Shown here one piece after another: positions 1 to 54,338 of a stretch of DNA of 54,338 nucleotides. A program made the translations under genes and the position numbers. A model generated the notes under the pieces. The model was not told where the DNA came from. It searched no databases and saw nothing but the letters and a program-made list of their open reading frames with translations. Source of the stretch: Deltaproteobacteria bacterium. Lineage in GTDB: Bacteria; Bdellovibrionota; FAC87; UBA2466. Every line of letters starts with the position of its first letter. Position 1 is the stretch's first letter. The stretch is taken from positions 1 through 54,338 of the forward strand of contig OMIX01000031.1 in assembly GCA_900299195.1 (NCBI GenBank). The letters run 5' to 3'.

Positions 1-110
1 AACAGGCAATTCTAAGAGCTTGAAGTTTTTAGACTTTACCCCTTTTAAGTAGATCCCACTCTCAACACGCACCTCTAAATGAATTGAAATTGTCCCCTAA
101 AAAAAGCTAT

Positions 111-137
111 AACCCTCCGGAAATTTTTAGGAGGGTT
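111..137 (+). promoter_or_regulatory. Hairpin covering the ribosome binding site of the collagen-like lipoprotein gene
   Basis: Bases 111-118 (AACCCTCC) and 130-137 (GGAGGGTT) are a perfect 8-bp inverted repeat with an 11-nt loop. The 3' arm contains the Shine-Dalgarno run AGGAGGG, which lies directly before the ATG at 139. If transcribed, the stem would hide the site and lower translation. A terminator is less likely, because the nearest T-run starts well after the stem. The pairing is seen; regulation is inferred. Confidence 0.6.
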
Positions 138-138
138 G

Positions 139-1332
139 ATGTTCTCTGTTTTTTTTAGAAGGTTCACTGTTTATGGAGTTGTCTTAATTTTCATGGCGAG
201 CTGCCAAAACACTTCGCCTCTCAACCTTACCATCAAGAAGAAAACGGTTCTCTTTAAATCTTCTGCTATCGCACTGGAAGCGCCCAACCAATACCAAGTG
301 AAATTACGTTGGGCTCCTGGGGTTTTAAAGGATGAAAGAGCTGAAGAAAAAACGTGGATGATTTATCGAGCCCAAGGCTCCAACGCCCCCGCCCCTTATC
401 TGACTCTTACCGCTGGGCAAACTGAAGTAACCGACTTTAAAGTTGATGCCGGAATCTCTTACACCTACAGTTTGGGATTTTTAGATAAAGGTGACTTTTG
501 GGTTAAAGAAACTTCTCAAATTAAAATCCCTTTAGACCTGGTGATTACTGAATTGATCAAACAGAACGACTTCAGCACTTATCAGAGAGTCTTTATTAAA
601 CCGGGAGGCATTATTGACACCGGCGGGGAGAGATTAGACCTCACAGTCGATGAATTGCACTCGGATGGGGGAATTATACAAAGCAACGATGGTAGCACCC
701 CTGCATTGCTTGGCTTCGATGGAAAAACTCCGGAGATTTTAGTGATTAAAGCCCGAAAAGCGACAGGCATACTCAACATTCGAGCGTTAGGGCAAAAAGG
801 GGGAAAGGGCCTCCCCGGGCGAAAAGGTTCAACGGGAGAAACGGGCAAAAACGGTGGAACGGCTAAATCCTCGGTTCGACTGATCAGCCCTGTGTTAGAG
901 GGAGTCGCTGGGAAGAGTAAAATATGTCTTACAAACGCCGATGAGGCCTTAGGAAAACCTGGTGGCCCAGGAGGAAACGGAGAAACGGGCGGGGCTGGTA
1001 AAGCCGGTAGCGCAACTCCTAGAGTCTATTTTCAAGTGGCTGAACATTCCCAAGTCCAAATTAATCTTGAGAAAGTCCCCGGCGAAGGAGGCGAAGGGGG
1101 CGAAGGCGGCGAAGGGGGGGATGGCGGAAAGGGAGGTCTTGCCGGTGTCGCAGATCCAGCCCATGTCTGTCCGGAGCCTGCGCCAGGAGAAACTGGAGCC
1201 AAAGGAACGCCTGGAACCCAAGGACCTAGAGGGGTCAATGGACAAATGGTCTCTCCCGTTTGCTTAAAGTACCCTAACCAAACAGAGGGCGCTTGCGCTT
1301 CATTTCTCGAACGCAATGGGATCATTTTCTAG
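139..1332 (+). CDS. Collagen-like glycine-rich lipoprotein
   Basis: A predicted outer-surface or periplasmic lipoprotein of about 397 residues. The N-terminus has a basic stretch, a hydrophobic segment and a lipobox ending FMASC. Residues roughly 40-130 look like a fibronectin-III or other beta-sandwich domain (conserved Trp, Tyr and 'SYTYSLGFLD'). From about residue 215 there are interrupted Gly-X-Y runs (GKGLPGRKGSTGETGKNGG, GKPGGPGGNGETGGAGKAG), a GEGG/GDGG tract and GETGAKGTPGTQGPRG, separated by short Cys-containing inserts. Collagen-like tracts in bacterial surface proteins usually form trimeric rods, so a fibrous stalk or adhesin is plausible. A TTG at 136 would extend the frame by one codon, but it lies too close to the Shine-Dalgarno, so ATG 139 is chosen. 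The exact role is unknown. Confidence 0.8.
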   Translation: MFSVFFRRFTVYGVVLIFMASCQNTSPLNLTIKKKTVLFKSSAIALEAPNQYQVKLRWAPGVLKDERAEEKTWMIYRAQGSNAPAPYLTLTAGQTEVTDFKVDAGISYTYSLGFLDKGDFWVKETSQIKIPLDLVITELIKQNDFSTYQRVFIKPGGIIDTGGERLDLTVDELHSDGGIIQSNDGSTPALLGFDGKTPEILVIKARKATGILNIRALGQKGGKGLPGRKGSTGETGKNGGTAKSSVRLISPVLEGVAGKSKICLTNADEALGKPGGPGGNGETGGAGKAGSATPRVYFQVAEHSQVQINLEKVPGEGGEGGEGGEGGDGGKGGLAGVADPAHVCPEPAPGETGAKGTPGTQGPRGVNGQMVSPVCLKYPNQTEGACASFLERNGIIF

Positions 1333-1418
1333 TTGAAAGCAATCACCGTACTCTCACGATAGACTCTGGACAATTCGCTCAGAAGTGATTAAGTTCTAGG
1401 GCTCGACTGAATCATGAT

Positions 1419-1491
1419 GGCTGGGTAGCTCAGTCGGTAGAGCAAGGGAATCATAATCCTTTGGTCGGGGGTTCAAGTCCCTCCCCAGCTA
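1419..1491 (+). tRNA. tRNA-Met (CAT)
   Basis: A full cloverleaf can be drawn: acceptor GGCTGGG/CCCAGCT (terminal G-U), D-arm GCTC/GAGC, anticodon stem AGGGA/TCCTT with loop ATCATAA, T-stem GGGGG/CCCTC with TTCAAGT loop, and discriminator A. The anticodon CAT is at 1452-1454. CCA is not encoded. The body looks like an elongator Met tRNA, but a lysidine-modified Ile tRNA cannot be excluded by eye. Confidence 0.88.
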
Positions 1492-1494
1492 TAT

Positions 1495-2187
1495 CTAAAA
1501 CAACTGGAACCGTTCTCGGATACACTTAGCCTTACGTTGATAGCCCTCGTCCTCTCTGGTTCCAGCTACACCCGCTTTGGAATAAAATTGGTAAATCTGT
1601 TGCGGAGTGAAGCTCTTTTTAGAAACCGCATTATCTAGCGCTTGTTGAAATGAACCATCGTCTATCCCTGTATAAGCAAAGGACCTCAGAGTTTCTACCT
1701 GAAGCGGTTTCAGCATGTCCTTAGTGACCCCAATGGCGGATATACCTTTATTTAAAATTTCATCCCCTGATAAACCATCTTTAGGAAGCTGTTCTCTCAA
1801 TTGTTGACTGGATTCAGAATGACTTCCTCCCGCCTGGCTTGGGAAAGTTCTTGTCTTCGAACACATTGCAGATTGGGAAAATGAAGAGGTATTAGGCAAC
1901 TCGCTTCTACCTAATCCCCTTCCAAATAAATTGTGAGAAGCTGACGAAGGCGGACCAAGTTCAGAACTGCCAAAACGGCTGCCATTTGAACCGTTAGAAA
2001 CTGAAGAAGAAGTGGCCACCCGATTTATCCTAGCCCGAGGTCGAACCAGTCTCTGAGTGCGAAAACGCCCCAAAAATCGACCTTTAAAACCAAAATCCCG
2101 TCCATGAATTCCAAAGCCCTTTGCCCCCAAAGGGCCATGAGCTAAAAACACCCATGCACAGAAAATACCTATATTAAATTTCTTCAT
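1495..2187 (-). CDS. Exported protein of unknown function
   Basis: About 230 residues. I do not recognise the family. The chosen start (MKKFNIGIF...) gives a short basic N-region and a hydrophobic core ending near AHGPLGAKG, a plausible signal peptide. An in-frame ATG 30 bases upstream would put a hydrophilic leader before it. The mature N-terminal half is Gly/Arg/Phe-rich (GFGIHGRDFGFKGRFLGRF) and then Ser/Asn-rich, which suggests disorder. The C-terminal third (from about residue 150) looks like a small helical domain with two Cys in the whole protein's second half. The stop codon lies only three bases from the tRNA-Met 3' end and converges with it. No clear Shine-Dalgarno was found. Confidence 0.6.
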   Translation of the reverse strand: MKKFNIGIFCAWVFLAHGPLGAKGFGIHGRDFGFKGRFLGRFRTQRLVRPRARINRVATSSSVSNGSNGSRFGSSELGPPSSASHNLFGRGLGRSELPNTSSFSQSAMCSKTRTFPSQAGGSHSESSQQLREQLPKDGLSGDEILNKGISAIGVTKDMLKPLQVETLRSFAYTGIDDGSFQQALDNAVSKKSFTPQQIYQFYSKAGVAGTREDEGYQRKAKCIRERFQLF

Positions 2188-2494
2188 AATGAATTCATGG
2201 TGCATACTCCATTCCAAATCTCTGTTTTTTGAAGTTTGTTTTTCTTAGTGAAATTAAGTTGTTGAGAGAATATCTCCCAAAATTATCGAGGCAAACTGTG
2301 TTATTTTTATGCTTCTGTATGAAAAGTAAACAGTCAGTTCAGAACACTTTACAACCGAGGTTTGGGTTTATTTCCTCTTGATGAGACCCCCTTAGTCTTT
2401 TTTCAGAGATTGAATAAAATCCCGCATCTATTAATCTGATTTTAGGTTAAACTTAAAAGCTACAGGCTCTATTTTTAATCTCTAACCCCATCCC
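2188..2494. other. Intergenic stretch, divergent promoter region
   Basis: About 300 bases between the exported orphan and the NCS1 permease, which diverge from it. It is AT-rich and should hold both promoters. I saw no convincing -35/-10 pair, long dyad or RNA motif. Confidence 0.4.
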
Positions 2495-3847
2495 ATGACT
2501 CAAATGAAAAAAGAATCTCACATTGAAGCTTTAGGCATTGAACGTGTGTTACCCCATCAAAGAAAAGACCACAGAATATTTAACAATCTGACTCTTTGGC
2601 TTTCCGCTAATTTCAACCTTTCAACTTTAGCTTTGGGGAGTTTAGCCATCCCCGTCTTCAAATTAGGGATCCTCGAGACCTTCGCCGCCATTGTGATCTT
2701 CAATTTCATAGCGGCCTTTCCAGTAAGCGTCTTAGCTACTTTAGGGCCAAAGCTTGGTTTAAGGCAGATGACTATCTCACGTTTTTCGTTTGGGTGGAGC
2801 GGAGCTAAAGTCATGGCGCTTTTCAATGCAGCCACTTGTATTGGCTGGTCCACAGTAAATGTCATGGTGGGGGGACAATTGGCACAAGAGTTAAGCCACT
2901 CGTTGATCAACCCTGCACTAGCTATTTTAATTCTCTCACTTTTAACCATGATCGTTAGTCTGTACGGCTACAAGTACATCCATCTTTACGAACGCTTTGC
3001 CTGGCTCCCTATGGTTGTTATCTTTATCATTCTTTTTAAACTGAACTTCTCGGCAATGGCTGTAACGCCAGCGAAACTCGCCGGAACCCAATGGATCGCT
3101 GCCTGGTTATCCTTTGGAGCTGCTGTTTTCGGATATGCTGTCGCTTGGGCATCTTATGCTGCGGATTACAATGTCAACCAACCCGAAACCACTCCACCTA
3201 AAAAGGTTTTTTGGCTAACTTATTTGGGCATTTCAATTCCCTGTATTTTATTGGAAACTCTGGGCGCTTCTCTGACAACCATCGGACCCTTTAAAGAAAA
3301 AACGGGAGGGATTTTACTCGCAGCCTCTACCCAAACCTTGGGAGCGCTAGCGCCTTTGATTCTTTTTTTCTTTGTCCTGAGTTTGATTGCAGCCAATGTT
3401 CCCAATGATTACAGTCTAGGACTCTCACTCCAACTTCTTGGACAAAAATGGCGAAAGATAAGCCGTGCCCTGTGGACCGTACTCGGAACGATTGCTTATG
3501 TTTTAATAGCTATTATTTCTGGCACAGGTTTCAATGATACTTTGACTGAATTTCTTTTACTCATCACCTATTGGTTAGCCCCATGGACTACGATCATGTT
3601 AATCGAGCACTTCTATTTTCGGCGTGGGCAGTATGACATCGAACATTGGAATACCCCCCACCTATTACCTAAAGGACGAGCCGCACTATTCGCCCTTTTT
3701 TTAGGACTTGTAGGATCTTATTTGGGCGCTTCACAAGCTCTTTTTGTTGGGCCTGTATCGAGACTCTTGTCGAATGCCGATATTGGATTTGAGTTGGGTG
3801 TAGTGTTCTCTGGATGCTCTTACTTTTATCTTAGAGGAAGGACTTGA
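2495..3847 (+). CDS. NCS1-family nucleobase permease (CodB-like)
   Basis: An inner-membrane transporter of 450 residues with about 12 hydrophobic segments. The N-terminal part is typical of the nucleobase:cation symporter-1 family: a hydrophilic leader, then 'NLTLWLSANFNLSTLALGSL', an early Gly-rich helix, and 'GWSTVNVMVGGQLAQEL' in the third segment region, where family members bind substrate. Family substrates are cytosine, purines, uracil, allantoin, hydantoins or thiamine, with Na+ or H+. The exact substrate cannot be read from sequence. An alternative ATG lies three codons downstream. The stop is followed within 20 bases by the exported methyltransferase-like gene, so the two are probably cotranscribed. 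Confidence 0.85.
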   Translation: MTQMKKESHIEALGIERVLPHQRKDHRIFNNLTLWLSANFNLSTLALGSLAIPVFKLGILETFAAIVIFNFIAAFPVSVLATLGPKLGLRQMTISRFSFGWSGAKVMALFNAATCIGWSTVNVMVGGQLAQELSHSLINPALAILILSLLTMIVSLYGYKYIHLYERFAWLPMVVIFIILFKLNFSAMAVTPAKLAGTQWIAAWLSFGAAVFGYAVAWASYAADYNVNQPETTPPKKVFWLTYLGISIPCILLETLGASLTTIGPFKEKTGGILLAASTQTLGALAPLILFFFVLSLIAANVPNDYSLGLSLQLLGQKWRKISRALWTVLGTIAYVLIAIISGTGFNDTLTEFLLLITYWLAPWTTIMLIEHFYFRRGQYDIEHWNTPHLLPKGRAALFALFLGLVGSYLGASQALFVGPVSRLLSNADIGFELGVVFSGCSYFYLRGRT

Positions 3848-3863
3848 GAGGAACGTGAGATCT

Positions 3864-4697
3864 ATGTTTAAACCTTTGTTCCCTTTTTTATTTATTTTAA
3901 CATTATCTGAAATGGGCTATTCGAATCCCCCAGCCCAATCCTGTAATTCTACTTTACAGAAACTAAGTCGAAATTTTAAAGATTTTAACCCGTCCGCCAA
4001 AAAAGCTTTCGATGGCTCCTACCCCCATCCCCATGAACGACCTCTTTGGGAATATAACGACATTCTTTTTGGTCAAAAATCACGTAAAAGCCTTTTAAAA
4101 CACATTCCGATCCATGGAACCGCTATCGATTTGGGTGGAGGCAAAGGGGTAGCTTACAGAGAAATAGCCCGGAAAAAAAAGGTTAATGCCATTGTGATCA
4201 ATACACAAAAACAGGTGCCTCCCGAAAAAGATTCTAAAGACACCTTCGAGGGAAAATTTGAATATAAAGAAGGTTATGCCGAAGAAGTTCTCACAGCTTT
4301 TGGAGAAAAAGTGGATTTGATCACTGACATATGGGGTGCCTTTTCTTATACCACTGAGAAGGCTTACCTGATTGAAACCATTTTTAAAAAATTAAAACCC
4401 GGAGGCAAAGCGTTTATTCTACTTAATCCGCTCAAAACCCCTGCTGAAGTTATTTCAGAGGGAGAATCACTTGATCTAAGTACCTGGCTGGGAAAGAAAT
4501 ATCCTAACCTATTTAAAGTTTACGACTCCCCAGGACAAGACACTCCATTTGCTCACATTATCGAAATCACAAAACCTAAAACGGGTTCAGATGAAATTTC
4601 CTTGCCACTTATCATGAAAGAGCGTTCTACCAGAACTACTCCCTCAGGGTTTCAGTACCCTGAGGTGGTTTACACCGAGAAAACAAACTCCCAATAA
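3864..4697 (+). CDS. Exported SAM-methyltransferase-like protein
   Basis: About 277 residues. The C-terminal two thirds look like a class I Rossmann methyltransferase: motif I is AIDLGGGKGVAYREIARKK (about residue 90), followed by an acidic/hydrophobic segment DLITDIWGAFSYT and a post-motif 'IFKKLKPGGKAFILLNP' that matches the usual motif III area. The protein begins with a hydrophobic signal peptide (MFKPLFPFLFILTLSEMGYS) and a mature Cys. Methyltransferases need cytosolic SAM, so export is odd. ATG 3864 is preferred; a GTG at 3855 is in frame but only three bases from the AGAGG motif. It follows the permease closely on the same strand. Substrate unknown. Confidence 0.68.
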   Translation: MFKPLFPFLFILTLSEMGYSNPPAQSCNSTLQKLSRNFKDFNPSAKKAFDGSYPHPHERPLWEYNDILFGQKSRKSLLKHIPIHGTAIDLGGGKGVAYREIARKKKVNAIVINTQKQVPPEKDSKDTFEGKFEYKEGYAEEVLTAFGEKVDLITDIWGAFSYTTEKAYLIETIFKKLKPGGKAFILLNPLKTPAEVISEGESLDLSTWLGKKYPNLFKVYDSPGQDTPFAHIIEITKPKTGSDEISLPLIMKERSTRTTPSGFQYPEVVYTEKTNSQ

Positions 4698-4712
4698 CCT
4701 TCTGATTCACAA

Positions 4713-5453
4713 CTAAAACTTAGCCACTAAAGAAGTGGTGTAAAGAGTATCAATCGTCTTTTTGCCCGCAACCGCAGGAACATTTCTAAAGTTAACTAAA
4801 TAAGCCAATTTGATAGAAAAGACTTTGTTAAGCAATACACTTAAAGAAGGTTCTAAATTAAATCGGTAATCTCTTGTATTCGTGTAACTTTGTAGATATT
4901 CGGACCACAACTTGGAACTCACCGCTTCAGACCATTTCGCATTCCATTCGATATAAAAACGGCTCATATGGCTCGTTAAATACCCATTCGGGGTCAGTCC
5001 ATTATCAGTGGTAAAACTTTCTTTGGTTAACCGATAACCCAATTCACTTCCCAGTTCATGTTCCTGACTTTTAAGTAGCGAATATTTGGCACCTAAGTCT
5101 ACCGTATGCCTTAACTGAGTTCCCGCAAAAGGAAGGCTATCCACCTGATAACTCGAGAAGGCTGACAGATGAGAAGAAAAAGCTCTTTCGTAACGAAGTC
5201 CCAGATCCCATTTTTTAGCCGTTTCAGTGCCTGACGTTTTTCCCAAAAGATACGAACCCGTCAATTTAGTCGAATTTTCTGACCAATCATAAGACGTGAC
5301 CTGTTTAACACTGTAAGTTTGAGTTTCGCTGTTTCCCGAAGCTAAGATGACTCCCGCTTCAGATTCATGAGCTAAACTTGCTTTGGATTCACTTGCAGCC
5401 GAAAACCCTAAAGTTGAAAAGAGAATCATTCCTGCCAATATCAAAGTCCGCAT
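4713..5453 (-). CDS. DUF481-family outer-membrane beta-barrel protein
   Basis: 246 residues. A signal peptide (MRTLILAGMILFSTLGFSAA) is followed by alternating polar/hydrophobic strands with many aromatic residues, ending in a strand that closes with F (TTSLVAKF), as in outer-membrane barrels. 'EAGVILASGNSETQTYS' near residue 35 is the start typical of DUF481 (YdiY-like, 'salt-induced') proteins. The role is unknown for most of the family. The start at 5453 is set by the signal peptide and an upstream AGGTAGGT; a longer in-frame start would overlap mscL. It lies 13 bases downstream of mscL on the same strand and may be cotranscribed, which would fit an envelope or osmotic role. Confidence 0.78.
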   Translation of the reverse strand: MRTLILAGMILFSTLGFSAASESKASLAHESEAGVILASGNSETQTYSVKQVTSYDWSENSTKLTGSYLLGKTSGTETAKKWDLGLRYERAFSSHLSAFSSYQVDSLPFAGTQLRHTVDLGAKYSLLKSQEHELGSELGYRLTKESFTTDNGLTPNGYLTSHMSRFYIEWNAKWSEAVSSKLWSEYLQSYTNTRDYRFNLEPSLSVLLNKVFSIKLAYLVNFRNVPAVAGKKTIDTLYTTSLVAKF

Positions 5454-5466
5454 ACCTACCTCGTTT

Positions 5467-5766
5467 TTATTTTTTTGAAACGTTTTCTTCTTTAAGAACC
5501 AGTTTGGCAAACATAAACACCACAAAAGCCACAATGGTAAAATCAATAAAAGAGCCTATCACTTTGCCGTAGAACACTCCGTGATAGCTTAGCCTTCTAA
5601 TGTCATCGACATTGGCAGCTTTTAAAGCTGGTTGAAAGACTAAAGGCATCAAAAGGTCATTAACGACTGAAGAAACAAGTTCATTAGCCTTGCCCCCAAT
5701 GACCACCGCAATGGCCAAACCAATAATTCCGTACTGTTTTAAAAACCCCAAAAACTCTTTAACCAC
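5467..5766 (-). CDS. mscL: Large-conductance mechanosensitive channel MscL
   Basis: A 99-residue inner-membrane protein with two transmembrane helices. TM1 reads IGLAIAVVIGGKANELVSS followed by VVNDLLMPL, matching the MscL pore helix. TM2 is 'GSFIDFTIVAFVVFMFAKLV'. The cytoplasmic C-terminal helix is very short (LKEENVSKK), so the protein is shorter than the 130-140 residues usual for the family. MscL opens under membrane tension to release solutes during hypo-osmotic shock. Start is GTG at 5766 with AGGAGG seven bases upstream. The next gene on the strand encodes a DUF481 outer-membrane protein. Confidence 0.85.
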   Translation of the reverse strand: MVKEFLGFLKQYGIIGLAIAVVIGGKANELVSSVVNDLLMPLVFQPALKAANVDDIRRLSYHGVFYGKVIGSFIDFTIVAFVVFMFAKLVLKEENVSKK

Positions 5767-5898
5767 TTTGCCTCCTCTGTTTGATGCGACACAAAAACAT
5801 GCACTTTAAGTACCGTCAAATGAAAAAGTCTGGGGTAAAATAGAAAAAAGCTAATGACAAACTGGGCGACCGCCCTCTGCATTGAGAAAGGCACTCCC

Positions 5899-6243
5899 AT
5901 GAAAACTAATTTCATAATCTTCTGTTTAATATTATTGAGTTCTCTTTCTTTGGCTTCTGATTTTCCGGAAAGGATTACTTGCAAAACTCGAATTGCTCTT
6001 AATCGAACACTCTCGGTTGAACTACATCGTCCTTCTAAAGAGCTCATCGTCACGGCAGACAGTGGAAGTCGGTGGGAAGGGATTGCGAGTAAATACTTTT
6101 CAGTTAGCTCGAAAAGAGAAACTTATAACGTGAGTTTTTTTAACTATGCCAATAGCTCGCCAGATAGAATGGCGCTAGAAATTGATCCTTCAGGGGACCA
6201 CAGGCTCTGCATCACTCAAACCGAGTGTTTTATTTGTCGTTAA
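5899..6243 (+). CDS. Small exported cysteine-containing protein
   Basis: 114 residues, family not recognised. MKTNFIIFCLILLSSLSLAS is a clear signal peptide. The mature part has Cys near its start (ERITCKTRIAL) and three more at the C-terminus (LCITQTECFICR), suggesting disulphides in the periplasm or outside. Repeated beta-type strands (RTLSVELHRPSKELIVTAD) suggest a small beta sandwich. ATG 5899 is preferred over an in-frame start 45 bases earlier because it has GAAAGG eight bases upstream and begins the signal peptide. A strong hairpin terminator follows. Confidence 0.65.
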   Translation: MKTNFIIFCLILLSSLSLASDFPERITCKTRIALNRTLSVELHRPSKELIVTADSGSRWEGIASKYFSVSSKRETYNVSFFNYANSSPDRMALEIDPSGDHRLCITQTECFICR

Positions 6244-6254
6244 AAAAAAATAAA

Positions 6255-6291
6255 AACCCCGAAGACGAGGAAACCTCAAATCTTCGGGGTT
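6255..6291. terminator. Bidirectional intrinsic terminator
   Basis: AACCCCGAAGA (6255-6265) and TCTTCGGGGTT (6281-6291) form an 11-bp perfect stem, with a nested GAGG-AAA-CCTC hairpin inside the loop. An A-run lies on the left and a T-run on the right, so it can stop transcription from the small exported gene (plus) and from ahcY (minus). Confidence 0.92.
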
Positions 6292-6301
6292 ATTTTTTAA
6301 A

Positions 6302-7702
6302 TTAATACCGATAGGTATCCGATTTATAGGGTCCGTTCACCGATACCCCAATATATTTTGCTTGATCGTCCCTTAAGACGGTCAATTCCGCGTTCAGTTT
6401 CTTAAGTTGCAATCTAGCCACTTTTTCATCTAAGTGCTTAGGCAACGTATAAACACCGACAGGATATTTTGTTGTGTGAGTGAAAAGCTCAATTTGAGCT
6501 ATCGTTTGGTTCGCAAACGAAGAGGACATCACAAAACTGGGATGGCCGGTTCCACACCCTAAATTGACTAAACGACCTTTAGCCAACAAAATAATACGTT
6601 TACCGTTAGGGAAAATAACATGGTCTACCTGAGGTTTGATCTCTTCCCATCGATATTTTTCTAACGAGGCCACATCAATTTCGTTATCAAAATGGCCAAT
6701 GTTACAAACGATAGCTTGATCCTTCATACGAGACATGTGGTCGTGAGTAATCACATTGAAGTTTCCCGTGCAGGTCACAAAAATATCAGCCTTGTCACAA
6801 GCATAGTCCATCGTAACCACTCGGTAACCTTCCATCGCCGCCTGCAAAGCGCAGATAGGATCGATCTCAGTCACCCAAACTTGAGCAGAAAGGGCTCTTA
6901 AAGCCTGGGCCGAACCTTTACCCACATCTCCGTAGCCACACACTAGGGCTACTTTTCCCGCGACCATCACATCAGTAGCTCGTTTGATCCCATCAACAAG
7001 CGATTCACGACAACCATACAAATTATCAAATTTAGATTTGGTCACAGAATCATTGACGTTAATCGCAGGGAACTTCAACTCCCCTTTAGCATGCATATGG
7101 ATAAGACGATGAACCCCAGTCGTTGTTTCCTCAGTCACCCCTTTAATTTGGGATAATCGAGTGGAATACCACTTGGGGTCAGTGGCGAGTTTATTTTTGA
7201 TAGCTGCAAATAGAACTTTTTCTTCTTCAGAAGTTGGTTTTGAAAGAACATTCAAATCTTTTTCAGCTTTGGCTCCTAAATGAAGAAGAAGAGTCGCATC
7301 TCCACCATCATCTAGAATCATGTTGGAGTATCCTCCATCTTGCCATTCAAAAATACGATGAGTGTAGTCCCAATAATCGGTTAATGACTCCCCTTTCACC
7401 GCAAAAACAGGAACGCCTTTAGCAGCCACGGCTGCTGCCGCATGGTCTTGAGTCGAAAAAATATTACAAGACGCCCATCGAACTTTAGCCCCAAGAGCCG
7501 TGAGAGTTTCAATCAAAACGGCTGTCTGAATCGTCATATGAAGTGACCCTGTAATGCGGGCCCCTTTCAGCGGTTGTTTGGCAGAAAACTCCTCACGAAT
7601 AGCCATCAGTCCAGGCATTTCAGTTTCAGCAATTTTAATTTCTCGGTGTCCCCAATCGGCTAGGCCCATATCGGCAACCACATAATCTTTCACACTATGC
7701 AT
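6302..7702 (-). CDS. ahcY: Adenosylhomocysteinase
   Basis: 466 residues, full length for the long bacterial form. It reversibly hydrolyses S-adenosylhomocysteine to adenosine and homocysteine in the cytosol, removing the inhibitor left by methyltransferases. Visible landmarks are [14 protein letters not shown] (substrate site), [16 protein letters not shown], the NAD-binding loop [28 protein letters not shown], and the C-terminal KSDTYRY tail that reaches the NAD site of the partner subunit. ATG 7702 has AGGAG six bases upstream. A SAH riboswitch lies in its leader, so expression should rise when SAH builds up. A strong terminator sits directly after the stop. Confidence 0.97.
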
Positions 7703-7734
7703 GATTCGCTCCTATTTGGTTTTTACTTTAATTT

Positions 7735-7799
7735 GAGCGCCGTTGAATCCACTTTGTTTCCAAGCCTAGGGCAGAAGATGCCTTGCAGCGCTCCTTGGG
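7735..7799 (-). promoter_or_regulatory. SAH riboswitch in the ahcY leader
   Basis: Read on the minus strand, 7799 down to 7735 has the conserved AAGGAGCGCTGCAAGG core, a hairpin GGCA-TCTTC-TGCC, then AGGCTTGG and a downstream AACGGCGCTC. P1 can form between CCAAG (7798-7794) and CTTGG (7764-7760). The pseudoknot pairs GAGCGC (7793-7788) with GCGCTC (7740-7735). This is the layout of the SAH riboswitch family (Rfam RF01057), which normally has CCGAG/CTCGG in P1; here both sides have changed and still pair. It ends about 22 bases before the ahcY Shine-Dalgarno, and family members switch the gene on with SAH. Confidence 0.92.
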
Positions 7800-7878
7800 A
7801 ATAGTCCTAGATTAGATGAAAATGGCCTCTTTTTCTATGCCTTTTTGGTTCGTAGAAAAAGTGGAATCATTCCCAAGG
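7793..7878. repeat. 10-bp inverted repeat overlapping riboswitch P1
   Basis: CCTTGGGAAT at 7793-7802 and ATTCCCAAGG at 7869-7878 are a perfect inverted repeat 66 bases apart. The inner copy contains the 5' strand of riboswitch P1. If the ahcY transcript starts upstream of 7878, the far copy could pair with and disrupt P1; otherwise it may be a protein site. Confidence 0.55.
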
Positions 7879-7992
7879 GTTTAACGGCTATAGAACGAAA
7901 CTTTCCATCCCGCCCCACACGAAAGTTACTCACCGAAATTAAAATGAGAGCTAGGTCTTTTTTTCTATAATCCTAGGTGCTACCTCTTTTAT

Positions 7993-10047
7993 GTGGTAAA
8001 CCCATTGCGCCCTATGTCGCGCTTTAACCGCTTGTTTGGATTTTTACTTATTGGTGTAGTTTACTACTCTTTAGCGGCCTTAATTTATAAAATTGAATTC
8101 CAACCTGAGAATTGGGCTCCTTTGTTTCATCCCCAACGAGGCTTTGCTCTAGCGGTAGCTTGCTTTCTGGGTCTCCCCGCTCTAATTCCGTGTTTCACTG
8201 CGGCGCTACTGATAAATCTGTTTTACTGGAAGGAACCTTTAGGAATGGCTTTGGCTATCGCGCTTAATGCGATGTCAGCCATTGCCATCGTGGCGTGGGT
8301 TGCTCAGAAGGTACTTTCTAGATCTAGTCCCTACCAAGACATAAGAAAATGGGCCCTATTTATTTGCGTGATTATCCCCACCTATTTTTTAAGTCAAACT
8401 CTAATCGATTTTGGTTTTTATTCGTTTTTTTCACCCTCCGAACTTTTTGATTGGCGAAATCGCTTGTTTCGATGGATCTCAGCAGATGCTCTGGGAACTA
8501 TTTTCCTTTTTCCCTTTTTCATGGAACTTCTCCACACTTTTTCTAATTCAAAATGGAAAAAGATTATTTCTAGGTCTCTTCTCCCTGCAGTGGCAGGTGC
8601 GATGGTGGTGAGTTTTCTTCTGTGGTTTGATTTTACAAAGCTAGGCCTGAAAGAATCAACAGGCGATTATCTTTCGGTTTTTGTCTTAGTAGGTTTGGGA
8701 TTTTTATTAACTCCCTTGGGAGTTACGACAGCTGTCTTTTTTTTAGGATTACTGATTGCGTGCGATCGAATCGGACTTATAGATCCCAAAGGGTCTATTA
8801 CCCTGCTTTCATCGTGGGACCCCTCATTCTATTTAGCCATCATGGGGGTCTTGACTCCAGTTATTTCGATCTTAGCTAAAAAAAACTCGACCCAACAACT
8901 CAAAGAAAATTATGAACTCATCAAAACTGCTCTCAATGTTCCTGGCACCCCTGAGCCCCATTCATCACTCTCAAAATATTCTCCTCCTTCTCAACTTGAG
9001 CCAGGAGGGGAACACCTAGGAATAGGTCTTTTTGATTTAGAATACCGTTGTTTAGATTTGAATGAACAGCTCGCTCATTTGTATCAACTGCCTAAAGAAG
9101 AATGTCTGGGAAAAAATCCGGTCGAAAGACTTGGAGACAAGGGCAAATCTCTTTTCCCTATTCTAGATGAAGTAGTAAAAACTAAAAAGCCCGTTTGGAA
9201 TATTCAACTGTCCTTTCGCTTGCCGGCTCAAACGCTTGAACAAAATTTAAGAATCAGCTACCTACCCGTTCTTTCAAAAACTCAAAAAGTGACTGGAATC
9301 GTAGGGATAGTCACCAGCCTACCTGCAACCCCTATTGACTCTCGTTACTCTTCAGAAGAAGACCGATCTTTATCTCGTCGACCCTTGGACGCCCATTCGG
9401 CAGTCGCTTTTTCCCATGATATTCAAGAGCCTTTACGAAATGTCTTTCAATCTCTGCAAATTCTAAAAGCAAAGTTCAAACTATCTTCCGATTTAGATAC
9501 CCTCAACTTTCTCGATAGTTCTCTAATTTCCCTTGAGCGAATGAAAGACATGATGAAATCCTTTCTTGATCTTCAACAGCTAGATTTTGTAGAGTTAAAC
9601 CAAGAGGAGGTCGAGATTAGAACCCTCTTTGAAGAAACTCTGCTCCTTCTCAAATATCAAATAGCTCAGAGCCAAGCGGAAATTACCTGCACGGGACTTC
9701 CTTCTCTCAAAGTAGACAAAATACAAATGCTGAGAGTGCTATCTAATCTTCTAAGTAATTCCATCAAATATCGATCAGATAAACCGCTCATTATCTCATT
9801 CTCAGCGAAGGACCTCGCTCATCACTATGAGTTTCAACTAAAAGACAACGGCCAGGGATTTGATCCCAAAAACAGCCATCTCATCTTCGCCCCCTATCAA
9901 AGGCTTCACTCATTTCACGAAATCGAAGGCTACGGAGTTGGTCTTTCTATTTCAAAAAAGATTGTCGAGCTTCATGCCGGTCAAATGTGGGCCCATTCGG
10001 TCCTAGGCCAAGGTACCTCTTTTTTCTTCACAATCCCAAAAGATTAA
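7993..10047 (+). CDS. MASE1-domain sensor histidine kinase
   Basis: About 684 residues. The first 300 form a MASE1-type membrane sensor of about eight helices (FGFLLIGVVYYSLAALIY, and 'FHPQRGFALAVACFLGLPAL' resembling the MASE1 'W.P.G.A.A' element). A PAS-like domain follows (GLFDLEYRCLDLNEQLAHLY), then a HisKA domain with the phosphorylated His in FSHDIQEPLRNV, and an HATPase_c domain with N-box LSNLLSNSIKYRSD, G1 DNGQGFDP and G2 YGVGLSISKKIVELHAGQ. No response regulator is adjacent. Start is uncertain: GTG 7993 or ATG 8014 (MSRFNRLFG). The signal sensed is unknown. Confidence 0.85.
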   Translation: MVNPLRPMSRFNRLFGFLLIGVVYYSLAALIYKIEFQPENWAPLFHPQRGFALAVACFLGLPALIPCFTAALLINLFYWKEPLGMALAIALNAMSAIAIVAWVAQKVLSRSSPYQDIRKWALFICVIIPTYFLSQTLIDFGFYSFFSPSELFDWRNRLFRWISADALGTIFLFPFFMELLHTFSNSKWKKIISRSLLPAVAGAMVVSFLLWFDFTKLGLKESTGDYLSVFVLVGLGFLLTPLGVTTAVFFLGLLIACDRIGLIDPKGSITLLSSWDPSFYLAIMGVLTPVISILAKKNSTQQLKENYELIKTALNVPGTPEPHSSLSKYSPPSQLEPGGEHLGIGLFDLEYRCLDLNEQLAHLYQLPKEECLGKNPVERLGDKGKSLFPILDEVVKTKKPVWNIQLSFRLPAQTLEQNLRISYLPVLSKTQKVTGIVGIVTSLPATPIDSRYSSEEDRSLSRRPLDAHSAVAFSHDIQEPLRNVFQSLQILKAKFKLSSDLDTLNFLDSSLISLERMKDMMKSFLDLQQLDFVELNQEEVEIRTLFEETLLLLKYQIAQSQAEITCTGLPSLKVDKIQMLRVLSNLLSNSIKYRSDKPLIISFSAKDLAHHYEFQLKDNGQGFDPKNSHLIFAPYQRLHSFHEIEGYGVGLSISKKIVELHAGQMWAHSVLGQGTSFFFTIPKD

Positions 10048-10071
10048 GAGTCATAAAAAACACTTACAAAA

Positions 10072-10986
10072 TTAGGGTGCAGAAGCTGACTTAATAGCCT
10101 CGTTAAGGACAGTCCACAGCGTCTTAGTTTTAGGAACCATATCTTCCATAAAGTACCACCAAAAATATCCGCCCATAAAAGAAGGGTGATTCACTTTGAG
10201 CGTATAGTACTGTTGAATCAGAGCTTCTTTTTTTGCAGCATCTCGAGTGCCACATTCCCCCACCCCTATTTTTGAATTGGGAAATATTTGAGCTAATTGA
10301 GAAATGACTTGTTGCCAGTCGGCTTGATAGCCGTTGCAATCTTCCTCGTAATAACTCACTAAGACATAATCAAGCCCCGATTTCATTCGTTCGGGGACAT
10401 TGGTAGTCGTCCACCGAAACATTTCATTGGAGGGTTTAGCCCAGCAATTTGGATTATAATAAAGAGTGAGGGCCGTTCTTCCTCCTCGAGCTTTTACCAA
10501 GTCATACGCGGCTGACATTTTAGCCACAACCACCGAAGTCTTGCCTAACCATTCCCCATTGATTTCATTTCCCACCTCCCAGACGTCTACTGTATCAAAC
10601 AGAGCATTGAGATATTCTCGAGTTCGTGCTTTGTACTGGGCCGTCGTATACTGTTTTACCGAAGAAGAATCTAAAATCTCCCCTAGAACAAAACTCTTTG
10701 CATAAATTTTAGAGACCGCCATAGCGTAGTCTGTTGCAGGTTGCCACTCGTCAAATACGATTCGAGTCATGGGCATTTGAGAAAGGGTTCCCAAAGCATC
10801 TACCGTAGTATCAATGTTAGCGATGGAATCCACCGTAACTCCATAGATTTTATCAGGGAGTGGGCGCAGTCTTTGAGTTTGAATGCTCTGATCATCGACG
10901 ATTGTTTGAGGATGCTTCGCTAAACTGACACTTGCAAAAACAACCCAGAGGCCCAAAAAGAGCGGCTTGGTATTCTTCATTCTCAT
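10072..10986 (-). CDS. Exported glycoside-hydrolase-like TIM-barrel protein
   Basis: About 304 residues with a signal peptide (MKNTKPLFLGLWVVFASVSLAK). The fold resembles clan GH-A glycosidases: 'DVWEVGNEINGEW' carries the NE pair typical of the acid/base Glu at the end of strand 4, and 'KIGVGECGT' carries a possible nucleophile Glu at strand 7, with aromatic residues (GGYFWWYFMED) at strand 8. I cannot assign a GH family or substrate. The start at 10986 has GGAG six bases upstream; the signal peptide could also start at 10980. It converges with the histidine kinase gene with a 24-base gap and no obvious terminator. Confidence 0.62.
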   Translation of the reverse strand: MRMKNTKPLFLGLWVVFASVSLAKHPQTIVDDQSIQTQRLRPLPDKIYGVTVDSIANIDTTVDALGTLSQMPMTRIVFDEWQPATDYAMAVSKIYAKSFVLGEILDSSSVKQYTTAQYKARTREYLNALFDTVDVWEVGNEINGEWLGKTSVVVAKMSAAYDLVKARGGRTALTLYYNPNCWAKPSNEMFRWTTTNVPERMKSGLDYVLVSYYEEDCNGYQADWQQVISQLAQIFPNSKIGVGECGTRDAAKKEALIQQYYTLKVNHPSFMGGYFWWYFMEDMVPKTKTLWTVLNEAIKSASAP

Positions 10987-11041
10987 AGTTAACTCCAGTC
11001 TCATTGCAAAGAGAACTGAATGCACCTTTTATGCCGTTCTA

Positions 11042-12235
11042 TTAATTAGAGACAGAAGCTACAGGTGGGTTTTCTTCACCATAATCGACAAGAAATGCAG
11101 CGGAATTTTTTAAATCATCTCGCCGTTTATCGTATCTTTGAATCATAAGAGGCGTCGACCAACCCGCCAGGTGTTGAACCGATCTTTGTGTCGCTTTTCT
11201 ATCGAGTGCATTTGAAATACAGGTCGCGCGACAAGAATGTGGAGAGATCGTTTTTAAAATTCCAGCCTTTTTGGCGTAGTGAACTACGATGTAAGTAATC
11301 GCATGGGGATGCATTTGCTTAAGAAGCTGCCTAGAGACAGGGTTTTTGGTGGGAGTAAATAAAGGTTCTTCATGCTGAGTCTGATCTCGTCGACACACAT
11401 AAAAATAATGCTCTAACGCCGCCTTGACCTGAGCTGTGATGGGAAGAATTCGAACTCGATGTCCCTTCCCCCTAACTTTAATAACCGAAACCCCTCTCTC
11501 TTCGGTCATGTCCCCCATCTTAAGCCCTAACAACTCACTTTTGCGCACTCCTAAATACAAAAGGACGTGGAGAACCGCCGAGTGAAGAGCCCCAGCTCGA
11601 CTATTTCTTTTAGGAAGTGCCAAAATTTTTCGCACTTCCTCATCCGAAAATCCGATGAGCGAAGATTCTTGGTTTTGGGGAAAGCCCTTAACCAACTGAG
11701 CCGGATTGTCTCGAATCACTTGATTCATTTTGAGCCAATTTAAAAAGCTTTTAACCACTGCCAATTTACGATTCACGGTGGCCTTCTCCATGGGTTTTCC
11801 GTTCAACCGACCCTCTTCCAGATACTTTCTAAAAAGGATGACGTGGTCTGGCTTTAACGATCCAATCTCTTGGGCCGAAATTCTCCCTTCCATAAACTGA
11901 AAAAATTGTCTCAGATCATTTTCATAAGCTCGACGCGTGTGGGCACTAAGTTGATTGGCTAAAAAAGTAGGAATTTCATTAGCCCATTTCGGCAAAGCGA
12001 TTCGATCTATTTGATGTTGCTTTATGTCGCCCGAAAACCCTTTGCTGGCAAGCGTTTCGAGCCTTGTCTCATTATTTGCTTTATAAACGCTCGAAATGTT
12101 CCGACCTAGGGGTAGAGGCCTATTTTTCTCGATGTCTGAAGACAACTTTAACCATTTCCTTTCGGAATGGTTCTTTAACCATCGGGACGACCAAAGGGCC
12201 AATTTAAAAACAAGCTGTTCGACTAGATGCTTCAT
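11042..12235 (-). CDS. Tyrosine recombinase / site-specific integrase
   Basis: 397 residues. A SAM-like core-binding domain sits at about 85-180 (SAHTRRAYENDLRQFFQFM) and the catalytic domain follows. Catalytic residues visible: Arg in LYLGVRKSELLGL, Lys in VRGKGHRVRILP, HSCR (H..R), Trp in place of the second His in LAGWSTPLMIQRYDKR, and the nucleophile Tyr in QRYDKR. Trp at that position also occurs in Cre. About 80 extra N-terminal residues precede the usual Xer start. It is not one of a recognisable XerC/XerD context pair, and no excisionase or phage genes are nearby. Short repeats lie just upstream of its start. Confidence 0.85.
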   Translation of the reverse strand: MKHLVEQLVFKLALWSSRWLKNHSERKWLKLSSDIEKNRPLPLGRNISSVYKANNETRLETLASKGFSGDIKQHQIDRIALPKWANEIPTFLANQLSAHTRRAYENDLRQFFQFMEGRISAQEIGSLKPDHVILFRKYLEEGRLNGKPMEKATVNRKLAVVKSFLNWLKMNQVIRDNPAQLVKGFPQNQESSLIGFSDEEVRKILALPKRNSRAGALHSAVLHVLLYLGVRKSELLGLKMGDMTEERGVSVIKVRGKGHRVRILPITAQVKAALEHYFYVCRRDQTQHEEPLFTPTKNPVSRQLLKQMHPHAITYIVVHYAKKAGILKTISPHSCRATCISNALDRKATQRSVQHLAGWSTPLMIQRYDKRRDDLKNSAAFLVDYGEENPPVASVSN

Positions 12236-12264
12236 GTTTTGTGCGTAATTGGAAATGTTCAGCG

Positions 12265-12311
12265 TTTATTAGCGCTTTTTATTAGTGATAACTAAAATTA
12301 TAGCTAATAAA
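12265..12311. repeat. Cluster of TTTATTAG 8-mers and a dyad beside the recombinase gene
   Basis: TTTATTAG occurs at 12265-12272 and 12278-12285 (direct, 13 bases apart) and inverted as CTAATAAA at 12304-12311. Between them is a dyad TTAGT-GATA-ACTAA (12282-12295). The array lies between the recombinase start and the next gene. It could be recombinase binding sites or a promoter operator. Confidence 0.4.
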
Positions 12312-12332
12312 TACCATTTTGGAAGGTTTTTA

Positions 12333-12851
12333 ATGAACCGTTTTAAATCGATTTTTAGTGTTTTTTTGATGCTTTCGGTAGGGGTCGAATTTTTAACGGG
12401 CTGCGCTTCGAAACAAAAAACAGAACTTTTTTACACTCGAATGTATGAAGGAACTTACGACGATGTTTGGTTGGCTGCGTTAAAAGCGGTTAACGACTAC
12501 CCTTTAAAAGTGAGCAACAAAGATTCCGGAAAAATCGTTTCGGAACTCGTCAACGGTCCATACAACGACCTTTTTTTAACCCCTCCCGAGCCCATCGATT
12601 TACCCGAAAAATATCGCTACTCGTTAAAATTCACTTTTGCAAAATTACAGACGGAAGAAGAGCGAAGCCGCCCTTTGGTGAGAGTTCGATTAGAAAAAAA
12701 CTTAGAACAGTTTCATGATTTTTATACCGGTTGGGTGGGGTTCCCTTCGGATGGGCTTGAGGAAAGATTACTTCTTTATCGAATCGAGCATATTTTAAAG
12801 ATGGAAACCCAACTTACCAAAGAGATCGAAAAGACATCTAACAACAAATGA
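12333..12851 (+). CDS. Lipoprotein of unknown function
   Basis: 172 residues. The signal peptide MNRFKSIFSVFLMLSVGVEF ends in the lipobox LTGC. The mature part has an alpha/beta pattern: YEGTYDDVWLAALKAVNDYP followed by 'KVSNKDSGKIVSE' resembles the repeated unit of BamC-like or DUF3576-type outer-membrane lipoproteins, in which a helix precedes strands beginning with a V-S-E motif. I do not assign a family firmly. ATG 12333 has GGAAGG six bases upstream, and an upstream in-frame start would bury the signal peptide. The C-terminus is a charged helix. Confidence 0.7.
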   Translation: MNRFKSIFSVFLMLSVGVEFLTGCASKQKTELFYTRMYEGTYDDVWLAALKAVNDYPLKVSNKDSGKIVSELVNGPYNDLFLTPPEPIDLPEKYRYSLKFTFAKLQTEEERSRPLVRVRLEKNLEQFHDFYTGWVGFPSDGLEERLLLYRIEHILKMETQLTKEIEKTSNNK

Positions 12852-12854
12852 TCT

Positions 12855-13337
12855 CTAGGCTGACTTTTTAATATCCTCTTTTTTCTCAGCAGTCAGAGCT
12901 TCGATTTCGCTGATAATACTTTCAATGCCAGGATCTGTTGGATTTTTCATGCCCTCAGACTCGAGCGCAGTCAATTTCTCTTTGAGTCGAATATTTTCTT
13001 CTTTGAACTGGGTCAGGTCTTTTGTCTCTTCTTTTAACACTTCGTATTCAGATTTTAAGACTTCGTATTGAGAGAGTTTGGCCTCTAGGGTTTGAATCTT
13101 TTCTAGACTTTCTCGATTGATCTTTTGAAGTTCCTCAGTTTTTTGTTGTGCAGCGTTCAATGAGACTAATAATTCAGAGTGTTGAGTCGACTCCTCAATT
13201 TCTTCATCCACATTTTGAAACCGTTTGAAATACAACCACAACGCTGTGAGCGCTAAAGAGGCCACAATCACCACTTGAATGAGCAATACGGTCACAAAAA
13301 TCGTACTGCCCTGCAGAGCCGCAGCAAAAAATTTCAT
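12855..13337 (-). CDS. Single-pass membrane protein with cytoplasmic coiled coil
   Basis: 160 residues, no recognised family. One N-terminal transmembrane helix (STIFVTVLLIQVVIVASLAL) is followed by an acidic stretch and a long heptad-patterned coiled coil (about residues 65-140) with a repeated YEVLKSEYEVLKEE element. The topology resembles small structural or scaffold proteins. ATG 13337 is chosen; a TTG at 13364 would overlap the end of the release-factor-like gene upstream. The close spacing suggests cotranscription with it. Confidence 0.65.
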   Translation of the reverse strand: MKFFAAALQGSTIFVTVLLIQVVIVASLALTALWLYFKRFQNVDEEIEESTQHSELLVSLNAAQQKTEELQKINRESLEKIQTLEAKLSQYEVLKSEYEVLKEETKDLTQFKEENIRLKEKLTALESEGMKNPTDPGIESIISEIEALTAEKKEDIKKSA

Positions 13338-13351
13338 AATATTAATTATAC

Positions 13352-13699
13352 CTAACTTTCCCAATCTGCTCTAGAAACGCGGCGGCTATCTTTTTTCTGA
13401 GAGATCTTTCTTTTTAGGGTCAATCGTTTTTCTCGCGTAGCCACAGAACAGACTGTCTTAACTCTAGGTTTAGGTTTTCGATACAACTCTTTAATTTTAC
13501 ATTCTAATCGCTCTAATGCTGCTTTGCGGTTCTGTTCTTGGCTTCTTCGCTCGGTGGCTGTGATGGTAATCCCAGTGGGAAGATGCCTAATTCGAACTCC
13601 GCTCATTCGCTTATTGCGATTTTGGCCACCTGGGCCACTCCCACGAACGTGGGTCACCTCAATATCCTCTTCCCGAATGTTGAAACTGGGTTTAGCCAC
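13352..13699 (-). CDS. GGQ-domain release-factor-like protein
   Basis: 115 residues containing only the catalytic release-factor domain: GSGPGGQNRNKRMSGVRIRH carries the GGQ that triggers peptidyl-tRNA hydrolysis, followed by 'RRSQEQNRKAALERL' as in RF1/RF2 domain 3. The C-terminus is a basic tail (KRKISQKKDSRRVSR), as in ArfB/YaeJ, which enters the mRNA channel of stalled ribosomes. Codon-recognition domains are absent, so a ribosome-rescue role is likely. It could also be a PrfH-like or other RF-like relative. The start is a GTG (13699) with AAGGGG almost touching it; there is an in-frame stop upstream. Confidence 0.75.
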   Translation of the reverse strand: MAKPSFNIREEDIEVTHVRGSGPGGQNRNKRMSGVRIRHLPTGITITATERRSQEQNRKAALERLECKIKELYRKPKPRVKTVCSVATREKRLTLKRKISQKKDSRRVSRADWES

Positions 13700-13873
13700 C
13701 CCTTCATGATATCATTAGAGTGTAGTTTAAAATCTCGAAAATTCTTCCTTTATTCTAACCCTGTTTGGGACTCACTTTTATTAACAGCGTCATCAATTTT
13801 GAAGAAATCTTCATTTTTCACTAAATGTTTCTTCTGAGAAAGCCGTTGATAAGGATGAAGGTTCACTACAACT

Positions 13874-16003
13874 ATGTACCAAGCTCCAGTAAATGAATTT
13901 CACATTCTTCTAAAAGCCCTGGGATATTTGCGCACCCACTGGTGGCTTTTTGTATTAGAAGTCGCCGTCATTTACGGAATCTCTTTACATAAGTTCCACA
14001 AGACTCCACCTGTCTATGAATCGGATGCTACCCTTCTTATTGATACTACCCGTAGACAACTTTACCAAACCGTTTTGATGTCAGCCAGCTCTGCTAACAA
14101 CGCCCGAAAGCAAAACATGGTTCATTTGCTCTCAGGGCAAGAGGTTTTAGAAAGATTTAGAAATCAACTCACCGAAATCTACAATGAGGGGAACCCAGGC
14201 TACTTAAAATCGTTGTTCCCAGGGGGAGTGGCCTACCCTGCTCATGTGCTTCGAAACTTCGTCTCTTTGGTCTGGGATAAAAACAGCGACATTTATAGCA
14301 TTCACTGTACCTCTCACAACCCTGATGCTGCTCAAGCTCTTTGTTTGGCTTACTTAAATACGATTCAAAATTATTATCCTGAAATTGGACAGCGGGAATC
14401 CTTGCTCAAGCGCGACTTTTTGACTCGACAAATTTCTAGCTTCGTTAATCAAATTAAAGATAAAGAGCAGGCCATAGTCGATTACCAGAGGAATAACCCT
14501 GACTTTATCAACTTCCTTAATTTAACCGTCGATAATCAAGGCGTTCAAAAATTAAGGGCAGAGAAAAATAACATCGTTCACAAAATGGCTACTAATCGTG
14601 CCATCTACAAATTGGTTTTAAGCATCCCTCGTGCAAAAAAAGGGGAACACACTGCTAGAGCTACTACCATTGCTGCTTTAACTCAAAAAGTGACCGAACT
14701 TCAGTACCAAATTAATTTAACTGAAAAATCTAATCACCCTGATAAAGAAGGGCGCCTTCGTATTCTCCGTCATGATCTTGATGAGATCACAGCTCAGCTT
14801 TCCACCCTCAACGAAGAGGAAGTGCAAACCTTCATGAAAACCCCTCTTCCTGCGGCTGATGTCCGTCAGAAAGTTGCCTCGTTAGAAATTGAATACCGTG
14901 CCGATCAAATCAAATTAGCCAATGTCGAAAAAGAGGTTGAAGCCTTCAGTCAGAAAGAAAAACTCTTTAATCAACAACGCCTCCAATACGAGCGACTTTT
15001 TATGGAGCTTAACCATAAAAAGAGACTCCTCACTAACCTTTATCAAAAACAGCAAGAGACCGAAGTTGAGCTATCAGCCGGTGGCGCCGAAATTTATCGA
15101 CTTCAAGAACCGACTCGAACAGGCCACAGAGTAGCTCCTCAATTGTCCAAGCACATGTACGGCTCTCTCTCTCTAAGTCTCTTTGTGATCGCTATTAGCG
15201 TGGTTTTATTGGTGGCTGGATTCCCACGTTTGGATAGTGAAACTGAAGTACACAGACTCAATCTTCCTGTCATTGGGAAAGTTCCCCTAATAAAAAAACA
15301 GGGAGCCAATGAAGATTTACCGGGATATTCACTAGAGTATCTTAAAATCATGAACTACCGGATCATGCGAGAAATGAGAGATGCTAAGTGTCCTATCATT
15401 GTCGTTAGCTCTCCTCACGCCCGAGAAGGAAAAAGTACCGTAACTCATTTCCTAAGTCTTGCCGCACAAAATCCCGTAAGAAAAACTCTTCTTATCGATG
15501 GTGACTTACTCACTTCTCATCCTAATAAGTTTTTCGGAATTCTGGAAGATCATACTCCTGGACTTAAGTCTATTCTTGAAAATCCTACCATGACCGACTA
15601 TCAATCGCTTATTGTAAAAACAAGTTTTGACGGAATCTACTTCTTACCTCGGGGCGGTCGGTTCGATCCGAGTGTCATGGCCAATTTTTCTAAACCCATG
15701 GAACAGGTCCTCGCTGCCTTAAGAAAAGAATATGACACCATTTATATCGACACTCCCCCTCTTTTCTCATCCAATCTCGCTCATCAATGGGCAGGATTAG
15801 GAGATTTGATTGTTTTAGTAGCCCGATTATTCCACACAAGGCCCAAAGACATCGTCGAAGCGATCCAAACTTGTAAAGTTTTTTCGAAGTCTCCAGTGGG
15901 ATTGGCTTTAAATTGCGTAAGATTGTCCGGCCCAACAAAACGAGCATCCAACTACTACTTCTCCAAGAAGAAACCTGCACCTCCACCGAGGTTAGCAGCC
16001 TAA
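13874..16003 (+). CDS. Wzz/BY-kinase-type polysaccharide co-polymerase
   Basis: 709 residues. An N-terminal Wzz-like domain has one membrane helix near residue 30 (WWLFVLEVAVIYGISL) and YESDATLLID, then a long periplasmic coiled coil (about 170-400), a second helix near 440 (LSLFVIAISVVLLVAG), and a cytosolic kinase-like domain. The ATP site shows SSPHAREGKST (Walker A), KTLLIDGDL (Walker A') and YDTIYIDTPP (Walker B). Such proteins set polymer length in exopolysaccharide or capsule export. The C-terminus (NYYFSKKKPAPPPRLAA) lacks the usual Tyr cluster, so autophosphorylation is doubtful. No glycosyltransferases or wza are next to it. Confidence 0.82.
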   Translation: MYQAPVNEFHILLKALGYLRTHWWLFVLEVAVIYGISLHKFHKTPPVYESDATLLIDTTRRQLYQTVLMSASSANNARKQNMVHLLSGQEVLERFRNQLTEIYNEGNPGYLKSLFPGGVAYPAHVLRNFVSLVWDKNSDIYSIHCTSHNPDAAQALCLAYLNTIQNYYPEIGQRESLLKRDFLTRQISSFVNQIKDKEQAIVDYQRNNPDFINFLNLTVDNQGVQKLRAEKNNIVHKMATNRAIYKLVLSIPRAKKGEHTARATTIAALTQKVTELQYQINLTEKSNHPDKEGRLRILRHDLDEITAQLSTLNEEEVQTFMKTPLPAADVRQKVASLEIEYRADQIKLANVEKEVEAFSQKEKLFNQQRLQYERLFMELNHKKRLLTNLYQKQQETEVELSAGGAEIYRLQEPTRTGHRVAPQLSKHMYGSLSLSLFVIAISVVLLVAGFPRLDSETEVHRLNLPVIGKVPLIKKQGANEDLPGYSLEYLKIMNYRIMREMRDAKCPIIVVSSPHAREGKSTVTHFLSLAAQNPVRKTLLIDGDLLTSHPNKFFGILEDHTPGLKSILENPTMTDYQSLIVKTSFDGIYFLPRGGRFDPSVMANFSKPMEQVLAALRKEYDTIYIDTPPLFSSNLAHQWAGLGDLIVLVARLFHTRPKDIVEAIQTCKVFSKSPVGLALNCVRLSGPTKRASNYYFSKKKPAPPPRLAA

Positions 16004-16012
16004 GGAAAGTAT

Positions 16013-17062
16013 ATGGAAGTTCATTCAACCCATTCTAAACTTCAAATGTGGCTGGTGGCCGTTCTCTATTGTTGGCTTTGCCTATCACTGACCGTCTCGG
16101 CTACTGAGGAAAACTCTGAAAATCGGTTAGCCATTTTGAACTCGATGGACAAAACTGAGCTTTCCCTTGGGCAATCGCTTCAAGAAGCTTTAGGAAAAGC
16201 CGCTGCTAACACTAATTTATTTCAGACCTACTATGCCAATTATACTTTATCAGGCTTTGGAGATGCTGAGATCCAAGCTGATTTTAAGAAAGTGGGTTCC
16301 GATCTAATGAGTTATGTCTACTTAGAGAACTCTCGACTCTCAATTTTTTTATTCGATTCGGGTCACCCCAAGGAATTCATCGTTAGTTCTCAGAAGTTTA
16401 CCACACCGGATGGAGCTACGGTCTCCTCCGAAGAAATTCAATTAGCCTTTAGAACAGCTTTCCAGGAAGTGATTTCAAGTTACGTCGCCAAAGAATATCA
16501 GGGGCTTCCCGGGGCTCAACCTGAGCCGAAAACTATTGCCGAGGAAGAATCTTATGATACTCAGTTTGTTGCCGCCGATGTTAAAAAATTATACCGAGAA
16601 CTTGCGTCTTTAAATGACAGGCCTTTTTATGTCGGAGCTAATGTGGGAATGAGCCGTTTTGAGACATTGTCCTCTTCGACCACTTCTGGAAAAAGCTATG
16701 CCAGCACAGTCAATATTGGTGGACTTTTGGGTTATCGATTTTATGGCCCTTTCTCAGCGGAACTAGGAGCCGACTTTTTTACCCACTTCATGTTACATTC
16801 TGAAATCCGCTCACAAATTCCTTTGGGACAAAAATATATCAAACTCTCTGCCTCATTCGGGGGAGCAAGATTTATGTCTCAACCCACCGAAAATCTCGGA
16901 TACGCAGGGACCAATAAAATCCCGCAAGGAACTTTAGTTTATGGACCCGGTCTGGGAATTGAAATTCCCCTATTAGGGGTGAATATTCGTGCTGAGGGAA
17001 GATATTATCTCGGTGCGACTACCGTGTTTTTAGGAACCTATGGTATTGTTTATTCACTGTGA
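16013..17062 (+). CDS. Exported protein with C-terminal beta-barrel-like domain
   Basis: 349 residues. A signal peptide (MWLVAVLYCWLCLSLTVSAT core, after a short hydrophilic leader) is followed by a helical/mixed region to about 190, then a Gly/aromatic-rich strand pattern (FYVGANVGMSRFETL, IGGLLGYRFYGPFSAELG) ending in GTYGIVYSL, resembling a small outer-membrane barrel. Start ATG 16013 has AAGGAAA five to eight bases upstream, nine bases after the Wzz-like gene. Its stop overlaps the GTG of the transglycosylase gene. Cotranscription with the co-polymerase suggests an envelope or polysaccharide-export function, but no family is recognised. Confidence 0.62.
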   Translation: MEVHSTHSKLQMWLVAVLYCWLCLSLTVSATEENSENRLAILNSMDKTELSLGQSLQEALGKAAANTNLFQTYYANYTLSGFGDAEIQADFKKVGSDLMSYVYLENSRLSIFLFDSGHPKEFIVSSQKFTTPDGATVSSEEIQLAFRTAFQEVISSYVAKEYQGLPGAQPEPKTIAEEESYDTQFVAADVKKLYRELASLNDRPFYVGANVGMSRFETLSSSTTSGKSYASTVNIGGLLGYRFYGPFSAELGADFFTHFMLHSEIRSQIPLGQKYIKLSASFGGARFMSQPTENLGYAGTNKIPQGTLVYGPGLGIEIPLLGVNIRAEGRYYLGATTVFLGTYGIVYSL

Positions 17063-17523
17063 TTAATCGCTCCTACCTACTGATATTTTTTCTCCTTTTG
17101 TTCTTTAATTATCCTACAGGAGGCTCTCTCTCTCCTCACCTTCTTCAAAACATTGAAGATGCCGCTAAAAGGTCCTACTTAGATCCTAAATTAGTCCAAG
17201 CTGTTATTTTTGTTGAATCTAATTTCAATTCCAAGGCGACTTCTTCCAAAGGAGCTATGGGATTAATGCAAGTCATGCCAAAAACTGCTGATAGTTGTGA
17301 AGTGCATGAACCCTATCATGCCGTGAATAATTTAATGGGAGCTTGTGAGTGCCTAAGGAAACTGATCAATCGATATCGAGGAAATTTGAAGTTGGCTCTA
17401 GCCGCCTACAATGCGGGCCCCACTAACGTGGATAAACACAAAGGTATTCCGCCGTTTCCAGAAACTCAATCTTATGTAAAGAAAATATTGTCTAAGTATT
17501 CCCAGCTTAGAAAAAACAAATAA
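17059..17523 (+). CDS. Small lytic transglycosylase (SLT domain)
   Basis: 154 residues: a signal peptide (MINRSYLLIFFLLLFFNYPT) and one SLT domain. FVESNFNSKATSSKGAMG contains the catalytic Glu and the G-x-M-Q-V-MP core follows (GLMQVMPKTA), then AAYNAGPTNV. It cleaves peptidoglycan glycan strands with 1,6-anhydro ends in the periplasm. The GTG start overlaps the previous stop as GTGA, so translation is coupled. Being small and secreted, it may open the wall locally for an export apparatus. The neighbouring single-domain FlgJ lacks a muramidase, so it could also serve the flagellum, though it is on the other strand. Confidence 0.88.
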   Translation: MINRSYLLIFFLLLFFNYPTGGSLSPHLLQNIEDAAKRSYLDPKLVQAVIFVESNFNSKATSSKGAMGLMQVMPKTADSCEVHEPYHAVNNLMGACECLRKLINRYRGNLKLALAAYNAGPTNVDKHKGIPPFPETQSYVKKILSKYSQLRKNK

Positions 17524-17555
17524 TACTCGACGCTCAACTCACAGTAGTATTCAAA

Positions 17556-18101
17556 CTACACTTCTACTGCCTTAGACACTGTCTCCATATCCTCACTGAT
17601 GTGAATTGCTTGATAGGTCGTCGTGTCTGTCGTTGGAAAAATCGTTCTTTGGTTTGTGGCACAATGCTGTTGTAAATCAGAAAAGATCGATTTGCGAATC
17701 GGATAATCCTGATTGTGAAGAATGACCTGTTTTGCAATTCGTTTTTTAAGATTAATCACAATAGGAGCCTTGAGATTGGCTGTCATTTTTGTGGGGTCCG
17801 TAGGAATAGTGATAATGCAAAAAACCTTAGCTCCACTAAGATCGGCCGCAAGCTTAAGTGCTTTGCGATCTTCATCTTCAAGTTCAACTTTATAATTTCT
17901 TTCTAAAATTTGTGGCTCAAGTAGAGGGAATGCTACGCTTGGCTTCTTAACAGCTTGGAGCCACAAAAACAGAGAATCATCCGTTCTTTCCACGAGAACA
18001 TACGAATCAATCTTAGAAAAACCCAGCATTCCTTCAGAAAAAGTGATGATATCTTCTTCAGCAACAGAGATACTGCCAAAACGAGTCGTTTCAACGTTCA
18101 T
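17556..18101 (-). CDS. fliW: Flagellar assembly factor FliW
   Basis: 181 residues. The N-terminal RFGSISVAEEDIITFSEGM and LGFSKIDSYVL are typical of FliW, followed by LWLQAVKKPSVAFPLLEP. FliW binds flagellin and, when free, binds CsrA and blocks it from repressing flagellin translation. It follows csrA by 57 bases on the same strand, the expected partner. The C-terminus is some 30 residues longer than compact Firmicute FliW. Upstream AGGAGATC (RBS) precedes ATG 18101. Confidence 0.9.
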   Translation of the reverse strand: MNVETTRFGSISVAEEDIITFSEGMLGFSKIDSYVLVERTDDSLFLWLQAVKKPSVAFPLLEPQILERNYKVELEDEDRKALKLAADLSGAKVFCIITIPTDPTKMTANLKAPIVINLKKRIAKQVILHNQDYPIRKSIFSDLQQHCATNQRTIFPTTDTTTYQAIHISEDMETVSKAVEV

Positions 18102-18158
18102 TAATGATCTCCTTACGAAAGCCTAATTTTTGATGCAATAGGGACGAATATAAAAATG

Positions 18159-18392
18159 TTAACTGGCCCTTACAGGCTTAGCAACACTTTTTACAGGGGA
18201 TGGATTTTGGGATTCTGCGGCAAGTTTATTTTGTTCTTGAATGGCGATGTAGATCTCTTCTCGATGAATCTTAGTATTACGCGGAGCTTCTATACCTAAT
18301 CGGACGTGTCCGCCCTTTATTTGAACAACGACAATTTTAATATCGTCGTCGATCGTAATAGATTCACCCAGTTTTCTTGTTAAAACTAACAT
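18159..18392 (-). CDS. csrA: Carbon storage regulator CsrA
   Basis: 77 residues. MLVLTRKLGESITIDDDIKI and VRLGIEAPRNTKIHREEIY are the canonical CsrA core; the Arg near residue 44 that contacts RNA is retained (PRNTKIHREE). The protein binds GGA-containing leader RNAs. The tail (QNPSPVKSVAKPVRAS) is a little longer and more basic than usual. It lies between flgL and fliW, so it belongs to the flagellar control loop in which FliW titrates it. Confidence 0.95.
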   Translation of the reverse strand: MLVLTRKLGESITIDDDIKIVVVQIKGGHVRLGIEAPRNTKIHREEIYIAIQEQNKLAAESQNPSPVKSVAKPVRAS

Positions 18393-18413
18393 TCGTTCTC
18401 GTCTCTACTCTAC

Positions 18414-18441
18414 CTATCGGTAGAACTTCGTTAGGGCTTTA
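18414..18441 (-). promoter_or_regulatory. Possible sigma-28 promoter upstream of csrA
   Basis: On the minus strand TAAA (18441-18438) is followed after 16 bases by ACCGATAG (18421-18414), close to TAAA-N15-GCCGATAA, the flagellar sigma-28 consensus. It lies 22 bases before csrA. The spacing is one base long and CTACC/GGTAG forms a small dyad here, so this is tentative. Confidence 0.35.
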
Positions 18442-18497
18442 CCCAAAGTTTAAGGGGAAAAGCTAGCGCGTCGCGCGATTCAAAAGAGGTTAAATCC

Positions 18498-19394
18498 CTA
18501 AGGCTTTAATAAGATATCGGCAGGTGATTCACTCATGATTTTATGAGAGCTCTCTAAAGCGGCTCTAAGGACGGTCTGATCACGAGCCAAATCAGAAAAC
18601 ACTTTAATCGGATTGGCTTCCTCAATCTGCGAGATCGCATCCAGCTGAGCTATTTTATGTTCTGCATTGCGATCGATAGCCTTATCAATAGCTAAAGAGC
18701 TCCCTGCAAGCTGGGTTCTAGAAATTGAAATCTGGTCGGTCGCTTTGGTAAAAACATTCAAGGATCCTCCTACGAGGTCAGGATCGTTAGTCTCAAGCCC
18801 CTGAATCAAGTCCCTCATGGCCTTAACAATATTAACGCCGTCCTTGATTCCCTCTCCTAGAATTGCCTGGCTTCCCGAAACGTTGATGGGGACAAAAACT
18901 CCACGATCAATTTCAATTTCAATTTTTCCAGAATCTCCCAAGAACTTTCCCTCAATATCAAAAGCAGGCCCCATCGAGTTTTGTCCGCCAAGTAGAGTTC
19001 TAGGACCAAACTTAGTATTTAGATTCTGAATGAAATTTTCATAAAGCCCCTTAACTTCAGGAAGCACATGCTTAGTCACATCGCCCGCAGCATTTCCAAT
19101 AGCAGACAAAGCTAGAGTATGAATTTTTTGAACTAAATCTTGTGCATTTGCTAACACGCCATCTGTGGTGCTAATCATGTGGCTTGCTACACCCGCATTT
19201 TTGGAAATTCCCTCACGGATATTAACATCATTTTTTTGAGTGGAAACAATTAACCACTCGGCAGGGGCTTGCGAAGGCCGAGAAATTTCTTTAAGACTGC
19301 TCGACTTCTCTGCAGAAACAGCCTCTTTCTCCTTAGCATTTTGAATATTTCTTTGAGCAGTATCGAATAATTGGGCTGTAGATACGCGTGACAT
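18498..19394 (-). CDS. flgL: Flagellar hook-filament junction protein FlgL
   Basis: 298 residues, the usual length of FlgL (HAP3). The N-terminus MSRVSTAQLFDTAQRNIQNA and the C-terminal helix (SDLARDQTVLRAALESSHKI) are the paired D0/D1 coiled coils of flagellin-like proteins, with 'GPRTLLGGQN' in the middle matching the FlgL 'YLFGG' area. It joins the hook-associated FlgK to the filament outside the cell. It begins 13 bases after flgK stops, and csrA follows. Confidence 0.9.
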   Translation of the reverse strand: MSRVSTAQLFDTAQRNIQNAKEKEAVSAEKSSSLKEISRPSQAPAEWLIVSTQKNDVNIREGISKNAGVASHMISTTDGVLANAQDLVQKIHTLALSAIGNAAGDVTKHVLPEVKGLYENFIQNLNTKFGPRTLLGGQNSMGPAFDIEGKFLGDSGKIEIEIDRGVFVPINVSGSQAILGEGIKDGVNIVKAMRDLIQGLETNDPDLVGGSLNVFTKATDQISISRTQLAGSSLAIDKAIDRNAEHKIAQLDAISQIEEANPIKVFSDLARDQTVLRAALESSHKIMSESPADILLKP

Positions 19395-19407
19395 ATTTTT
19401 TTCTCAC

Positions 19408-20838
19408 TTAATCTTTAAGACTTAAAATCGTATTGAACAAATCTTCACCGACCTTCATCGCTTTGGCTGAGGCGTTGAACACCGTTTGAAACTGAATCAT
19501 ATTTACTGCCTCTTCCTCTAAGTTCACCCCTTCTACCGACTGACGATAATTTTCTAACTGTTGAACGACATCACGCTGGTGCGATAGTAAATTTCCTTCT
19601 CTTTGAGTTTCAACTCCAATACGAGCGACTAAGGCGTTCAAAGACTCGTTGATAGTGTGCTGCTCTTGCGTTCCCAAATGGTTGGTAGCCAATCCCTTTT
19701 CATTTTGAATATTAGCCAATTTAAGGGCAATCTCATTGCTTCCTGGCTTATCCCCCGACATCCCCACAGCAATATTCTCAAAATTATCCTTAATAACATC
19801 ATTGAGATCAAAACGGTACGCAGCTCCTTGAGAAGAGGATCCAATATCTTTGAAAAAATCCCTACCCGAAACTCCATCCATCCCCTCGCCTTCTTTATGA
19901 ATTGAATTAACATTAGTCGCAATATGGTAAGCAATATTATCTAAGTGCTCGATAGCTGGATTAAGAACTTTATCTCTGACTTGCATCATTCCGCCAAGTT
20001 CGCCATCGGTGATTCCTTTGGAAATTTTTCGCCCTTCTCCATGATTTTTAATAAAGAGATCCAATGAGCCAGGCCCCTTTTCCCCTTCGGAGGCAGTTCT
20101 GACGGCAAAGATATCGTTTGAATTTTCCCCTTGAACTAAAACGCAACCTCCGGTCACAACAGAAATTTGTCCTAAATCATCAATGTGAGTTTGAAAGTTA
20201 ATTTTTTGAGAAAGATCTCTCATCACACCGTCTCGTTTATCCTCTAATTCTAGAACGGTATCTTTTCGGGTGCTCCCCTGCATGATAGTTCGATTAAGCT
20301 CAGCCAACTCCTTCGTTAAGCGGTTAACTTGTGCCACATTGTCTTCGATTCGATAGTCGAGGTCCTGTTTCATTCCCTCCAAATCGGCTGACATATTTCG
20401 AATTCCAGAGGCTAAAGCCTGCCCACTACTTTGAACTACATTTCGAATAGCGGTTGTCTCAGGGCTTAGGGACATTTCTCTTAAATCTCCAAAAAACTTA
20501 TTCACCAGATTGTTAACATTATCGGCATCTCTTTGGGCTACGATTTCGATTCTTTGAAGATTTTCAGCTTTGGCCCGAGTGCCCCCAAAAGATTGAGACT
20601 CATCAATGATCTGCTTATTCACAAATTGATCATGAACACGAATGACCTGTTTAACTTCTACCCCACTTCCCATGTTAGCGCCTTGGGGGATAGATAGATT
20701 GTTAGTTTCTACAACGGCTCGTCTTCTGGTGTAGCCTGGTGTATTCGCGTTAGCTATATTTCCGGTTGTAGTTTGAAGTGCTTGTCGGTTCGAGGTCAAA
20801 CCTTGGCGTCCGATTTCTAGAATATCATTAACAGCCAT
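19408..20838 (-). CDS. flgK: Flagellar hook-associated protein FlgK
   Basis: 476 residues. The N-terminal motif LTSNRQALQTTTGNIANANTPGYTRR is the conserved rod/hook-protein signature and the C-terminal NLEEEAVNMIQFQTVFNASA plus AKAMKVGEDLFNTIL completes the D0 pair. FlgK (HAP1) caps the hook-filament junction. Its ATG shares one base with the flgN stop (TAATG), so translation is coupled. The middle is shorter than the ~550 residues of enteric FlgK. Confidence 0.93.
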   Translation of the reverse strand: MAVNDILEIGRQGLTSNRQALQTTTGNIANANTPGYTRRRAVVETNNLSIPQGANMGSGVEVKQVIRVHDQFVNKQIIDESQSFGGTRAKAENLQRIEIVAQRDADNVNNLVNKFFGDLREMSLSPETTAIRNVVQSSGQALASGIRNMSADLEGMKQDLDYRIEDNVAQVNRLTKELAELNRTIMQGSTRKDTVLELEDKRDGVMRDLSQKINFQTHIDDLGQISVVTGGCVLVQGENSNDIFAVRTASEGEKGPGSLDLFIKNHGEGRKISKGITDGELGGMMQVRDKVLNPAIEHLDNIAYHIATNVNSIHKEGEGMDGVSGRDFFKDIGSSSQGAAYRFDLNDVIKDNFENIAVGMSGDKPGSNEIALKLANIQNEKGLATNHLGTQEQHTINESLNALVARIGVETQREGNLLSHQRDVVQQLENYRQSVEGVNLEEEAVNMIQFQTVFNASAKAMKVGEDLFNTILSLKD

Positions 20839-21320
20839 TAGTACCTTCCTTCCACAACCGATCCTTGAGAATTTTGATCAACCCGCTTACCTTTAGGAGA
20901 GTAAGTGGCATGTTGTCCTAGAAGTCGTTTTAAATTTTCTACCAAACGATCTAGATTCTTCATCGAGTGGTTAATAAACCTTTGATTGTGTTCACACAGT
21001 CCTCTCAACTCGTTCCAAGAGAGTTCCCAGCTTTCTTTTTTGGTATTCCATTCAGCTTGCAAGAGGGGATCGGAGAAGGATAACGAAGCCATGGCATCCG
21101 ATTGAAAGTGCTCTCGCATAAATTTTTTAAGCTCAGCTTTTTTTCGTTGTAGCTTTAGCATGCCACTATCTTTTTGAGACACTAAAATTAAAATGTCATC
21201 TGTATTAAGAGTAATCAATGCGGCTCTTTCTTTAATTAAAATTTCTTTTAAATTCCTAGCGTGTGCTACACACTCATCAGTGAGATTAAACAGATAATTT
21301 GCAAAAGGGTTTTTAGCCAT
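20838..21320 (-). CDS. flgN: Flagellar chaperone FlgN-like
   Basis: 160 residues, all helical and rich in Lys/Glu/Leu, typical of FlgN export chaperones that hold FlgK and FlgL before secretion. There is no strong motif, so the call rests on length, composition and its position directly before flgK with a 1-base overlap. The central segment QRKKAELKKFMREHF matches the conserved helix of the family. The last 30 residues are polar and disordered. Confidence 0.75.
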   Translation of the reverse strand: MAKNPFANYLFNLTDECVAHARNLKEILIKERAALITLNTDDILILVSQKDSGMLKLQRKKAELKKFMREHFQSDAMASLSFSDPLLQAEWNTKKESWELSWNELRGLCEHNQRFINHSMKNLDRLVENLKRLLGQHATYSPKGKRVDQNSQGSVVEGRY

Positions 21321-21384
21321 AGAGGTAGCCCGTGACTAGATGATCCAGCCGTAAACGCAAGACTGTGTTTAAGAAATTTTAAAT

Positions 21385-21729
21385 TTAGAGACTGTTTTTA
21401 CCGAAATCTGAATTCATGTGTTCATCGACCAAACGATCGGCAATCTCTTTCGCATCCACATGATAAGTTCCAGCTTGAATACTTTTCTTCAAAGCCTCAA
21501 GTTTATCGGCTCGATTTTCACTAAATGACTTAGCGATCTCAGAAGCTTGGCGCATGAGTTGAGCACCATCTGAAATTTCCACATCGGCACCTGAACGACT
21601 CGCAGTTCCCACACCGCCTAATGAGGATTCAACCCCTTGCGTTTTAGCCGCTTTCTGAGCATTTTTGGTGTTATCAACTTTGGTCTCTGTCGTGTAGGGA
21701 TTGGGAGTCGGATTGTGGGTAACCTTCAT
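21385..21729 (-). CDS. flgM: Anti-sigma-28 factor FlgM
   Basis: 114 residues. The C-terminal half (EALKKSIQAGTYHVDAKEIA, DRLVDEHM) is the helical FlgM domain that binds FliA; the N-terminal half is Thr/Gly/Asn-rich and disordered, as expected for a secreted anti-sigma factor. 'ADVEISDGAQLMRQA' is the usual linker. When the hook is complete FlgM is exported and sigma-28 genes switch on. AAGGAG lies six bases before ATG 21729. Confidence 0.88.
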   Translation of the reverse strand: MKVTHNPTPNPYTTETKVDNTKNAQKAAKTQGVESSLGGVGTASRSGADVEISDGAQLMRQASEIAKSFSENRADKLEALKKSIQAGTYHVDAKEIADRLVDEHMNSDFGKNSL

Positions 21730-21768
21730 ATATGCTCCTTGATAAAGAAACCTTACAGTTTAAGTGTA

Positions 21769-22062
21769 TCACTTAGCTCTCGATTGCCGCAATAAATGGT
21801 CATAAATCATTTGAGAAAGTCCGAGTTGCTCTGTGTCAGCCATTTTTTCAGAGTACTGATTGTCCAGCATAGACTGATAAATGCGCTCAGCATTACTTTC
21901 AGGGATAATGCCCCCTTTCACCACCGTTTTACGCATGGCTGAAACCATTTGATTCACAAAGAGGCTTTCAAATTGTTTTGCCACTTTTCTTACTTCAGGA
22001 TGCTCTTCTCGCTTTGAAGGCTCTGAAGGGGCCATTGGATTTAAATTAGGATCGATTTTCAT
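21769..22062 (-). CDS. flgJ: Rod-binding protein FlgJ, muramidase-free
   Basis: 97 residues covering only the N-terminal rod-capping domain (QFESLFVNQMVSAMRKT, YQSMLDNQYSEKMADTEQLG). The peptidoglycan-hydrolase domain of enteric FlgJ is absent, as in many deltaproteobacteria and alphaproteobacteria. A separate lytic enzyme is then needed to let the rod cross the wall. It overlaps flgI by 4 bases (ATGA). Confidence 0.88.
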   Translation of the reverse strand: MKIDPNLNPMAPSEPSKREEHPEVRKVAKQFESLFVNQMVSAMRKTVVKGGIIPESNAERIYQSMLDNQYSEKMADTEQLGLSQMIYDHLLRQSRAK

Positions 22063-23153
22063 TGCATCTCCAAATCAGCTAATAAAGCCCCGCTGGCTTT
22101 TAGAGCCTGAAGAATAGCGATCAAATCCTCAGCTGAAGCCCCAGTCTCATTGATCGCTGAGACCACATCCGAAATACTTGGCCCAGGGTTCATCAGCATC
22201 ACCTTTTTAGCCGCTTCCCCCTCTTGCCCCTCGTTTGCAGCAGGCGCCGCGGGAGCATTTTGCCCAGTCGAACTGACAGCCCTCGTAGCATTAGTATTGG
22301 CCTGATTTTTTATTTCTAACTTCAAATTACCATGGGCAATCGCTACAGGAGAAATTCTCACTTGTTCGCCTAAAATCACAGTACCCGTTTTAGAATTAAT
22401 AATGACTTTAGCTCTGCGATCGGCCTCAACTTCAAGACTCTCAATTTGAGCAATCAATTCGATAGGATTAGACTCAAGGCTATAAGGGTACATCACTTCT
22501 ACCGTAGAGGCATCCTGAGCTACTGCGTATCTTCCTCCTAATTCGTCGTTAATTTTCTTAGCCATTCTCACAGCCGTCGTAAAATCGGGGTTATTGATCA
22601 CATATCTTAGCTGTTTCTCCTGAGAGACATCCCAGCCCACCTCTCTTTCGAGGCTGGCTCCTCCAGAAATGACTCCGCTCACCATGTTAGAAGAACTTCC
22701 CCCACCTGCAGCCCCCGCCCCTCCTTTATTTTCTTTTTTTAGAACCATCACTTTGCCTTGGGCCATGGCGTAGATTTTTCCATCCGGACCTTTCAGAGAG
22801 GTCATCATCAAAGTTCCGCTATCTAAACTGCTTGCAGTCCCAATCGAAGCTAAATGAACATCTAATTGCTGCCCCACTTTAGAAAAAGGCGGTAAGGTCG
22901 CAGTCACAACAACCGCAGCTGCATTTTTGGTATCCATTTTTTGGGACTTCACATCGACTCCCAGACCTTTTAAAACAAGCCCCATGGAACTTTCAGTTAA
23001 CTCATTCGCCTTGTCCCCAGTGCCAGGAAGACCAATCACCAAACCATAACCAAAAAGTTGATTGTTTCTTGCCCCCTTCAACATAGCGATATCTTTGATT
23101 CGAGCTGAAAACCCCATACTGCAAATTAAAAAAAACAAAATAAAATATTTCAT
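22059..23153 (-). CDS. flgI: Flagellar P-ring protein FlgI
   Basis: 364 residues with a signal peptide (MKYFILFFLICSMGFSARIK). IAMLKGARNNQLFGYGLVIG, LPGTGDKANELTESSM and 'MTSLKGPDGKIYAMAQG' are hallmark FlgI segments, and 'VVSAINETGASAEDLIAILQ' closes it. It forms the periplasmic P-ring around the rod. Two low-complexity inserts are seen (GGAGAAGGGSS at about 145; Ala/Gly/Glu-rich near 305). Confidence 0.96.
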   Translation of the reverse strand: MKYFILFFLICSMGFSARIKDIAMLKGARNNQLFGYGLVIGLPGTGDKANELTESSMGLVLKGLGVDVKSQKMDTKNAAAVVVTATLPPFSKVGQQLDVHLASIGTASSLDSGTLMMTSLKGPDGKIYAMAQGKVMVLKKENKGGAGAAGGGSSSNMVSGVISGGASLEREVGWDVSQEKQLRYVINNPDFTTAVRMAKKINDELGGRYAVAQDASTVEVMYPYSLESNPIELIAQIESLEVEADRRAKVIINSKTGTVILGEQVRISPVAIAHGNLKLEIKNQANTNATRAVSSTGQNAPAAPAANEGQEGEAAKKVMLMNPGPSISDVVSAINETGASAEDLIAILQALKASGALLADLEMQ

Positions 23154-23171
23154 GATTTTTTTCCTTAACTT

Positions 23172-23828
23172 CTATTTTTTATCTGTGTTTTCTTGAGCTT
23201 TCTTAGAATCCTGCTGAAAAGCATGTTTCTGTTCGTCAAAAGTTTCTAATTTTAAATTCATTAAAGCGTCTGAAGAAACGGTATCGTCAGAAGCGATTTC
23301 TCTCTCTCTTAAAACCCCCTCTAAAACCACATAAGGTTGCTCTTTGCCAATCTTAAACGCTCTGTTAACCCCCACTCGATAGGCTCCATTGGGCAAAACT
23401 TCAAGAATGGTCGCTTCGACTGCAGCGGTGTCATCTTTTTTTGCCATGGTCTGATTAGCACTAGCAGGCTCACGAGATTCAGTTTTGGAATCGTTTTTCC
23501 CCTCTGATTTAGGATCGTTATTCGCTTTAGCAGACTCAGGTCGTCGGTTCTGATTCATCGCCATCGAGATGCGATCTTTAAAAGGTTCATTCACTTTCAC
23601 AGTGACAGTATCTCCAACCAATCGAGCTGCTGATGAATTGTAGATGGAATTCCATCGAGAGTCTTCGCTCCAAAGCGAACCTGGTTCTCGCTTAGCGGGT
23701 TTGGGAACCTCATATCGATGGGACACTTTAGGAGTGGTACTCACCTCTTCGGGAGGAGCACTTTTAGTTCCAAACATCGCACAACCTGTCAGAACAACCC
23801 AGACTAAAGATAAAACAATCTTTTGCAA
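23172..23828 (-). CDS. flgH: Flagellar L-ring lipoprotein FlgH
   Basis: 218 residues. MQKIVLSLVWVVLTGC gives a lipobox, then GSLWSEDSRWNSIYNSSAAR and 'GDTVTVKVNE' match FlgH, and 'AVEATILEVLPNGAYRV' the conserved barrel end. FlgH forms the L-ring in the outer membrane. A Lys/Glu/Asn/Asp-rich insert sits at about 95-135, and the C-terminal tail is hydrophilic. 18 bases before flgI. Confidence 0.9.
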   Translation of the reverse strand: MQKIVLSLVWVVLTGCAMFGTKSAPPEEVSTTPKVSHRYEVPKPAKREPGSLWSEDSRWNSIYNSSAARLVGDTVTVKVNEPFKDRISMAMNQNRRPESAKANNDPKSEGKNDSKTESREPASANQTMAKKDDTAAVEATILEVLPNGAYRVGVNRAFKIGKEQPYVVLEGVLREREIASDDTVSSDALMNLKLETFDEQKHAFQQDSKKAQENTDKK

Positions 23829-23845
23829 AACAACCTCCTCAATAA

Positions 23846-24535
23846 CTAGTGAAGTGAAACTTCACCAGGTTGAACCACTCGAGCCTGAATCACTTTCTTC
23901 GAATGCGCATTTTCAACTCGAATCCACTGATTTTCTCGACCGTTTTCTAAAGCCTTCACCCTGAGAGACACTTTAATCGAAGGAGTTTCTCGAACCAGAG
24001 CCACGCTTTCACCTGAGTTCACGATAAAAGGAATCTGGGTGTGCTGATGAGAAATCACTGAGCCTGGAGTGATGTAGGCTCTTGCTCGCAGCTTTTGTAG
24101 ATTTTCCATTCGATGATAAAATCCAGTCACTCGAAAAGGGGAAACCTCTCGTTCTTGTAACTGCGTATTTTCTTGTGTGAAAGATTCACTGTTTCGAATA
24201 GCCGTTTTAGCTACTGCGATGGGAACATAGAGTTTCACCACAGCCGTTCCAAAAGTTCTGCGGACACTTCCATTGTCTGGCCAAGCCACTTCAAAGTTCA
24301 CCCATCCCAAAGAAGGCTTTGGATCCACACTGATCACTTGGGCCTCGGCGGGGATGAGATCTTTCGCATAGACTCTCTCCAACTCAACTCGACCTTGATT
24401 TTCAAATTGAGCGCTCAGGTAGTTTTTAAGTTTCTGTTCCAGAGTGTTGTTAGAGTTAGTTGAATTATCTAAAGCTGCAAAAGCAACTCCGCTTAACAAG
24501 ATCAACACTCCCCATTTTGCTATTGGTATTTTCAT
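23846..24535 (-). CDS. flgA: P-ring assembly chaperone FlgA
   Basis: 229 residues. A signal peptide (MKIPIAKWGVLILLSGVAFA) is followed by a variable region and a C-terminal SAF-like domain: 'RARAYITPGSVISHQHTQ' and 'SLRVKALENGRENQWIRVEN' then 'KKVIQARVVQPGEVSL'. FlgA escorts FlgI in the periplasm during P-ring assembly. Four bases separate it from flgG upstream. The N-terminal part is weakly conserved. Confidence 0.88.
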   Translation of the reverse strand: MKIPIAKWGVLILLSGVAFAALDNSTNSNNTLEQKLKNYLSAQFENQGRVELERVYAKDLIPAEAQVISVDPKPSLGWVNFEVAWPDNGSVRRTFGTAVVKLYVPIAVAKTAIRNSESFTQENTQLQEREVSPFRVTGFYHRMENLQKLRARAYITPGSVISHQHTQIPFIVNSGESVALVRETPSIKVSLRVKALENGRENQWIRVENAHSKKVIQARVVQPGEVSLH

Positions 24536-24539
24536 TTAA

Positions 24540-25325
24540 TTACCTAATCACAGTATTGGTATTTTGAAGAAGTTGATCGACGGTTTGAATCACTTTGGAG
24601 TTCATTTCAAAGGCTCGCTGAGCCGTGATCATATCGGTCATTTCATGAACCACATCGACATTTGAGCTCTCAATATAATTTTGCATGATAGCTCCGGTGG
24701 TTCCTGTATTTGGAGTTCCTACGTTAGCCTGACCGCTAGCTTCAGTGGCTAAATAAAGATTTTTGCCGTGGGCTTTTAAACCCGCATTATTAATAAAGGT
24801 CGCAAGTTGAATTTGTCCTAATTGCGTGCGCTCTGCCTCAGAGATCAATCCCCAGACAGTTCCATTGTCCGAAATTTCAATTTTCTTAATATTCGGAGGG
24901 ACGATGATTTCAGGTTGAAGAGGATACCCATCAATGGTTTCTACCCTGCCCGTTGCTGACTTATAAAAAGACCCATCTCGGCTGTAGCCGGTCTCGCCAG
25001 TCGGCATCCCAATCATAAAAAAGCCGTCTCCCCTCACCATCATATCGAGGTCCCTGCTTGTGTGAACCGGACTTCCCATTTCAAAATTTCGCTGAGTACC
25101 GCTCACTTTCACTCCCATCCCTCTTTGAATTCCGACAGGGGCTTGGGTTTGTGCGGAAGTATTAGCTCCTGGTTCTTGAAGCGTCTCATAAAGAAGGTCC
25201 TGAAATTCCGCCCTCTCTTTTTTGTAACCAGTCGTATTTACGTTGGCCAAATTGTTCGAGATGCTATTAATTTGAGCCATTTGGGCTTCCATTCCTGAAG
25301 CGGCCGATTTCAAAGCGGTAATCAT
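24540..25325 (-). CDS. flgG: Distal rod protein FlgG
   Basis: 261 residues, the usual length. MITALKSAASGMEAQMAQI and NSISNNLANVNTTGYKKERA are the flagellar rod signature; 'YSRDGSF' and the C-terminal ESSNVDVVHEMTDMITAQRA with FEMNSKVIQT are diagnostic of FlgG. It builds the distal rod. TAAGGAG lies seven bases upstream of ATG. Confidence 0.96.
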   Translation of the reverse strand: MITALKSAASGMEAQMAQINSISNNLANVNTTGYKKERAEFQDLLYETLQEPGANTSAQTQAPVGIQRGMGVKVSGTQRNFEMGSPVHTSRDLDMMVRGDGFFMIGMPTGETGYSRDGSFYKSATGRVETIDGYPLQPEIIVPPNIKKIEISDNGTVWGLISEAERTQLGQIQLATFINNAGLKAHGKNLYLATEASGQANVGTPNTGTTGAIMQNYIESSNVDVVHEMTDMITAQRAFEMNSKVIQTVDQLLQNTNTVIR

Positions 25326-25353
25326 AATGTTCTCCTTAATGCTCTTTTATTTT

Positions 25354-26235
25354 TTACTTGGTCAGTTCATTAGCAGTTTTGCTATCAATTTCCTGATAAG
25401 TCTTGATGGCCTGCAAATGAGATTCATAAGCTCGTGTCGCTTCAATCATCCGAGTCATCTCGGAGATTGGATTCACATTTGAACTTTCAATAAATCCCTG
25501 GTGAATTTTTGTTTTGATTTCCTCGTTTTTCAAATTGTTGGGCGAAACATTTTTGAAATAGGTATTCCCTGACTTTTCAAGCCATTGTTCTTCGTGAAAC
25601 TCTTCAATATTCAATTGAGCCACTTGAATTCCATTTTGACGAATGATGCCCTCTTGCCCGATTTCTATGGGGCCATTTCCTAACTGAATCAATCGCTGTT
25701 CAGGGCGAGGATTCCTTCCGGGAGCCGGCACCTGTTTTCCAGTAGCATCGATCACACCAAAAAGGTCACCTTCTGCGGGTGTCGTCGATTGGACTTTGTC
25801 CGCTTTAGCTAAAACAGGATATCCATTGCCAGTAACTAAAACCCCCTGAGGAGAGATATTGAAGTTTCCTTGTCGCGTGTATTGAACTCCAGAAGGCGTC
25901 AAAACTTCAAAAAAACCTTTTCCATCTAAAGCCATATCCAAAGCCCGACCTGTTTTTTCTACATTACCTTGACGAAAATCGGTGTACACCCCATCCATCT
26001 CGACAAAGCTTTTGTCTCCCGAGGGTCTTCCATTGATAGAGCTTGAAGAGATAATTTCTCTAGGTAAAGACTCCACGGAATCGTTTCTTCGTAAATCGGT
26101 GAGATATTCGTTGAAGGTTCCAGAATCTCGCTTAAATCCCGGTGTGTTTGCGTTAGCTAGATTATTAGCAATCAATTCTAATTCATGGCTCTTTGCGATG
26201 CCACCTGACAAAGCGGTATAAACGCCCTTATCCAT
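25354..26235 (-). CDS. flgF: Proximal rod protein FlgF
   Basis: 293 residues. MDKGVYTALSGGIAKSHELE and LIANNLANANTPGFKRDSG show the rod-protein N-terminus, and ESSNVNPISEMTRMIEATRA the C-terminus. It is longer than FlgG with a less conserved middle, so FlgF rather than a second FlgG, although the two are close paralogues. It is the first gene of the flg block; AGAGGA precedes the ATG, and a sigma-54 type promoter lies about 85-100 bases upstream. Confidence 0.88.
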   Translation of the reverse strand: MDKGVYTALSGGIAKSHELELIANNLANANTPGFKRDSGTFNEYLTDLRRNDSVESLPREIISSSSINGRPSGDKSFVEMDGVYTDFRQGNVEKTGRALDMALDGKGFFEVLTPSGVQYTRQGNFNISPQGVLVTGNGYPVLAKADKVQSTTPAEGDLFGVIDATGKQVPAPGRNPRPEQRLIQLGNGPIEIGQEGIIRQNGIQVAQLNIEEFHEEQWLEKSGNTYFKNVSPNNLKNEEIKTKIHQGFIESSNVNPISEMTRMIEATRAYESHLQAIKTYQEIDSKTANELTK

Positions 26236-26317
26236 ATATAGGTTCCTCTCAAGTTTTTAATTTAAAATCCGATACAGAACTGAGAACTTAAGTTTTCGTT
26301 TTCTTCTCCCTTAAGCC

Positions 26318-26336
26318 AAGCAACACTAATGCCAAA
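26318..26336 (-). promoter_or_regulatory. Sigma-54 (RpoN) promoter of the flgF operon
   Basis: On the minus strand TTTGGCATTAGTGTTGCTT (26336-26318) matches TTGGCACG-N4-TTGCW with the diagnostic GG (26333-26332) and GC (26321-26320) exactly 10 bases apart. The start site would be near 26309, leaving a leader of about 75 bases. Sigma-54 with a dedicated activator drives rod and hook genes in many deltaproteobacterial-type flagellar systems. Confidence 0.78.
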
Positions 26337-26379
26337 CCGACCAAGCTAGACACATCGCCAAAAACACTTTTTAAATGGC

Positions 26380-26408
26380 ATATTTTGCCGATCGCACCGG
26401 CAAAATAT
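26380..26408. promoter_or_regulatory. Perfect 11-bp inverted repeat, probable activator site
   Basis: ATATTTTGCCG (26380-26390) and CGGCAAAATAT (26398-26408) are a perfect 11-bp dyad around a 7-base centre. Its centre is about 60 bases upstream of the flgF -24 element, the place expected for a sigma-54 activator (enhancer) site. It could also act as a hairpin, but no T-run follows. Confidence 0.65.
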
Positions 26409-26433
26409 TCCCTGAAACAAAAACCCCTTCCCA

Positions 26434-26450
26434 GTGCCACAAAAAGGCAC
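26434..26450. promoter_or_regulatory. Second inverted repeat, possible activator site
   Basis: GTGCC (26434-26438) and GGCAC (26446-26450) pair around 7 bases. It shares the TGCC...GGCA half-sites with the larger dyad at 26380-26408 and lies about 110 bases upstream of the flgF -24 element. Confidence 0.45.
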
Positions 26451-26540
26451 CTTTCTCAAAAAAACAAATCCAATTTTTTATTAATATTTTCAAACATTTA
26501 TAAAGAGCAAAACTTGTCATTTTTTTTCGCTTTTGACACC

Positions 26541-26569
26541 TTGACCTTGGTGCGTCATTCCATTATTTT
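26541..26569 (+). promoter_or_regulatory. Probable sigma-70 promoter of the GDSL hydrolase gene
   Basis: TTGACC (26541-26546), 17-base spacer, TATTTT (26564-26569). It lies 23 bases before the ATG at 26592, leaving a very short leader, and points away from the flg operon. Confidence 0.5.
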
Positions 26570-26591
26570 CAGAGGTTCATTTGGGGGTTAA

Positions 26592-27473
26592 ATGGTTAAA
26601 TATTTTTTTACAGGGCTAGTACTGCTCCAAACTCTAAGCTTGGCTCAAAACATAGTGATTGAAACCTATGGAGACTCCATCACCGCAGGACTTTTAAGCT
26701 ACACCAACATCACTCAAAAAAATGAGCTCAGCGAAGTCAGTCGGATTTTATCTGATTTTGCCATGTTCAAACTGACTAAAAATCGCGACTTCCTCATCAA
26801 ACACGAAAAAACTGAAATAGCTTGGCCGACTCTTTTAGCAAACCATTTAAAAACTGATCTGGTCGACTATGAAATCAGAAACTATGCCTTAAGCGGAGCT
26901 AGAAGCGATTCGATGCTGGAAGAGGTAAAAAAAGCGGCCCTTCCTAAAGACGAAGTCATAGCGTTTTTCTTTATTGGGCATAATGATCTTTGTCACAATA
27001 AAGGTTCAGAAGAGGACCTAGCCAGAGATTTCTCTAGAAACTTAAAAGAAGCCCTAATTGAGTGGGATCAAAAACACTTTGGAGCTCGAGCTTATTTGAT
27101 CTCGTTAGCTGAAATTCAACATTTGTATTCAACTCTGTCGGGGGTCACTTGGTATGAAGGGAGCAAAGGCAAATATAAATGTGAGGATAACTGGGAAAAT
27201 CTTTTTCCCTACTGCCCTTCTTTCTTCAAAAAGTATAAACAAGGAACTCTAGATGAATACATACAACCTAGGCTTCGAGCAGTTAATAGTGAGTTAGATA
27301 AACTCAGTGAAGAATTCAAATCGAGCAGCCGACGCAATCAGTATTTTAGATTAGGAATGGCTGAGGGGTCTACATTTCGAAAAGAATACTTTGCAATAGA
27401 TTGCTACCATCTCTCTCAAGAAGGTCAGCAATTTGTAGCCGATCAGATTTTTGACTCGCTAGCTTGGTACTAA
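26592..27473 (+). CDS. Exported SGNH/GDSL-type hydrolase
   Basis: 293 residues with a signal peptide (MVKYFFTGLVLLQTLSLAQN). The SGNH blocks are visible: IETYGDSITAGL (block I, nucleophile Ser), ALSGARSDSM (block II Gly), FFFIGHNDLCHN (block III Asn, GHND) and DCYHLSQEGQ (block V, catalytic Asp-x-x-His). The fold fits a lipase/esterase or carbohydrate esterase acting in the periplasm or outside. About 80 residues between block III and V include three Cys (YKCEDNWENLFPYCP). Substrate unknown. It diverges from the flagellar block. Confidence 0.85.
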   Translation: MVKYFFTGLVLLQTLSLAQNIVIETYGDSITAGLLSYTNITQKNELSEVSRILSDFAMFKLTKNRDFLIKHEKTEIAWPTLLANHLKTDLVDYEIRNYALSGARSDSMLEEVKKAALPKDEVIAFFFIGHNDLCHNKGSEEDLARDFSRNLKEALIEWDQKHFGARAYLISLAEIQHLYSTLSGVTWYEGSKGKYKCEDNWENLFPYCPSFFKKYKQGTLDEYIQPRLRAVNSELDKLSEEFKSSSRRNQYFRLGMAEGSTFRKEYFAIDCYHLSQEGQQFVADQIFDSLAWY

Positions 27474-27488
27474 TCCCACAAATCTCTT

Positions 27489-27854
27489 TTAGGCTATTTT
27501 CTGATTAGGGATTTCTCCCACAAAGTGTCTCACTTCGTGAAACTTAACTTGGGATGGAGCTAAAACTTTAGAAAAGTTATCCCAAACTCGTTTGGCGCTC
27601 ATCGAGTCATTGCAAAGAAAAATATTGGTAATGACCATCCGATATTCAGGCCATGTGCTCACTACAAAGTGGGACTCTTTCAGAATAAGACTCAATGTTA
27701 ACCCATGGGGTTGGAAACGATAATGAGAACTCTTGACCACAGTAGCCCCTTCTGCCTCTAAAGCCTGCCTTGCCATTTGTTCTAAGGCTTTGTGATCGCT
27801 TAAATCCAACTGACACCCATAGGCATCCACGATAAGTTCTGTGATTTGAGACAT
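27489..27854 (-). CDS. SpeD-like pyruvoyl decarboxylase homologue with altered active site
   Basis: 121 residues, the size of the short (Thermotoga-type) S-adenosylmethionine decarboxylase proenzyme. LIVDAYGCQLDLSD, SHYRFQPHG, LKESHFVVSTWPEY and IFLCND align with the family. The Glu-Ser bond cleaved to make pyruvoyl (ESH) and the catalytic Cys (Cys83 in T. maritima) are kept. The processing His (His68 in T. maritima, normally IHTWPE) is Ser here (VVSTWPE), and Ser55 is Thr (PHGLT). Some SpeD homologues are known to have changed into ornithine or arginine decarboxylases, so the substrate should not be assumed. ATG 27854 follows GAGGG; the divergent neighbour encodes a SpeE-type membrane domain. 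Confidence 0.8.
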   Translation of the reverse strand: MSQITELIVDAYGCQLDLSDHKALEQMARQALEAEGATVVKSSHYRFQPHGLTLSLILKESHFVVSTWPEYRMVITNIFLCNDSMSAKRVWDNFSKVLAPSQVKFHEVRHFVGEIPNQKIA

Positions 27855-27930
27855 GCTTGAACCCTCTGTGTGGGAATGGTTAAATAATAACACCAAAATG
27901 TTTGTTTAATTATATAATTTCAATAACCTC

Positions 27931-28614
27931 ATGACTTCGACCAAAAACTTTTTTCTCTATGGCTGCGCAATGATCGTAGCTTTTTCATGCATAGCTTACG
28001 AATTGCTGTTAGGTAGCTACGCGACCTTCCTGATGGGCGCCAGTATTTTTCAGTACTCCTTAGTGATTTCTCTGATGATGTTAAGCATGGGTTTAGGAGC
28101 TTTGTTTAGCCAACGCATTCGGCTCAATCACTATCTCACCTTTCTCTGGGTGGAGATGGCCCTAGCCTGGGTGGCTTTGTTAGCCGTCCCTTTGATGTAT
28201 ATTTCATTCTCCCTGAACTGGGCAACCACCCCGGTAGTGATCCTTTTTGTTGTACTTTTGGGCGGGGGTATTGGAATGGAAATTCCACTGCTGTCACAAA
28301 TGGCTGACTCAAAAGAATCTCTTCCTGCCATTCTTTTTTCGGATTACCTGGGAGGCTTTTTTGGAGGTCTAGCTTTCCCTCTTTTGTTATTTCCCCATTT
28401 AGGCTTTTTCTCTATTGGGGCTCTTTTAGCCGTGTTTAATAGTTGGGTGAGCGTAAGTTTTCTTCTGGTTTTTGCCAAAAAACTAACCGTTGGGAAGCGA
28501 TGGATTACCTTTTTAACTCTACTCACTCTGATAGTTTGTTTAGTGGAGCTAAAATTTGCGGAAGATATGAGATTGGCTTTAGAAAGCTACTATTTTGGAT
28601 TGAACAGAAATTGA
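27931..28614 (+). CDS. Membrane-only SpeE-like protein (no synthase domain)
   Basis: 227 residues with about seven hydrophobic helices. 'SCIAYELLLGSYATFLMGAS' and LMMLSMGLGALFSQ closely resemble the N-terminal membrane domain fused to polyamine aminopropyltransferases (spermidine-synthase-like proteins) in many bacteria. The normal C-terminal Rossmann domain with GGGDG is missing, and only 54 bases separate the stop from the HU gene, so this is not a simple frameshift. A full-length relative (membrane plus synthase) occurs at 40412-42004. It diverges from the SpeD-like gene across 76 bases. Function unknown; transport or a scaffold for SpeD-like protein is possible. Confidence 0.75.
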   Translation: MTSTKNFFLYGCAMIVAFSCIAYELLLGSYATFLMGASIFQYSLVISLMMLSMGLGALFSQRIRLNHYLTFLWVEMALAWVALLAVPLMYISFSLNWATTPVVILFVVLLGGGIGMEIPLLSQMADSKESLPAILFSDYLGGFFGGLAFPLLLFPHLGFFSIGALLAVFNSWVSVSFLLVFAKKLTVGKRWITFLTLLTLIVCLVELKFAEDMRLALESYYFGLNRN

Positions 28615-28616
28615 AA

Positions 28617-28649
28617 AGCGCTGATAGAAACAGTAGATCCATCAGCGCT
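28617..28649 (-). terminator. Probable terminator of the HU gene
   Basis: AGCGCTGAT (28617-28625) and ATCAGCGCT (28641-28649) form a perfect 9-bp stem with a 15-base loop. On the minus strand the stem is followed by TTTTC, so it fits the end of the HU transcript. It also lies just after the SpeE-like stop on the plus strand. Confidence 0.6.
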
Positions 28650-28668
28650 CTCCTAAAAACTAAAACTT

Positions 28669-28941
28669 CTAGTTTAAATAATCTTTAAAAGCTTTTCCGG
28701 CACGGAATTTTGGAACAGTGCAAGCAGGAATTTTAATCGCTGCACCTGTTTGAGGATTTCGTCCAGTACGAGCTTTTCTTTTTGATTTAGTGAAAGTTCC
28801 AAATCCCACTAGGGTCACATCGTCGCCTTTTTTTACACTTTTCTTAATCGCTTCGATTGTGCTGTCGATCACTCTCTCACAATCAGCTTTAGTGATTTCT
28901 AGCTCAGATGCAAGTTGTTCCACAAGTTGCGCTTTATTCAT
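28669..28941 (-). CDS. hup: HU-family nucleoid protein
   Basis: 90 residues, a standard HU/IHF subunit. MNKAQLVEQLASELEITKAD opens it, VTLVGFGTFTKSKRKARTGR and NPQTGAAIKIPACTVPKFRA give the DNA-bending beta arm (RNPQTG), and the end is GKAFKDYLN. It wraps and bends DNA and compacts the nucleoid. The Cys in IPACTVPKF is unusual but common in this lineage's HU. It has its own promoter and terminator. Confidence 0.95.
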   Translation of the reverse strand: MNKAQLVEQLASELEITKADCERVIDSTIEAIKKSVKKGDDVTLVGFGTFTKSKRKARTGRNPQTGAAIKIPACTVPKFRAGKAFKDYLN

Positions 28942-28993
28942 TTTAAGGTTCCTCCTAAATGATGTTGTCGATTGGAATCAATCAAAGCACAGT

Positions 28994-29022
28994 GAATAAC
29001 ACATCCATTTTTTTTTGGTCAA
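28994..29022 (-). promoter_or_regulatory. Probable sigma-70 promoter of hup
   Basis: Minus-strand TTGACC (29022-29017), a 17-base spacer with an A9 run, and TTATTC (28999-28994). It lies about 50 bases upstream of the hup ATG. Confidence 0.55.
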
Positions 29023-29092
29023 ACATTTATTCGCTTATAACTTTATTTTTTTTCTTGCCAGATGATAAGTATCCAAGTGCTATTGAACAACC

Positions 29093-30568
29093 ATGAAAAA
29101 AAAGTTTGACTTCGCCTTTTTTTTTCTTTTGTTGCTCCAAGTTTTTTCTTCAGGGTGCCTCCCAAAAAAAACTTCGCCCACCAAAAAGATCTTAAAAGTA
29201 GTTTTTGTGAATCCTCAAAAAACTTTAAAAACTTCAGGATGTGAAACGTCACCGTGCAGAGAAATTCAACATTTAACCGGAGAAGGTCTATTTAGAGCCA
29301 CTTTTATCAAGAACAAATTAACGATCGAACCCGCTCTCGCCCAATCCTGGGAATGGCTGCAACCTCTGCAGCTTGAGATCCAACTGAAAAAAAATCAAAA
29401 AAAATCGGATGGCTCCCCACTGACATCGAATGATTTTATTGACGCATGGAGACAGGCTCTAACCTCGAAAGACAAATCTGAACTTCAACCCTTCTTTATC
29501 GTAAAACATGCGCATGAGTTTTTCGAAAAGAAAGTCGCTTTTTCGAAACTGGGTTTTAAAGCTCCAAATTCCACTTCCATTCAGATCACTTTCTCAACTC
29601 TTCCCCCTAACTTCCAGGCTTGGTTGGCTCACCCAGCCTTCCAAATTGCAGCTTCACAAAGGAACTCAGTGGGCCCCTTCAGTTTAGCCTATCCCAAATC
29701 AAACGAATTCCTGCTTTTGACTCGAAATCCTTTTTACTGGAACTCCAACTCTTTAATCGATGAAATTTGGTTTCGAGAAATATCTGACAAAAATCTCGCC
29801 CATAATTTAATCGAGGACAAAGAAGTCCAAATCGCAGTAGGCTCTTTTTCAGAAAATCCAAGACCCGATACTCACTATTATCCCTCTTCAAACCAAGTTT
29901 TACTCTTGCTCAACTCGGAACATATCGCTTTAAAATCGACTGAAACAAGAAAACTACTTTTATCTGTGATTAAAAATAGTTCCTTGGGAAAAATCCCAGC
30001 CCCCTTGCTTTTACCCAACCATAGTTTAGACCCCTTTTACGAAAACGATCCAGCATCCGATTTTTACTACATGCCCCAAAAGACAAAACCCGACTTGAGC
30101 CAGCCATTAGGACTTATCGAACTTTCTTTTCCCCTTTCCCTTAAGCCCATTGCGACTTTTATTGAAATGCAATGGTTAAAGGAATTAAATTTATCAACTG
30201 AGCTAATCCCTTGGACATCGGCCCACACCTCAAATGCCGCCCGCGCAGCTTGGCTTGTACCTTTGAAAGTGGATGTTTTTCGACCCGATTTAGGGATTAA
30301 CCATTTACTCAAACAGTCTCAGGAATTAAAACTCACCCATTCCATTCGAAAATTTTCAAAATGCCTGGAAGAGTTTAAAAAAGAGGAAATTGAAACAGCA
30401 GAGCAACTTCACGGAGAAATTGAAAAAATAGAAAAAACTCTGATACAGGAACAGGCACTTTATTATCCACTTGGAAGGGTCCCGATTGTGACTCATCATT
30501 CCGATAAGCTTAAAGGATTAAAGATCGCTCCGAATGGCGTTCTTGATTTTTCCCAGGTAACCTTTTAG
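29093..30568 (+). CDS. Peptide/nickel-type ABC substrate-binding lipoprotein
   Basis: 491 residues. A basic leader, hydrophobic core and lipobox SSGC (FSSGCLPKKTS) are followed by an SBP_bac_5 type fold: 'HLTGEGLFRATFIKNKLTIE' then PALAQSWEWLQPLQLEIQLK matches the conserved 'L.EGL...G....LA.SWE' start of OppA-like proteins, and 'KKSDGSPLTSNDFIDAWRQA' the following G.PLTA.D motif. No permease or ATPase genes are adjacent. It may capture peptides or act as a stand-alone chaperone-like receptor. Unusual is the rather short C-terminal lobe. Confidence 0.8.
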   Translation: MKKKFDFAFFFLLLLQVFSSGCLPKKTSPTKKILKVVFVNPQKTLKTSGCETSPCREIQHLTGEGLFRATFIKNKLTIEPALAQSWEWLQPLQLEIQLKKNQKKSDGSPLTSNDFIDAWRQALTSKDKSELQPFFIVKHAHEFFEKKVAFSKLGFKAPNSTSIQITFSTLPPNFQAWLAHPAFQIAASQRNSVGPFSLAYPKSNEFLLLTRNPFYWNSNSLIDEIWFREISDKNLAHNLIEDKEVQIAVGSFSENPRPDTHYYPSSNQVLLLLNSEHIALKSTETRKLLLSVIKNSSLGKIPAPLLLPNHSLDPFYENDPASDFYYMPQKTKPDLSQPLGLIELSFPLSLKPIATFIEMQWLKELNLSTELIPWTSAHTSNAARAAWLVPLKVDVFRPDLGINHLLKQSQELKLTHSIRKFSKCLEEFKKEEIETAEQLHGEIEKIEKTLIQEQALYYPLGRVPIVTHHSDKLKGLKIAPNGVLDFSQVTF

Positions 30569-30985
30569 CTACAAACAGAATCCAGCTTTCATAGTTCCCG
30601 TCCGAGTGACTTTTCCCTCTTTCTCGAGACGATACTGCAATCGGGGTTCACACCCGTTTTTCCCGGGTTCTAACCATCCCAAAAACTTTTTATCTCCCAG
30701 GTAGAAACTGTACCAAGTGTGCCCCTGCAGTTTAGTTTTTTTTCCCTGAATTTCAGTTTCGGAAAGGTCCGTCGCTAAAACCCCACTAAACTCTTGTGAT
30801 TGTCCCTCTTGTTCACCAGGAACTTTCTTAGGTATTCCGGTAAACCTAATATCTAAATACAGATCATGACTCCCGAAAGCCTCTCTTCGTTCCGGGACCC
30901 CTTGCAAAACCGACCCCGCAGACGAATAGACCAATAGCAAATTAGGAATAAACAGGGACAACCATTTAAAATATCGACTTGTCAT
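30569..30985 (-). CDS. Exported protein of unknown function
   Basis: 138 residues. MTSRYFKWLSLFIPNLLLVY is a plausible signal peptide, followed by alternating strand-like segments (HDLYLDIRFTGIPKKV, HTWYSFYLGDKKFLGWLEPG) and two Cys (NGCEPRLQY, KAGFCL) that could bridge. No family is recognised. It converges with the SBP gene, with its stop directly against the other stop and no terminator seen. No clear Shine-Dalgarno is present. Confidence 0.55.
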   Translation of the reverse strand: MTSRYFKWLSLFIPNLLLVYSSAGSVLQGVPERREAFGSHDLYLDIRFTGIPKKVPGEQEGQSQEFSGVLATDLSETEIQGKKTKLQGHTWYSFYLGDKKFLGWLEPGKNGCEPRLQYRLEKEGKVTRTGTMKAGFCL

Positions 30986-31162
30986 AATTAAGTTACCGAG
31001 GGGCCGAAAGTAGCAATTTTGAAGATTTTTCTCAAGCTCGATTCTTGTTTATTAAACCTGTTAACATTTGTGTTCTGACAAATTAGGGCACCTCGCTTTT
31101 TCCTTGAGGTTTCAAGTACTTTCGCTCACTCTTTTGATAACCCATTATAGAAGGAGAACTCT

Positions 31163-31459
31163 ATGAAACTTAAAATATTAGGACTGATGATGATGGTATT
31201 TGCAGGTTTAGCTGTAGGGGCAGACGCCAGTGACTCCAGAGACTCATTCATTATGAAGCATCAATTTAGAGCCTGTGATTGGTGGACTTCCATCCAAACT
31301 AATGCCGGTTCGGGATACGCTTGCTCAATGTTTCCGTTCACTGTAAATGTACCGGATGCTCAGGATGTTGAACGGGCTTTGAGAGACGCCGAACGAAGAA
31401 TTTCGGTGCTAGAGGCCAAAATTGGAAGTTTAGAAAAGCAGTTAAATCAGAGTGAGTAA
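31163..31459 (+). CDS. Small exported coiled-coil protein
   Basis: 98 residues. Signal peptide MKLKILGLMMMVFAGLAVGA; the mature protein has FRACDWWTSIQTNAGSGYAC (two Cys) and then a C-terminal heptad-patterned helix (VERALRDAERRISVLEAKIG). AAGGAG precedes the ATG. It overlaps the COG2509 flavoprotein gene by eight bases, so the two are translationally linked. Possibly a periplasmic oligomer; no family recognised. Confidence 0.7.
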   Translation: MKLKILGLMMMVFAGLAVGADASDSRDSFIMKHQFRACDWWTSIQTNAGSGYACSMFPFTVNVPDAQDVERALRDAERRISVLEAKIGSLEKQLNQSE

Positions 31460-32981
31460 ATTATTTGATCAAATCAAAGTCGGGCTAGACGATTCTCTGG
31501 AAGAAAAACTTCAGTGGTTGGATCCGGGATATGGATCCTATCGTATTTTAAAAAAATCGGTCGATGCCCGACAACAACCCCCCGAATGGGTTTTTCGTAT
31601 CGAAACCTTCTCTCAAGGAGAAAACCCCCCCCCACTAAACTTTCCAATTTCAAAAACCACAAAAACAATTTCAGACAAACCTATTATCGTTGGAGCGGGT
31701 CCGGCTGGGCTTTTTGCAGCTCTTCGACTTATTGAAAGAGGCATTCCGTGTACTCTCCTGGAACAAGGTTCTGAAGCTACGAAACGAATGAAAAGTATTG
31801 CCGCCTATTGGAGGTATGGGACTCTCCATCCTTTGAACAATGTATGTTTTGGAGAAGGGGGCGCGGGTCTTTATTCGGATGGAAAACTCATCACTCGAAT
31901 TAAGTCACCCTATATCCCCTATGTTTTAAACCGACTCGTTCAATTCGGAGCTCCTGAGGAAATTCAATACTTATCAAATCCCCATGTAGGTTCCGACAAA
32001 ATCAGAAAAGTTATTCCCCCTTTAAGAGAGTTTTTGAAGAGCCATGGGTGCGATCTGCACTTTGACACTCCTGTTAAGAAGGTTTTATTTCAGAACGGAA
32101 AAACGGCGGGAGTTCTTTTAGAAAATGGTAAAAAGCTTGATGGTTCTAAAGTGGTTTTAGCAACCGGCCACTCATCGGTTTCGATCTTAGAGCATCTAGC
32201 CAACGATGGGGTTACTCTGGAAGGAAAATCCTTCGCCTTAGGGTTAAGAATTGAACACCCGCAAAAAGAGATCAATCAAATTCAATATAAAGCCTATTGG
32301 GACCATCCCGCTCTTGGAGCCGCCAATTATCGTTTAGCTAAACACGATAAAAGAACAGGCATCGGAGTCTATAGTTTTTGCATGTGTCCAGGAGGCTATG
32401 TGATTTCAAGTGGAACGGACTCCGAAGGGATTGTGAGTAACGGGATGAGTAACTACAAGAGAAATTCTCCTTTCGCTAATGCCGCCATTGTGGTTTCAGT
32501 GGATCACCAAAGCTCTTTTGGGAAAGATATTTTTGGAGGGATCTCCTTTCGAAAAGAACTGGAAAAAAAAGCAAAAAAAACGGTTGAAGCGGTAGGCGGC
32601 AACAAACAACTCCCCACTCAAACTGTTTTTAACTTCTTAGATCAGAAGAATGGAAACTTACTACCGTCTTCAACTCCTTCCGGGTGTGTCCCGGCTCGAT
32701 TAGACCAACTACTCCCTTCTGCGATTTATCAGCAACTGTGCAAAGCCTTGGATTCATTCAACCGCTCCATGCCCGGCTTTATCTCCCCCCATTCTCAACT
32801 TTTAGGAGTTGAAACCCGAACCTCTTGTCCGATTCGAGTCACTCGCCATGCTGAAACTTTTCAATCCTTAAGCCATCCTGGCTTATATCCCACTGGCGAA
32901 GGAGCGGGATATGCGGGAGGCATTACGAGTGCGGCTTGCGATGGGGTACGAGTCGCAGAAGCTATTTTCGAAACTTTTTAA
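31452..32981 (+). CDS. COG2509-type FAD-dependent dehydrogenase
   Basis: 509 residues. The FAD Rossmann motif is VGAGPAGLFAALRLIERGIP at about residue 78, followed by LLEQG, and the C-terminal FAD site is GEGAGYAGGITSAACDGVRV. The segments NVCFGEGGAGLYSDGKLITR and FCMCPGGYVISSG are typical of the COG2509 family of uncharacterised FAD-dependent dehydrogenases. Substrate unknown. Start GTG 31452 overlaps the preceding small exported gene; about 75 residues precede the FAD motif, as normal for the family. Cytosolic. Confidence 0.85.
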   Translation: MSKLFDQIKVGLDDSLEEKLQWLDPGYGSYRILKKSVDARQQPPEWVFRIETFSQGENPPPLNFPISKTTKTISDKPIIVGAGPAGLFAALRLIERGIPCTLLEQGSEATKRMKSIAAYWRYGTLHPLNNVCFGEGGAGLYSDGKLITRIKSPYIPYVLNRLVQFGAPEEIQYLSNPHVGSDKIRKVIPPLREFLKSHGCDLHFDTPVKKVLFQNGKTAGVLLENGKKLDGSKVVLATGHSSVSILEHLANDGVTLEGKSFALGLRIEHPQKEINQIQYKAYWDHPALGAANYRLAKHDKRTGIGVYSFCMCPGGYVISSGTDSEGIVSNGMSNYKRNSPFANAAIVVSVDHQSSFGKDIFGGISFRKELEKKAKKTVEAVGGNKQLPTQTVFNFLDQKNGNLLPSSTPSGCVPARLDQLLPSAIYQQLCKALDSFNRSMPGFISPHSQLLGVETRTSCPIRVTRHAETFQSLSHPGLYPTGEGAGYAGGITSAACDGVRVAEAIFETF

Positions 32982-33031
32982 GCTGCGTGGATTACAAATA
33001 ATAGGTGTCTGATTTTTAGAGATTAGAGTTT

Positions 33032-33107
33032 TGGAGCGGGTGACGAGGCTCGAACCCGCGACCCTCAGCTTGGGAAGCTGATGCTCTACCAACTGAGCTA
33101 CACCCGC
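33032..33107 (-). tRNA. tRNA-Gly (CCC) with encoded CCA
   Basis: Minus-strand cloverleaf: acceptor GCGGGTG/CACCCGC, D-arm GCTC...GAGC, anticodon stem TCAGC/GCTGA with loop TTCCCAA (anticodon CCC), T-arm GCGGG-TTCGAGC, discriminator T and CCA at 33034-33032. Discriminator U and the acceptor pairs suit glycine. Confidence 0.92.
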
Positions 33108-33130
33108 TCAATAAACTTCTTCATTCATCG

Positions 33131-33214
33131 GCTCAGTTGTTTCGAGCATCCAGCAAGCTGATGAACATTTTCATTTCACTCGCTAGCGCTCGCGGGCAAC
33201 TGAGCTACACCCGC
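33131..33214 (-). pseudogene. tRNA-Gly-derived remnant
   Basis: The 18-base 5' end of tRNA-Gly on the minus strand, caactgagctacacccgc as read on plus, is repeated exactly at 33197-33214 (true copy 33090-33107), 107 bases away. CAGCAAGCTGATG at 33151-33163 matches the anticodon arm with five bases lost, and GCTCAGTTG at 33131-33139 is an inverted copy of the D-arm. It looks like a partial, broken tRNA duplication, as left by integration or recombination. It cannot fold as a tRNA. Confidence 0.6.
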
Positions 33215-33300
33215 CTATCACTTATTAATTAACTTATCTCTAACCTACCTGCAATAAACTTCCTTTTATAAATAACCACCGAATCAGTGGAAATCTCAAA

Positions 33301-33318
33301 CTTAAGATCTATCTTAAG
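33301..33318. promoter_or_regulatory. Perfect 8-bp dyad CTTAAGAT-CT-ATCTTAAG
   Basis: An 18-base, near-perfect palindrome (8-bp arms, 2-base centre) in the 427-base gap between tRNA-Gly and the Ig-like lipoprotein gene. This is operator-like. The rest of the gap (33215-33534), apart from the tRNA remnant and this dyad, shows nothing clear to me. Confidence 0.45.
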
Positions 33319-33534
33319 GGATTATGATTTAGTGTCGCATAACTTATCTTTTGTGAACTCTCAGAATGCATCTATTTTTTTTTCATCTGTCGTTAGTCCC
33401 CGCGCCTTTTTTGTCACATCAACAAGGTTTGTGCAGTTTAAGTGAGGAAAATGAGGTCGGAATAGTCTTTGCAACCCCTCCTCTCAAAGTTTCCAGTGGA
33501 TTCTGGAGTTGTTGTTTATTGAAGGAGTTTGAGG

Positions 33535-35064
33535 ATGTTCACGCGAAGAATACTTTCTACTTTCGTTTCTATTTCGTTACTTTTTCTATCGGGCTGTAAA
33601 ATTGAGACTCCCCCAGTGACTATCACAGTGAATGGAGGCTCTGGAGGAACCGACTCCACCACTTCCCAGCTTTCCTGCGCAGCTACCGTCTCAGCGTCGA
33701 TTCAGCAAATCATTTCAGGACAAAACATACCCGTCACCATTCAGGTAGTTGGAGGAACGGGGCCCTATCAATTGGCGTCTTTAGCTCAAACTTTCTTATC
33801 TCAAGTCACCGTCACCGAAACTTTTCAAAATACCGGAACGCAAAGCTCACAAACCACTCGTACCTACTCGATTGCGGATAGCTCCGGAAACTCAGCAACT
33901 TGCCAATTAACTGTCACAGTTTATCCGACGATTCCACCACCTTCGACGTTAGCATGTGCTTTTAGTGTGGATGATTCTACTCCAAGAGTAGGTCAATTAA
34001 TTAACTATGCAGTTACCGTCACAGGCGGTATCGGACCTTTTACTTCTAGCCAGTACAGTGCTGGAGCTGACACCACTTATGCGAGTGCTCTAACCCAAGG
34101 CCCTTCAGGAAGTTTTTCAAGTTCTGCGATCTATGGTGTGTCCGGCTATAAAACAGCTTCCGCTACTATCAGGGATGCTTCCGGCGTCAGCGCTTCTTGT
34201 TCCCAAGTGGTTAATGTTTTAAGTGCCCCTTCGGTCTCTGTCACAGCTAGCCCATCATCCACGGTGCCTTCGGGCTCCACTATCACTCTAACCGCCACTA
34301 CCAGCAATTTTGATGTAGCTCCCGATGTTACTTTCTCCACCAGTTCAGGAGGAGTGACTTTTACAGCAGTGGGAAATTCCATCAGTGTGGCTACTACAGA
34401 TTATTTAGCGCGAACCGTGGTTGTGGATGTCGTGGCTTCCAACGCCACCCAACAGGCGAGCACTTCGATCACTTTAAATTTCACAGCGACTCAAACTTTA
34501 ACCTGTAATCTTTATCATGCGAGCGGTTACTACCAAGTAGGAGATAACATCACTTTTAGTGTTTCTTCATCGACGGGTCAGTCTTTAGCCCTTACCAGCT
34601 TAACAGCTCAAGATGGTGTAGTGGTGGACGCACTTGGAGGAAGTTCAGCTAGAATTCGTTTCACTAGTTCAGGATATAAAACAGTTTATGCCACCGCCCA
34701 AACCAATAACTCCTACGGAGCTATTCAACTCTGTAATAGTGGTGCAACCCTGTCCGATTCTATCTATATCAATAGCGCACCGGTCAGTCTGTCTTGTAAC
34801 GCGGTCACTAGCCCAAATCCATCCACACGCGGAAACTTCTTCTTGGTCAGGGCACAAGTTCCCTCAGGTTCTGGAGTGGGAACTGTCCGGTTGACCAGCA
34901 TACAAACAAGCTGGGATGCAGTAACTTCTTACAGCTACTACAACGACGCTACGAGCTCTTACATGGCTATTTACAATGCAGGAACTTTCCCCATCGTACT
35001 CACTGTCAGAGATGAAGCTGGGAACACAGCTACCTGTTCAACGAGCCATGTGGTTTATTGGTAA
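33535..35064 (+). CDS. Ig-like/PKD-repeat surface lipoprotein
   Basis: 509 residues. MFTRRILSTFVSISLLFLSG ends in lipobox LSGC. The mature protein is Ser/Thr-rich and has repeated beta-sandwich units of about 85-95 residues: 'CAATVSASIQQIISGQNIPV', 'CAFSVDDSTPRVGQLINYAV', 'CNLYHASGYYQVGDNITFSV' and 'CNAVTSPNPSTRGNFFLVRA', each ending with a Y-x-I-x-D...C element (AGNTATCS). Such tandem Ig-like domains form extended surface stalks, often adhesive. Start ATG 33535 with AAGGAG seven bases upstream; a TTG at 33529 has no spacing. Codon bias is Thr/Ser/Val-rich as for surface proteins. Confidence 0.78.
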   Translation: MFTRRILSTFVSISLLFLSGCKIETPPVTITVNGGSGGTDSTTSQLSCAATVSASIQQIISGQNIPVTIQVVGGTGPYQLASLAQTFLSQVTVTETFQNTGTQSSQTTRTYSIADSSGNSATCQLTVTVYPTIPPPSTLACAFSVDDSTPRVGQLINYAVTVTGGIGPFTSSQYSAGADTTYASALTQGPSGSFSSSAIYGVSGYKTASATIRDASGVSASCSQVVNVLSAPSVSVTASPSSTVPSGSTITLTATTSNFDVAPDVTFSTSSGGVTFTAVGNSISVATTDYLARTVVVDVVASNATQQASTSITLNFTATQTLTCNLYHASGYYQVGDNITFSVSSSTGQSLALTSLTAQDGVVVDALGGSSARIRFTSSGYKTVYATAQTNNSYGAIQLCNSGATLSDSIYINSAPVSLSCNAVTSPNPSTRGNFFLVRAQVPSGSGVGTVRLTSIQTSWDAVTSYSYYNDATSSYMAIYNAGTFPIVLTVRDEAGNTATCSTSHVVYW

Positions 35065-35145
35065 CAATTTAAAGAAATCAAGAGCCCCATCTTTGAAGTG
35101 ACTTTTAGTAGGCTGACTCTAAATGGATAGGATCCAGGAAAAGCC

Positions 35146-35220
35146 TGGTTGGGGCGCCAGGATTCGAACCTGGGAATGCTGGAATCAAAATCCAGTGACT
35201 TACCACTTGTCGACGCCCCA
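35146..35220 (-). tRNA. tRNA-Gln (TTG) with encoded CCA
   Basis: Minus-strand cloverleaf: acceptor TGGGGCG/CGCCCCA, anticodon stem CTGGA/TCCAG with loop TTTTGAT (anticodon TTG), T-arm CCAGG-TTCGAAT-CCTGG, discriminator A and CCA at 35148-35146. The U1-A72 first pair is typical of bacterial tRNA-Gln. Confidence 0.93.
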
Positions 35221-35288
35221 ATGATCCAGATTCAAGTGGCAAGGCCGTATTAATCCACATTCTAGGCTGGTTGTCGAGCCTCGAGATC

Positions 35289-37376
35289 TTATTTTCCAAA
35301 AATACTTTTTAGAGCATCTTTCAGAGGCTTAGCAGCTTGTTTTCCTAATTCTTCTTGGATTTTTTTAGTGACTTCCTGGGTAGCTTTCCTAGCAAGGCCC
35401 TGAGTCACATTGCCCACAGCAACTTTTATCAGCGATGCCGAAATAGCCTCATAATTCACCTTCGGTTGAGTACAGGTTCCACCTACTAAAATAGGAAACA
35501 TCACAGGCTCGTTCCCTTGGGCTAAAATATGGTCAATTTTAACCCCTCCCTGCTCTAAGGAGAGATCTCTAGCGCGAGTTAAATTATAAGTGTCTTTGAC
35601 CACCCAATCGGCTGTAAACTCACAGGTCGACAAAGTTAATCGAGTGCTGCCCTTAAGATCTAATCCCTTACCCTCAACCGCCTTAGCGACAAAATTAGGA
35701 GCCTCCATCACCCCATTTTTAATACTAAAATCTCCGGTCATAACCTCATACTCCGACTTCACAGGCCCCGCTTGGGTAATCGACTTTCCTTTAAGGCCTG
35801 GAACCTGATCAATCAGTTTCACCATCGACTGTCCTAACGCCTGAGTTACAATCTGTCCTAAATCTAAAGTCATAAACTTAGCATCCGCAATACGGAGATT
35901 TCCTTTACAAGAAAAATTCTGCTTAGCGGGTTCAGGATCCAAACTCATCCCAGCCCCATTCAACTTAAAATATCCCCTTCCTTGAATCGTGTTTTTTAAT
36001 AATGGGCTTTGAGAGGCTACGGCTTGTCCCAGCTGTAAGTCTTTTAACTCCATATCCATGGAATAAGTGGGCTTGGAACTCATTAAATTAAGCTGTCCCG
36101 AAGCTGTTCCCGTTCCTCCTAATAAGTTCATTTTGAAGGAGGAGAGCCGCATTGCCCCTTGAGCCAAAAGGCCGGTCGCCTTGATATCAGAAACCACGAC
36201 CCCACGTGTTTTTAGTGATTTTAATTCGGAGGTTAAAGTGATTCGACTTTGAGTCAACCAAGGATTTTGTCGTAAAGGTGAAACACTCTTATCCAAAGAC
36301 TCCGTTTTTCCAGAAGATTGAGGCGCTTGAGGTGCCCCGGATTTGGCTTCATTCTTCCCAGAGTTAACTGGGTCTAACCCAAATAATTTATCGAGATCGA
36401 TTTCATTGGAAACTAAGCTAATTTCTCCTTGAATCGAGGGGTTAAATTGAAGCTTAGTTTTTCCTTCAAAATCCAACCCGGGAATTTCCACTTTCACACT
36501 TCCCCTTAAATCGTCCCTTTCCTGGGTCCACTCGGTCATAAAAATCCCACGGGCACCTTTAGGTTTGAATTTCGCATTGGTTGAACGGATCTCAATCTGG
36601 CTCAAATCCGATTTTGCCGTGAGAGAACCTTGCCATTTTCCCTCCAACGACGGCTTAGGATGAACCATCGCAAGTAACTCAAAAGGCCCTTCGATAGCCC
36701 CAGCCTCTCCCATTTTCACATCTAAATCTGCGCTCAATTTAATCTGACTGGGTTCGGATAGAGAGATTTTTTTTGTCTCCAGCGAAAGTGACTGAACCGA
36801 TGTCTGCTGCCCCGTAGTCAGGTCTGAATAGTTCAGGTGAGCCCGGTTAATATTTAAAGCGACTTGCGCCCGATTTAATACATTAAGAACAAAACCCCCT
36901 TGTCCCGCACTTTCTCCTTTCGCAGTGGCTGGAGCTTCACCTACTTTTTGAGTAGGGTCGGATGAACTTGTTTTAATCAATTCTAAAACATTCATTTTTC
37001 CATTCTTGTCTTTCACTACCGAAATCGAAGGCTGATGAATTTGAATAGAAAGTTTAGGAGCGCCTCCGAAGACCGAAGCTATGGGAACCTCCCCAGAAAT
37101 GGATTTGGCAGAAGCCACCTCTTTGCCGTTGACGTCAATCAATTCAAATCCATCCACTCCCACTTTGAACTTTCCCCAGACCGACAATGAAAGTTTTCCT
37201 AGTTTTAAACTTCCTCGTAGGTAGGGTTGAACTTGAGAAATAATTTGAGGTCGATATCGATCCATATCAAACCAAAAAGGCACCGAAGCTAGCAGCAAAA
37301 CAAAGACCACCCCTAATGCGCCCATTACAAGAGCTATTTTTTTACCCGTTGAAGTTTTAGATTGGGAAGAGTTCAT
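35289..37376 (-). CDS. AsmA-family envelope protein
   Basis: 695 residues. One N-terminal membrane helix (KIALVMGALGVVFVLLLASV) is followed by the AsmA start PFWFDMDRYRPQIISQVQPY, LRGSLKLGKLSLSVWGKFKV and repeated beta-taco-like segments with alternating hydrophobics. The C-terminal part resembles the AsmA-like_2 domain (DLKGSTRLTLSTCEFTADWV). AsmA-like proteins span the periplasm and help phospholipid or protein traffic to the outer membrane. A linker near 345 is Gly/Ser/Lys-rich. The SD lies in a small hairpin. Confidence 0.82.
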   Translation of the reverse strand: MNSSQSKTSTGKKIALVMGALGVVFVLLLASVPFWFDMDRYRPQIISQVQPYLRGSLKLGKLSLSVWGKFKVGVDGFELIDVNGKEVASAKSISGEVPIASVFGGAPKLSIQIHQPSISVVKDKNGKMNVLELIKTSSSDPTQKVGEAPATAKGESAGQGGFVLNVLNRAQVALNINRAHLNYSDLTTGQQTSVQSLSLETKKISLSEPSQIKLSADLDVKMGEAGAIEGPFELLAMVHPKPSLEGKWQGSLTAKSDLSQIEIRSTNAKFKPKGARGIFMTEWTQERDDLRGSVKVEIPGLDFEGKTKLQFNPSIQGEISLVSNEIDLDKLFGLDPVNSGKNEAKSGAPQAPQSSGKTESLDKSVSPLRQNPWLTQSRITLTSELKSLKTRGVVVSDIKATGLLAQGAMRLSSFKMNLLGGTGTASGQLNLMSSKPTYSMDMELKDLQLGQAVASQSPLLKNTIQGRGYFKLNGAGMSLDPEPAKQNFSCKGNLRIADAKFMTLDLGQIVTQALGQSMVKLIDQVPGLKGKSITQAGPVKSEYEVMTGDFSIKNGVMEAPNFVAKAVEGKGLDLKGSTRLTLSTCEFTADWVVKDTYNLTRARDLSLEQGGVKIDHILAQGNEPVMFPILVGGTCTQPKVNYEAISASLIKVAVGNVTQGLARKATQEVTKKIQEELGKQAAKPLKDALKSIFGK

Positions 37377-37379
37377 AAA

Positions 37380-37397
37380 GCCTCCTAAAAGCGAGGC
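37380..37397 (-). promoter_or_regulatory. Small hairpin covering the AsmA gene ribosome binding site
   Basis: On the minus strand GCCTC (37397-37393) and GAGGC (37384-37380) pair across 8 bases. The 3' arm carries the SD AGGAGG, four bases from ATG 37376. Only 5 bp, so weaker than the one at 111-137. Confidence 0.35.
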
Positions 37398-37445
37398 CCT
37401 ATTTTAGACCAAGTAAAAAAGGAAACAACCGAAACTTAAAACTCA

Positions 37446-38324
37446 CTAACGAAGAGATGACCTTAGAAGAACATTCATGAGCTGAGGATCCATATTTTGA
37501 AACAAATTGTCCATCGCAATCAGCGCTAGCCCCTTATTGTAGCAATTTCCAAAAAGTTGCATCGCTTTGGTATGATTCGCTGACATTTGATTTTTGGGGG
37601 TCGCCAATTCCACTTCAGCCCTACAGGCTACAAAATTGGGCCCCTGTTTAGAATTAACCTGTCTTTTTCCGGTTAACGTCGCTACACCCGACAATTGAGG
37701 ATTGCCTCGAAATCCAGAATCTCGTCCGTCACCGTTGAACCCCTGAGGGCTTCTAATTTGAATGCTCCCGTTGGGATAAGCGGCGAGTTGCCCTCCTTGA
37801 AGAGCCCCCCCTAAACCATGAATTTGACGACTGCCTTCATTCACTTCAAACGAGGCAATTTCGCAGTCTCCCGAAGCTTTCGTCCAAGTGCCCTTCACCG
37901 AATCCCCAGGTAACGGTCCCAACTTAGCTACCTTACCGGCACACTGCTGAAGAATCACCGGCACCACCATCCATTTCCTTGACAACACTTCAATGCCTCT
38001 ACGCTCATCTTCAACAATCTTTTTTATTTCATTCATGAGTTCTTGAGAAAGTGCGGTATCAAAACCTTGCTCAAGTTGCGGGTTTAATTCAGGTGCATTG
38101 ACGACCTGCTGAAGTGCCTGCTTGTCAGCAGGAGTAATAATCCCGGCAGGGCCACTTCCGCCTGCACCTTGCACTCCCCCGCTCAAAACACTTTGGGTTT
38201 GAGGAGTCACAATGCTTCCCCCTCCCCCAAACAATCCGGGTTTAGAAGTTTTGCCTGCCTGATTCATACAACCGACACTGATTAATAAACTCATCACAAA
38301 CAGAATCCTTAACATGGTCTTCAT
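37446..38324 (-). CDS. Lipoprotein of unknown function
   Basis: 292 residues. MKTMLRILFVMSLLISVGC is a signal peptide with lipobox SVGC; GGAGAG lies upstream of ATG 38324. The first 70 residues are Gly/Gln/Pro-rich and disordered (GLFGGGGSIV). The rest has four Cys (VILQQCAGKVAK, ASGDCEIASFE, VACRAEVEL, GNCYNKGLAL), probably in disulphides, and ends in a helical DNLFQNMDPQLMNVLLRSS. No family recognised. It follows AsmA upstream (separated by 69 bases) in the same direction. Confidence 0.65.
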   Translation of the reverse strand: MKTMLRILFVMSLLISVGCMNQAGKTSKPGLFGGGGSIVTPQTQSVLSGGVQGAGGSGPAGIITPADKQALQQVVNAPELNPQLEQGFDTALSQELMNEIKKIVEDERRGIEVLSRKWMVVPVILQQCAGKVAKLGPLPGDSVKGTWTKASGDCEIASFEVNEGSRQIHGLGGALQGGQLAAYPNGSIQIRSPQGFNGDGRDSGFRGNPQLSGVATLTGKRQVNSKQGPNFVACRAEVELATPKNQMSANHTKAMQLFGNCYNKGLALIAMDNLFQNMDPQLMNVLLRSSLR

Positions 38325-38533
38325 GGCTCTCTCCAAAGTTTCTTTCTCTATTATACCTGATAGGCTGCAATTGAAGTGCCCTTTATTCGCCATGTGTTTA
38401 AGCTTAAGTAAACTGAAAAAAATTATGTCTTTTGTCTTAAAATATGACATTTGAACAAAAAGTTTACGATCTGACTGTAAATAATTTTGTCACCCTGGGA
38501 ATAGCTTTGATAAAATAAGAAAAAGGAAAATCA

Positions 38534-39307
38534 ATGCACGAAAAAGACCTCATCGTAAAAAATTGGCTCCCCAGATACACAGGAACTGCGCTCAATGAAT
38601 TTGGGAAATATATTTTGCTCACCAACTTTCAAAACTATGTGGTGAAGTTTGCAGAACGGTTCAAAGTTCCCGTTCGAGGCTTAGACCGCCCTATGCAAAC
38701 AGCCACCAATTCAGATGGACTCACCATCATTAACTTCGGAATAGGTTCTGCCAATGCGGCGACTATCATGGATTTATTGACCGCCGTAAAACCTGAAGCG
38801 GCATTGTTTTTAGGAAAATGCGGCGGCATAAAAAAGTCGACTGAAATCGGCCATTTTATTTTGCCCATGGCAGCGATTCGAGGAGAAGGAACTTCTAATG
38901 ATTATGTTCCCCCTGAAGTTCCTGCAATGCCCTCTTTTAAACTCCATAAATTCGTTTCAGAAAAAATAGTTAAAGCGGGAGTCGAATATCGAACAGGAGT
39001 CGTTTACACTACGAATCGAAGAGTTTGGGAACACGACGATGTTTTTCGAAAAAGGCTTACTGACCTACGGGTGATTGCTATCGACATGGAAACGGCCACC
39101 TTATTTTCGGTAGGTTTAGTCAATGAAATCTCTCGGGGTGCTCTACTGTTAGTCTCAGACGTTCCCATGACTCCTGAGGGAGTTAAAACGGAAGAAAGTG
39201 ACAAAACCGTGACTGCCAATTTTGTCGATCTTCATCTTAATTTGGGAATTGAAGCGATGACCGAAGTTGGAACTAAAGGCGAAAAGATCAAACACTTTCA
39301 CTATTAA
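38534..39307 (+). CDS. amn: AMP nucleosidase (compact type)
   Basis: 257 residues. WLPRYTGTALNEFGKYILLT, IINFGIGSANAATIMDLLTA and LFLGKCGGIKKSTEIGHFIL match the short AMP nucleosidases best known in Bacteroidetes, which lack the N-terminal domain of E. coli Amn. 'VIAIDMETATLFSVGL' carries the ribose-binding Met-Glu and LVSDVPMTPEGVKTE a purine-site Asp. It splits AMP to adenine and ribose 5-phosphate. It stands alone on the plus strand. GTP or other purine nucleoside phosphorylase activity is less likely. Confidence 0.85.
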   Translation: MHEKDLIVKNWLPRYTGTALNEFGKYILLTNFQNYVVKFAERFKVPVRGLDRPMQTATNSDGLTIINFGIGSANAATIMDLLTAVKPEAALFLGKCGGIKKSTEIGHFILPMAAIRGEGTSNDYVPPEVPAMPSFKLHKFVSEKIVKAGVEYRTGVVYTTNRRVWEHDDVFRKRLTDLRVIAIDMETATLFSVGLVNEISRGALLLVSDVPMTPEGVKTEESDKTVTANFVDLHLNLGIEAMTEVGTKGEKIKHFHY

Positions 39308-39315
39308 TCAAGCTC

Positions 39316-40329
39316 ATGAACTATTCCCTGCTGCATTCAAAATCAAAAGTCCTTGGGTTGATTTGCCTTCTGATTTATTTTTTTGCAGGTAGTCACCTCA
39401 TGTACCACTACTCTCTAAAAGAGGGGTTGTACTTCGAATTTTCACTTTTAGGGCTCTTGTTACTGGGCATTTCTGGACTTTCCAGATCCACCCGATTGGC
39501 TATTGCAACTCTAGGTTTCATTCTTCCCCAAGTGGTGGTTTGGTTTATTGAAGCGATTCTTTTTTGTTTCTCAAATGAGTCCTTTTTTGGATTGTTCGAA
39601 GCGAGGTTTCACCCCGCCATTTCAATTTCCGATTTTTATATTTATCAATACCCTCTAGTTTTAATTCCCTTGTCATGGGCGCTCATTCGTTCTTTACCCA
39701 CCCCCACTTCAACTCCATGGAAACTCACACTCGCTTTTTCCGGTATGGGACTGCTGCTTTCTCGTTTTGTATTTCGAGGAGACTCTGACATCAACTGTTC
39801 TACTTTGGCCTGTCTTGAGCTTTTTTATTCTATCCCCGCTAAGTATTATCCCTGGTTCTTCTTATTGCTCTATACGCTTGGCAGTTTAGTAAGTGTTTTC
39901 CTGCTTAATTGGTATTTTTCTAAAGAAACCCATTTTTCGCTTTCTAAAAAACATCCCGCAGCTTTTTTGACGACCTATGTGCTATTCGCATTCACTTTGC
40001 TCCTGAATCACTCTAACTATTTCCTAAAAAAACCCAAATTCTATTGCCAATCCTCCGAACGAAATCCCAACGGAGTGGAATTGAATTGTAAATATGCTTT
40101 AGATATTTCTGGGACCCATTTTTCCCAGTATTTTTCTACCACTAATCGAAGTGCCCAAGCCCAAGAGTGTAATTTGTATTATCGGTATCAAGAGAAAAAA
40201 GAGATCATGTATCCCGCAGTCTTAATCCGACCCAAAAAGACCCTTACCTTAAGTATTGCAGTTCCTAATCCAGTAGATCCCAAGGGAACTACCATTGTAC
40301 TAACTCCGGAATGTGTAGCGATTCAATAG
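39316..40329 (+). CDS. Integral membrane protein of unknown function
   Basis: 337 residues. About eight hydrophobic helices fill the first 235 residues (LGLICLLIYFFAGSHLMYHY and LSRSTRLAIATLGFILPQVV among them), then a hydrophilic C-terminal domain of about 90 residues with three Cys (FYCQSSE, LNCKYALD, LTPECVAIQ). The C-terminal beta-like pattern suggests an extracytoplasmic domain. Nine bases after amn on the same strand, so likely cotranscribed. I do not recognise the family. Confidence 0.6.
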   Translation: MNYSLLHSKSKVLGLICLLIYFFAGSHLMYHYSLKEGLYFEFSLLGLLLLGISGLSRSTRLAIATLGFILPQVVVWFIEAILFCFSNESFFGLFEARFHPAISISDFYIYQYPLVLIPLSWALIRSLPTPTSTPWKLTLAFSGMGLLLSRFVFRGDSDINCSTLACLELFYSIPAKYYPWFFLLLYTLGSLVSVFLLNWYFSKETHFSLSKKHPAAFLTTYVLFAFTLLLNHSNYFLKKPKFYCQSSERNPNGVELNCKYALDISGTHFSQYFSTTNRSAQAQECNLYYRYQEKKEIMYPAVLIRPKKTLTLSIAVPNPVDPKGTTIVLTPECVAIQ

Positions 40330-40411
40330 AGGTCACAAGTTTTCCAAGGAAAGTTTAAAAAAATGATTTTTCGACGCCAACCCTGACTGTCTCAGTTAGC
40401 TCTGCAAGATT

Positions 40412-42004
40412 TCAATCAGGAAGAAAAATAAGATGATTCCCTCGATAGAAATAAAGACGATCTCGATTCGCTCGGTTCCAATCATACATGTAACGGCTGA
40501 CAGGAAGCGTATTGAGAGTATTGATTTTGACTTCAGGCATTTGCCAACCGGAATCGTAACGGCACAAAACTGAGAGAACTCCATTTCCAAAAATGGAAAC
40601 CTTCTGGCTAAACTTTTCCATATCAAAAGAGGAGTTTTTCGTTCCCATGACAAAAGCTTCTCTCTCCTCTGGGCTTACATAGGGAAAGGCTTTGAGTCCC
40701 ACAGAACGAACGGTATTAAGAATCGAAGCAGAAATCTTTGAAAGGGTCGTTCGACTGGGATCTTCTCGTAAATAGGAAGGCCCCGCTTGGATCGTCACAA
40801 AACCTTTTTCGGAAAGTAACTGAAATGTCGCTCGGTAAAACTCAGCTGAAAATAACCTAGCCAAAGTAAGATTTTTGGGCCATGGGAAATCTATGACGAT
40901 CAGATCATACTTATTTCGAGGTTTTCGATACTGTTCCATCACCCAACGAAAAGCATCGGCGACAATCACTTCCACTTTAGGATGGCTCAATGAGTCTTTG
41001 TTGTAACCTCTAAGAATCGGATTTTCTCGAGAAAGACGAATCATCACAGGATCCAATTCCACTAACGTAATTTTTTCAATCTGTTGGGATTTTAGAAGAT
41101 TTCTCACCGCTAAACCATCTCCACCGCCTAGGACTAGGGCAGTTTTTACTGGAATCTTCTCTACACTGGCTGCAAGCAATGGAATATCTGCAATACACAA
41201 ATGGTAGTTTTCTTCGGTTTCACTACTAAATTGAATAAACCCATCTAAAAATAAGAGACGTTCCTTAATGGGAGTTCCATTTTCCGAAACTTTATTTTCC
41301 TCGGTCATTAAAATTTTCTGGTAGTGACTTTGTTCATTTAAAATCAACTCTGCCACTCCAGTGCGATCCATCCTTGGAGCGATATGTACTTGGGCGAAGT
41401 AAAATGCTGCTAGGGGCAGAATCATCGAAATAGCGGCTAGTCCGAAGAGTTTTTTTTGGTACTCACGATTGAAAAGTAAAGCCATCACCACCACAAGGGA
41501 GGATCCGATTCCCAATACCAATCCCGTCTTGCTGTAGCCCAGGGGAACTAAGCAAACATAGGTAAAAATAAGGGTAAAAAGAATCGCTGCTAAATAATCG
41601 ATAAAAAACAATAGTCCTAAAGAAACTTTTTTTTCATCGTTCGCAATGCGCAAAGCTAGAGGGATAATCATGCCACAAAGAAGCCCCGAAAGAGCCATCA
41701 ATGCGAGCGGAACGATTATTAAGTTTCCATACCCCTTAATCCCAAATCTCAAAATGGGAATGGCACTCCCACTCAACGAGGCTAACACCAAAACAATCCC
41801 AGCCAAAAAAGCCAATGACGGTTGGGTCACCTTTTTAGACAAATAACTTCCCACTCCCAGAAACAATAAGTAGGTAGCCAAATTGACGGAGTAATAAAAA
41901 ACATCCTCGCTAAAAGCGGAGGTCCAATACCCTGATACTAGCATTTGGGTCATAAACCCTGCGCCCGAGCCCACCAAGGTCAAAAGGTAAATTAAAATTT
42001 GCAC
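40412..42004 (-). CDS. Membrane-anchored spermidine-synthase-like protein
   Basis: 530 residues. Residues 1-200 form about seven transmembrane helices; residues about 260-500 are a spermidine-synthase-like Rossmann domain with LVLGGGDGLAVRNLL (dcSAM/SAM site), KITLVELDPVMIRLS, the catalytic-loop region VIDFPWPKNLTLARLFSAEF and 'YRATFQLLSEKGFVTIQAG'. It should transfer an aminopropyl group from decarboxylated SAM and yield methylthioadenosine, or be a related SAM-using enzyme. It is last in the nine-gene operon that holds mtnP. The membrane part resembles the separate gene at 27931. Confidence 0.78.
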   Translation of the reverse strand: MQILIYLLTLVGSGAGFMTQMLVSGYWTSAFSEDVFYYSVNLATYLLFLGVGSYLSKKVTQPSLAFLAGIVLVLASLSGSAIPILRFGIKGYGNLIIVPLALMALSGLLCGMIIPLALRIANDEKKVSLGLLFFIDYLAAILFTLIFTYVCLVPLGYSKTGLVLGIGSSLVVVMALLFNREYQKKLFGLAAISMILPLAAFYFAQVHIAPRMDRTGVAELILNEQSHYQKILMTEENKVSENGTPIKERLLFLDGFIQFSSETEENYHLCIADIPLLAASVEKIPVKTALVLGGGDGLAVRNLLKSQQIEKITLVELDPVMIRLSRENPILRGYNKDSLSHPKVEVIVADAFRWVMEQYRKPRNKYDLIVIDFPWPKNLTLARLFSAEFYRATFQLLSEKGFVTIQAGPSYLREDPSRTTLSKISASILNTVRSVGLKAFPYVSPEEREAFVMGTKNSSFDMEKFSQKVSIFGNGVLSVLCRYDSGWQMPEVKINTLNTLPVSRYMYDWNRANRDRLYFYRGNHLIFLPD

Positions 42005-42016
42005 ACCTAGATTATC

Positions 42017-42673
42017 TCAGATTAATTCAAGAGCGAGAAGGGATGAATATTTACCTGGAGAACTCGTTTTTAGGCGCGTCATCACTGAAATCAAATCTTC
42101 AAAATAGTCGATATCTGCACATAAAGGGAGGGGTTCGATTTTCCCTAACGACTCTAGTTGGGCCTCCAAAGCTTTAGAGGTCGAAGATTCGCTGTAAGGG
42201 ATCGAAGTCCACACCTTTTTTGAAATGGCACAATTGCCTCCAAAAAGATAAAACCCGCCATCCGGAGTCTTACCTAGAACCATTTTAACTTCACTGCCCG
42301 AGCTCAAAATTTTAACTGCTTCACCCAAGAGTTCGGGAACCAACTCCGGAGAATCTGCCCCTAGGACCATGGCAGCTCCATATTTTTTCTGGAGTGGCTC
42401 GTAAACACTATGTAACCTTTCTCCCAGAGTACTCCCGGATTGACACACTCGGTCCCATCGGGACCACAGGGGATGACCCATCCCCTCTTCCTCTGCTACC
42501 GCCCAAATCGGAAGTAATTTACTATGGGTCCGAGCTTGCTCGAGTAGTTCTTGAGTCCATCGACAGCAAAGCCGATAAACACTTACCGCTTTTTCTTTTC
42601 CCACCGTTTGAGCTAATCGAGTTTTAACTTCAGAAAGTCCCGGGGTTTTCACAAAGACTGCAACAGGAATCAT
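42017..42673 (-). CDS. TIGR04282-type sugar-nucleotide transferase (DUF2064)
   Basis: 218 residues. MIPVAVFVKTPGLSEVKTRL is the signature of TIGR04282/DUF2064 proteins, and LGADSPELVPELL and LGKTPDGGFYLFGG complete the nucleotidyl-transferase-like pattern. In known clusters this family occurs with arsM/arsS as part of arsenosugar synthesis; those genes are absent here. It starts one base after the upstream TIGR04283 gene stops. Confidence 0.82.
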   Translation of the reverse strand: MIPVAVFVKTPGLSEVKTRLAQTVGKEKAVSVYRLCCRWTQELLEQARTHSKLLPIWAVAEEEGMGHPLWSRWDRVCQSGSTLGERLHSVYEPLQKKYGAAMVLGADSPELVPELLGEAVKILSSGSEVKMVLGKTPDGGFYLFGGNCAISKKVWTSIPYSESSTSKALEAQLESLGKIEPLPLCADIDYFEDLISVMTRLKTSSPGKYSSLLALELI

Positions 42674-42674
42674 A

Positions 42675-43370
42675 TTAAGTAGCCTTTTTTTTCTGACTGT
42701 AAATTCTTAAACACTCCGCCTTGGCCTGCTGGTAAGTCAGACTCAAATGGCGAATCGTGGTCTTCAACCACCCATGTTGAGAATATTTTCTTCCGCTCGT
42801 CAAAATTTTCCCACGAACCGGAAGGATCGGAATCCCTCTTTCGTGAGCTTTCCAAATCAACAAATGATCTTCTCCAAAGAGCGCGCTCTCATCATACCCA
42901 CCGAGCTCCCAAAAAAGTTTTTTAGAAATAAGAAAACCTTGATCCCCAAAAGGCAATTTCAACCAATGAGATCTCAGCCAAACCCCTAAACTATTGATGG
43001 CCATCCAACGCGGCCCATCAAAAAACCCTAAGTCGAAATAAAAGATTCCATTGTTAGCCAATTGGGCAGCTCTCTCAATTGCTTGAAAGGATGACGGCGT
43101 TAATTGAGAATCAGAGTGAAGAAACCAATACAGAGCCCTGCTGGATTGGCTTGCCCCCAGATTTAATTGTTTGGCTCGCCCTTCTTTCCCTTGGACTACT
43201 TTGACTTGGGCTTGCCCTTTGATTTTTTCGTTAACTTCTATAGGTTCTGAAGCGGAAAAAATAATTTCTACATCTTTCGGAAGTTTTTTAAGTTGTTTTA
43301 ATAAAAATGTCCAACTGGGATCTTTCTTCCCTATGGGAACAATAATTGAAAGTTCCTTAGCCCATTTCAT
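42675..43370 (-). CDS. TIGR04283-type GT2 glycosyltransferase
   Basis: 231 residues. A GT-A family 2 fold: ELSIIVPIGKKDPSWTFLLK, WFLHSDSQLTPSSFQ (DxD-like), 'WLKLPFGDQGFLISKKLF' and ELGGYDESALFGEDHLLIWK match the TIGR04283 family that pairs with TIGR04282. Together they are proposed to build a sugar precursor or glycosylate a lipid or nucleoside-derived ribose. Starts one base after mtnP. Confidence 0.82.
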   Translation of the reverse strand: MKWAKELSIIVPIGKKDPSWTFLLKQLKKLPKDVEIIFSASEPIEVNEKIKGQAQVKVVQGKEGRAKQLNLGASQSSRALYWFLHSDSQLTPSSFQAIERAAQLANNGIFYFDLGFFDGPRWMAINSLGVWLRSHWLKLPFGDQGFLISKKLFWELGGYDESALFGEDHLLIWKAHERGIPILPVRGKILTSGRKYSQHGWLKTTIRHLSLTYQQAKAECLRIYSQKKKAT

Positions 43371-43371
43371 T

Positions 43372-44211
43372 TTAGAGTTTTAACACTCGAATCATTTCAG
43401 TTTTGGATTCGGGAATTTCACGGGTCACGATCGCTCCTTGCAAACTTCGACGGCATGAGGATTCATCCTCATCCACTTTAGCCACAAAAACCCGTTTTAA
43501 CAGAGTTTGAACCTTCTCAATCGAACTCATGTACAGCGCCATGACTTTATCGACACTCACATGCTCGTTAGGATCCTCCATCCAACAATCGTAGTCAGTC
43601 GCCACAGCTAAAGTACAGTAGGATAATTGGGCCTCTCGAGCCAAAAAGACCTCGGGAACATTGGTCATCCCCACTAAATGACACCCATTATTTCTAAAAA
43701 GAAAACTCTCCGCCCGAGTTCCGAGTCTAGGCCCTTCCACACACACATAAGTTTTTCCGGTGTGCAGAGGAATTTTTTCCTCCTTAGCACACTTTTTTAC
43801 GAGTTCACTTAGGTGCGGACAGGTCGGTTCTGCAGTGGATATGTGCCCGACCACCCCTTCTCCAAAAAAAGTAGATTTTCTATATCCCCGAGTCCAATCC
43901 ATATATTGGCTGGGAATGGCTAACTCTCCAGGCCCGATTTCAGCTTGTAAACTCCCTACCGCGGAAACGCTAATGACTCTTTTCACTCCAAGAGATTTTA
44001 AAGCCCATAGGTTAGCTCGGTAATTAATTTCACTGGGAAGAAATTCATGGTGAATTCCGTGACGAGGCAAAAATGCGATGGAGTTTCCCTCGTAGGTACC
44101 TAAAGTGATTTCGGCCGATGGTTTTCCGAAGGGAGTCTCAACAGCCATCTTTCGAACTTCTCTCAAGGCCTCCATCTGATAAAGCCCCGTCCCGCCGATC
44201 ACTCCGAGCAT
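43372..44211 (-). CDS. mtnP: S-methyl-5'-thioadenosine phosphorylase
   Basis: 279 residues. MLGVIGGTGLYQMEALREVR, LPRHGIHHEFLPSEINYRAN, SVSAVGSLQAEIGPGELAIP and VATDYDCWMEDPNEHVSVDK are MTAP hallmarks; the DYDCW segment points to MTA over inosine/guanosine. It converts MTA and phosphate to adenine and 5-methylthioribose 1-phosphate. In this operon it should remove the by-product of the spermidine-synthase-like enzyme, or, in an arsenosugar-type pathway, split a 5'-deoxyadenosine derivative. Confidence 0.93.
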   Translation of the reverse strand: MLGVIGGTGLYQMEALREVRKMAVETPFGKPSAEITLGTYEGNSIAFLPRHGIHHEFLPSEINYRANLWALKSLGVKRVISVSAVGSLQAEIGPGELAIPSQYMDWTRGYRKSTFFGEGVVGHISTAEPTCPHLSELVKKCAKEEKIPLHTGKTYVCVEGPRLGTRAESFLFRNNGCHLVGMTNVPEVFLAREAQLSYCTLAVATDYDCWMEDPNEHVSVDKVMALYMSSIEKVQTLLKRVFVAKVDEDESSCRRSLQGAIVTREIPESKTEMIRVLKL

Positions 44212-44224
44212 ATAGCCCCCTTTT

Positions 44225-44809
44225 TCAAGGTAAATACTGCAAGGTTTCTTTCACTCCTGGGTAACCCATTAAAAACCAATAAGACCAAGTGGCAATTTGA
44301 ATGGTGTGTCCCACAAAAATAAAAAAGTGGCTCCACATTTCAATCCGATCGGAATTGCCCTCGTAAAATCGAAACCAATGCATGCCTTCGTCAATGATGC
44401 TGTAAAAAACAGAGAGGCCTACCATGCAAAGTGCAGGAATCTTTAAGAACTCGGGCCAGGTGTAAGCCAAACACAAAAGAACGCAACTGGAAATTCCAGC
44501 CGCAATCGTGATGTGATGGACCAAAGCTTCTCCCCGCTTCAACGCTTGCTTGTAAGCTGATCGATGTCCAATCGTATCAAAAGAGATTGCAACAATAAAA
44601 ATCACAGTTCCAATCGGAAGATTCCACACATAGGAGGGATACTGGACGCCGTTCAAATAGCCCACCGCTACAAATCCGCAAACGGAAAAGAGCAGCCCCA
44701 TCATCAAACCTACCCAAGCAAAATAAACTTTCCAATCTTCACGCTCGAAAGTTTTCATACGTTGAGCGTAAAAGACGATATCTTCTATAAAGTTTCGGGT
44801 GTACTCCAT
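44225..44809 (-). CDS. Histidine-rich membrane protein in the carotenoid operon
   Basis: About 194 residues with about five transmembrane helices. Conserved-looking His pairs sit at helix ends: DTIGHRSAYKQ, EALVHHITIAAGI, DEGMHWFRFYEGN and WSHFFIFVGHTIQ. Such spacing is seen in membrane di-iron hydroxylases and desaturases, although the HXXHH motif of CrtZ is not visible. Directly following crtI-crtB, with a 25-base overlap, it is likely a carotenoid-modifying or membrane-organising protein. Start 44809 (MEYTRN) has GGAG six bases upstream; an ATG at 44821 has none. I cannot assign a family. Confidence 0.6.
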   Translation of the reverse strand: MEYTRNFIEDIVFYAQRMKTFEREDWKVYFAWVGLMMGLLFSVCGFVAVGYLNGVQYPSYVWNLPIGTVIFIVAISFDTIGHRSAYKQALKRGEALVHHITIAAGISSCVLLCLAYTWPEFLKIPALCMVGLSVFYSIIDEGMHWFRFYEGNSDRIEMWSHFFIFVGHTIQIATWSYWFLMGYPGVKETLQYLP

Positions 44810-47220
44810 TGTTGTCTCCATAATGAGCTAATCATACTCCTCTTCCAGGGCCTGGCCAAACGATAAGGAAGAGTCATGAGAACCAACCCTAACCCGTGAA
44901 CGGCACAAAAGATTTTCTCCCAGGTAGAAACGACGGTTCTCGTATCCCAAGCCCTCTCACCTCGACGGACGACTTTTTTACCTATCGCAGAGTAAACACA
45001 GCTAGCCACAGCTACCGCTAAGGCAGCTCGGAATGATAAATATTTGAGTCCGCGATTGCCTGAATCATAATAAGCTTGAGCTTGATTCACTAATCTGCGA
45101 ACCAAATAAGCAATCGCCTGCCGGTGTTTCACAGCTCCAACTTCTGAGGGAGAGACTTCAACCTCTTTTAGCCATTGAGAGGGAAGATAGACTCTTCCCA
45201 TTTCAAAATCTTCAACGATGTCACGAGCGATATTAGTCATCTGCATCGCAGTCCCCATATCGGCCGCATTTTTCAGAGCGGTTTGTTCACTCACCCCCAT
45301 AATGTAAGACATCATCAGACCCACTACCCCGGCCACTCGATAACAATAAAGATTCAAATCATCGATGGTCTCATATTGATATCCTTCAGCATCCATGCGC
45401 ATGCCTTCAATAAGCTCTAAAGGATAGTAAGAGGGAATTTTGTACTGATTGACTATTAAACTTAAAGCTTTGAATTCCGTCGGCAATTGAGGCCTATTTT
45501 CATAAGCTGACTGAGTCAAATGACTTAATCGCTCAACTTTTTCCAGTCTGTTTTCCTTGGCTTTATCAATTTCATCATCGCAAAACCGACACCACCCATA
45601 TAAACAGAAAGCGGCATCTTTAACGGACGTGTCAAAAAGCTTGGATGCAAAAGAGAAACTTTTTGAACCGATCTCAATCATATTTTTACAATGGGTTAAC
45701 ACATCACTTTGAGTTGTTTTTAGTTCAATCGTTTCTTGAAAATCCTGAAGAATCAAATCAGCGGTTGCCCGAGCGGATCCTACTACCCCTGGCACACCTG
45801 CTCCGGGATGGGTTCCGGCGCCCACAAAATAAAGGCCAGATACTTTTTCATCTCGATTGTGGGTCCTAAAATAAGCACTTTGAGTCAATCTAGGCTCCAA
45901 CGAAAAAGCAGAGCCGTGGAAAGCATTCAACTCGGTCTTAAAATCAAGTGGAGTGAAAATACGTTGGGTGACTAAATGTTTTTTAAGCCCAGGGATATAT
46001 CTTTGATCCAAGTAAGTTAAAATTTTATCTGCATACTTAGGGCCTTCCACTTTCCAGTCGATATCCATTTTCCCCAAATGAGCCACAGGCGATAACACAT
46101 AGAAATTTTCATGTCCTGGGGGAGCTAACGAAGCATCCGTTCTCGTCGGCACATGGAGATAAAGCGAAAAATCATCTGGCAGAACACCATTGGTAAAAAT
46201 ATCCTTCAAAAGCTCTTTGTACCGAGGTCCAAAGAGAACATTATGGTGGGCCAAATGAGGATATTGCTTGTTGGTTCCAAAATAGATCAGAAAAAGAGAC
46301 ATGCTGTAATGCATTTTCTCTACTTTCTTTCGGGTCTTTTCCAATTCCGGCGTTTGGTTTAACAACTCACGGTAAGTATGGGCCACATCTGCATTACTGA
46401 CGACAAGATCAAAAGGCGTGATTTCACCTTTTTGATTCCGGATGCCAGTAACTTTCCCGTCGTGAGTTGCAATTTGGGCCACTTCAGCATTGCAGTGAAT
46501 CTTCCCTCCTAATTCTTCAAACAACCTGACTAAAGCCATCACTAAAGCATGGGTTCCGCCTCGAGCAAAATACACTCCCCACTTTCGCTCTAAATAGTGA
46601 ATCAAAGTGTAAATACTACTCGTATTGAAAGGGTTTCCCCCAACTAATAGAGAATGAAAGCTAAAAGCCTCAGCCAACTCTCTATCTTTGATAAAACTTG
46701 AAACCATCGAATAGACACTTCGATGGGCTTGCAATTTCATTAACTCTGGAGCGACTCTCATCATGCTCCAAAAATTAAGAAAGGGAACGTGAGCCAATTC
46801 CGAATATCCCGCTTCAAACACTTCGCGAGAGTACTCCAAAAACTTTTTATAGTTTTTAGCCTGACCCGGGGATTTTTTTTCTATCTGCTGCAACGTTTGT
46901 TCAAGATCAGCGGTGTAATCAAAAGTATAACCATTCTCCCAGCACAACTTGTAAAGAGGGGTCACAGGAATCAGTTCGCAATAATCTTCAAGTCGTCTTC
47001 CAGACAATTCAAATAGCTCTTTGAGACAATCAGGAGCCGTAATCACCGTGGGGCCGGCATCGAACGAAAATCCGTCTTGTTTAAAAACGTAAGCACGCCC
47101 ACCCGGAATGTCGCGTTTCTCATAGATCGTTGTTTGAATCCCGGCCGACTGCAACCGAATAGCGGCTGCCAATCCCCCAAAACCACTTCCAATAACTGCT
47201 GCTTTCTTTTGACTAGACAT
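44785..47220 (-). CDS. CrtI-CrtB fusion: phytoene desaturase + phytoene synthase
   Basis: 811 residues with no internal stop or frameshift. Residues 1-500 are CrtI: AAVIGSGFGGLAAAIRLQSA, PGGRAYVFKQDGFSFDAGPT and the C-terminal VGAGTHPGAGVPGVVGSARA. Residues about 510-811 are CrtB: SKSFSFASKLF, CRFCDDEIDKAKE (first Asp motif), GMRMDAEGY, and TNIARDIVEDFEMGRVYLPS (second Asp motif). CrtB joins two GGPP to phytoene and CrtI desaturates it to lycopene. The fusion would pair consecutive steps. The two halves are usually separate genes, while in fungi CrtY and CrtB are fused. It overlaps crtE by 8 bases. Confidence 0.92.
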   Translation of the reverse strand: MSSQKKAAVIGSGFGGLAAAIRLQSAGIQTTIYEKRDIPGGRAYVFKQDGFSFDAGPTVITAPDCLKELFELSGRRLEDYCELIPVTPLYKLCWENGYTFDYTADLEQTLQQIEKKSPGQAKNYKKFLEYSREVFEAGYSELAHVPFLNFWSMMRVAPELMKLQAHRSVYSMVSSFIKDRELAEAFSFHSLLVGGNPFNTSSIYTLIHYLERKWGVYFARGGTHALVMALVRLFEELGGKIHCNAEVAQIATHDGKVTGIRNQKGEITPFDLVVSNADVAHTYRELLNQTPELEKTRKKVEKMHYSMSLFLIYFGTNKQYPHLAHHNVLFGPRYKELLKDIFTNGVLPDDFSLYLHVPTRTDASLAPPGHENFYVLSPVAHLGKMDIDWKVEGPKYADKILTYLDQRYIPGLKKHLVTQRIFTPLDFKTELNAFHGSAFSLEPRLTQSAYFRTHNRDEKVSGLYFVGAGTHPGAGVPGVVGSARATADLILQDFQETIELKTTQSDVLTHCKNMIEIGSKSFSFASKLFDTSVKDAAFCLYGWCRFCDDEIDKAKENRLEKVERLSHLTQSAYENRPQLPTEFKALSLIVNQYKIPSYYPLELIEGMRMDAEGYQYETIDDLNLYCYRVAGVVGLMMSYIMGVSEQTALKNAADMGTAMQMTNIARDIVEDFEMGRVYLPSQWLKEVEVSPSEVGAVKHRQAIAYLVRRLVNQAQAYYDSGNRGLKYLSFRAALAVAVASCVYSAIGKKVVRRGERAWDTRTVVSTWEKIFCAVHGLGLVLMTLPYRLARPWKRSMISSLWRQQWSTPETL

Positions 47221-48232
47221 AGGCCCTCACTAAAAGATCTGCTAATTCATAAATGCGCTGGACCGGTTTCTCACGGTTTTGAAAACAATCCTCGTCCAAA
47301 ATACCCAGCGCGTGACTCAAATATTGTTTGGCTTCGTTTCTGGCTTTTTCGATTAAAGCATACTTCTCTAAGACTTTTTGAATCCTCATCGTCTGAGGAA
47401 GTTCCCCCACCGCATCCGCAAATTCACCGAACTCTTGTAAGGACAGAGCTTCTGCCGCCGTAGCGACTAACCAAGAGGGTCGTTTGAGCTTCAGATCTTC
47501 AAATTGCTTAGGCCCCGCAATAGAGGCATTTCCAGAATCGTCAAACATTTGTAATGCAATCCCAAAGGCATGCCCGAACTTCTGACATTTTAGCTCCAAA
47601 TCTTGAGTTCCCTCGCCCAAAACCACTCCCAAAGCGAGGGCCATCGCCATCAAAGCTCCACTTTTTAACTCAAGCGACGCCAAACAGGTCGCCTTCATTT
47701 TGTTTTGAGGGGTTTCGAAAATATTTAACCCCACATCCAGAGCCTGTCCAAAGTGAGCTCTCAAAAGTCCTCGATGACAAATCCGATAGACATTCAAACG
47801 GACCGAGTCTGAAACACCCCAAGTTTCTACATTTTGGAGCGGCCAAAAATAGAGCCAATTCCCCGCATTGAGTGCTAATGGCATCCCATATTTTCGATGA
47901 ACAGTGGGTTCACCCCGTCTCTCCTCACTATTATCTTGAATATCGTCGATGATCAAAGATGCAGAATGAAGAAATTCCAACAACTCACTCGCTCGTTCTA
48001 AAGTCTGATTCTCAAAAGGGGTTCTTTTTGAAAGATCTTTTCCTGAAGCCAACTCAAACCCAATCTCTACCATCTTCCCGCGAATTTTCTTGCCGGGCCG
48101 CTTTAAGAAATCTCTAAGCGGTGACAACAACTGAGAGTCCATGATCTCATTAACTTCCGATCCCCAGGTCAAATCCAACAAATCATTTAAATGATTAAGT
48201 TCTGGGAAAGATGAGGGGTTGGGATCAAGCAT
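47213..48232 (-). CDS. crtE: Geranylgeranyl diphosphate synthase
   Basis: 339 residues, a polyprenyl synthetase. Conserved first Asp motif in LIIDDIQDNSEERRG (DDxxD) followed by RGEPTVHRKYG; second motif is DDSGN (QMFDDSGNASIAG) instead of DDxxD, a change from Asp to Asn. KLKRPSWLVATAAE matches the conserved GKxT region. It makes the C20 substrate for the CrtB half of the neighbour. AGGAGAG sits inside the crtY end; the two genes overlap by 8 bases, so they are translationally coupled. Confidence 0.88.
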   Translation of the reverse strand: MLDPNPSSFPELNHLNDLLDLTWGSEVNEIMDSQLLSPLRDFLKRPGKKIRGKMVEIGFELASGKDLSKRTPFENQTLERASELLEFLHSASLIIDDIQDNSEERRGEPTVHRKYGMPLALNAGNWLYFWPLQNVETWGVSDSVRLNVYRICHRGLLRAHFGQALDVGLNIFETPQNKMKATCLASLELKSGALMAMALALGVVLGEGTQDLELKCQKFGHAFGIALQMFDDSGNASIAGPKQFEDLKLKRPSWLVATAAEALSLQEFGEFADAVGELPQTMRIQKVLEKYALIEKARNEAKQYLSHALGILDEDCFQNREKPVQRIYELADLLVRAYV

Positions 48233-49421
48233 TGACTCTCTCCTGGCTCAATCTTTCACGATTGTGAAGTACGCACTTGAGCGCGTTTCGGATTTTTATT
48301 GGAGGAGCCCCTAAAAACATTCTTATATAATCAGTGGGCCACATTCTCCCTGCATAGAATCGGTTGATCAATCCTTGCGGCATTCGATAAAAAAACTCTA
48401 AAATGCGATAACGGGCGTTAGGCTCACACCCTTGAAAAAGCAATCGGTTTAAAAATCTGAAAAACCACTGCCTAGAAGCCACTTTGCGGGCCAATTTAAC
48501 TACGGCAGGAAAAAGGGAATCATGTTGAAGAGGCATCGAGCTCATTTGGGCAACCAAACGTACCGTTTCGGGTAATGAATATCCGGTCGTCGAATGAAAA
48601 AAACCGCCACGAACCCCCACACAACTGACTAAGCGTTCGACCCAAGCCTCTGGAATATATTTATCTGCAGGTAAATAACGGGTTCTTAGCGGAATCGGCA
48701 ACGAACCTATTTCCTCTCGTAAAATCCGTTCAATTTTCCACCCTTTGTTTTCGCAATACTTTTTAATTTCACTAATCATCGACTCCGTATCCACATCACC
48801 AGAATCGGAATAACGTGTATCTTCCACAAGAATTCTTTTCTCATCCCAGGGTAGGCAATAAAAAAATCTAAAACTCTGGTTTTGGGGGCAAGTGGCATCC
48901 ATCAAAATAGGTTCGTTCAGTCCATGGGGTTCTTTTAATTCAAGATCAAGCCCCACAAACTTTTGATAAGCCACCATCTCAGGATTAAAAACCATAAATC
49001 CGCGACCATCGATCACACATTTAGCAGAGAACTGGCGGCCGCTTTTTTCAGTAACATTATGAGGAGCGACTCCCACAATTTGAGTGTCAAACTCCACTTC
49101 AACTTGAGAAAGCACTTTCTGATGTATCTCTTCTGAACGAACCGAATAGTACGATGTAGGGAGTCTTCTTGAATACTTGGGGAAGAAAACTGAATATCCG
49201 TCCCACTTCTTAGAAACAAAAGGTTCGATAAAACTAAACTCTTGGGGAGTTAAATCGGATTGATGAAAAGACCAAGTATGATTTCCTCCAAGCCGATCGC
49301 TCTGCTCAACAATTAAAATTTTGCTCTGTGGCTGCCGTTGCCGGACCCAGTAAGCCAACAGGGAGTTGGCAAGTCCCCCACCCACAAAAACACAATCGTA
49401 ATCAAAGTGGCGGTCACTCAC
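48225..49421 (-). CDS. crtY: Lycopene cyclase CrtY
   Basis: 398 residues. FAD/NAD motif DCVFVGGGLANSLLAYWVRQ, GGNHTWSFHQSDL and the lycopene-cyclase signature GVRGGFFHSTTGYSLPETV; 'RILVEDTRYSD' corresponds to the conserved FLEDT-like catalytic motif. It closes the rings of lycopene to give beta-carotene. Start is GTG 49421, overlapping the upstream stop as GTGA. Confidence 0.93.
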   Translation of the reverse strand: MSDRHFDYDCVFVGGGLANSLLAYWVRQRQPQSKILIVEQSDRLGGNHTWSFHQSDLTPQEFSFIEPFVSKKWDGYSVFFPKYSRRLPTSYYSVRSEEIHQKVLSQVEVEFDTQIVGVAPHNVTEKSGRQFSAKCVIDGRGFMVFNPEMVAYQKFVGLDLELKEPHGLNEPILMDATCPQNQSFRFFYCLPWDEKRILVEDTRYSDSGDVDTESMISEIKKYCENKGWKIERILREEIGSLPIPLRTRYLPADKYIPEAWVERLVSCVGVRGGFFHSTTGYSLPETVRLVAQMSSMPLQHDSLFPAVVKLARKVASRQWFFRFLNRLLFQGCEPNARYRILEFFYRMPQGLINRFYAGRMWPTDYIRMFLGAPPIKIRNALKCVLHNRERLSQERVNA

Positions 49422-50158
49422 TTCGTGTCCCCCAATTTTTTTTCAAGCGTTTTGACAGTTTTTAACCAGCCAGTTTTTTCAGCATTAAACATTCCAAAAT
49501 CGCCCTTCTCAATTAAGTCTCCCGATAAGAAAGGGGCTATTATTTTTTTTACTTCCTCTAGTTTGCCCTCTTCCGCATAGAACTCTGCTAACGAAATGGC
49601 ATTTCCGGGAAACTGAGGAAACTTTTGGTAAGCCAATTTAAGAGCCTCTTCCGCTTTGGAAGTTGAGCCAATCGAAATGAACCGAGGGGCTTTATGATAT
49701 ATTTTTCCTAAGACTCGATTAGGGCCAGAGAACCCATAATCTGGATTTTCCTCCCTCATTTGTAACATTTTCTCTTCGACCGTTTTGATCGTTTTCAGTG
49801 CCCCAAGATTTCTTTTGATGTCCGCAATACTCCCTTTGTTCGCCCCCCACCAAAAAACTAAAGGCCAATGGGACGTGGTTTGGGTTTCCAGAGCATTTTC
49901 TGCGATTTCTAACCCTTTCTCGAAAAACTTGACTGCCTCATCCATTTCGTTCTCTTCGAAAGCACATCTGCCTAAGTAGAAATTCAGGCGAACGAGTTCT
50001 ACTTTTTTCTCAAGATCCATCGATGGGTTTTCAATTTGAGTCAACTGGGCTTTGATAGGGGATTGACACTTTTCGACTATGGACTTCGACTCAATGGGCG
50101 CACTGAACGCACAAGAAGCAACCCCTAGCCACACCCATAACACGTTAAGAATTTTCAT
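49418..50158 (-). CDS. Exported TPR-like protein, first gene of the carotenoid operon
   Basis: About 246 residues. MKILNVLWVWLGVASCAFSA is a signal peptide. LNFYLGRCAFEENEMDEAVK and FFEKGLEIAEN form TPR-like helical pairs, and 'FWWGANKGSIADIKRNLGAL' with PDYGFSGPNRVLGKIYHKAP resembles the T-component (TatT) family of periplasmic helical proteins linked to TRAP transporters. The role in this operon is unknown. M1 at 50161 is also possible. It overlaps crtY by 4 bases. Confidence 0.7.
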   Translation of the reverse strand: MKILNVLWVWLGVASCAFSAPIESKSIVEKCQSPIKAQLTQIENPSMDLEKKVELVRLNFYLGRCAFEENEMDEAVKFFEKGLEIAENALETQTTSHWPLVFWWGANKGSIADIKRNLGALKTIKTVEEKMLQMREENPDYGFSGPNRVLGKIYHKAPRFISIGSTSKAEEALKLAYQKFPQFPGNAISLAEFYAEEGKLEEVKKIIAPFLSGDLIEKGDFGMFNAEKTGWLKTVKTLEKKLGDTK

Positions 50159-50292
50159 CATTCCCCAATAAATTTGAAAGCTTTACCTTACTTGGTTTCT
50201 AGCTGAATTGGCAACCCAAGAGTTAAAAACCTGGCGCGCCGCATTACTTGTGACATTGCAATCCTGAGGGATCCTTCGTAAAATTACCCCCA

Positions 50293-50865
50293 ATGACAGA
50301 ACCCCGAATCCCCTATTTACCCATTCAAAAATATCCCCTCTGGATGCGATTTCTCTTTAGGTTGCAACGCAAAAAATTTGGGGCCATTTTAAACCCATCG
50401 TACCTTTGGGGTTACACCCCTAAACAATTTCTAGTTTTCACTCTGTTTTATTTAGTTTCTCAGAACAAAAAATCGACTTTGCACCCAGGGTTAAGAAGTT
50501 TGGTGATGGTGAGAGTGGCCCAAATTCACGGCTGCCAATTCTGCATCGATATTAATGCCCTGCTTTTAATGGAGCGAACTCAATCCCAAGAAAAATTTCT
50601 AAATCTTTCAAATTGGAAATCCCACTCTGAATTCTCAGAGTTAGAAAAAGCAGCCCTTGAGTACGCTGAGGCCATGACCCAAACCGAGTGCCAAGTGACT
50701 GAAGAATTGATGACTCGACTGAAAACTCAGTTAACTGACACTCAAATTATCGAACTCACGGGACTGATTGCTTATCAAAACATGTCGGCACGTTTTAATT
50801 CCGCTCTTAACATTCCCCCTCAAGGCTTTTGTGATCTCAAGGCCCCCCAGAAAAAAAACACTTAA
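50293..50865 (+). CDS. Carboxymuconolactone decarboxylase / AhpD-like protein
   Basis: 190 residues. HPGLRSLVMVRVAQIHGCQF-CIDIN holds a CxxC (HGCQFC) with the following Asp, as in AhpD-like disulphide reductases; 'EKAALEYAEAMTQTECQVTE' continues the CMD fold. It probably works in peroxide defence or small-thiol chemistry. Substrate unknown. It converges with crcB and overlaps it by 29 bases. Confidence 0.8.
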   Translation: MTEPRIPYLPIQKYPLWMRFLFRLQRKKFGAILNPSYLWGYTPKQFLVFTLFYLVSQNKKSTLHPGLRSLVMVRVAQIHGCQFCIDINALLLMERTQSQEKFLNLSNWKSHSEFSELEKAALEYAEAMTQTECQVTEELMTRLKTQLTDTQIIELTGLIAYQNMSARFNSALNIPPQGFCDLKAPQKKNT

Positions 50866-51223
50866 CTAACTGAAAACCGATCCAACAACTTACTACGCTC
50901 AACAGAGGAATGGCCACAAGACAACCGAAGCCCTTCATCATCTCTCCGTTTTGAATCAAGCGCACCGTGTCCCAGCTGTAAGCTGAAAAAGTAGTGAATC
51001 CCCCAAGAAATCCCAAGGACAAACCGACCACCCAGGTTTCGGAAAGTCCAACTTGAAATTGTTTGAGTGAAAACAGTACCCCTATCAAAAATGAACCTAG
51101 CACGTTAATCCCAGCAATCATCGCGGTCGTAGAAATCCCCCAGAAAGTCACAGCACTTTGAGCGAGGGCAAACCGAACCCAAACTCCGATTAAACCCAGA
51201 AGTCCTACCACTATCCAAGTCAT
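50837..51223 (-). CDS. crcB: Fluoride channel CrcB (Fluc)
   Basis: 128 residues with four membrane helices. Family marks: GLIGVWVRFALAQ, INVLGSFLIGVLF and GFLGGFTTFSAYSWDTV, where the central Phe/Ser/Thr residues line the fluoride path. It works as an antiparallel dimer to export fluoride. AAAGGA precedes ATG 51223. No fluoride riboswitch was found upstream. The gene overlaps the AhpD-like gene tail to tail. Confidence 0.93.
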   Translation of the reverse strand: MTWIVVGLLGLIGVWVRFALAQSAVTFWGISTTAMIAGINVLGSFLIGVLFSLKQFQVGLSETWVVGLSLGFLGGFTTFSAYSWDTVRLIQNGEMMKGFGCLVAIPLLSVVSCWIGFQLVKCFFSGGP

Positions 51224-51292
51224 TGAAATTTCCTTTTCTTTTCAAAAAGATTTGGCACAGATATACTTAAAATATCTTTTCTATTGGTCATC

Positions 51293-52885
51293 ATGAACAA
51301 AGCCATTCTCATTCTCACTTACCTTCTCCTACTTCTGAGCTGTTCTTCGCTCAATGAAAATAACAGAAATAACAGTTCCACACTCACTCCTGAAGAAACT
51401 AAGCAAGACCCTAACTTCCCTTTAGCGGAAGCATTTGATGCGTTGTTAAGGGGACTCCCCAACTCCAAAGACTTTACCCCAGTTACCTCGAAGGAATGTC
51501 GGCAATCCCCTTCAGCGCCTCTCTGTGCCTGTTTGAAAAAGATTAAGGCATTTAAAACTATTCGGGAACAGAAGAGTTCTGTTTACACTCCCAATCTGAC
51601 TAAACCCTTAGTTCCTATGATTCCAGTGTTCGCTCACAACAAGATTACCAACTGGGGGCAACTAAGGAAAGCCCCTCTGACAAATCTCTTAAAAGGATTT
51701 TTAGCCACCGATAAAAATCAGTTATTAATGATCGCTACCCGCTCGCTTGAAGAGAAACAATGTCCCAATCATGCTGCCGTTGCAGCCGCGGCTACTTTAG
51801 AGGACTACTTGCCCAACGACATTTCGATTTCTCTATTAGCGCAACTTTACGAAAAGGGGGGAACTTGTAAAAAAATCCCAGCCGCAGACCGAGAAAACTT
51901 TTTGACCCGTTCTGGACTTTTCTACTTCATGAATAAAAACTTTATAAAGTCGGAAGCCGTGTTGTCTCTAGTCTCACCGACAGATGCCTACTCCGGGAGA
52001 GCTAGTTATTGGTTATACCGAACCAAAAAAGAACTTCAAGATGCCCCGGGAAGTCTCGCAGCATTAAATCGTCTCGCCAATCAACACAAATTTTCATTTC
52101 ATCATTTGATGGCCTCCCATCAAGAAAATCGAGAGCCCATTCCGGAATTTAATCGTTCTTTAACCTTTAATCAAAGAAGCTCAAAACATCCTTCACTTAA
52201 CCCCTTGATTGAAGGCGTCGAAATTTTGAGTCGGTTAAACTTCTTTGAAAGCGCTCACCTGATAGTGGATTGGCTTTTGACTCAACCTAAGGCATTGGAA
52301 GCTGAAGTACGAATTTACTTATCCCAAATGGGGGACCCTCACGCCAAAGTGATCCAAATGCCCGGAATATTGATGTTTCATCCAAAATTACTTTCCAAAG
52401 AAACCCTCACTCTTAACTTCCCTCAGGCTTTCTTGCCCCTTTTTAATAAACACCGTCGATCGGTGAGTGCTTACCTTTTAATGGCTATTGCTCGACGAGA
52501 AAGTTCGTTTAATCCAAGAGCCGTATCTCCTGCAAATGCACAGGGGCTTTTGCAAATGAATCCAGAGACCGTAAAAACCCTCTTCCCAGACAAAAGTTTT
52601 GATTTGTTGGATCCCGAAACCAACATTTCCATTGCATCCCACTATTTAGCTAAAGTTTTAGATGAAATGAAAGGGAACTTGCCTGCAACGCTAGCGGCCT
52701 ACAATGCAGGAGAAGCTCAAGTGGTGAACTGGGAAAAAAGATACCCGACCGCAGATCGAATTTTGTGGATCGACCTCATTCCCTACCGAGAAACTCGCGA
52801 TTATGTCGCCAATGTTCTAAATTCCTACCACTGGTACAGAAAAATCTACGAAAACAATTCAGATTTTGGCGATCTTTTCCCTTAA
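51293..52885 (+). CDS. Lytic transglycosylase, Slt70-like lipoprotein
   Basis: 530 residues. Signal peptide with lipobox LLLSC (ILTYLLLLLSCSSL), then about 350 residues of helical repeats (superhelical U-domain as in Slt70) and a C-terminal SLT domain: LMAIARRESSFNPRAVSPAN, AQGLLQMNPETVKTLFP, and 'ATLAAYNAGEAQVVNWEKRY'. The catalytic Glu is in RRESSF. Start ATG 51293; a TTG at 51284 is in frame but less likely. It cleaves peptidoglycan in the periplasm. The stop overlaps the acyl-CoA dehydrogenase stop by 4 bases. Confidence 0.85.
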   Translation: MNKAILILTYLLLLLSCSSLNENNRNNSSTLTPEETKQDPNFPLAEAFDALLRGLPNSKDFTPVTSKECRQSPSAPLCACLKKIKAFKTIREQKSSVYTPNLTKPLVPMIPVFAHNKITNWGQLRKAPLTNLLKGFLATDKNQLLMIATRSLEEKQCPNHAAVAAAATLEDYLPNDISISLLAQLYEKGGTCKKIPAADRENFLTRSGLFYFMNKNFIKSEAVLSLVSPTDAYSGRASYWLYRTKKELQDAPGSLAALNRLANQHKFSFHHLMASHQENREPIPEFNRSLTFNQRSSKHPSLNPLIEGVEILSRLNFFESAHLIVDWLLTQPKALEAEVRIYLSQMGDPHAKVIQMPGILMFHPKLLSKETLTLNFPQAFLPLFNKHRRSVSAYLLMAIARRESSFNPRAVSPANAQGLLQMNPETVKTLFPDKSFDLLDPETNISIASHYLAKVLDEMKGNLPATLAAYNAGEAQVVNWEKRYPTADRILWIDLIPYRETRDYVANVLNSYHWYRKIYENNSDFGDLFP

Positions 52886-54282
52886 AGAGTATCCCATCCA
52901 TATCCCTCTCGCTCGACAGCATCTTTGGCTAGAGAAATAATCTCTTCATCATCGTTTTCATCAATTTTATTGAAGTTGCTGCGGACTCGACGAGAGACCT
53001 GCCCCGCAAAAACTTTCACGATCTCTTGTTCCCTTCGAGTGGCCTCCACGCCTTTTTCCTCAATTGCAGAAGTCACTCGACTGATCACACAAGCCAGAGC
53101 GAAAAGATCAATCATGATGTCAGCAAGTCTTCGGGTGGCAAATTGCTGTCCTACAATTTGTTTACCGTACTTACGCAAAAGTTTATCCACAAAAGAAGCA
53201 AGTTTTTTCGTACAATCCTCAAATACTTCGGCCTCTTGCTTGATCGCTGGATGTGCTTGAGTCATGGTAGCTTTGCCAAAGCCCGTCGCATAACTAACTC
53301 GCTTACGAGCATACTCCGATAAAACACCAAAACCTTTGATGGGATCCTGGAGCACCTTCCCTAAAGACTGAGCAACCTCTTTGAGTTGAGTCCCTACATC
53401 ATTCATCGCAGTTAAAGCGATGAACAACCTTAAAATATCATTAGTGCCTTCAAAAATCCGATTGATCCGACAATCTCTCATCAATCGCTCGTAGGGATAT
53501 TCACTCATGTAACCGGTCCCCCCAGCGACTTGAAGGGATTCGTCGAGAGTTCGCCATACACATTCAGTTGCAAATACTTTGCTAATGGCCGCTTCAACCG
53601 CGTAGTCTTGGTAACCGCGATCGGTTAAACCAGCCACCATGGAAACCACCGCTTCGCTCACATAACACTCGACCACCATGTGCCCAATTTTCTGCTGAAT
53701 GAGTCCATACTCAGAAATATTTTTTCCAAACTGCTGGCGGTTTTTTGCATGTTGGGTAGCTAAACGTATTGCCTTTTTCATCGCTCCAATACTGCCTCCG
53801 CCCAGACCCGTTCTACCCACGTTCAAAATCTTCATGGCAATTTTGAAACCTTTACCCACTTCACCCAGAACATGTTCCTCAGACAGTCGAACATTATCGA
53901 AACTCACGGTGGTGGTACTACTCGCTCTAAGCCCCATTTTGTCTTCGTGAGGCCCCGAAGTGACCCCAGGCAAATCACGGGTCACAATAAAAGCAGTCAT
54001 TTGACCTTCAGGCCCTTCGGTTTTTGCAAACACCGTAAAAAAATCTGCAATACCTCCGTTGGTGATCCAAAGTTTTTCGCCCGTTAAAATCCAGGAGTCT
54101 CCGTCTTTGACAGCTTTAGTCTTGATTCCAGCAGCGTCCGAACCTGCCGTACTTTCGGTAAGACAAAAAGCTGCAATCATCTCTCCCGAAACCAATTTAG
54201 GAAGATATTTTTGTTTTTGGGATTCGCTTCCAAACAATAATAATCCCCGCATTCCAATGGAACTATGGGCACCCGCCGTTAC
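52882..54282 (-). CDS. Acyl-CoA dehydrogenase, VLCAD-like, 5'-truncated
   Basis: 466 residues remain; the N-terminal 120-130 residues of a normal ~600-residue protein are beyond the contig end. 'FCLTESTAGSDAAGIKTKAV' and WILTGEKLWITNGGIADFFT hold the FAD/acyl-CoA contact motifs, GLRASSTTTVSFDNVRL follows, and RIFEGTNDILRLFIALTAM holds the catalytic Glu in the VLCAD/ACAD9 position. The extra C-terminal domain of about 180 residues is typical of very-long-chain dehydrogenases. It oxidises acyl-CoA to trans-2-enoyl-CoA, using FAD. Bases 54283-54338 are adapter, so the apparent N-terminus MYKRQ is artificial. Confidence 0.92.
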   Translation of the reverse strand, partial: VTAGAHSSIGMRGLLLFGSESQKQKYLPKLVSGEMIAAFCLTESTAGSDAAGIKTKAVKDGDSWILTGEKLWITNGGIADFFTVFAKTEGPEGQMTAFIVTRDLPGVTSGPHEDKMGLRASSTTTVSFDNVRLSEEHVLGEVGKGFKIAMKILNVGRTGLGGGSIGAMKKAIRLATQHAKNRQQFGKNISEYGLIQQKIGHMVVECYVSEAVVSMVAGLTDRGYQDYAVEAAISKVFATECVWRTLDESLQVAGGTGYMSEYPYERLMRDCRINRIFEGTNDILRLFIALTAMNDVGTQLKEVAQSLGKVLQDPIKGFGVLSEYARKRVSYATGFGKATMTQAHPAIKQEAEVFEDCTKKLASFVDKLLRKYGKQIVGQQFATRRLADIMIDLFALACVISRVTSAIEEKGVEATRREQEIVKVFAGQVSRRVRSNFNKIDENDDEEIISLAKDAVEREGYGWDTL

Positions 54283-54338
54283 CTGTCTCTTATACACATC
54301 TCCGAGCCCACGAGACGTAGAGGAATCTCGTATGCCGT
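54283..54338. other. Illumina Nextera adapter and i7 index (artefact)
   Basis: CTGTCTCTTATACACATCT (54283-54301) is the transposon mosaic end, followed by CCGAGCCCACGAGAC (54302-54316), an 8-base index GTAGAGGA (54317-54324) and ATCTCGTATGCCGT (54325-54338), the P7 end. It is library adapter read-through, not genome. Confidence 0.98.

Follow-up and report, generated by a model that had tools for sequence, protein, structure and literature searches.

The window, i.e. the whole stretch of 54,338 nt that was analysed (contig OMIX01000031.1 of GCA_900299195.1; Bdellovibrionota; FAC87; UBA2466), carried a complete speD-like gene, with AGAGGG about 7 nt 5' of its ATG, divergent from the gene of a stand-alone 7-TM protein, TM1 (Table 1). 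TM2-SpeE, in which a 7-TM domain and a spermidine-synthase domain are joined in one protein, was encoded about 12 kb from TM1 in the window genus, and on the same contig as TM1 in G010 and G012 too. A single ORF of 811 aa (44785-47220, minus strand), within a carotenoid gene cluster, joined CrtI (residues 7-499) to CrtB (residues 507-802) as a fused carotenoid enzyme, phytoene desaturase plus phytoene synthase.

Table 1. Features of the window, with coordinates and the observation on which each rests
Feature	Position	Strand	Basis
speD-like gene, 121 aa	27489..27854	-	Complete ORF, ATG at 27854, stop 27489-27491
Glu60-Ser61 codons, predicted self-cleavage site and pyruvoyl-forming Ser (T. maritima Glu62-Ser63)	27672..27677	-	Alignment; invariant in 8/8 orthologues
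Ser66 codon, at the T. maritima His68 site	27657..27659	-	Alignment; Ser in 8/8 orthologues
Thr53 codon, at the T. maritima Ser55 site; common variant	27696..27698	-	Alignment
Cys81 codon, equivalent of catalytic Cys83	27612..27614	-	Invariant in 8/8 orthologues
His50 codon (T. maritima Tyr52)	27705..27707	-	Invariant His in the clade; possible, unproven stand-in
SpeD/TM1 intergenic region, 76 bp, presumed shared promoter region	27855..27930	.	Divergent speD-TM1 pair kept in 8/8 genomes with the Ser68 SpeD
TM1, stand-alone 7-TM protein, 227 aa	27931..28614	+	PRK03612 E=5.5e-42, model positions 17-236
TM2-SpeE, 7-TM domain fused to spermidine-synthase domain, 530 aa	40412..42004	-	PRK03612 288.7 bits
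S-methyl-5'-thioadenosine (MTA) phosphorylase	43372..44211	-	TIGR01694 300.8 bits, over cut-off; in the TM2-SpeE operon in the genus

The SpeD-like protein and the distribution of its His68 to Ser change

The SpeD-like protein matched Pfam AdoMet_dc PF02675 (E=3.7e-26) and fell just short of the NCBIfam threshold for TIGR03330, the SAM decarboxylase equivalog (74.2 bits, cut-off 75.65). It could be aligned over its full length with T. maritima SpeD (1tlu; about 30% identity; phmmer, MAFFT), with ESHFVVSTWPE set against ESHLTIHTWPE, and 1tlu was also the closest PDB structure (TM 0.83, rmsd 1.5) to its AlphaFold2 model (pLDDT 93, pTM 0.84). The sequence-only reading had held that the Glu-Ser cleavage site and the catalytic Cys were kept and that the equivalent of T. 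maritima His68 was Ser; the alignment agreed on every residue (E62=E60, S63=S61, C83=C81, and Ser66 at the His68 site, as in 8/8 orthologues). Its further point, Thr for Ser55, was confirmed as Thr53 but was unremarkable, as Thr55 occurred in 99 of 119 distinct His68 SpeDs (sequences mostly from viral contigs). Asp79 and Gly84 (T. maritima numbering) were both replaced by Asn. Glu60, Ser61, His62, Cys81, Phe47, Trp68 and Glu70 were invariant in all 8 orthologues (52-75% identity); the last three correspond to T. maritima Phe49, Trp70 and Glu72, which bind the adenosyl moiety of SAM.

Where dS was unsaturated, the gene was under purifying selection (dN/dS about 0.11; 0.39 for the closest pair), and it is not decaying. 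A pseudogene or a sequencing error was ruled out by the intact ORF and by the same change in 8 genomes. The window protein looks SpeD-like in all testable respects except His68 and the narrow equivalog miss, and it is not filed here as a standard AdoMet decarboxylase because the defining His68 was tested and found absent.

Orthologues were present in 8 of the 15 genomes surveyed from the order of the source, in two families. All 8 read ESH[FL]xxSTWPE and GLT, and T. maritima sites 68, 55 and 52 were occupied by Ser, Thr and His, respectively. A wider motif search of 369 genomes of the phylum returned no SpeD with ESHxxxSTWPE besides these 8, and the sole extra pattern match, in G210, read ESHEYNRTWPE with Arg at site 68. 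Among the best 30 other SpeDs of the phylum by score, most of them ORFs long enough for a SpeD-SpeE fusion, His68 was present in 30/30. A loose motif search of the phylum gave chance matches everywhere and was uninformative.

In viral contigs, the loci read with ESHxxxxTWPE had His in 119 cases vs. Ser in 3, and scans with all Ser codon combinations yielded six contigs with five distinct Ser68 SpeDs (L139 6978-7379; L247 139-513; L249 3845-4342; L250 9607-10011; L251 5507-5896), all of which kept Glu-Ser-His, Thr55 and Cys. One of these divergent phage SpeDs sat on a 329-kb viral contig. Of the 119 His68 SpeDs, 8 had His at site 52; no phage Ser68 SpeD did, the residue there being Asp, Ile, Gln or Tyr, and His50 was rejected as a general substitute for His68. 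The SpeD tree had 2 label changes, bootstrap values of 2-4 and long branches, and was compatible with one origin of Ser68 or with several. As judged from the sequences compared, Ser68 is rare, recurs in SpeDs of divergent sequence and is fixed in this bacterial clade.

Membrane partners and the second SpeD paralogue

TM1 had 7 hydropathy peaks, and its sequence match makes it a homologue of the PRK03612-type aminopropyltransferase membrane domain. TM2-SpeE lay directly 3' of TM1 in G001, G004 and G005, and SpeD, TM1 and TM2-SpeE occurred together in 8 of the 9 genomes carrying TM2-SpeE. TM1 adjoined TM2-SpeE in G005 (G005:C361; L078 8381-10638), yet SpeD of any type was undetected in that genome; the membrane pair may not always depend on its own SpeD, or the G005 genome may be incomplete. 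TM1 and the TM domain of TM2-SpeE were 26% identical (E 5.5e-7), and TM1 was the closer of the two to reference 7-TM domains (107-141 bits, vs. 29-57 bits for TM2). These comparisons are taken to mean that a membrane enzyme, likely homomeric, was split by duplication into the two subunits of a putative complex, TM1 and TM2-SpeE.

TM2-SpeE, which scored below the curated PRK03612 cut-off of 472 bits, was the only SpeE-like gene of the genome; the other PF01564 match was an RsmD-like methyltransferase. GGGDG was kept in 9/9 sequences, along with the other decarboxylated-SAM motifs: VELDP, YQKI, the YH pair and the leading Asp of DFP. Users of decarboxylated SAM are told from 7-TM methyltransferases by the acidic residue of GxG(D/E)G (PMC10349129), and a 7-TM methyltransferase of the fungal NHMT type (PMC10349129) was considered less likely for TM2-SpeE because GGGDG is kept. 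The second Asp of DxPDP was lost in 8/9 TM2-SpeE (Trp, Ala, Tyr or Ser there), and both the Glu of YHE and the PSF-W (Trp) motif were lost in 9/9; all three were kept in the plasmid-borne 7-TM SpeEs compared. In the structures of spermidine synthases, the Trp motif and the second Asp of DxPDP are part of the amine acceptor site, and their loss argues that the acceptor of TM2-SpeE has probably changed.

In the window, TIGR04282- and TIGR04283-like glycosyltransferases and the MTA phosphorylase (42017-44211, minus strand) formed an operon with TM2-SpeE (40412-42004), an arrangement kept in six of six genomes of the genus. Both glycosyltransferases scored just under the cut-offs of their models, which are named for arsenosugar biosynthesis. 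In G003 the same set of two glycosyltransferases and phosphorylase adjoined an ArsM-like methyltransferase gene, near an ArsS (TIGR04167) gene, and for this reason the operon looks like an arsenosugar operon later joined by a SpeE gene. Literature searches for PRK03612 operons, and for arsenosugar or ArsS genes with a phosphorylase, returned no match.

A second SpeD paralogue of 150 aa (G000:C89:65679-66062; L055 1459-1911), reading ATSHISIHTFP and therefore with His68, Thr62 and Phe70, was found in all 8 genomes with the Ser68 SpeD. It was also present in G007-G009, in which no SpeE-like gene was found, so that it is more likely to decarboxylate a substrate other than SAM. The marks of the SpeDC ornithine decarboxylases are Gln, Thr, Phe and Tyr in the central region (PMC10407285); the Thr and Phe of the second paralogue fit two of these by an inferred column mapping, and make it a better candidate for a pyruvoyl ornithine decarboxylase than the Ser68 SpeD. 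The sole alanine-racemase-fold decarboxylase found in the genome was LysA-like. One relative only had a third SpeD-like fragment (G011:C24:33509-33649; L061), a 65-aa frame with WPEHGCASVDIFSCSS.

Ornithine or arginine had been offered in the sequence-only reading as a possible new substrate of the Ser68 SpeD, and that suggestion is not supported, the residues and the gene context pointing away from such an identity. The protein keeps the Phe, Trp and Glu of the SAM-adenosyl site, its gene co-occurs with that of a SpeE-like enzyme in which the decarboxylated-SAM motif is retained, and the ornithine role is fitted better by the paralogue with Thr62 and Phe70. By the same inferred mapping of the SpeDC columns, the window SpeD has Glu60 and Trp68 where the second paralogue has Thr and Phe. 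The SpeDA arginine decarboxylases are marked by loss of a Pro that is invariant in true AdoMetDCs (PMC10407285); the window SpeD keeps both Pro near the approximately placed SpeDA column, P49 and P69. Retention of His68 is expected by PMC10407285 in both the ornithine and the arginine decarboxylases of the SpeD family.

Proposed pairing of the His-less SpeD with a remodelled membrane enzyme

In AdoMetDC the second step of pyruvoyl formation is classically assigned to His68, or His243 in the human enzyme. The reading preferred here, for and against which the weight is about even, is that the His-less SpeD would still self-cleave at Glu60-Ser61, decarboxylate SAM and feed TM1 and TM2-SpeE, which would act on a non-standard acceptor. 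Glu60 would activate Ser61 to give the ester; Thr53, Ser66 or both, replacing His, would help to take the alpha proton, and the ester would eliminate to leave the pyruvoyl group. Cys81 would be catalytic as in other SpeDs. The role given to Thr53 and Ser66 is modelled on that proposed for Thr57 of the aspartate decarboxylase PanD, and processing of this kind may be slower or partner-assisted. The decarboxylated SAM would then pass to a membrane aminopropyltransferase of TM1 and TM2-SpeE with an acceptor other than an ordinary polyamine. SpeD and its remodelled membrane partner probably have altered chemistry as a pair.

PanD-like processing of a Ser68 SpeD is conceivable because activation of human AdoMetDC H243A was slowed at the ester-cleavage step, with accumulation of the ester, and not abolished, and because T. 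maritima S55A still activates and Glu62 is able to act as a base (PMC3975893). PanD Thr57 is required for activation and has been proposed for both steps (PMC3975893). Altered processing, which the sequence-only reading had suggested from both substitutions, was therefore a fair inference for the lost His, given the human H243A result; the change of Ser55 to Thr adds nothing to it, Thr being common at that site and S55A still undergoing activation. The preferred reading is also favoured by the invariant catalytic and SAM-site residues, the purifying selection, the joint occurrence of SpeD, TM1 and TM2-SpeE, and the GGGDG of TM2-SpeE, the one SpeE-like gene of the genome. The five phage Ser68 SpeDs, which keep Glu-Ser-His and Cys, unlike a dead paralogue, favour it too, as does the MTA phosphorylase in the TM2-SpeE operon, although this enzyme, beside arsenosugar-type genes in the genus, may serve that pathway instead. 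Against the preferred reading are the score just under the TIGR03330 cut-off, the occurrence of TM1 and TM2-SpeE in G005 with SpeD undetected, and the essential role that PMC10407285 assigns to His68 in self-processing of T. maritima SpeD.

It is possible, but rather unlikely, that the pyruvoyl group is still formed and that the substrate was switched, for example to another amine donor or to a nucleoside resembling SAM, the new group then being transferred by TM2-SpeE. Both active sites are altered (His68, Asp79 and Gly84 in SpeD; the acceptor motifs in TM2-SpeE), neofunctionalised SpeDs are common (PMC10407285), and TM2-SpeE has arsenosugar-type glycosyltransferases as neighbours in the genus. 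The adenosyl-holding residues are however invariant, Thr62 and Phe70, taken as two ornithine-decarboxylase marks, are absent from the Ser68 SpeD, and His68 is expected in the ornithine and arginine subfamilies as well (PMC10407285).

A dead, prozyme-like SpeD, able to bind SAM or its decarboxylated form and acting as the regulator or activator of a partner, with the second paralogue as the real enzyme, is improbable. The processing His is lost, a His68-bearing paralogue accompanies the gene in 8/8 genomes, and trypanosomatids have dead SpeD paralogues (PMC5201418). A dead protein would however offer no reason for the retention of Ser61, Glu60 and Cys81, whose strict conservation argues for a working, self-cleaving SpeD, and the second paralogue occurs in the SpeE-less G007-G009 and so is probably not the SAM decarboxylase.

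An ordinary SAM decarboxylase of the spermidine route that tolerates Ser for His, with TM2-SpeE as an ordinary spermidine synthase, would suit the normal fold and SAM-site residues and the Ser68 of phage SpeDs, but is very doubtful with the TM2-SpeE acceptor Asp lost in 8/9, the Trp motif and the YHE Glu lost in 9/9, and the membrane half duplicated as TM1.

A more speculative and less probable extension of the preferred reading is a His-free class of SpeD that forms its pyruvoyl group via Thr/Ser in one bacterial order and several phages. Its bacterial members would serve a membrane aminopropyltransferase of two subunits, with an acceptor other than a polyamine, for example an arsenosugar-type glycoside or a lipid. 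A conserved natural Ser at the His68 site in bacteria and divergent phages would show that the step is feasible without His, and Ser68 SpeDs are natural proteins in which the pyruvoyl mechanism could be tested. The changes in the membrane partner suggest that aminopropyl groups are transferred to an acceptor that is not a polyamine.

Comparison with known systems

Compared with class 1b AdoMetDC/SpeD (T. maritima TM0655, 1tlu), the window SpeD is alike in fold, length, Glu-Ser site, Cys and the Phe, Trp and Glu of the SAM site, and differs by Ser for His68, Thr at 55 and Asn at 79 and 84. SpeDA and SpeDC likewise combine a SpeD fold with altered conserved residues; they are expected to keep His68 and usually have other polyamine genes alongside (PMC10407285), and the window SpeD is without Thr62 and Phe70. 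PanD also forms its pyruvoyl group by self-processing dependent on a Thr (Thr57), but its activation involves PanZ (PMC3975893), and it serves here as a mechanistic analogy only, not as a relative. P. aeruginosa SpeD2-SpeE2 (PA4773-PA4774; PMC11107197) is likened by its pairing of an accessory class 1b SpeD with an atypical aminopropyltransferase, and differs in that SpeE2 has 349 aa and thermospermine as product (PMC11107197).

SpeD has been linked to operons of 7-TM PRK03612 aminopropyltransferases with DUF4178, DUF350 and SPFH (PMC11237479). On the plasmids compared, small SpeDs were encoded close to 7-TM SpeEs, and DUF4178, DUF350 and SPFH genes accompanied them in Novosphingobium; no DUF4178 or DUF350 partner was recognised around the window genes. 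Operons of this kind (Novosphingobium, Burkholderia, Ensifer, Gemmatirosa) resemble the window in having a small SpeD beside or near a 7-TM spermidine-synthase protein, but their own SpeDs keep His68 and their own SpeEs keep DxPDP, YHE and the Trp motif. The window system represents an altered form of this plasmid SpeD/7-TM SpeE kind of operon.
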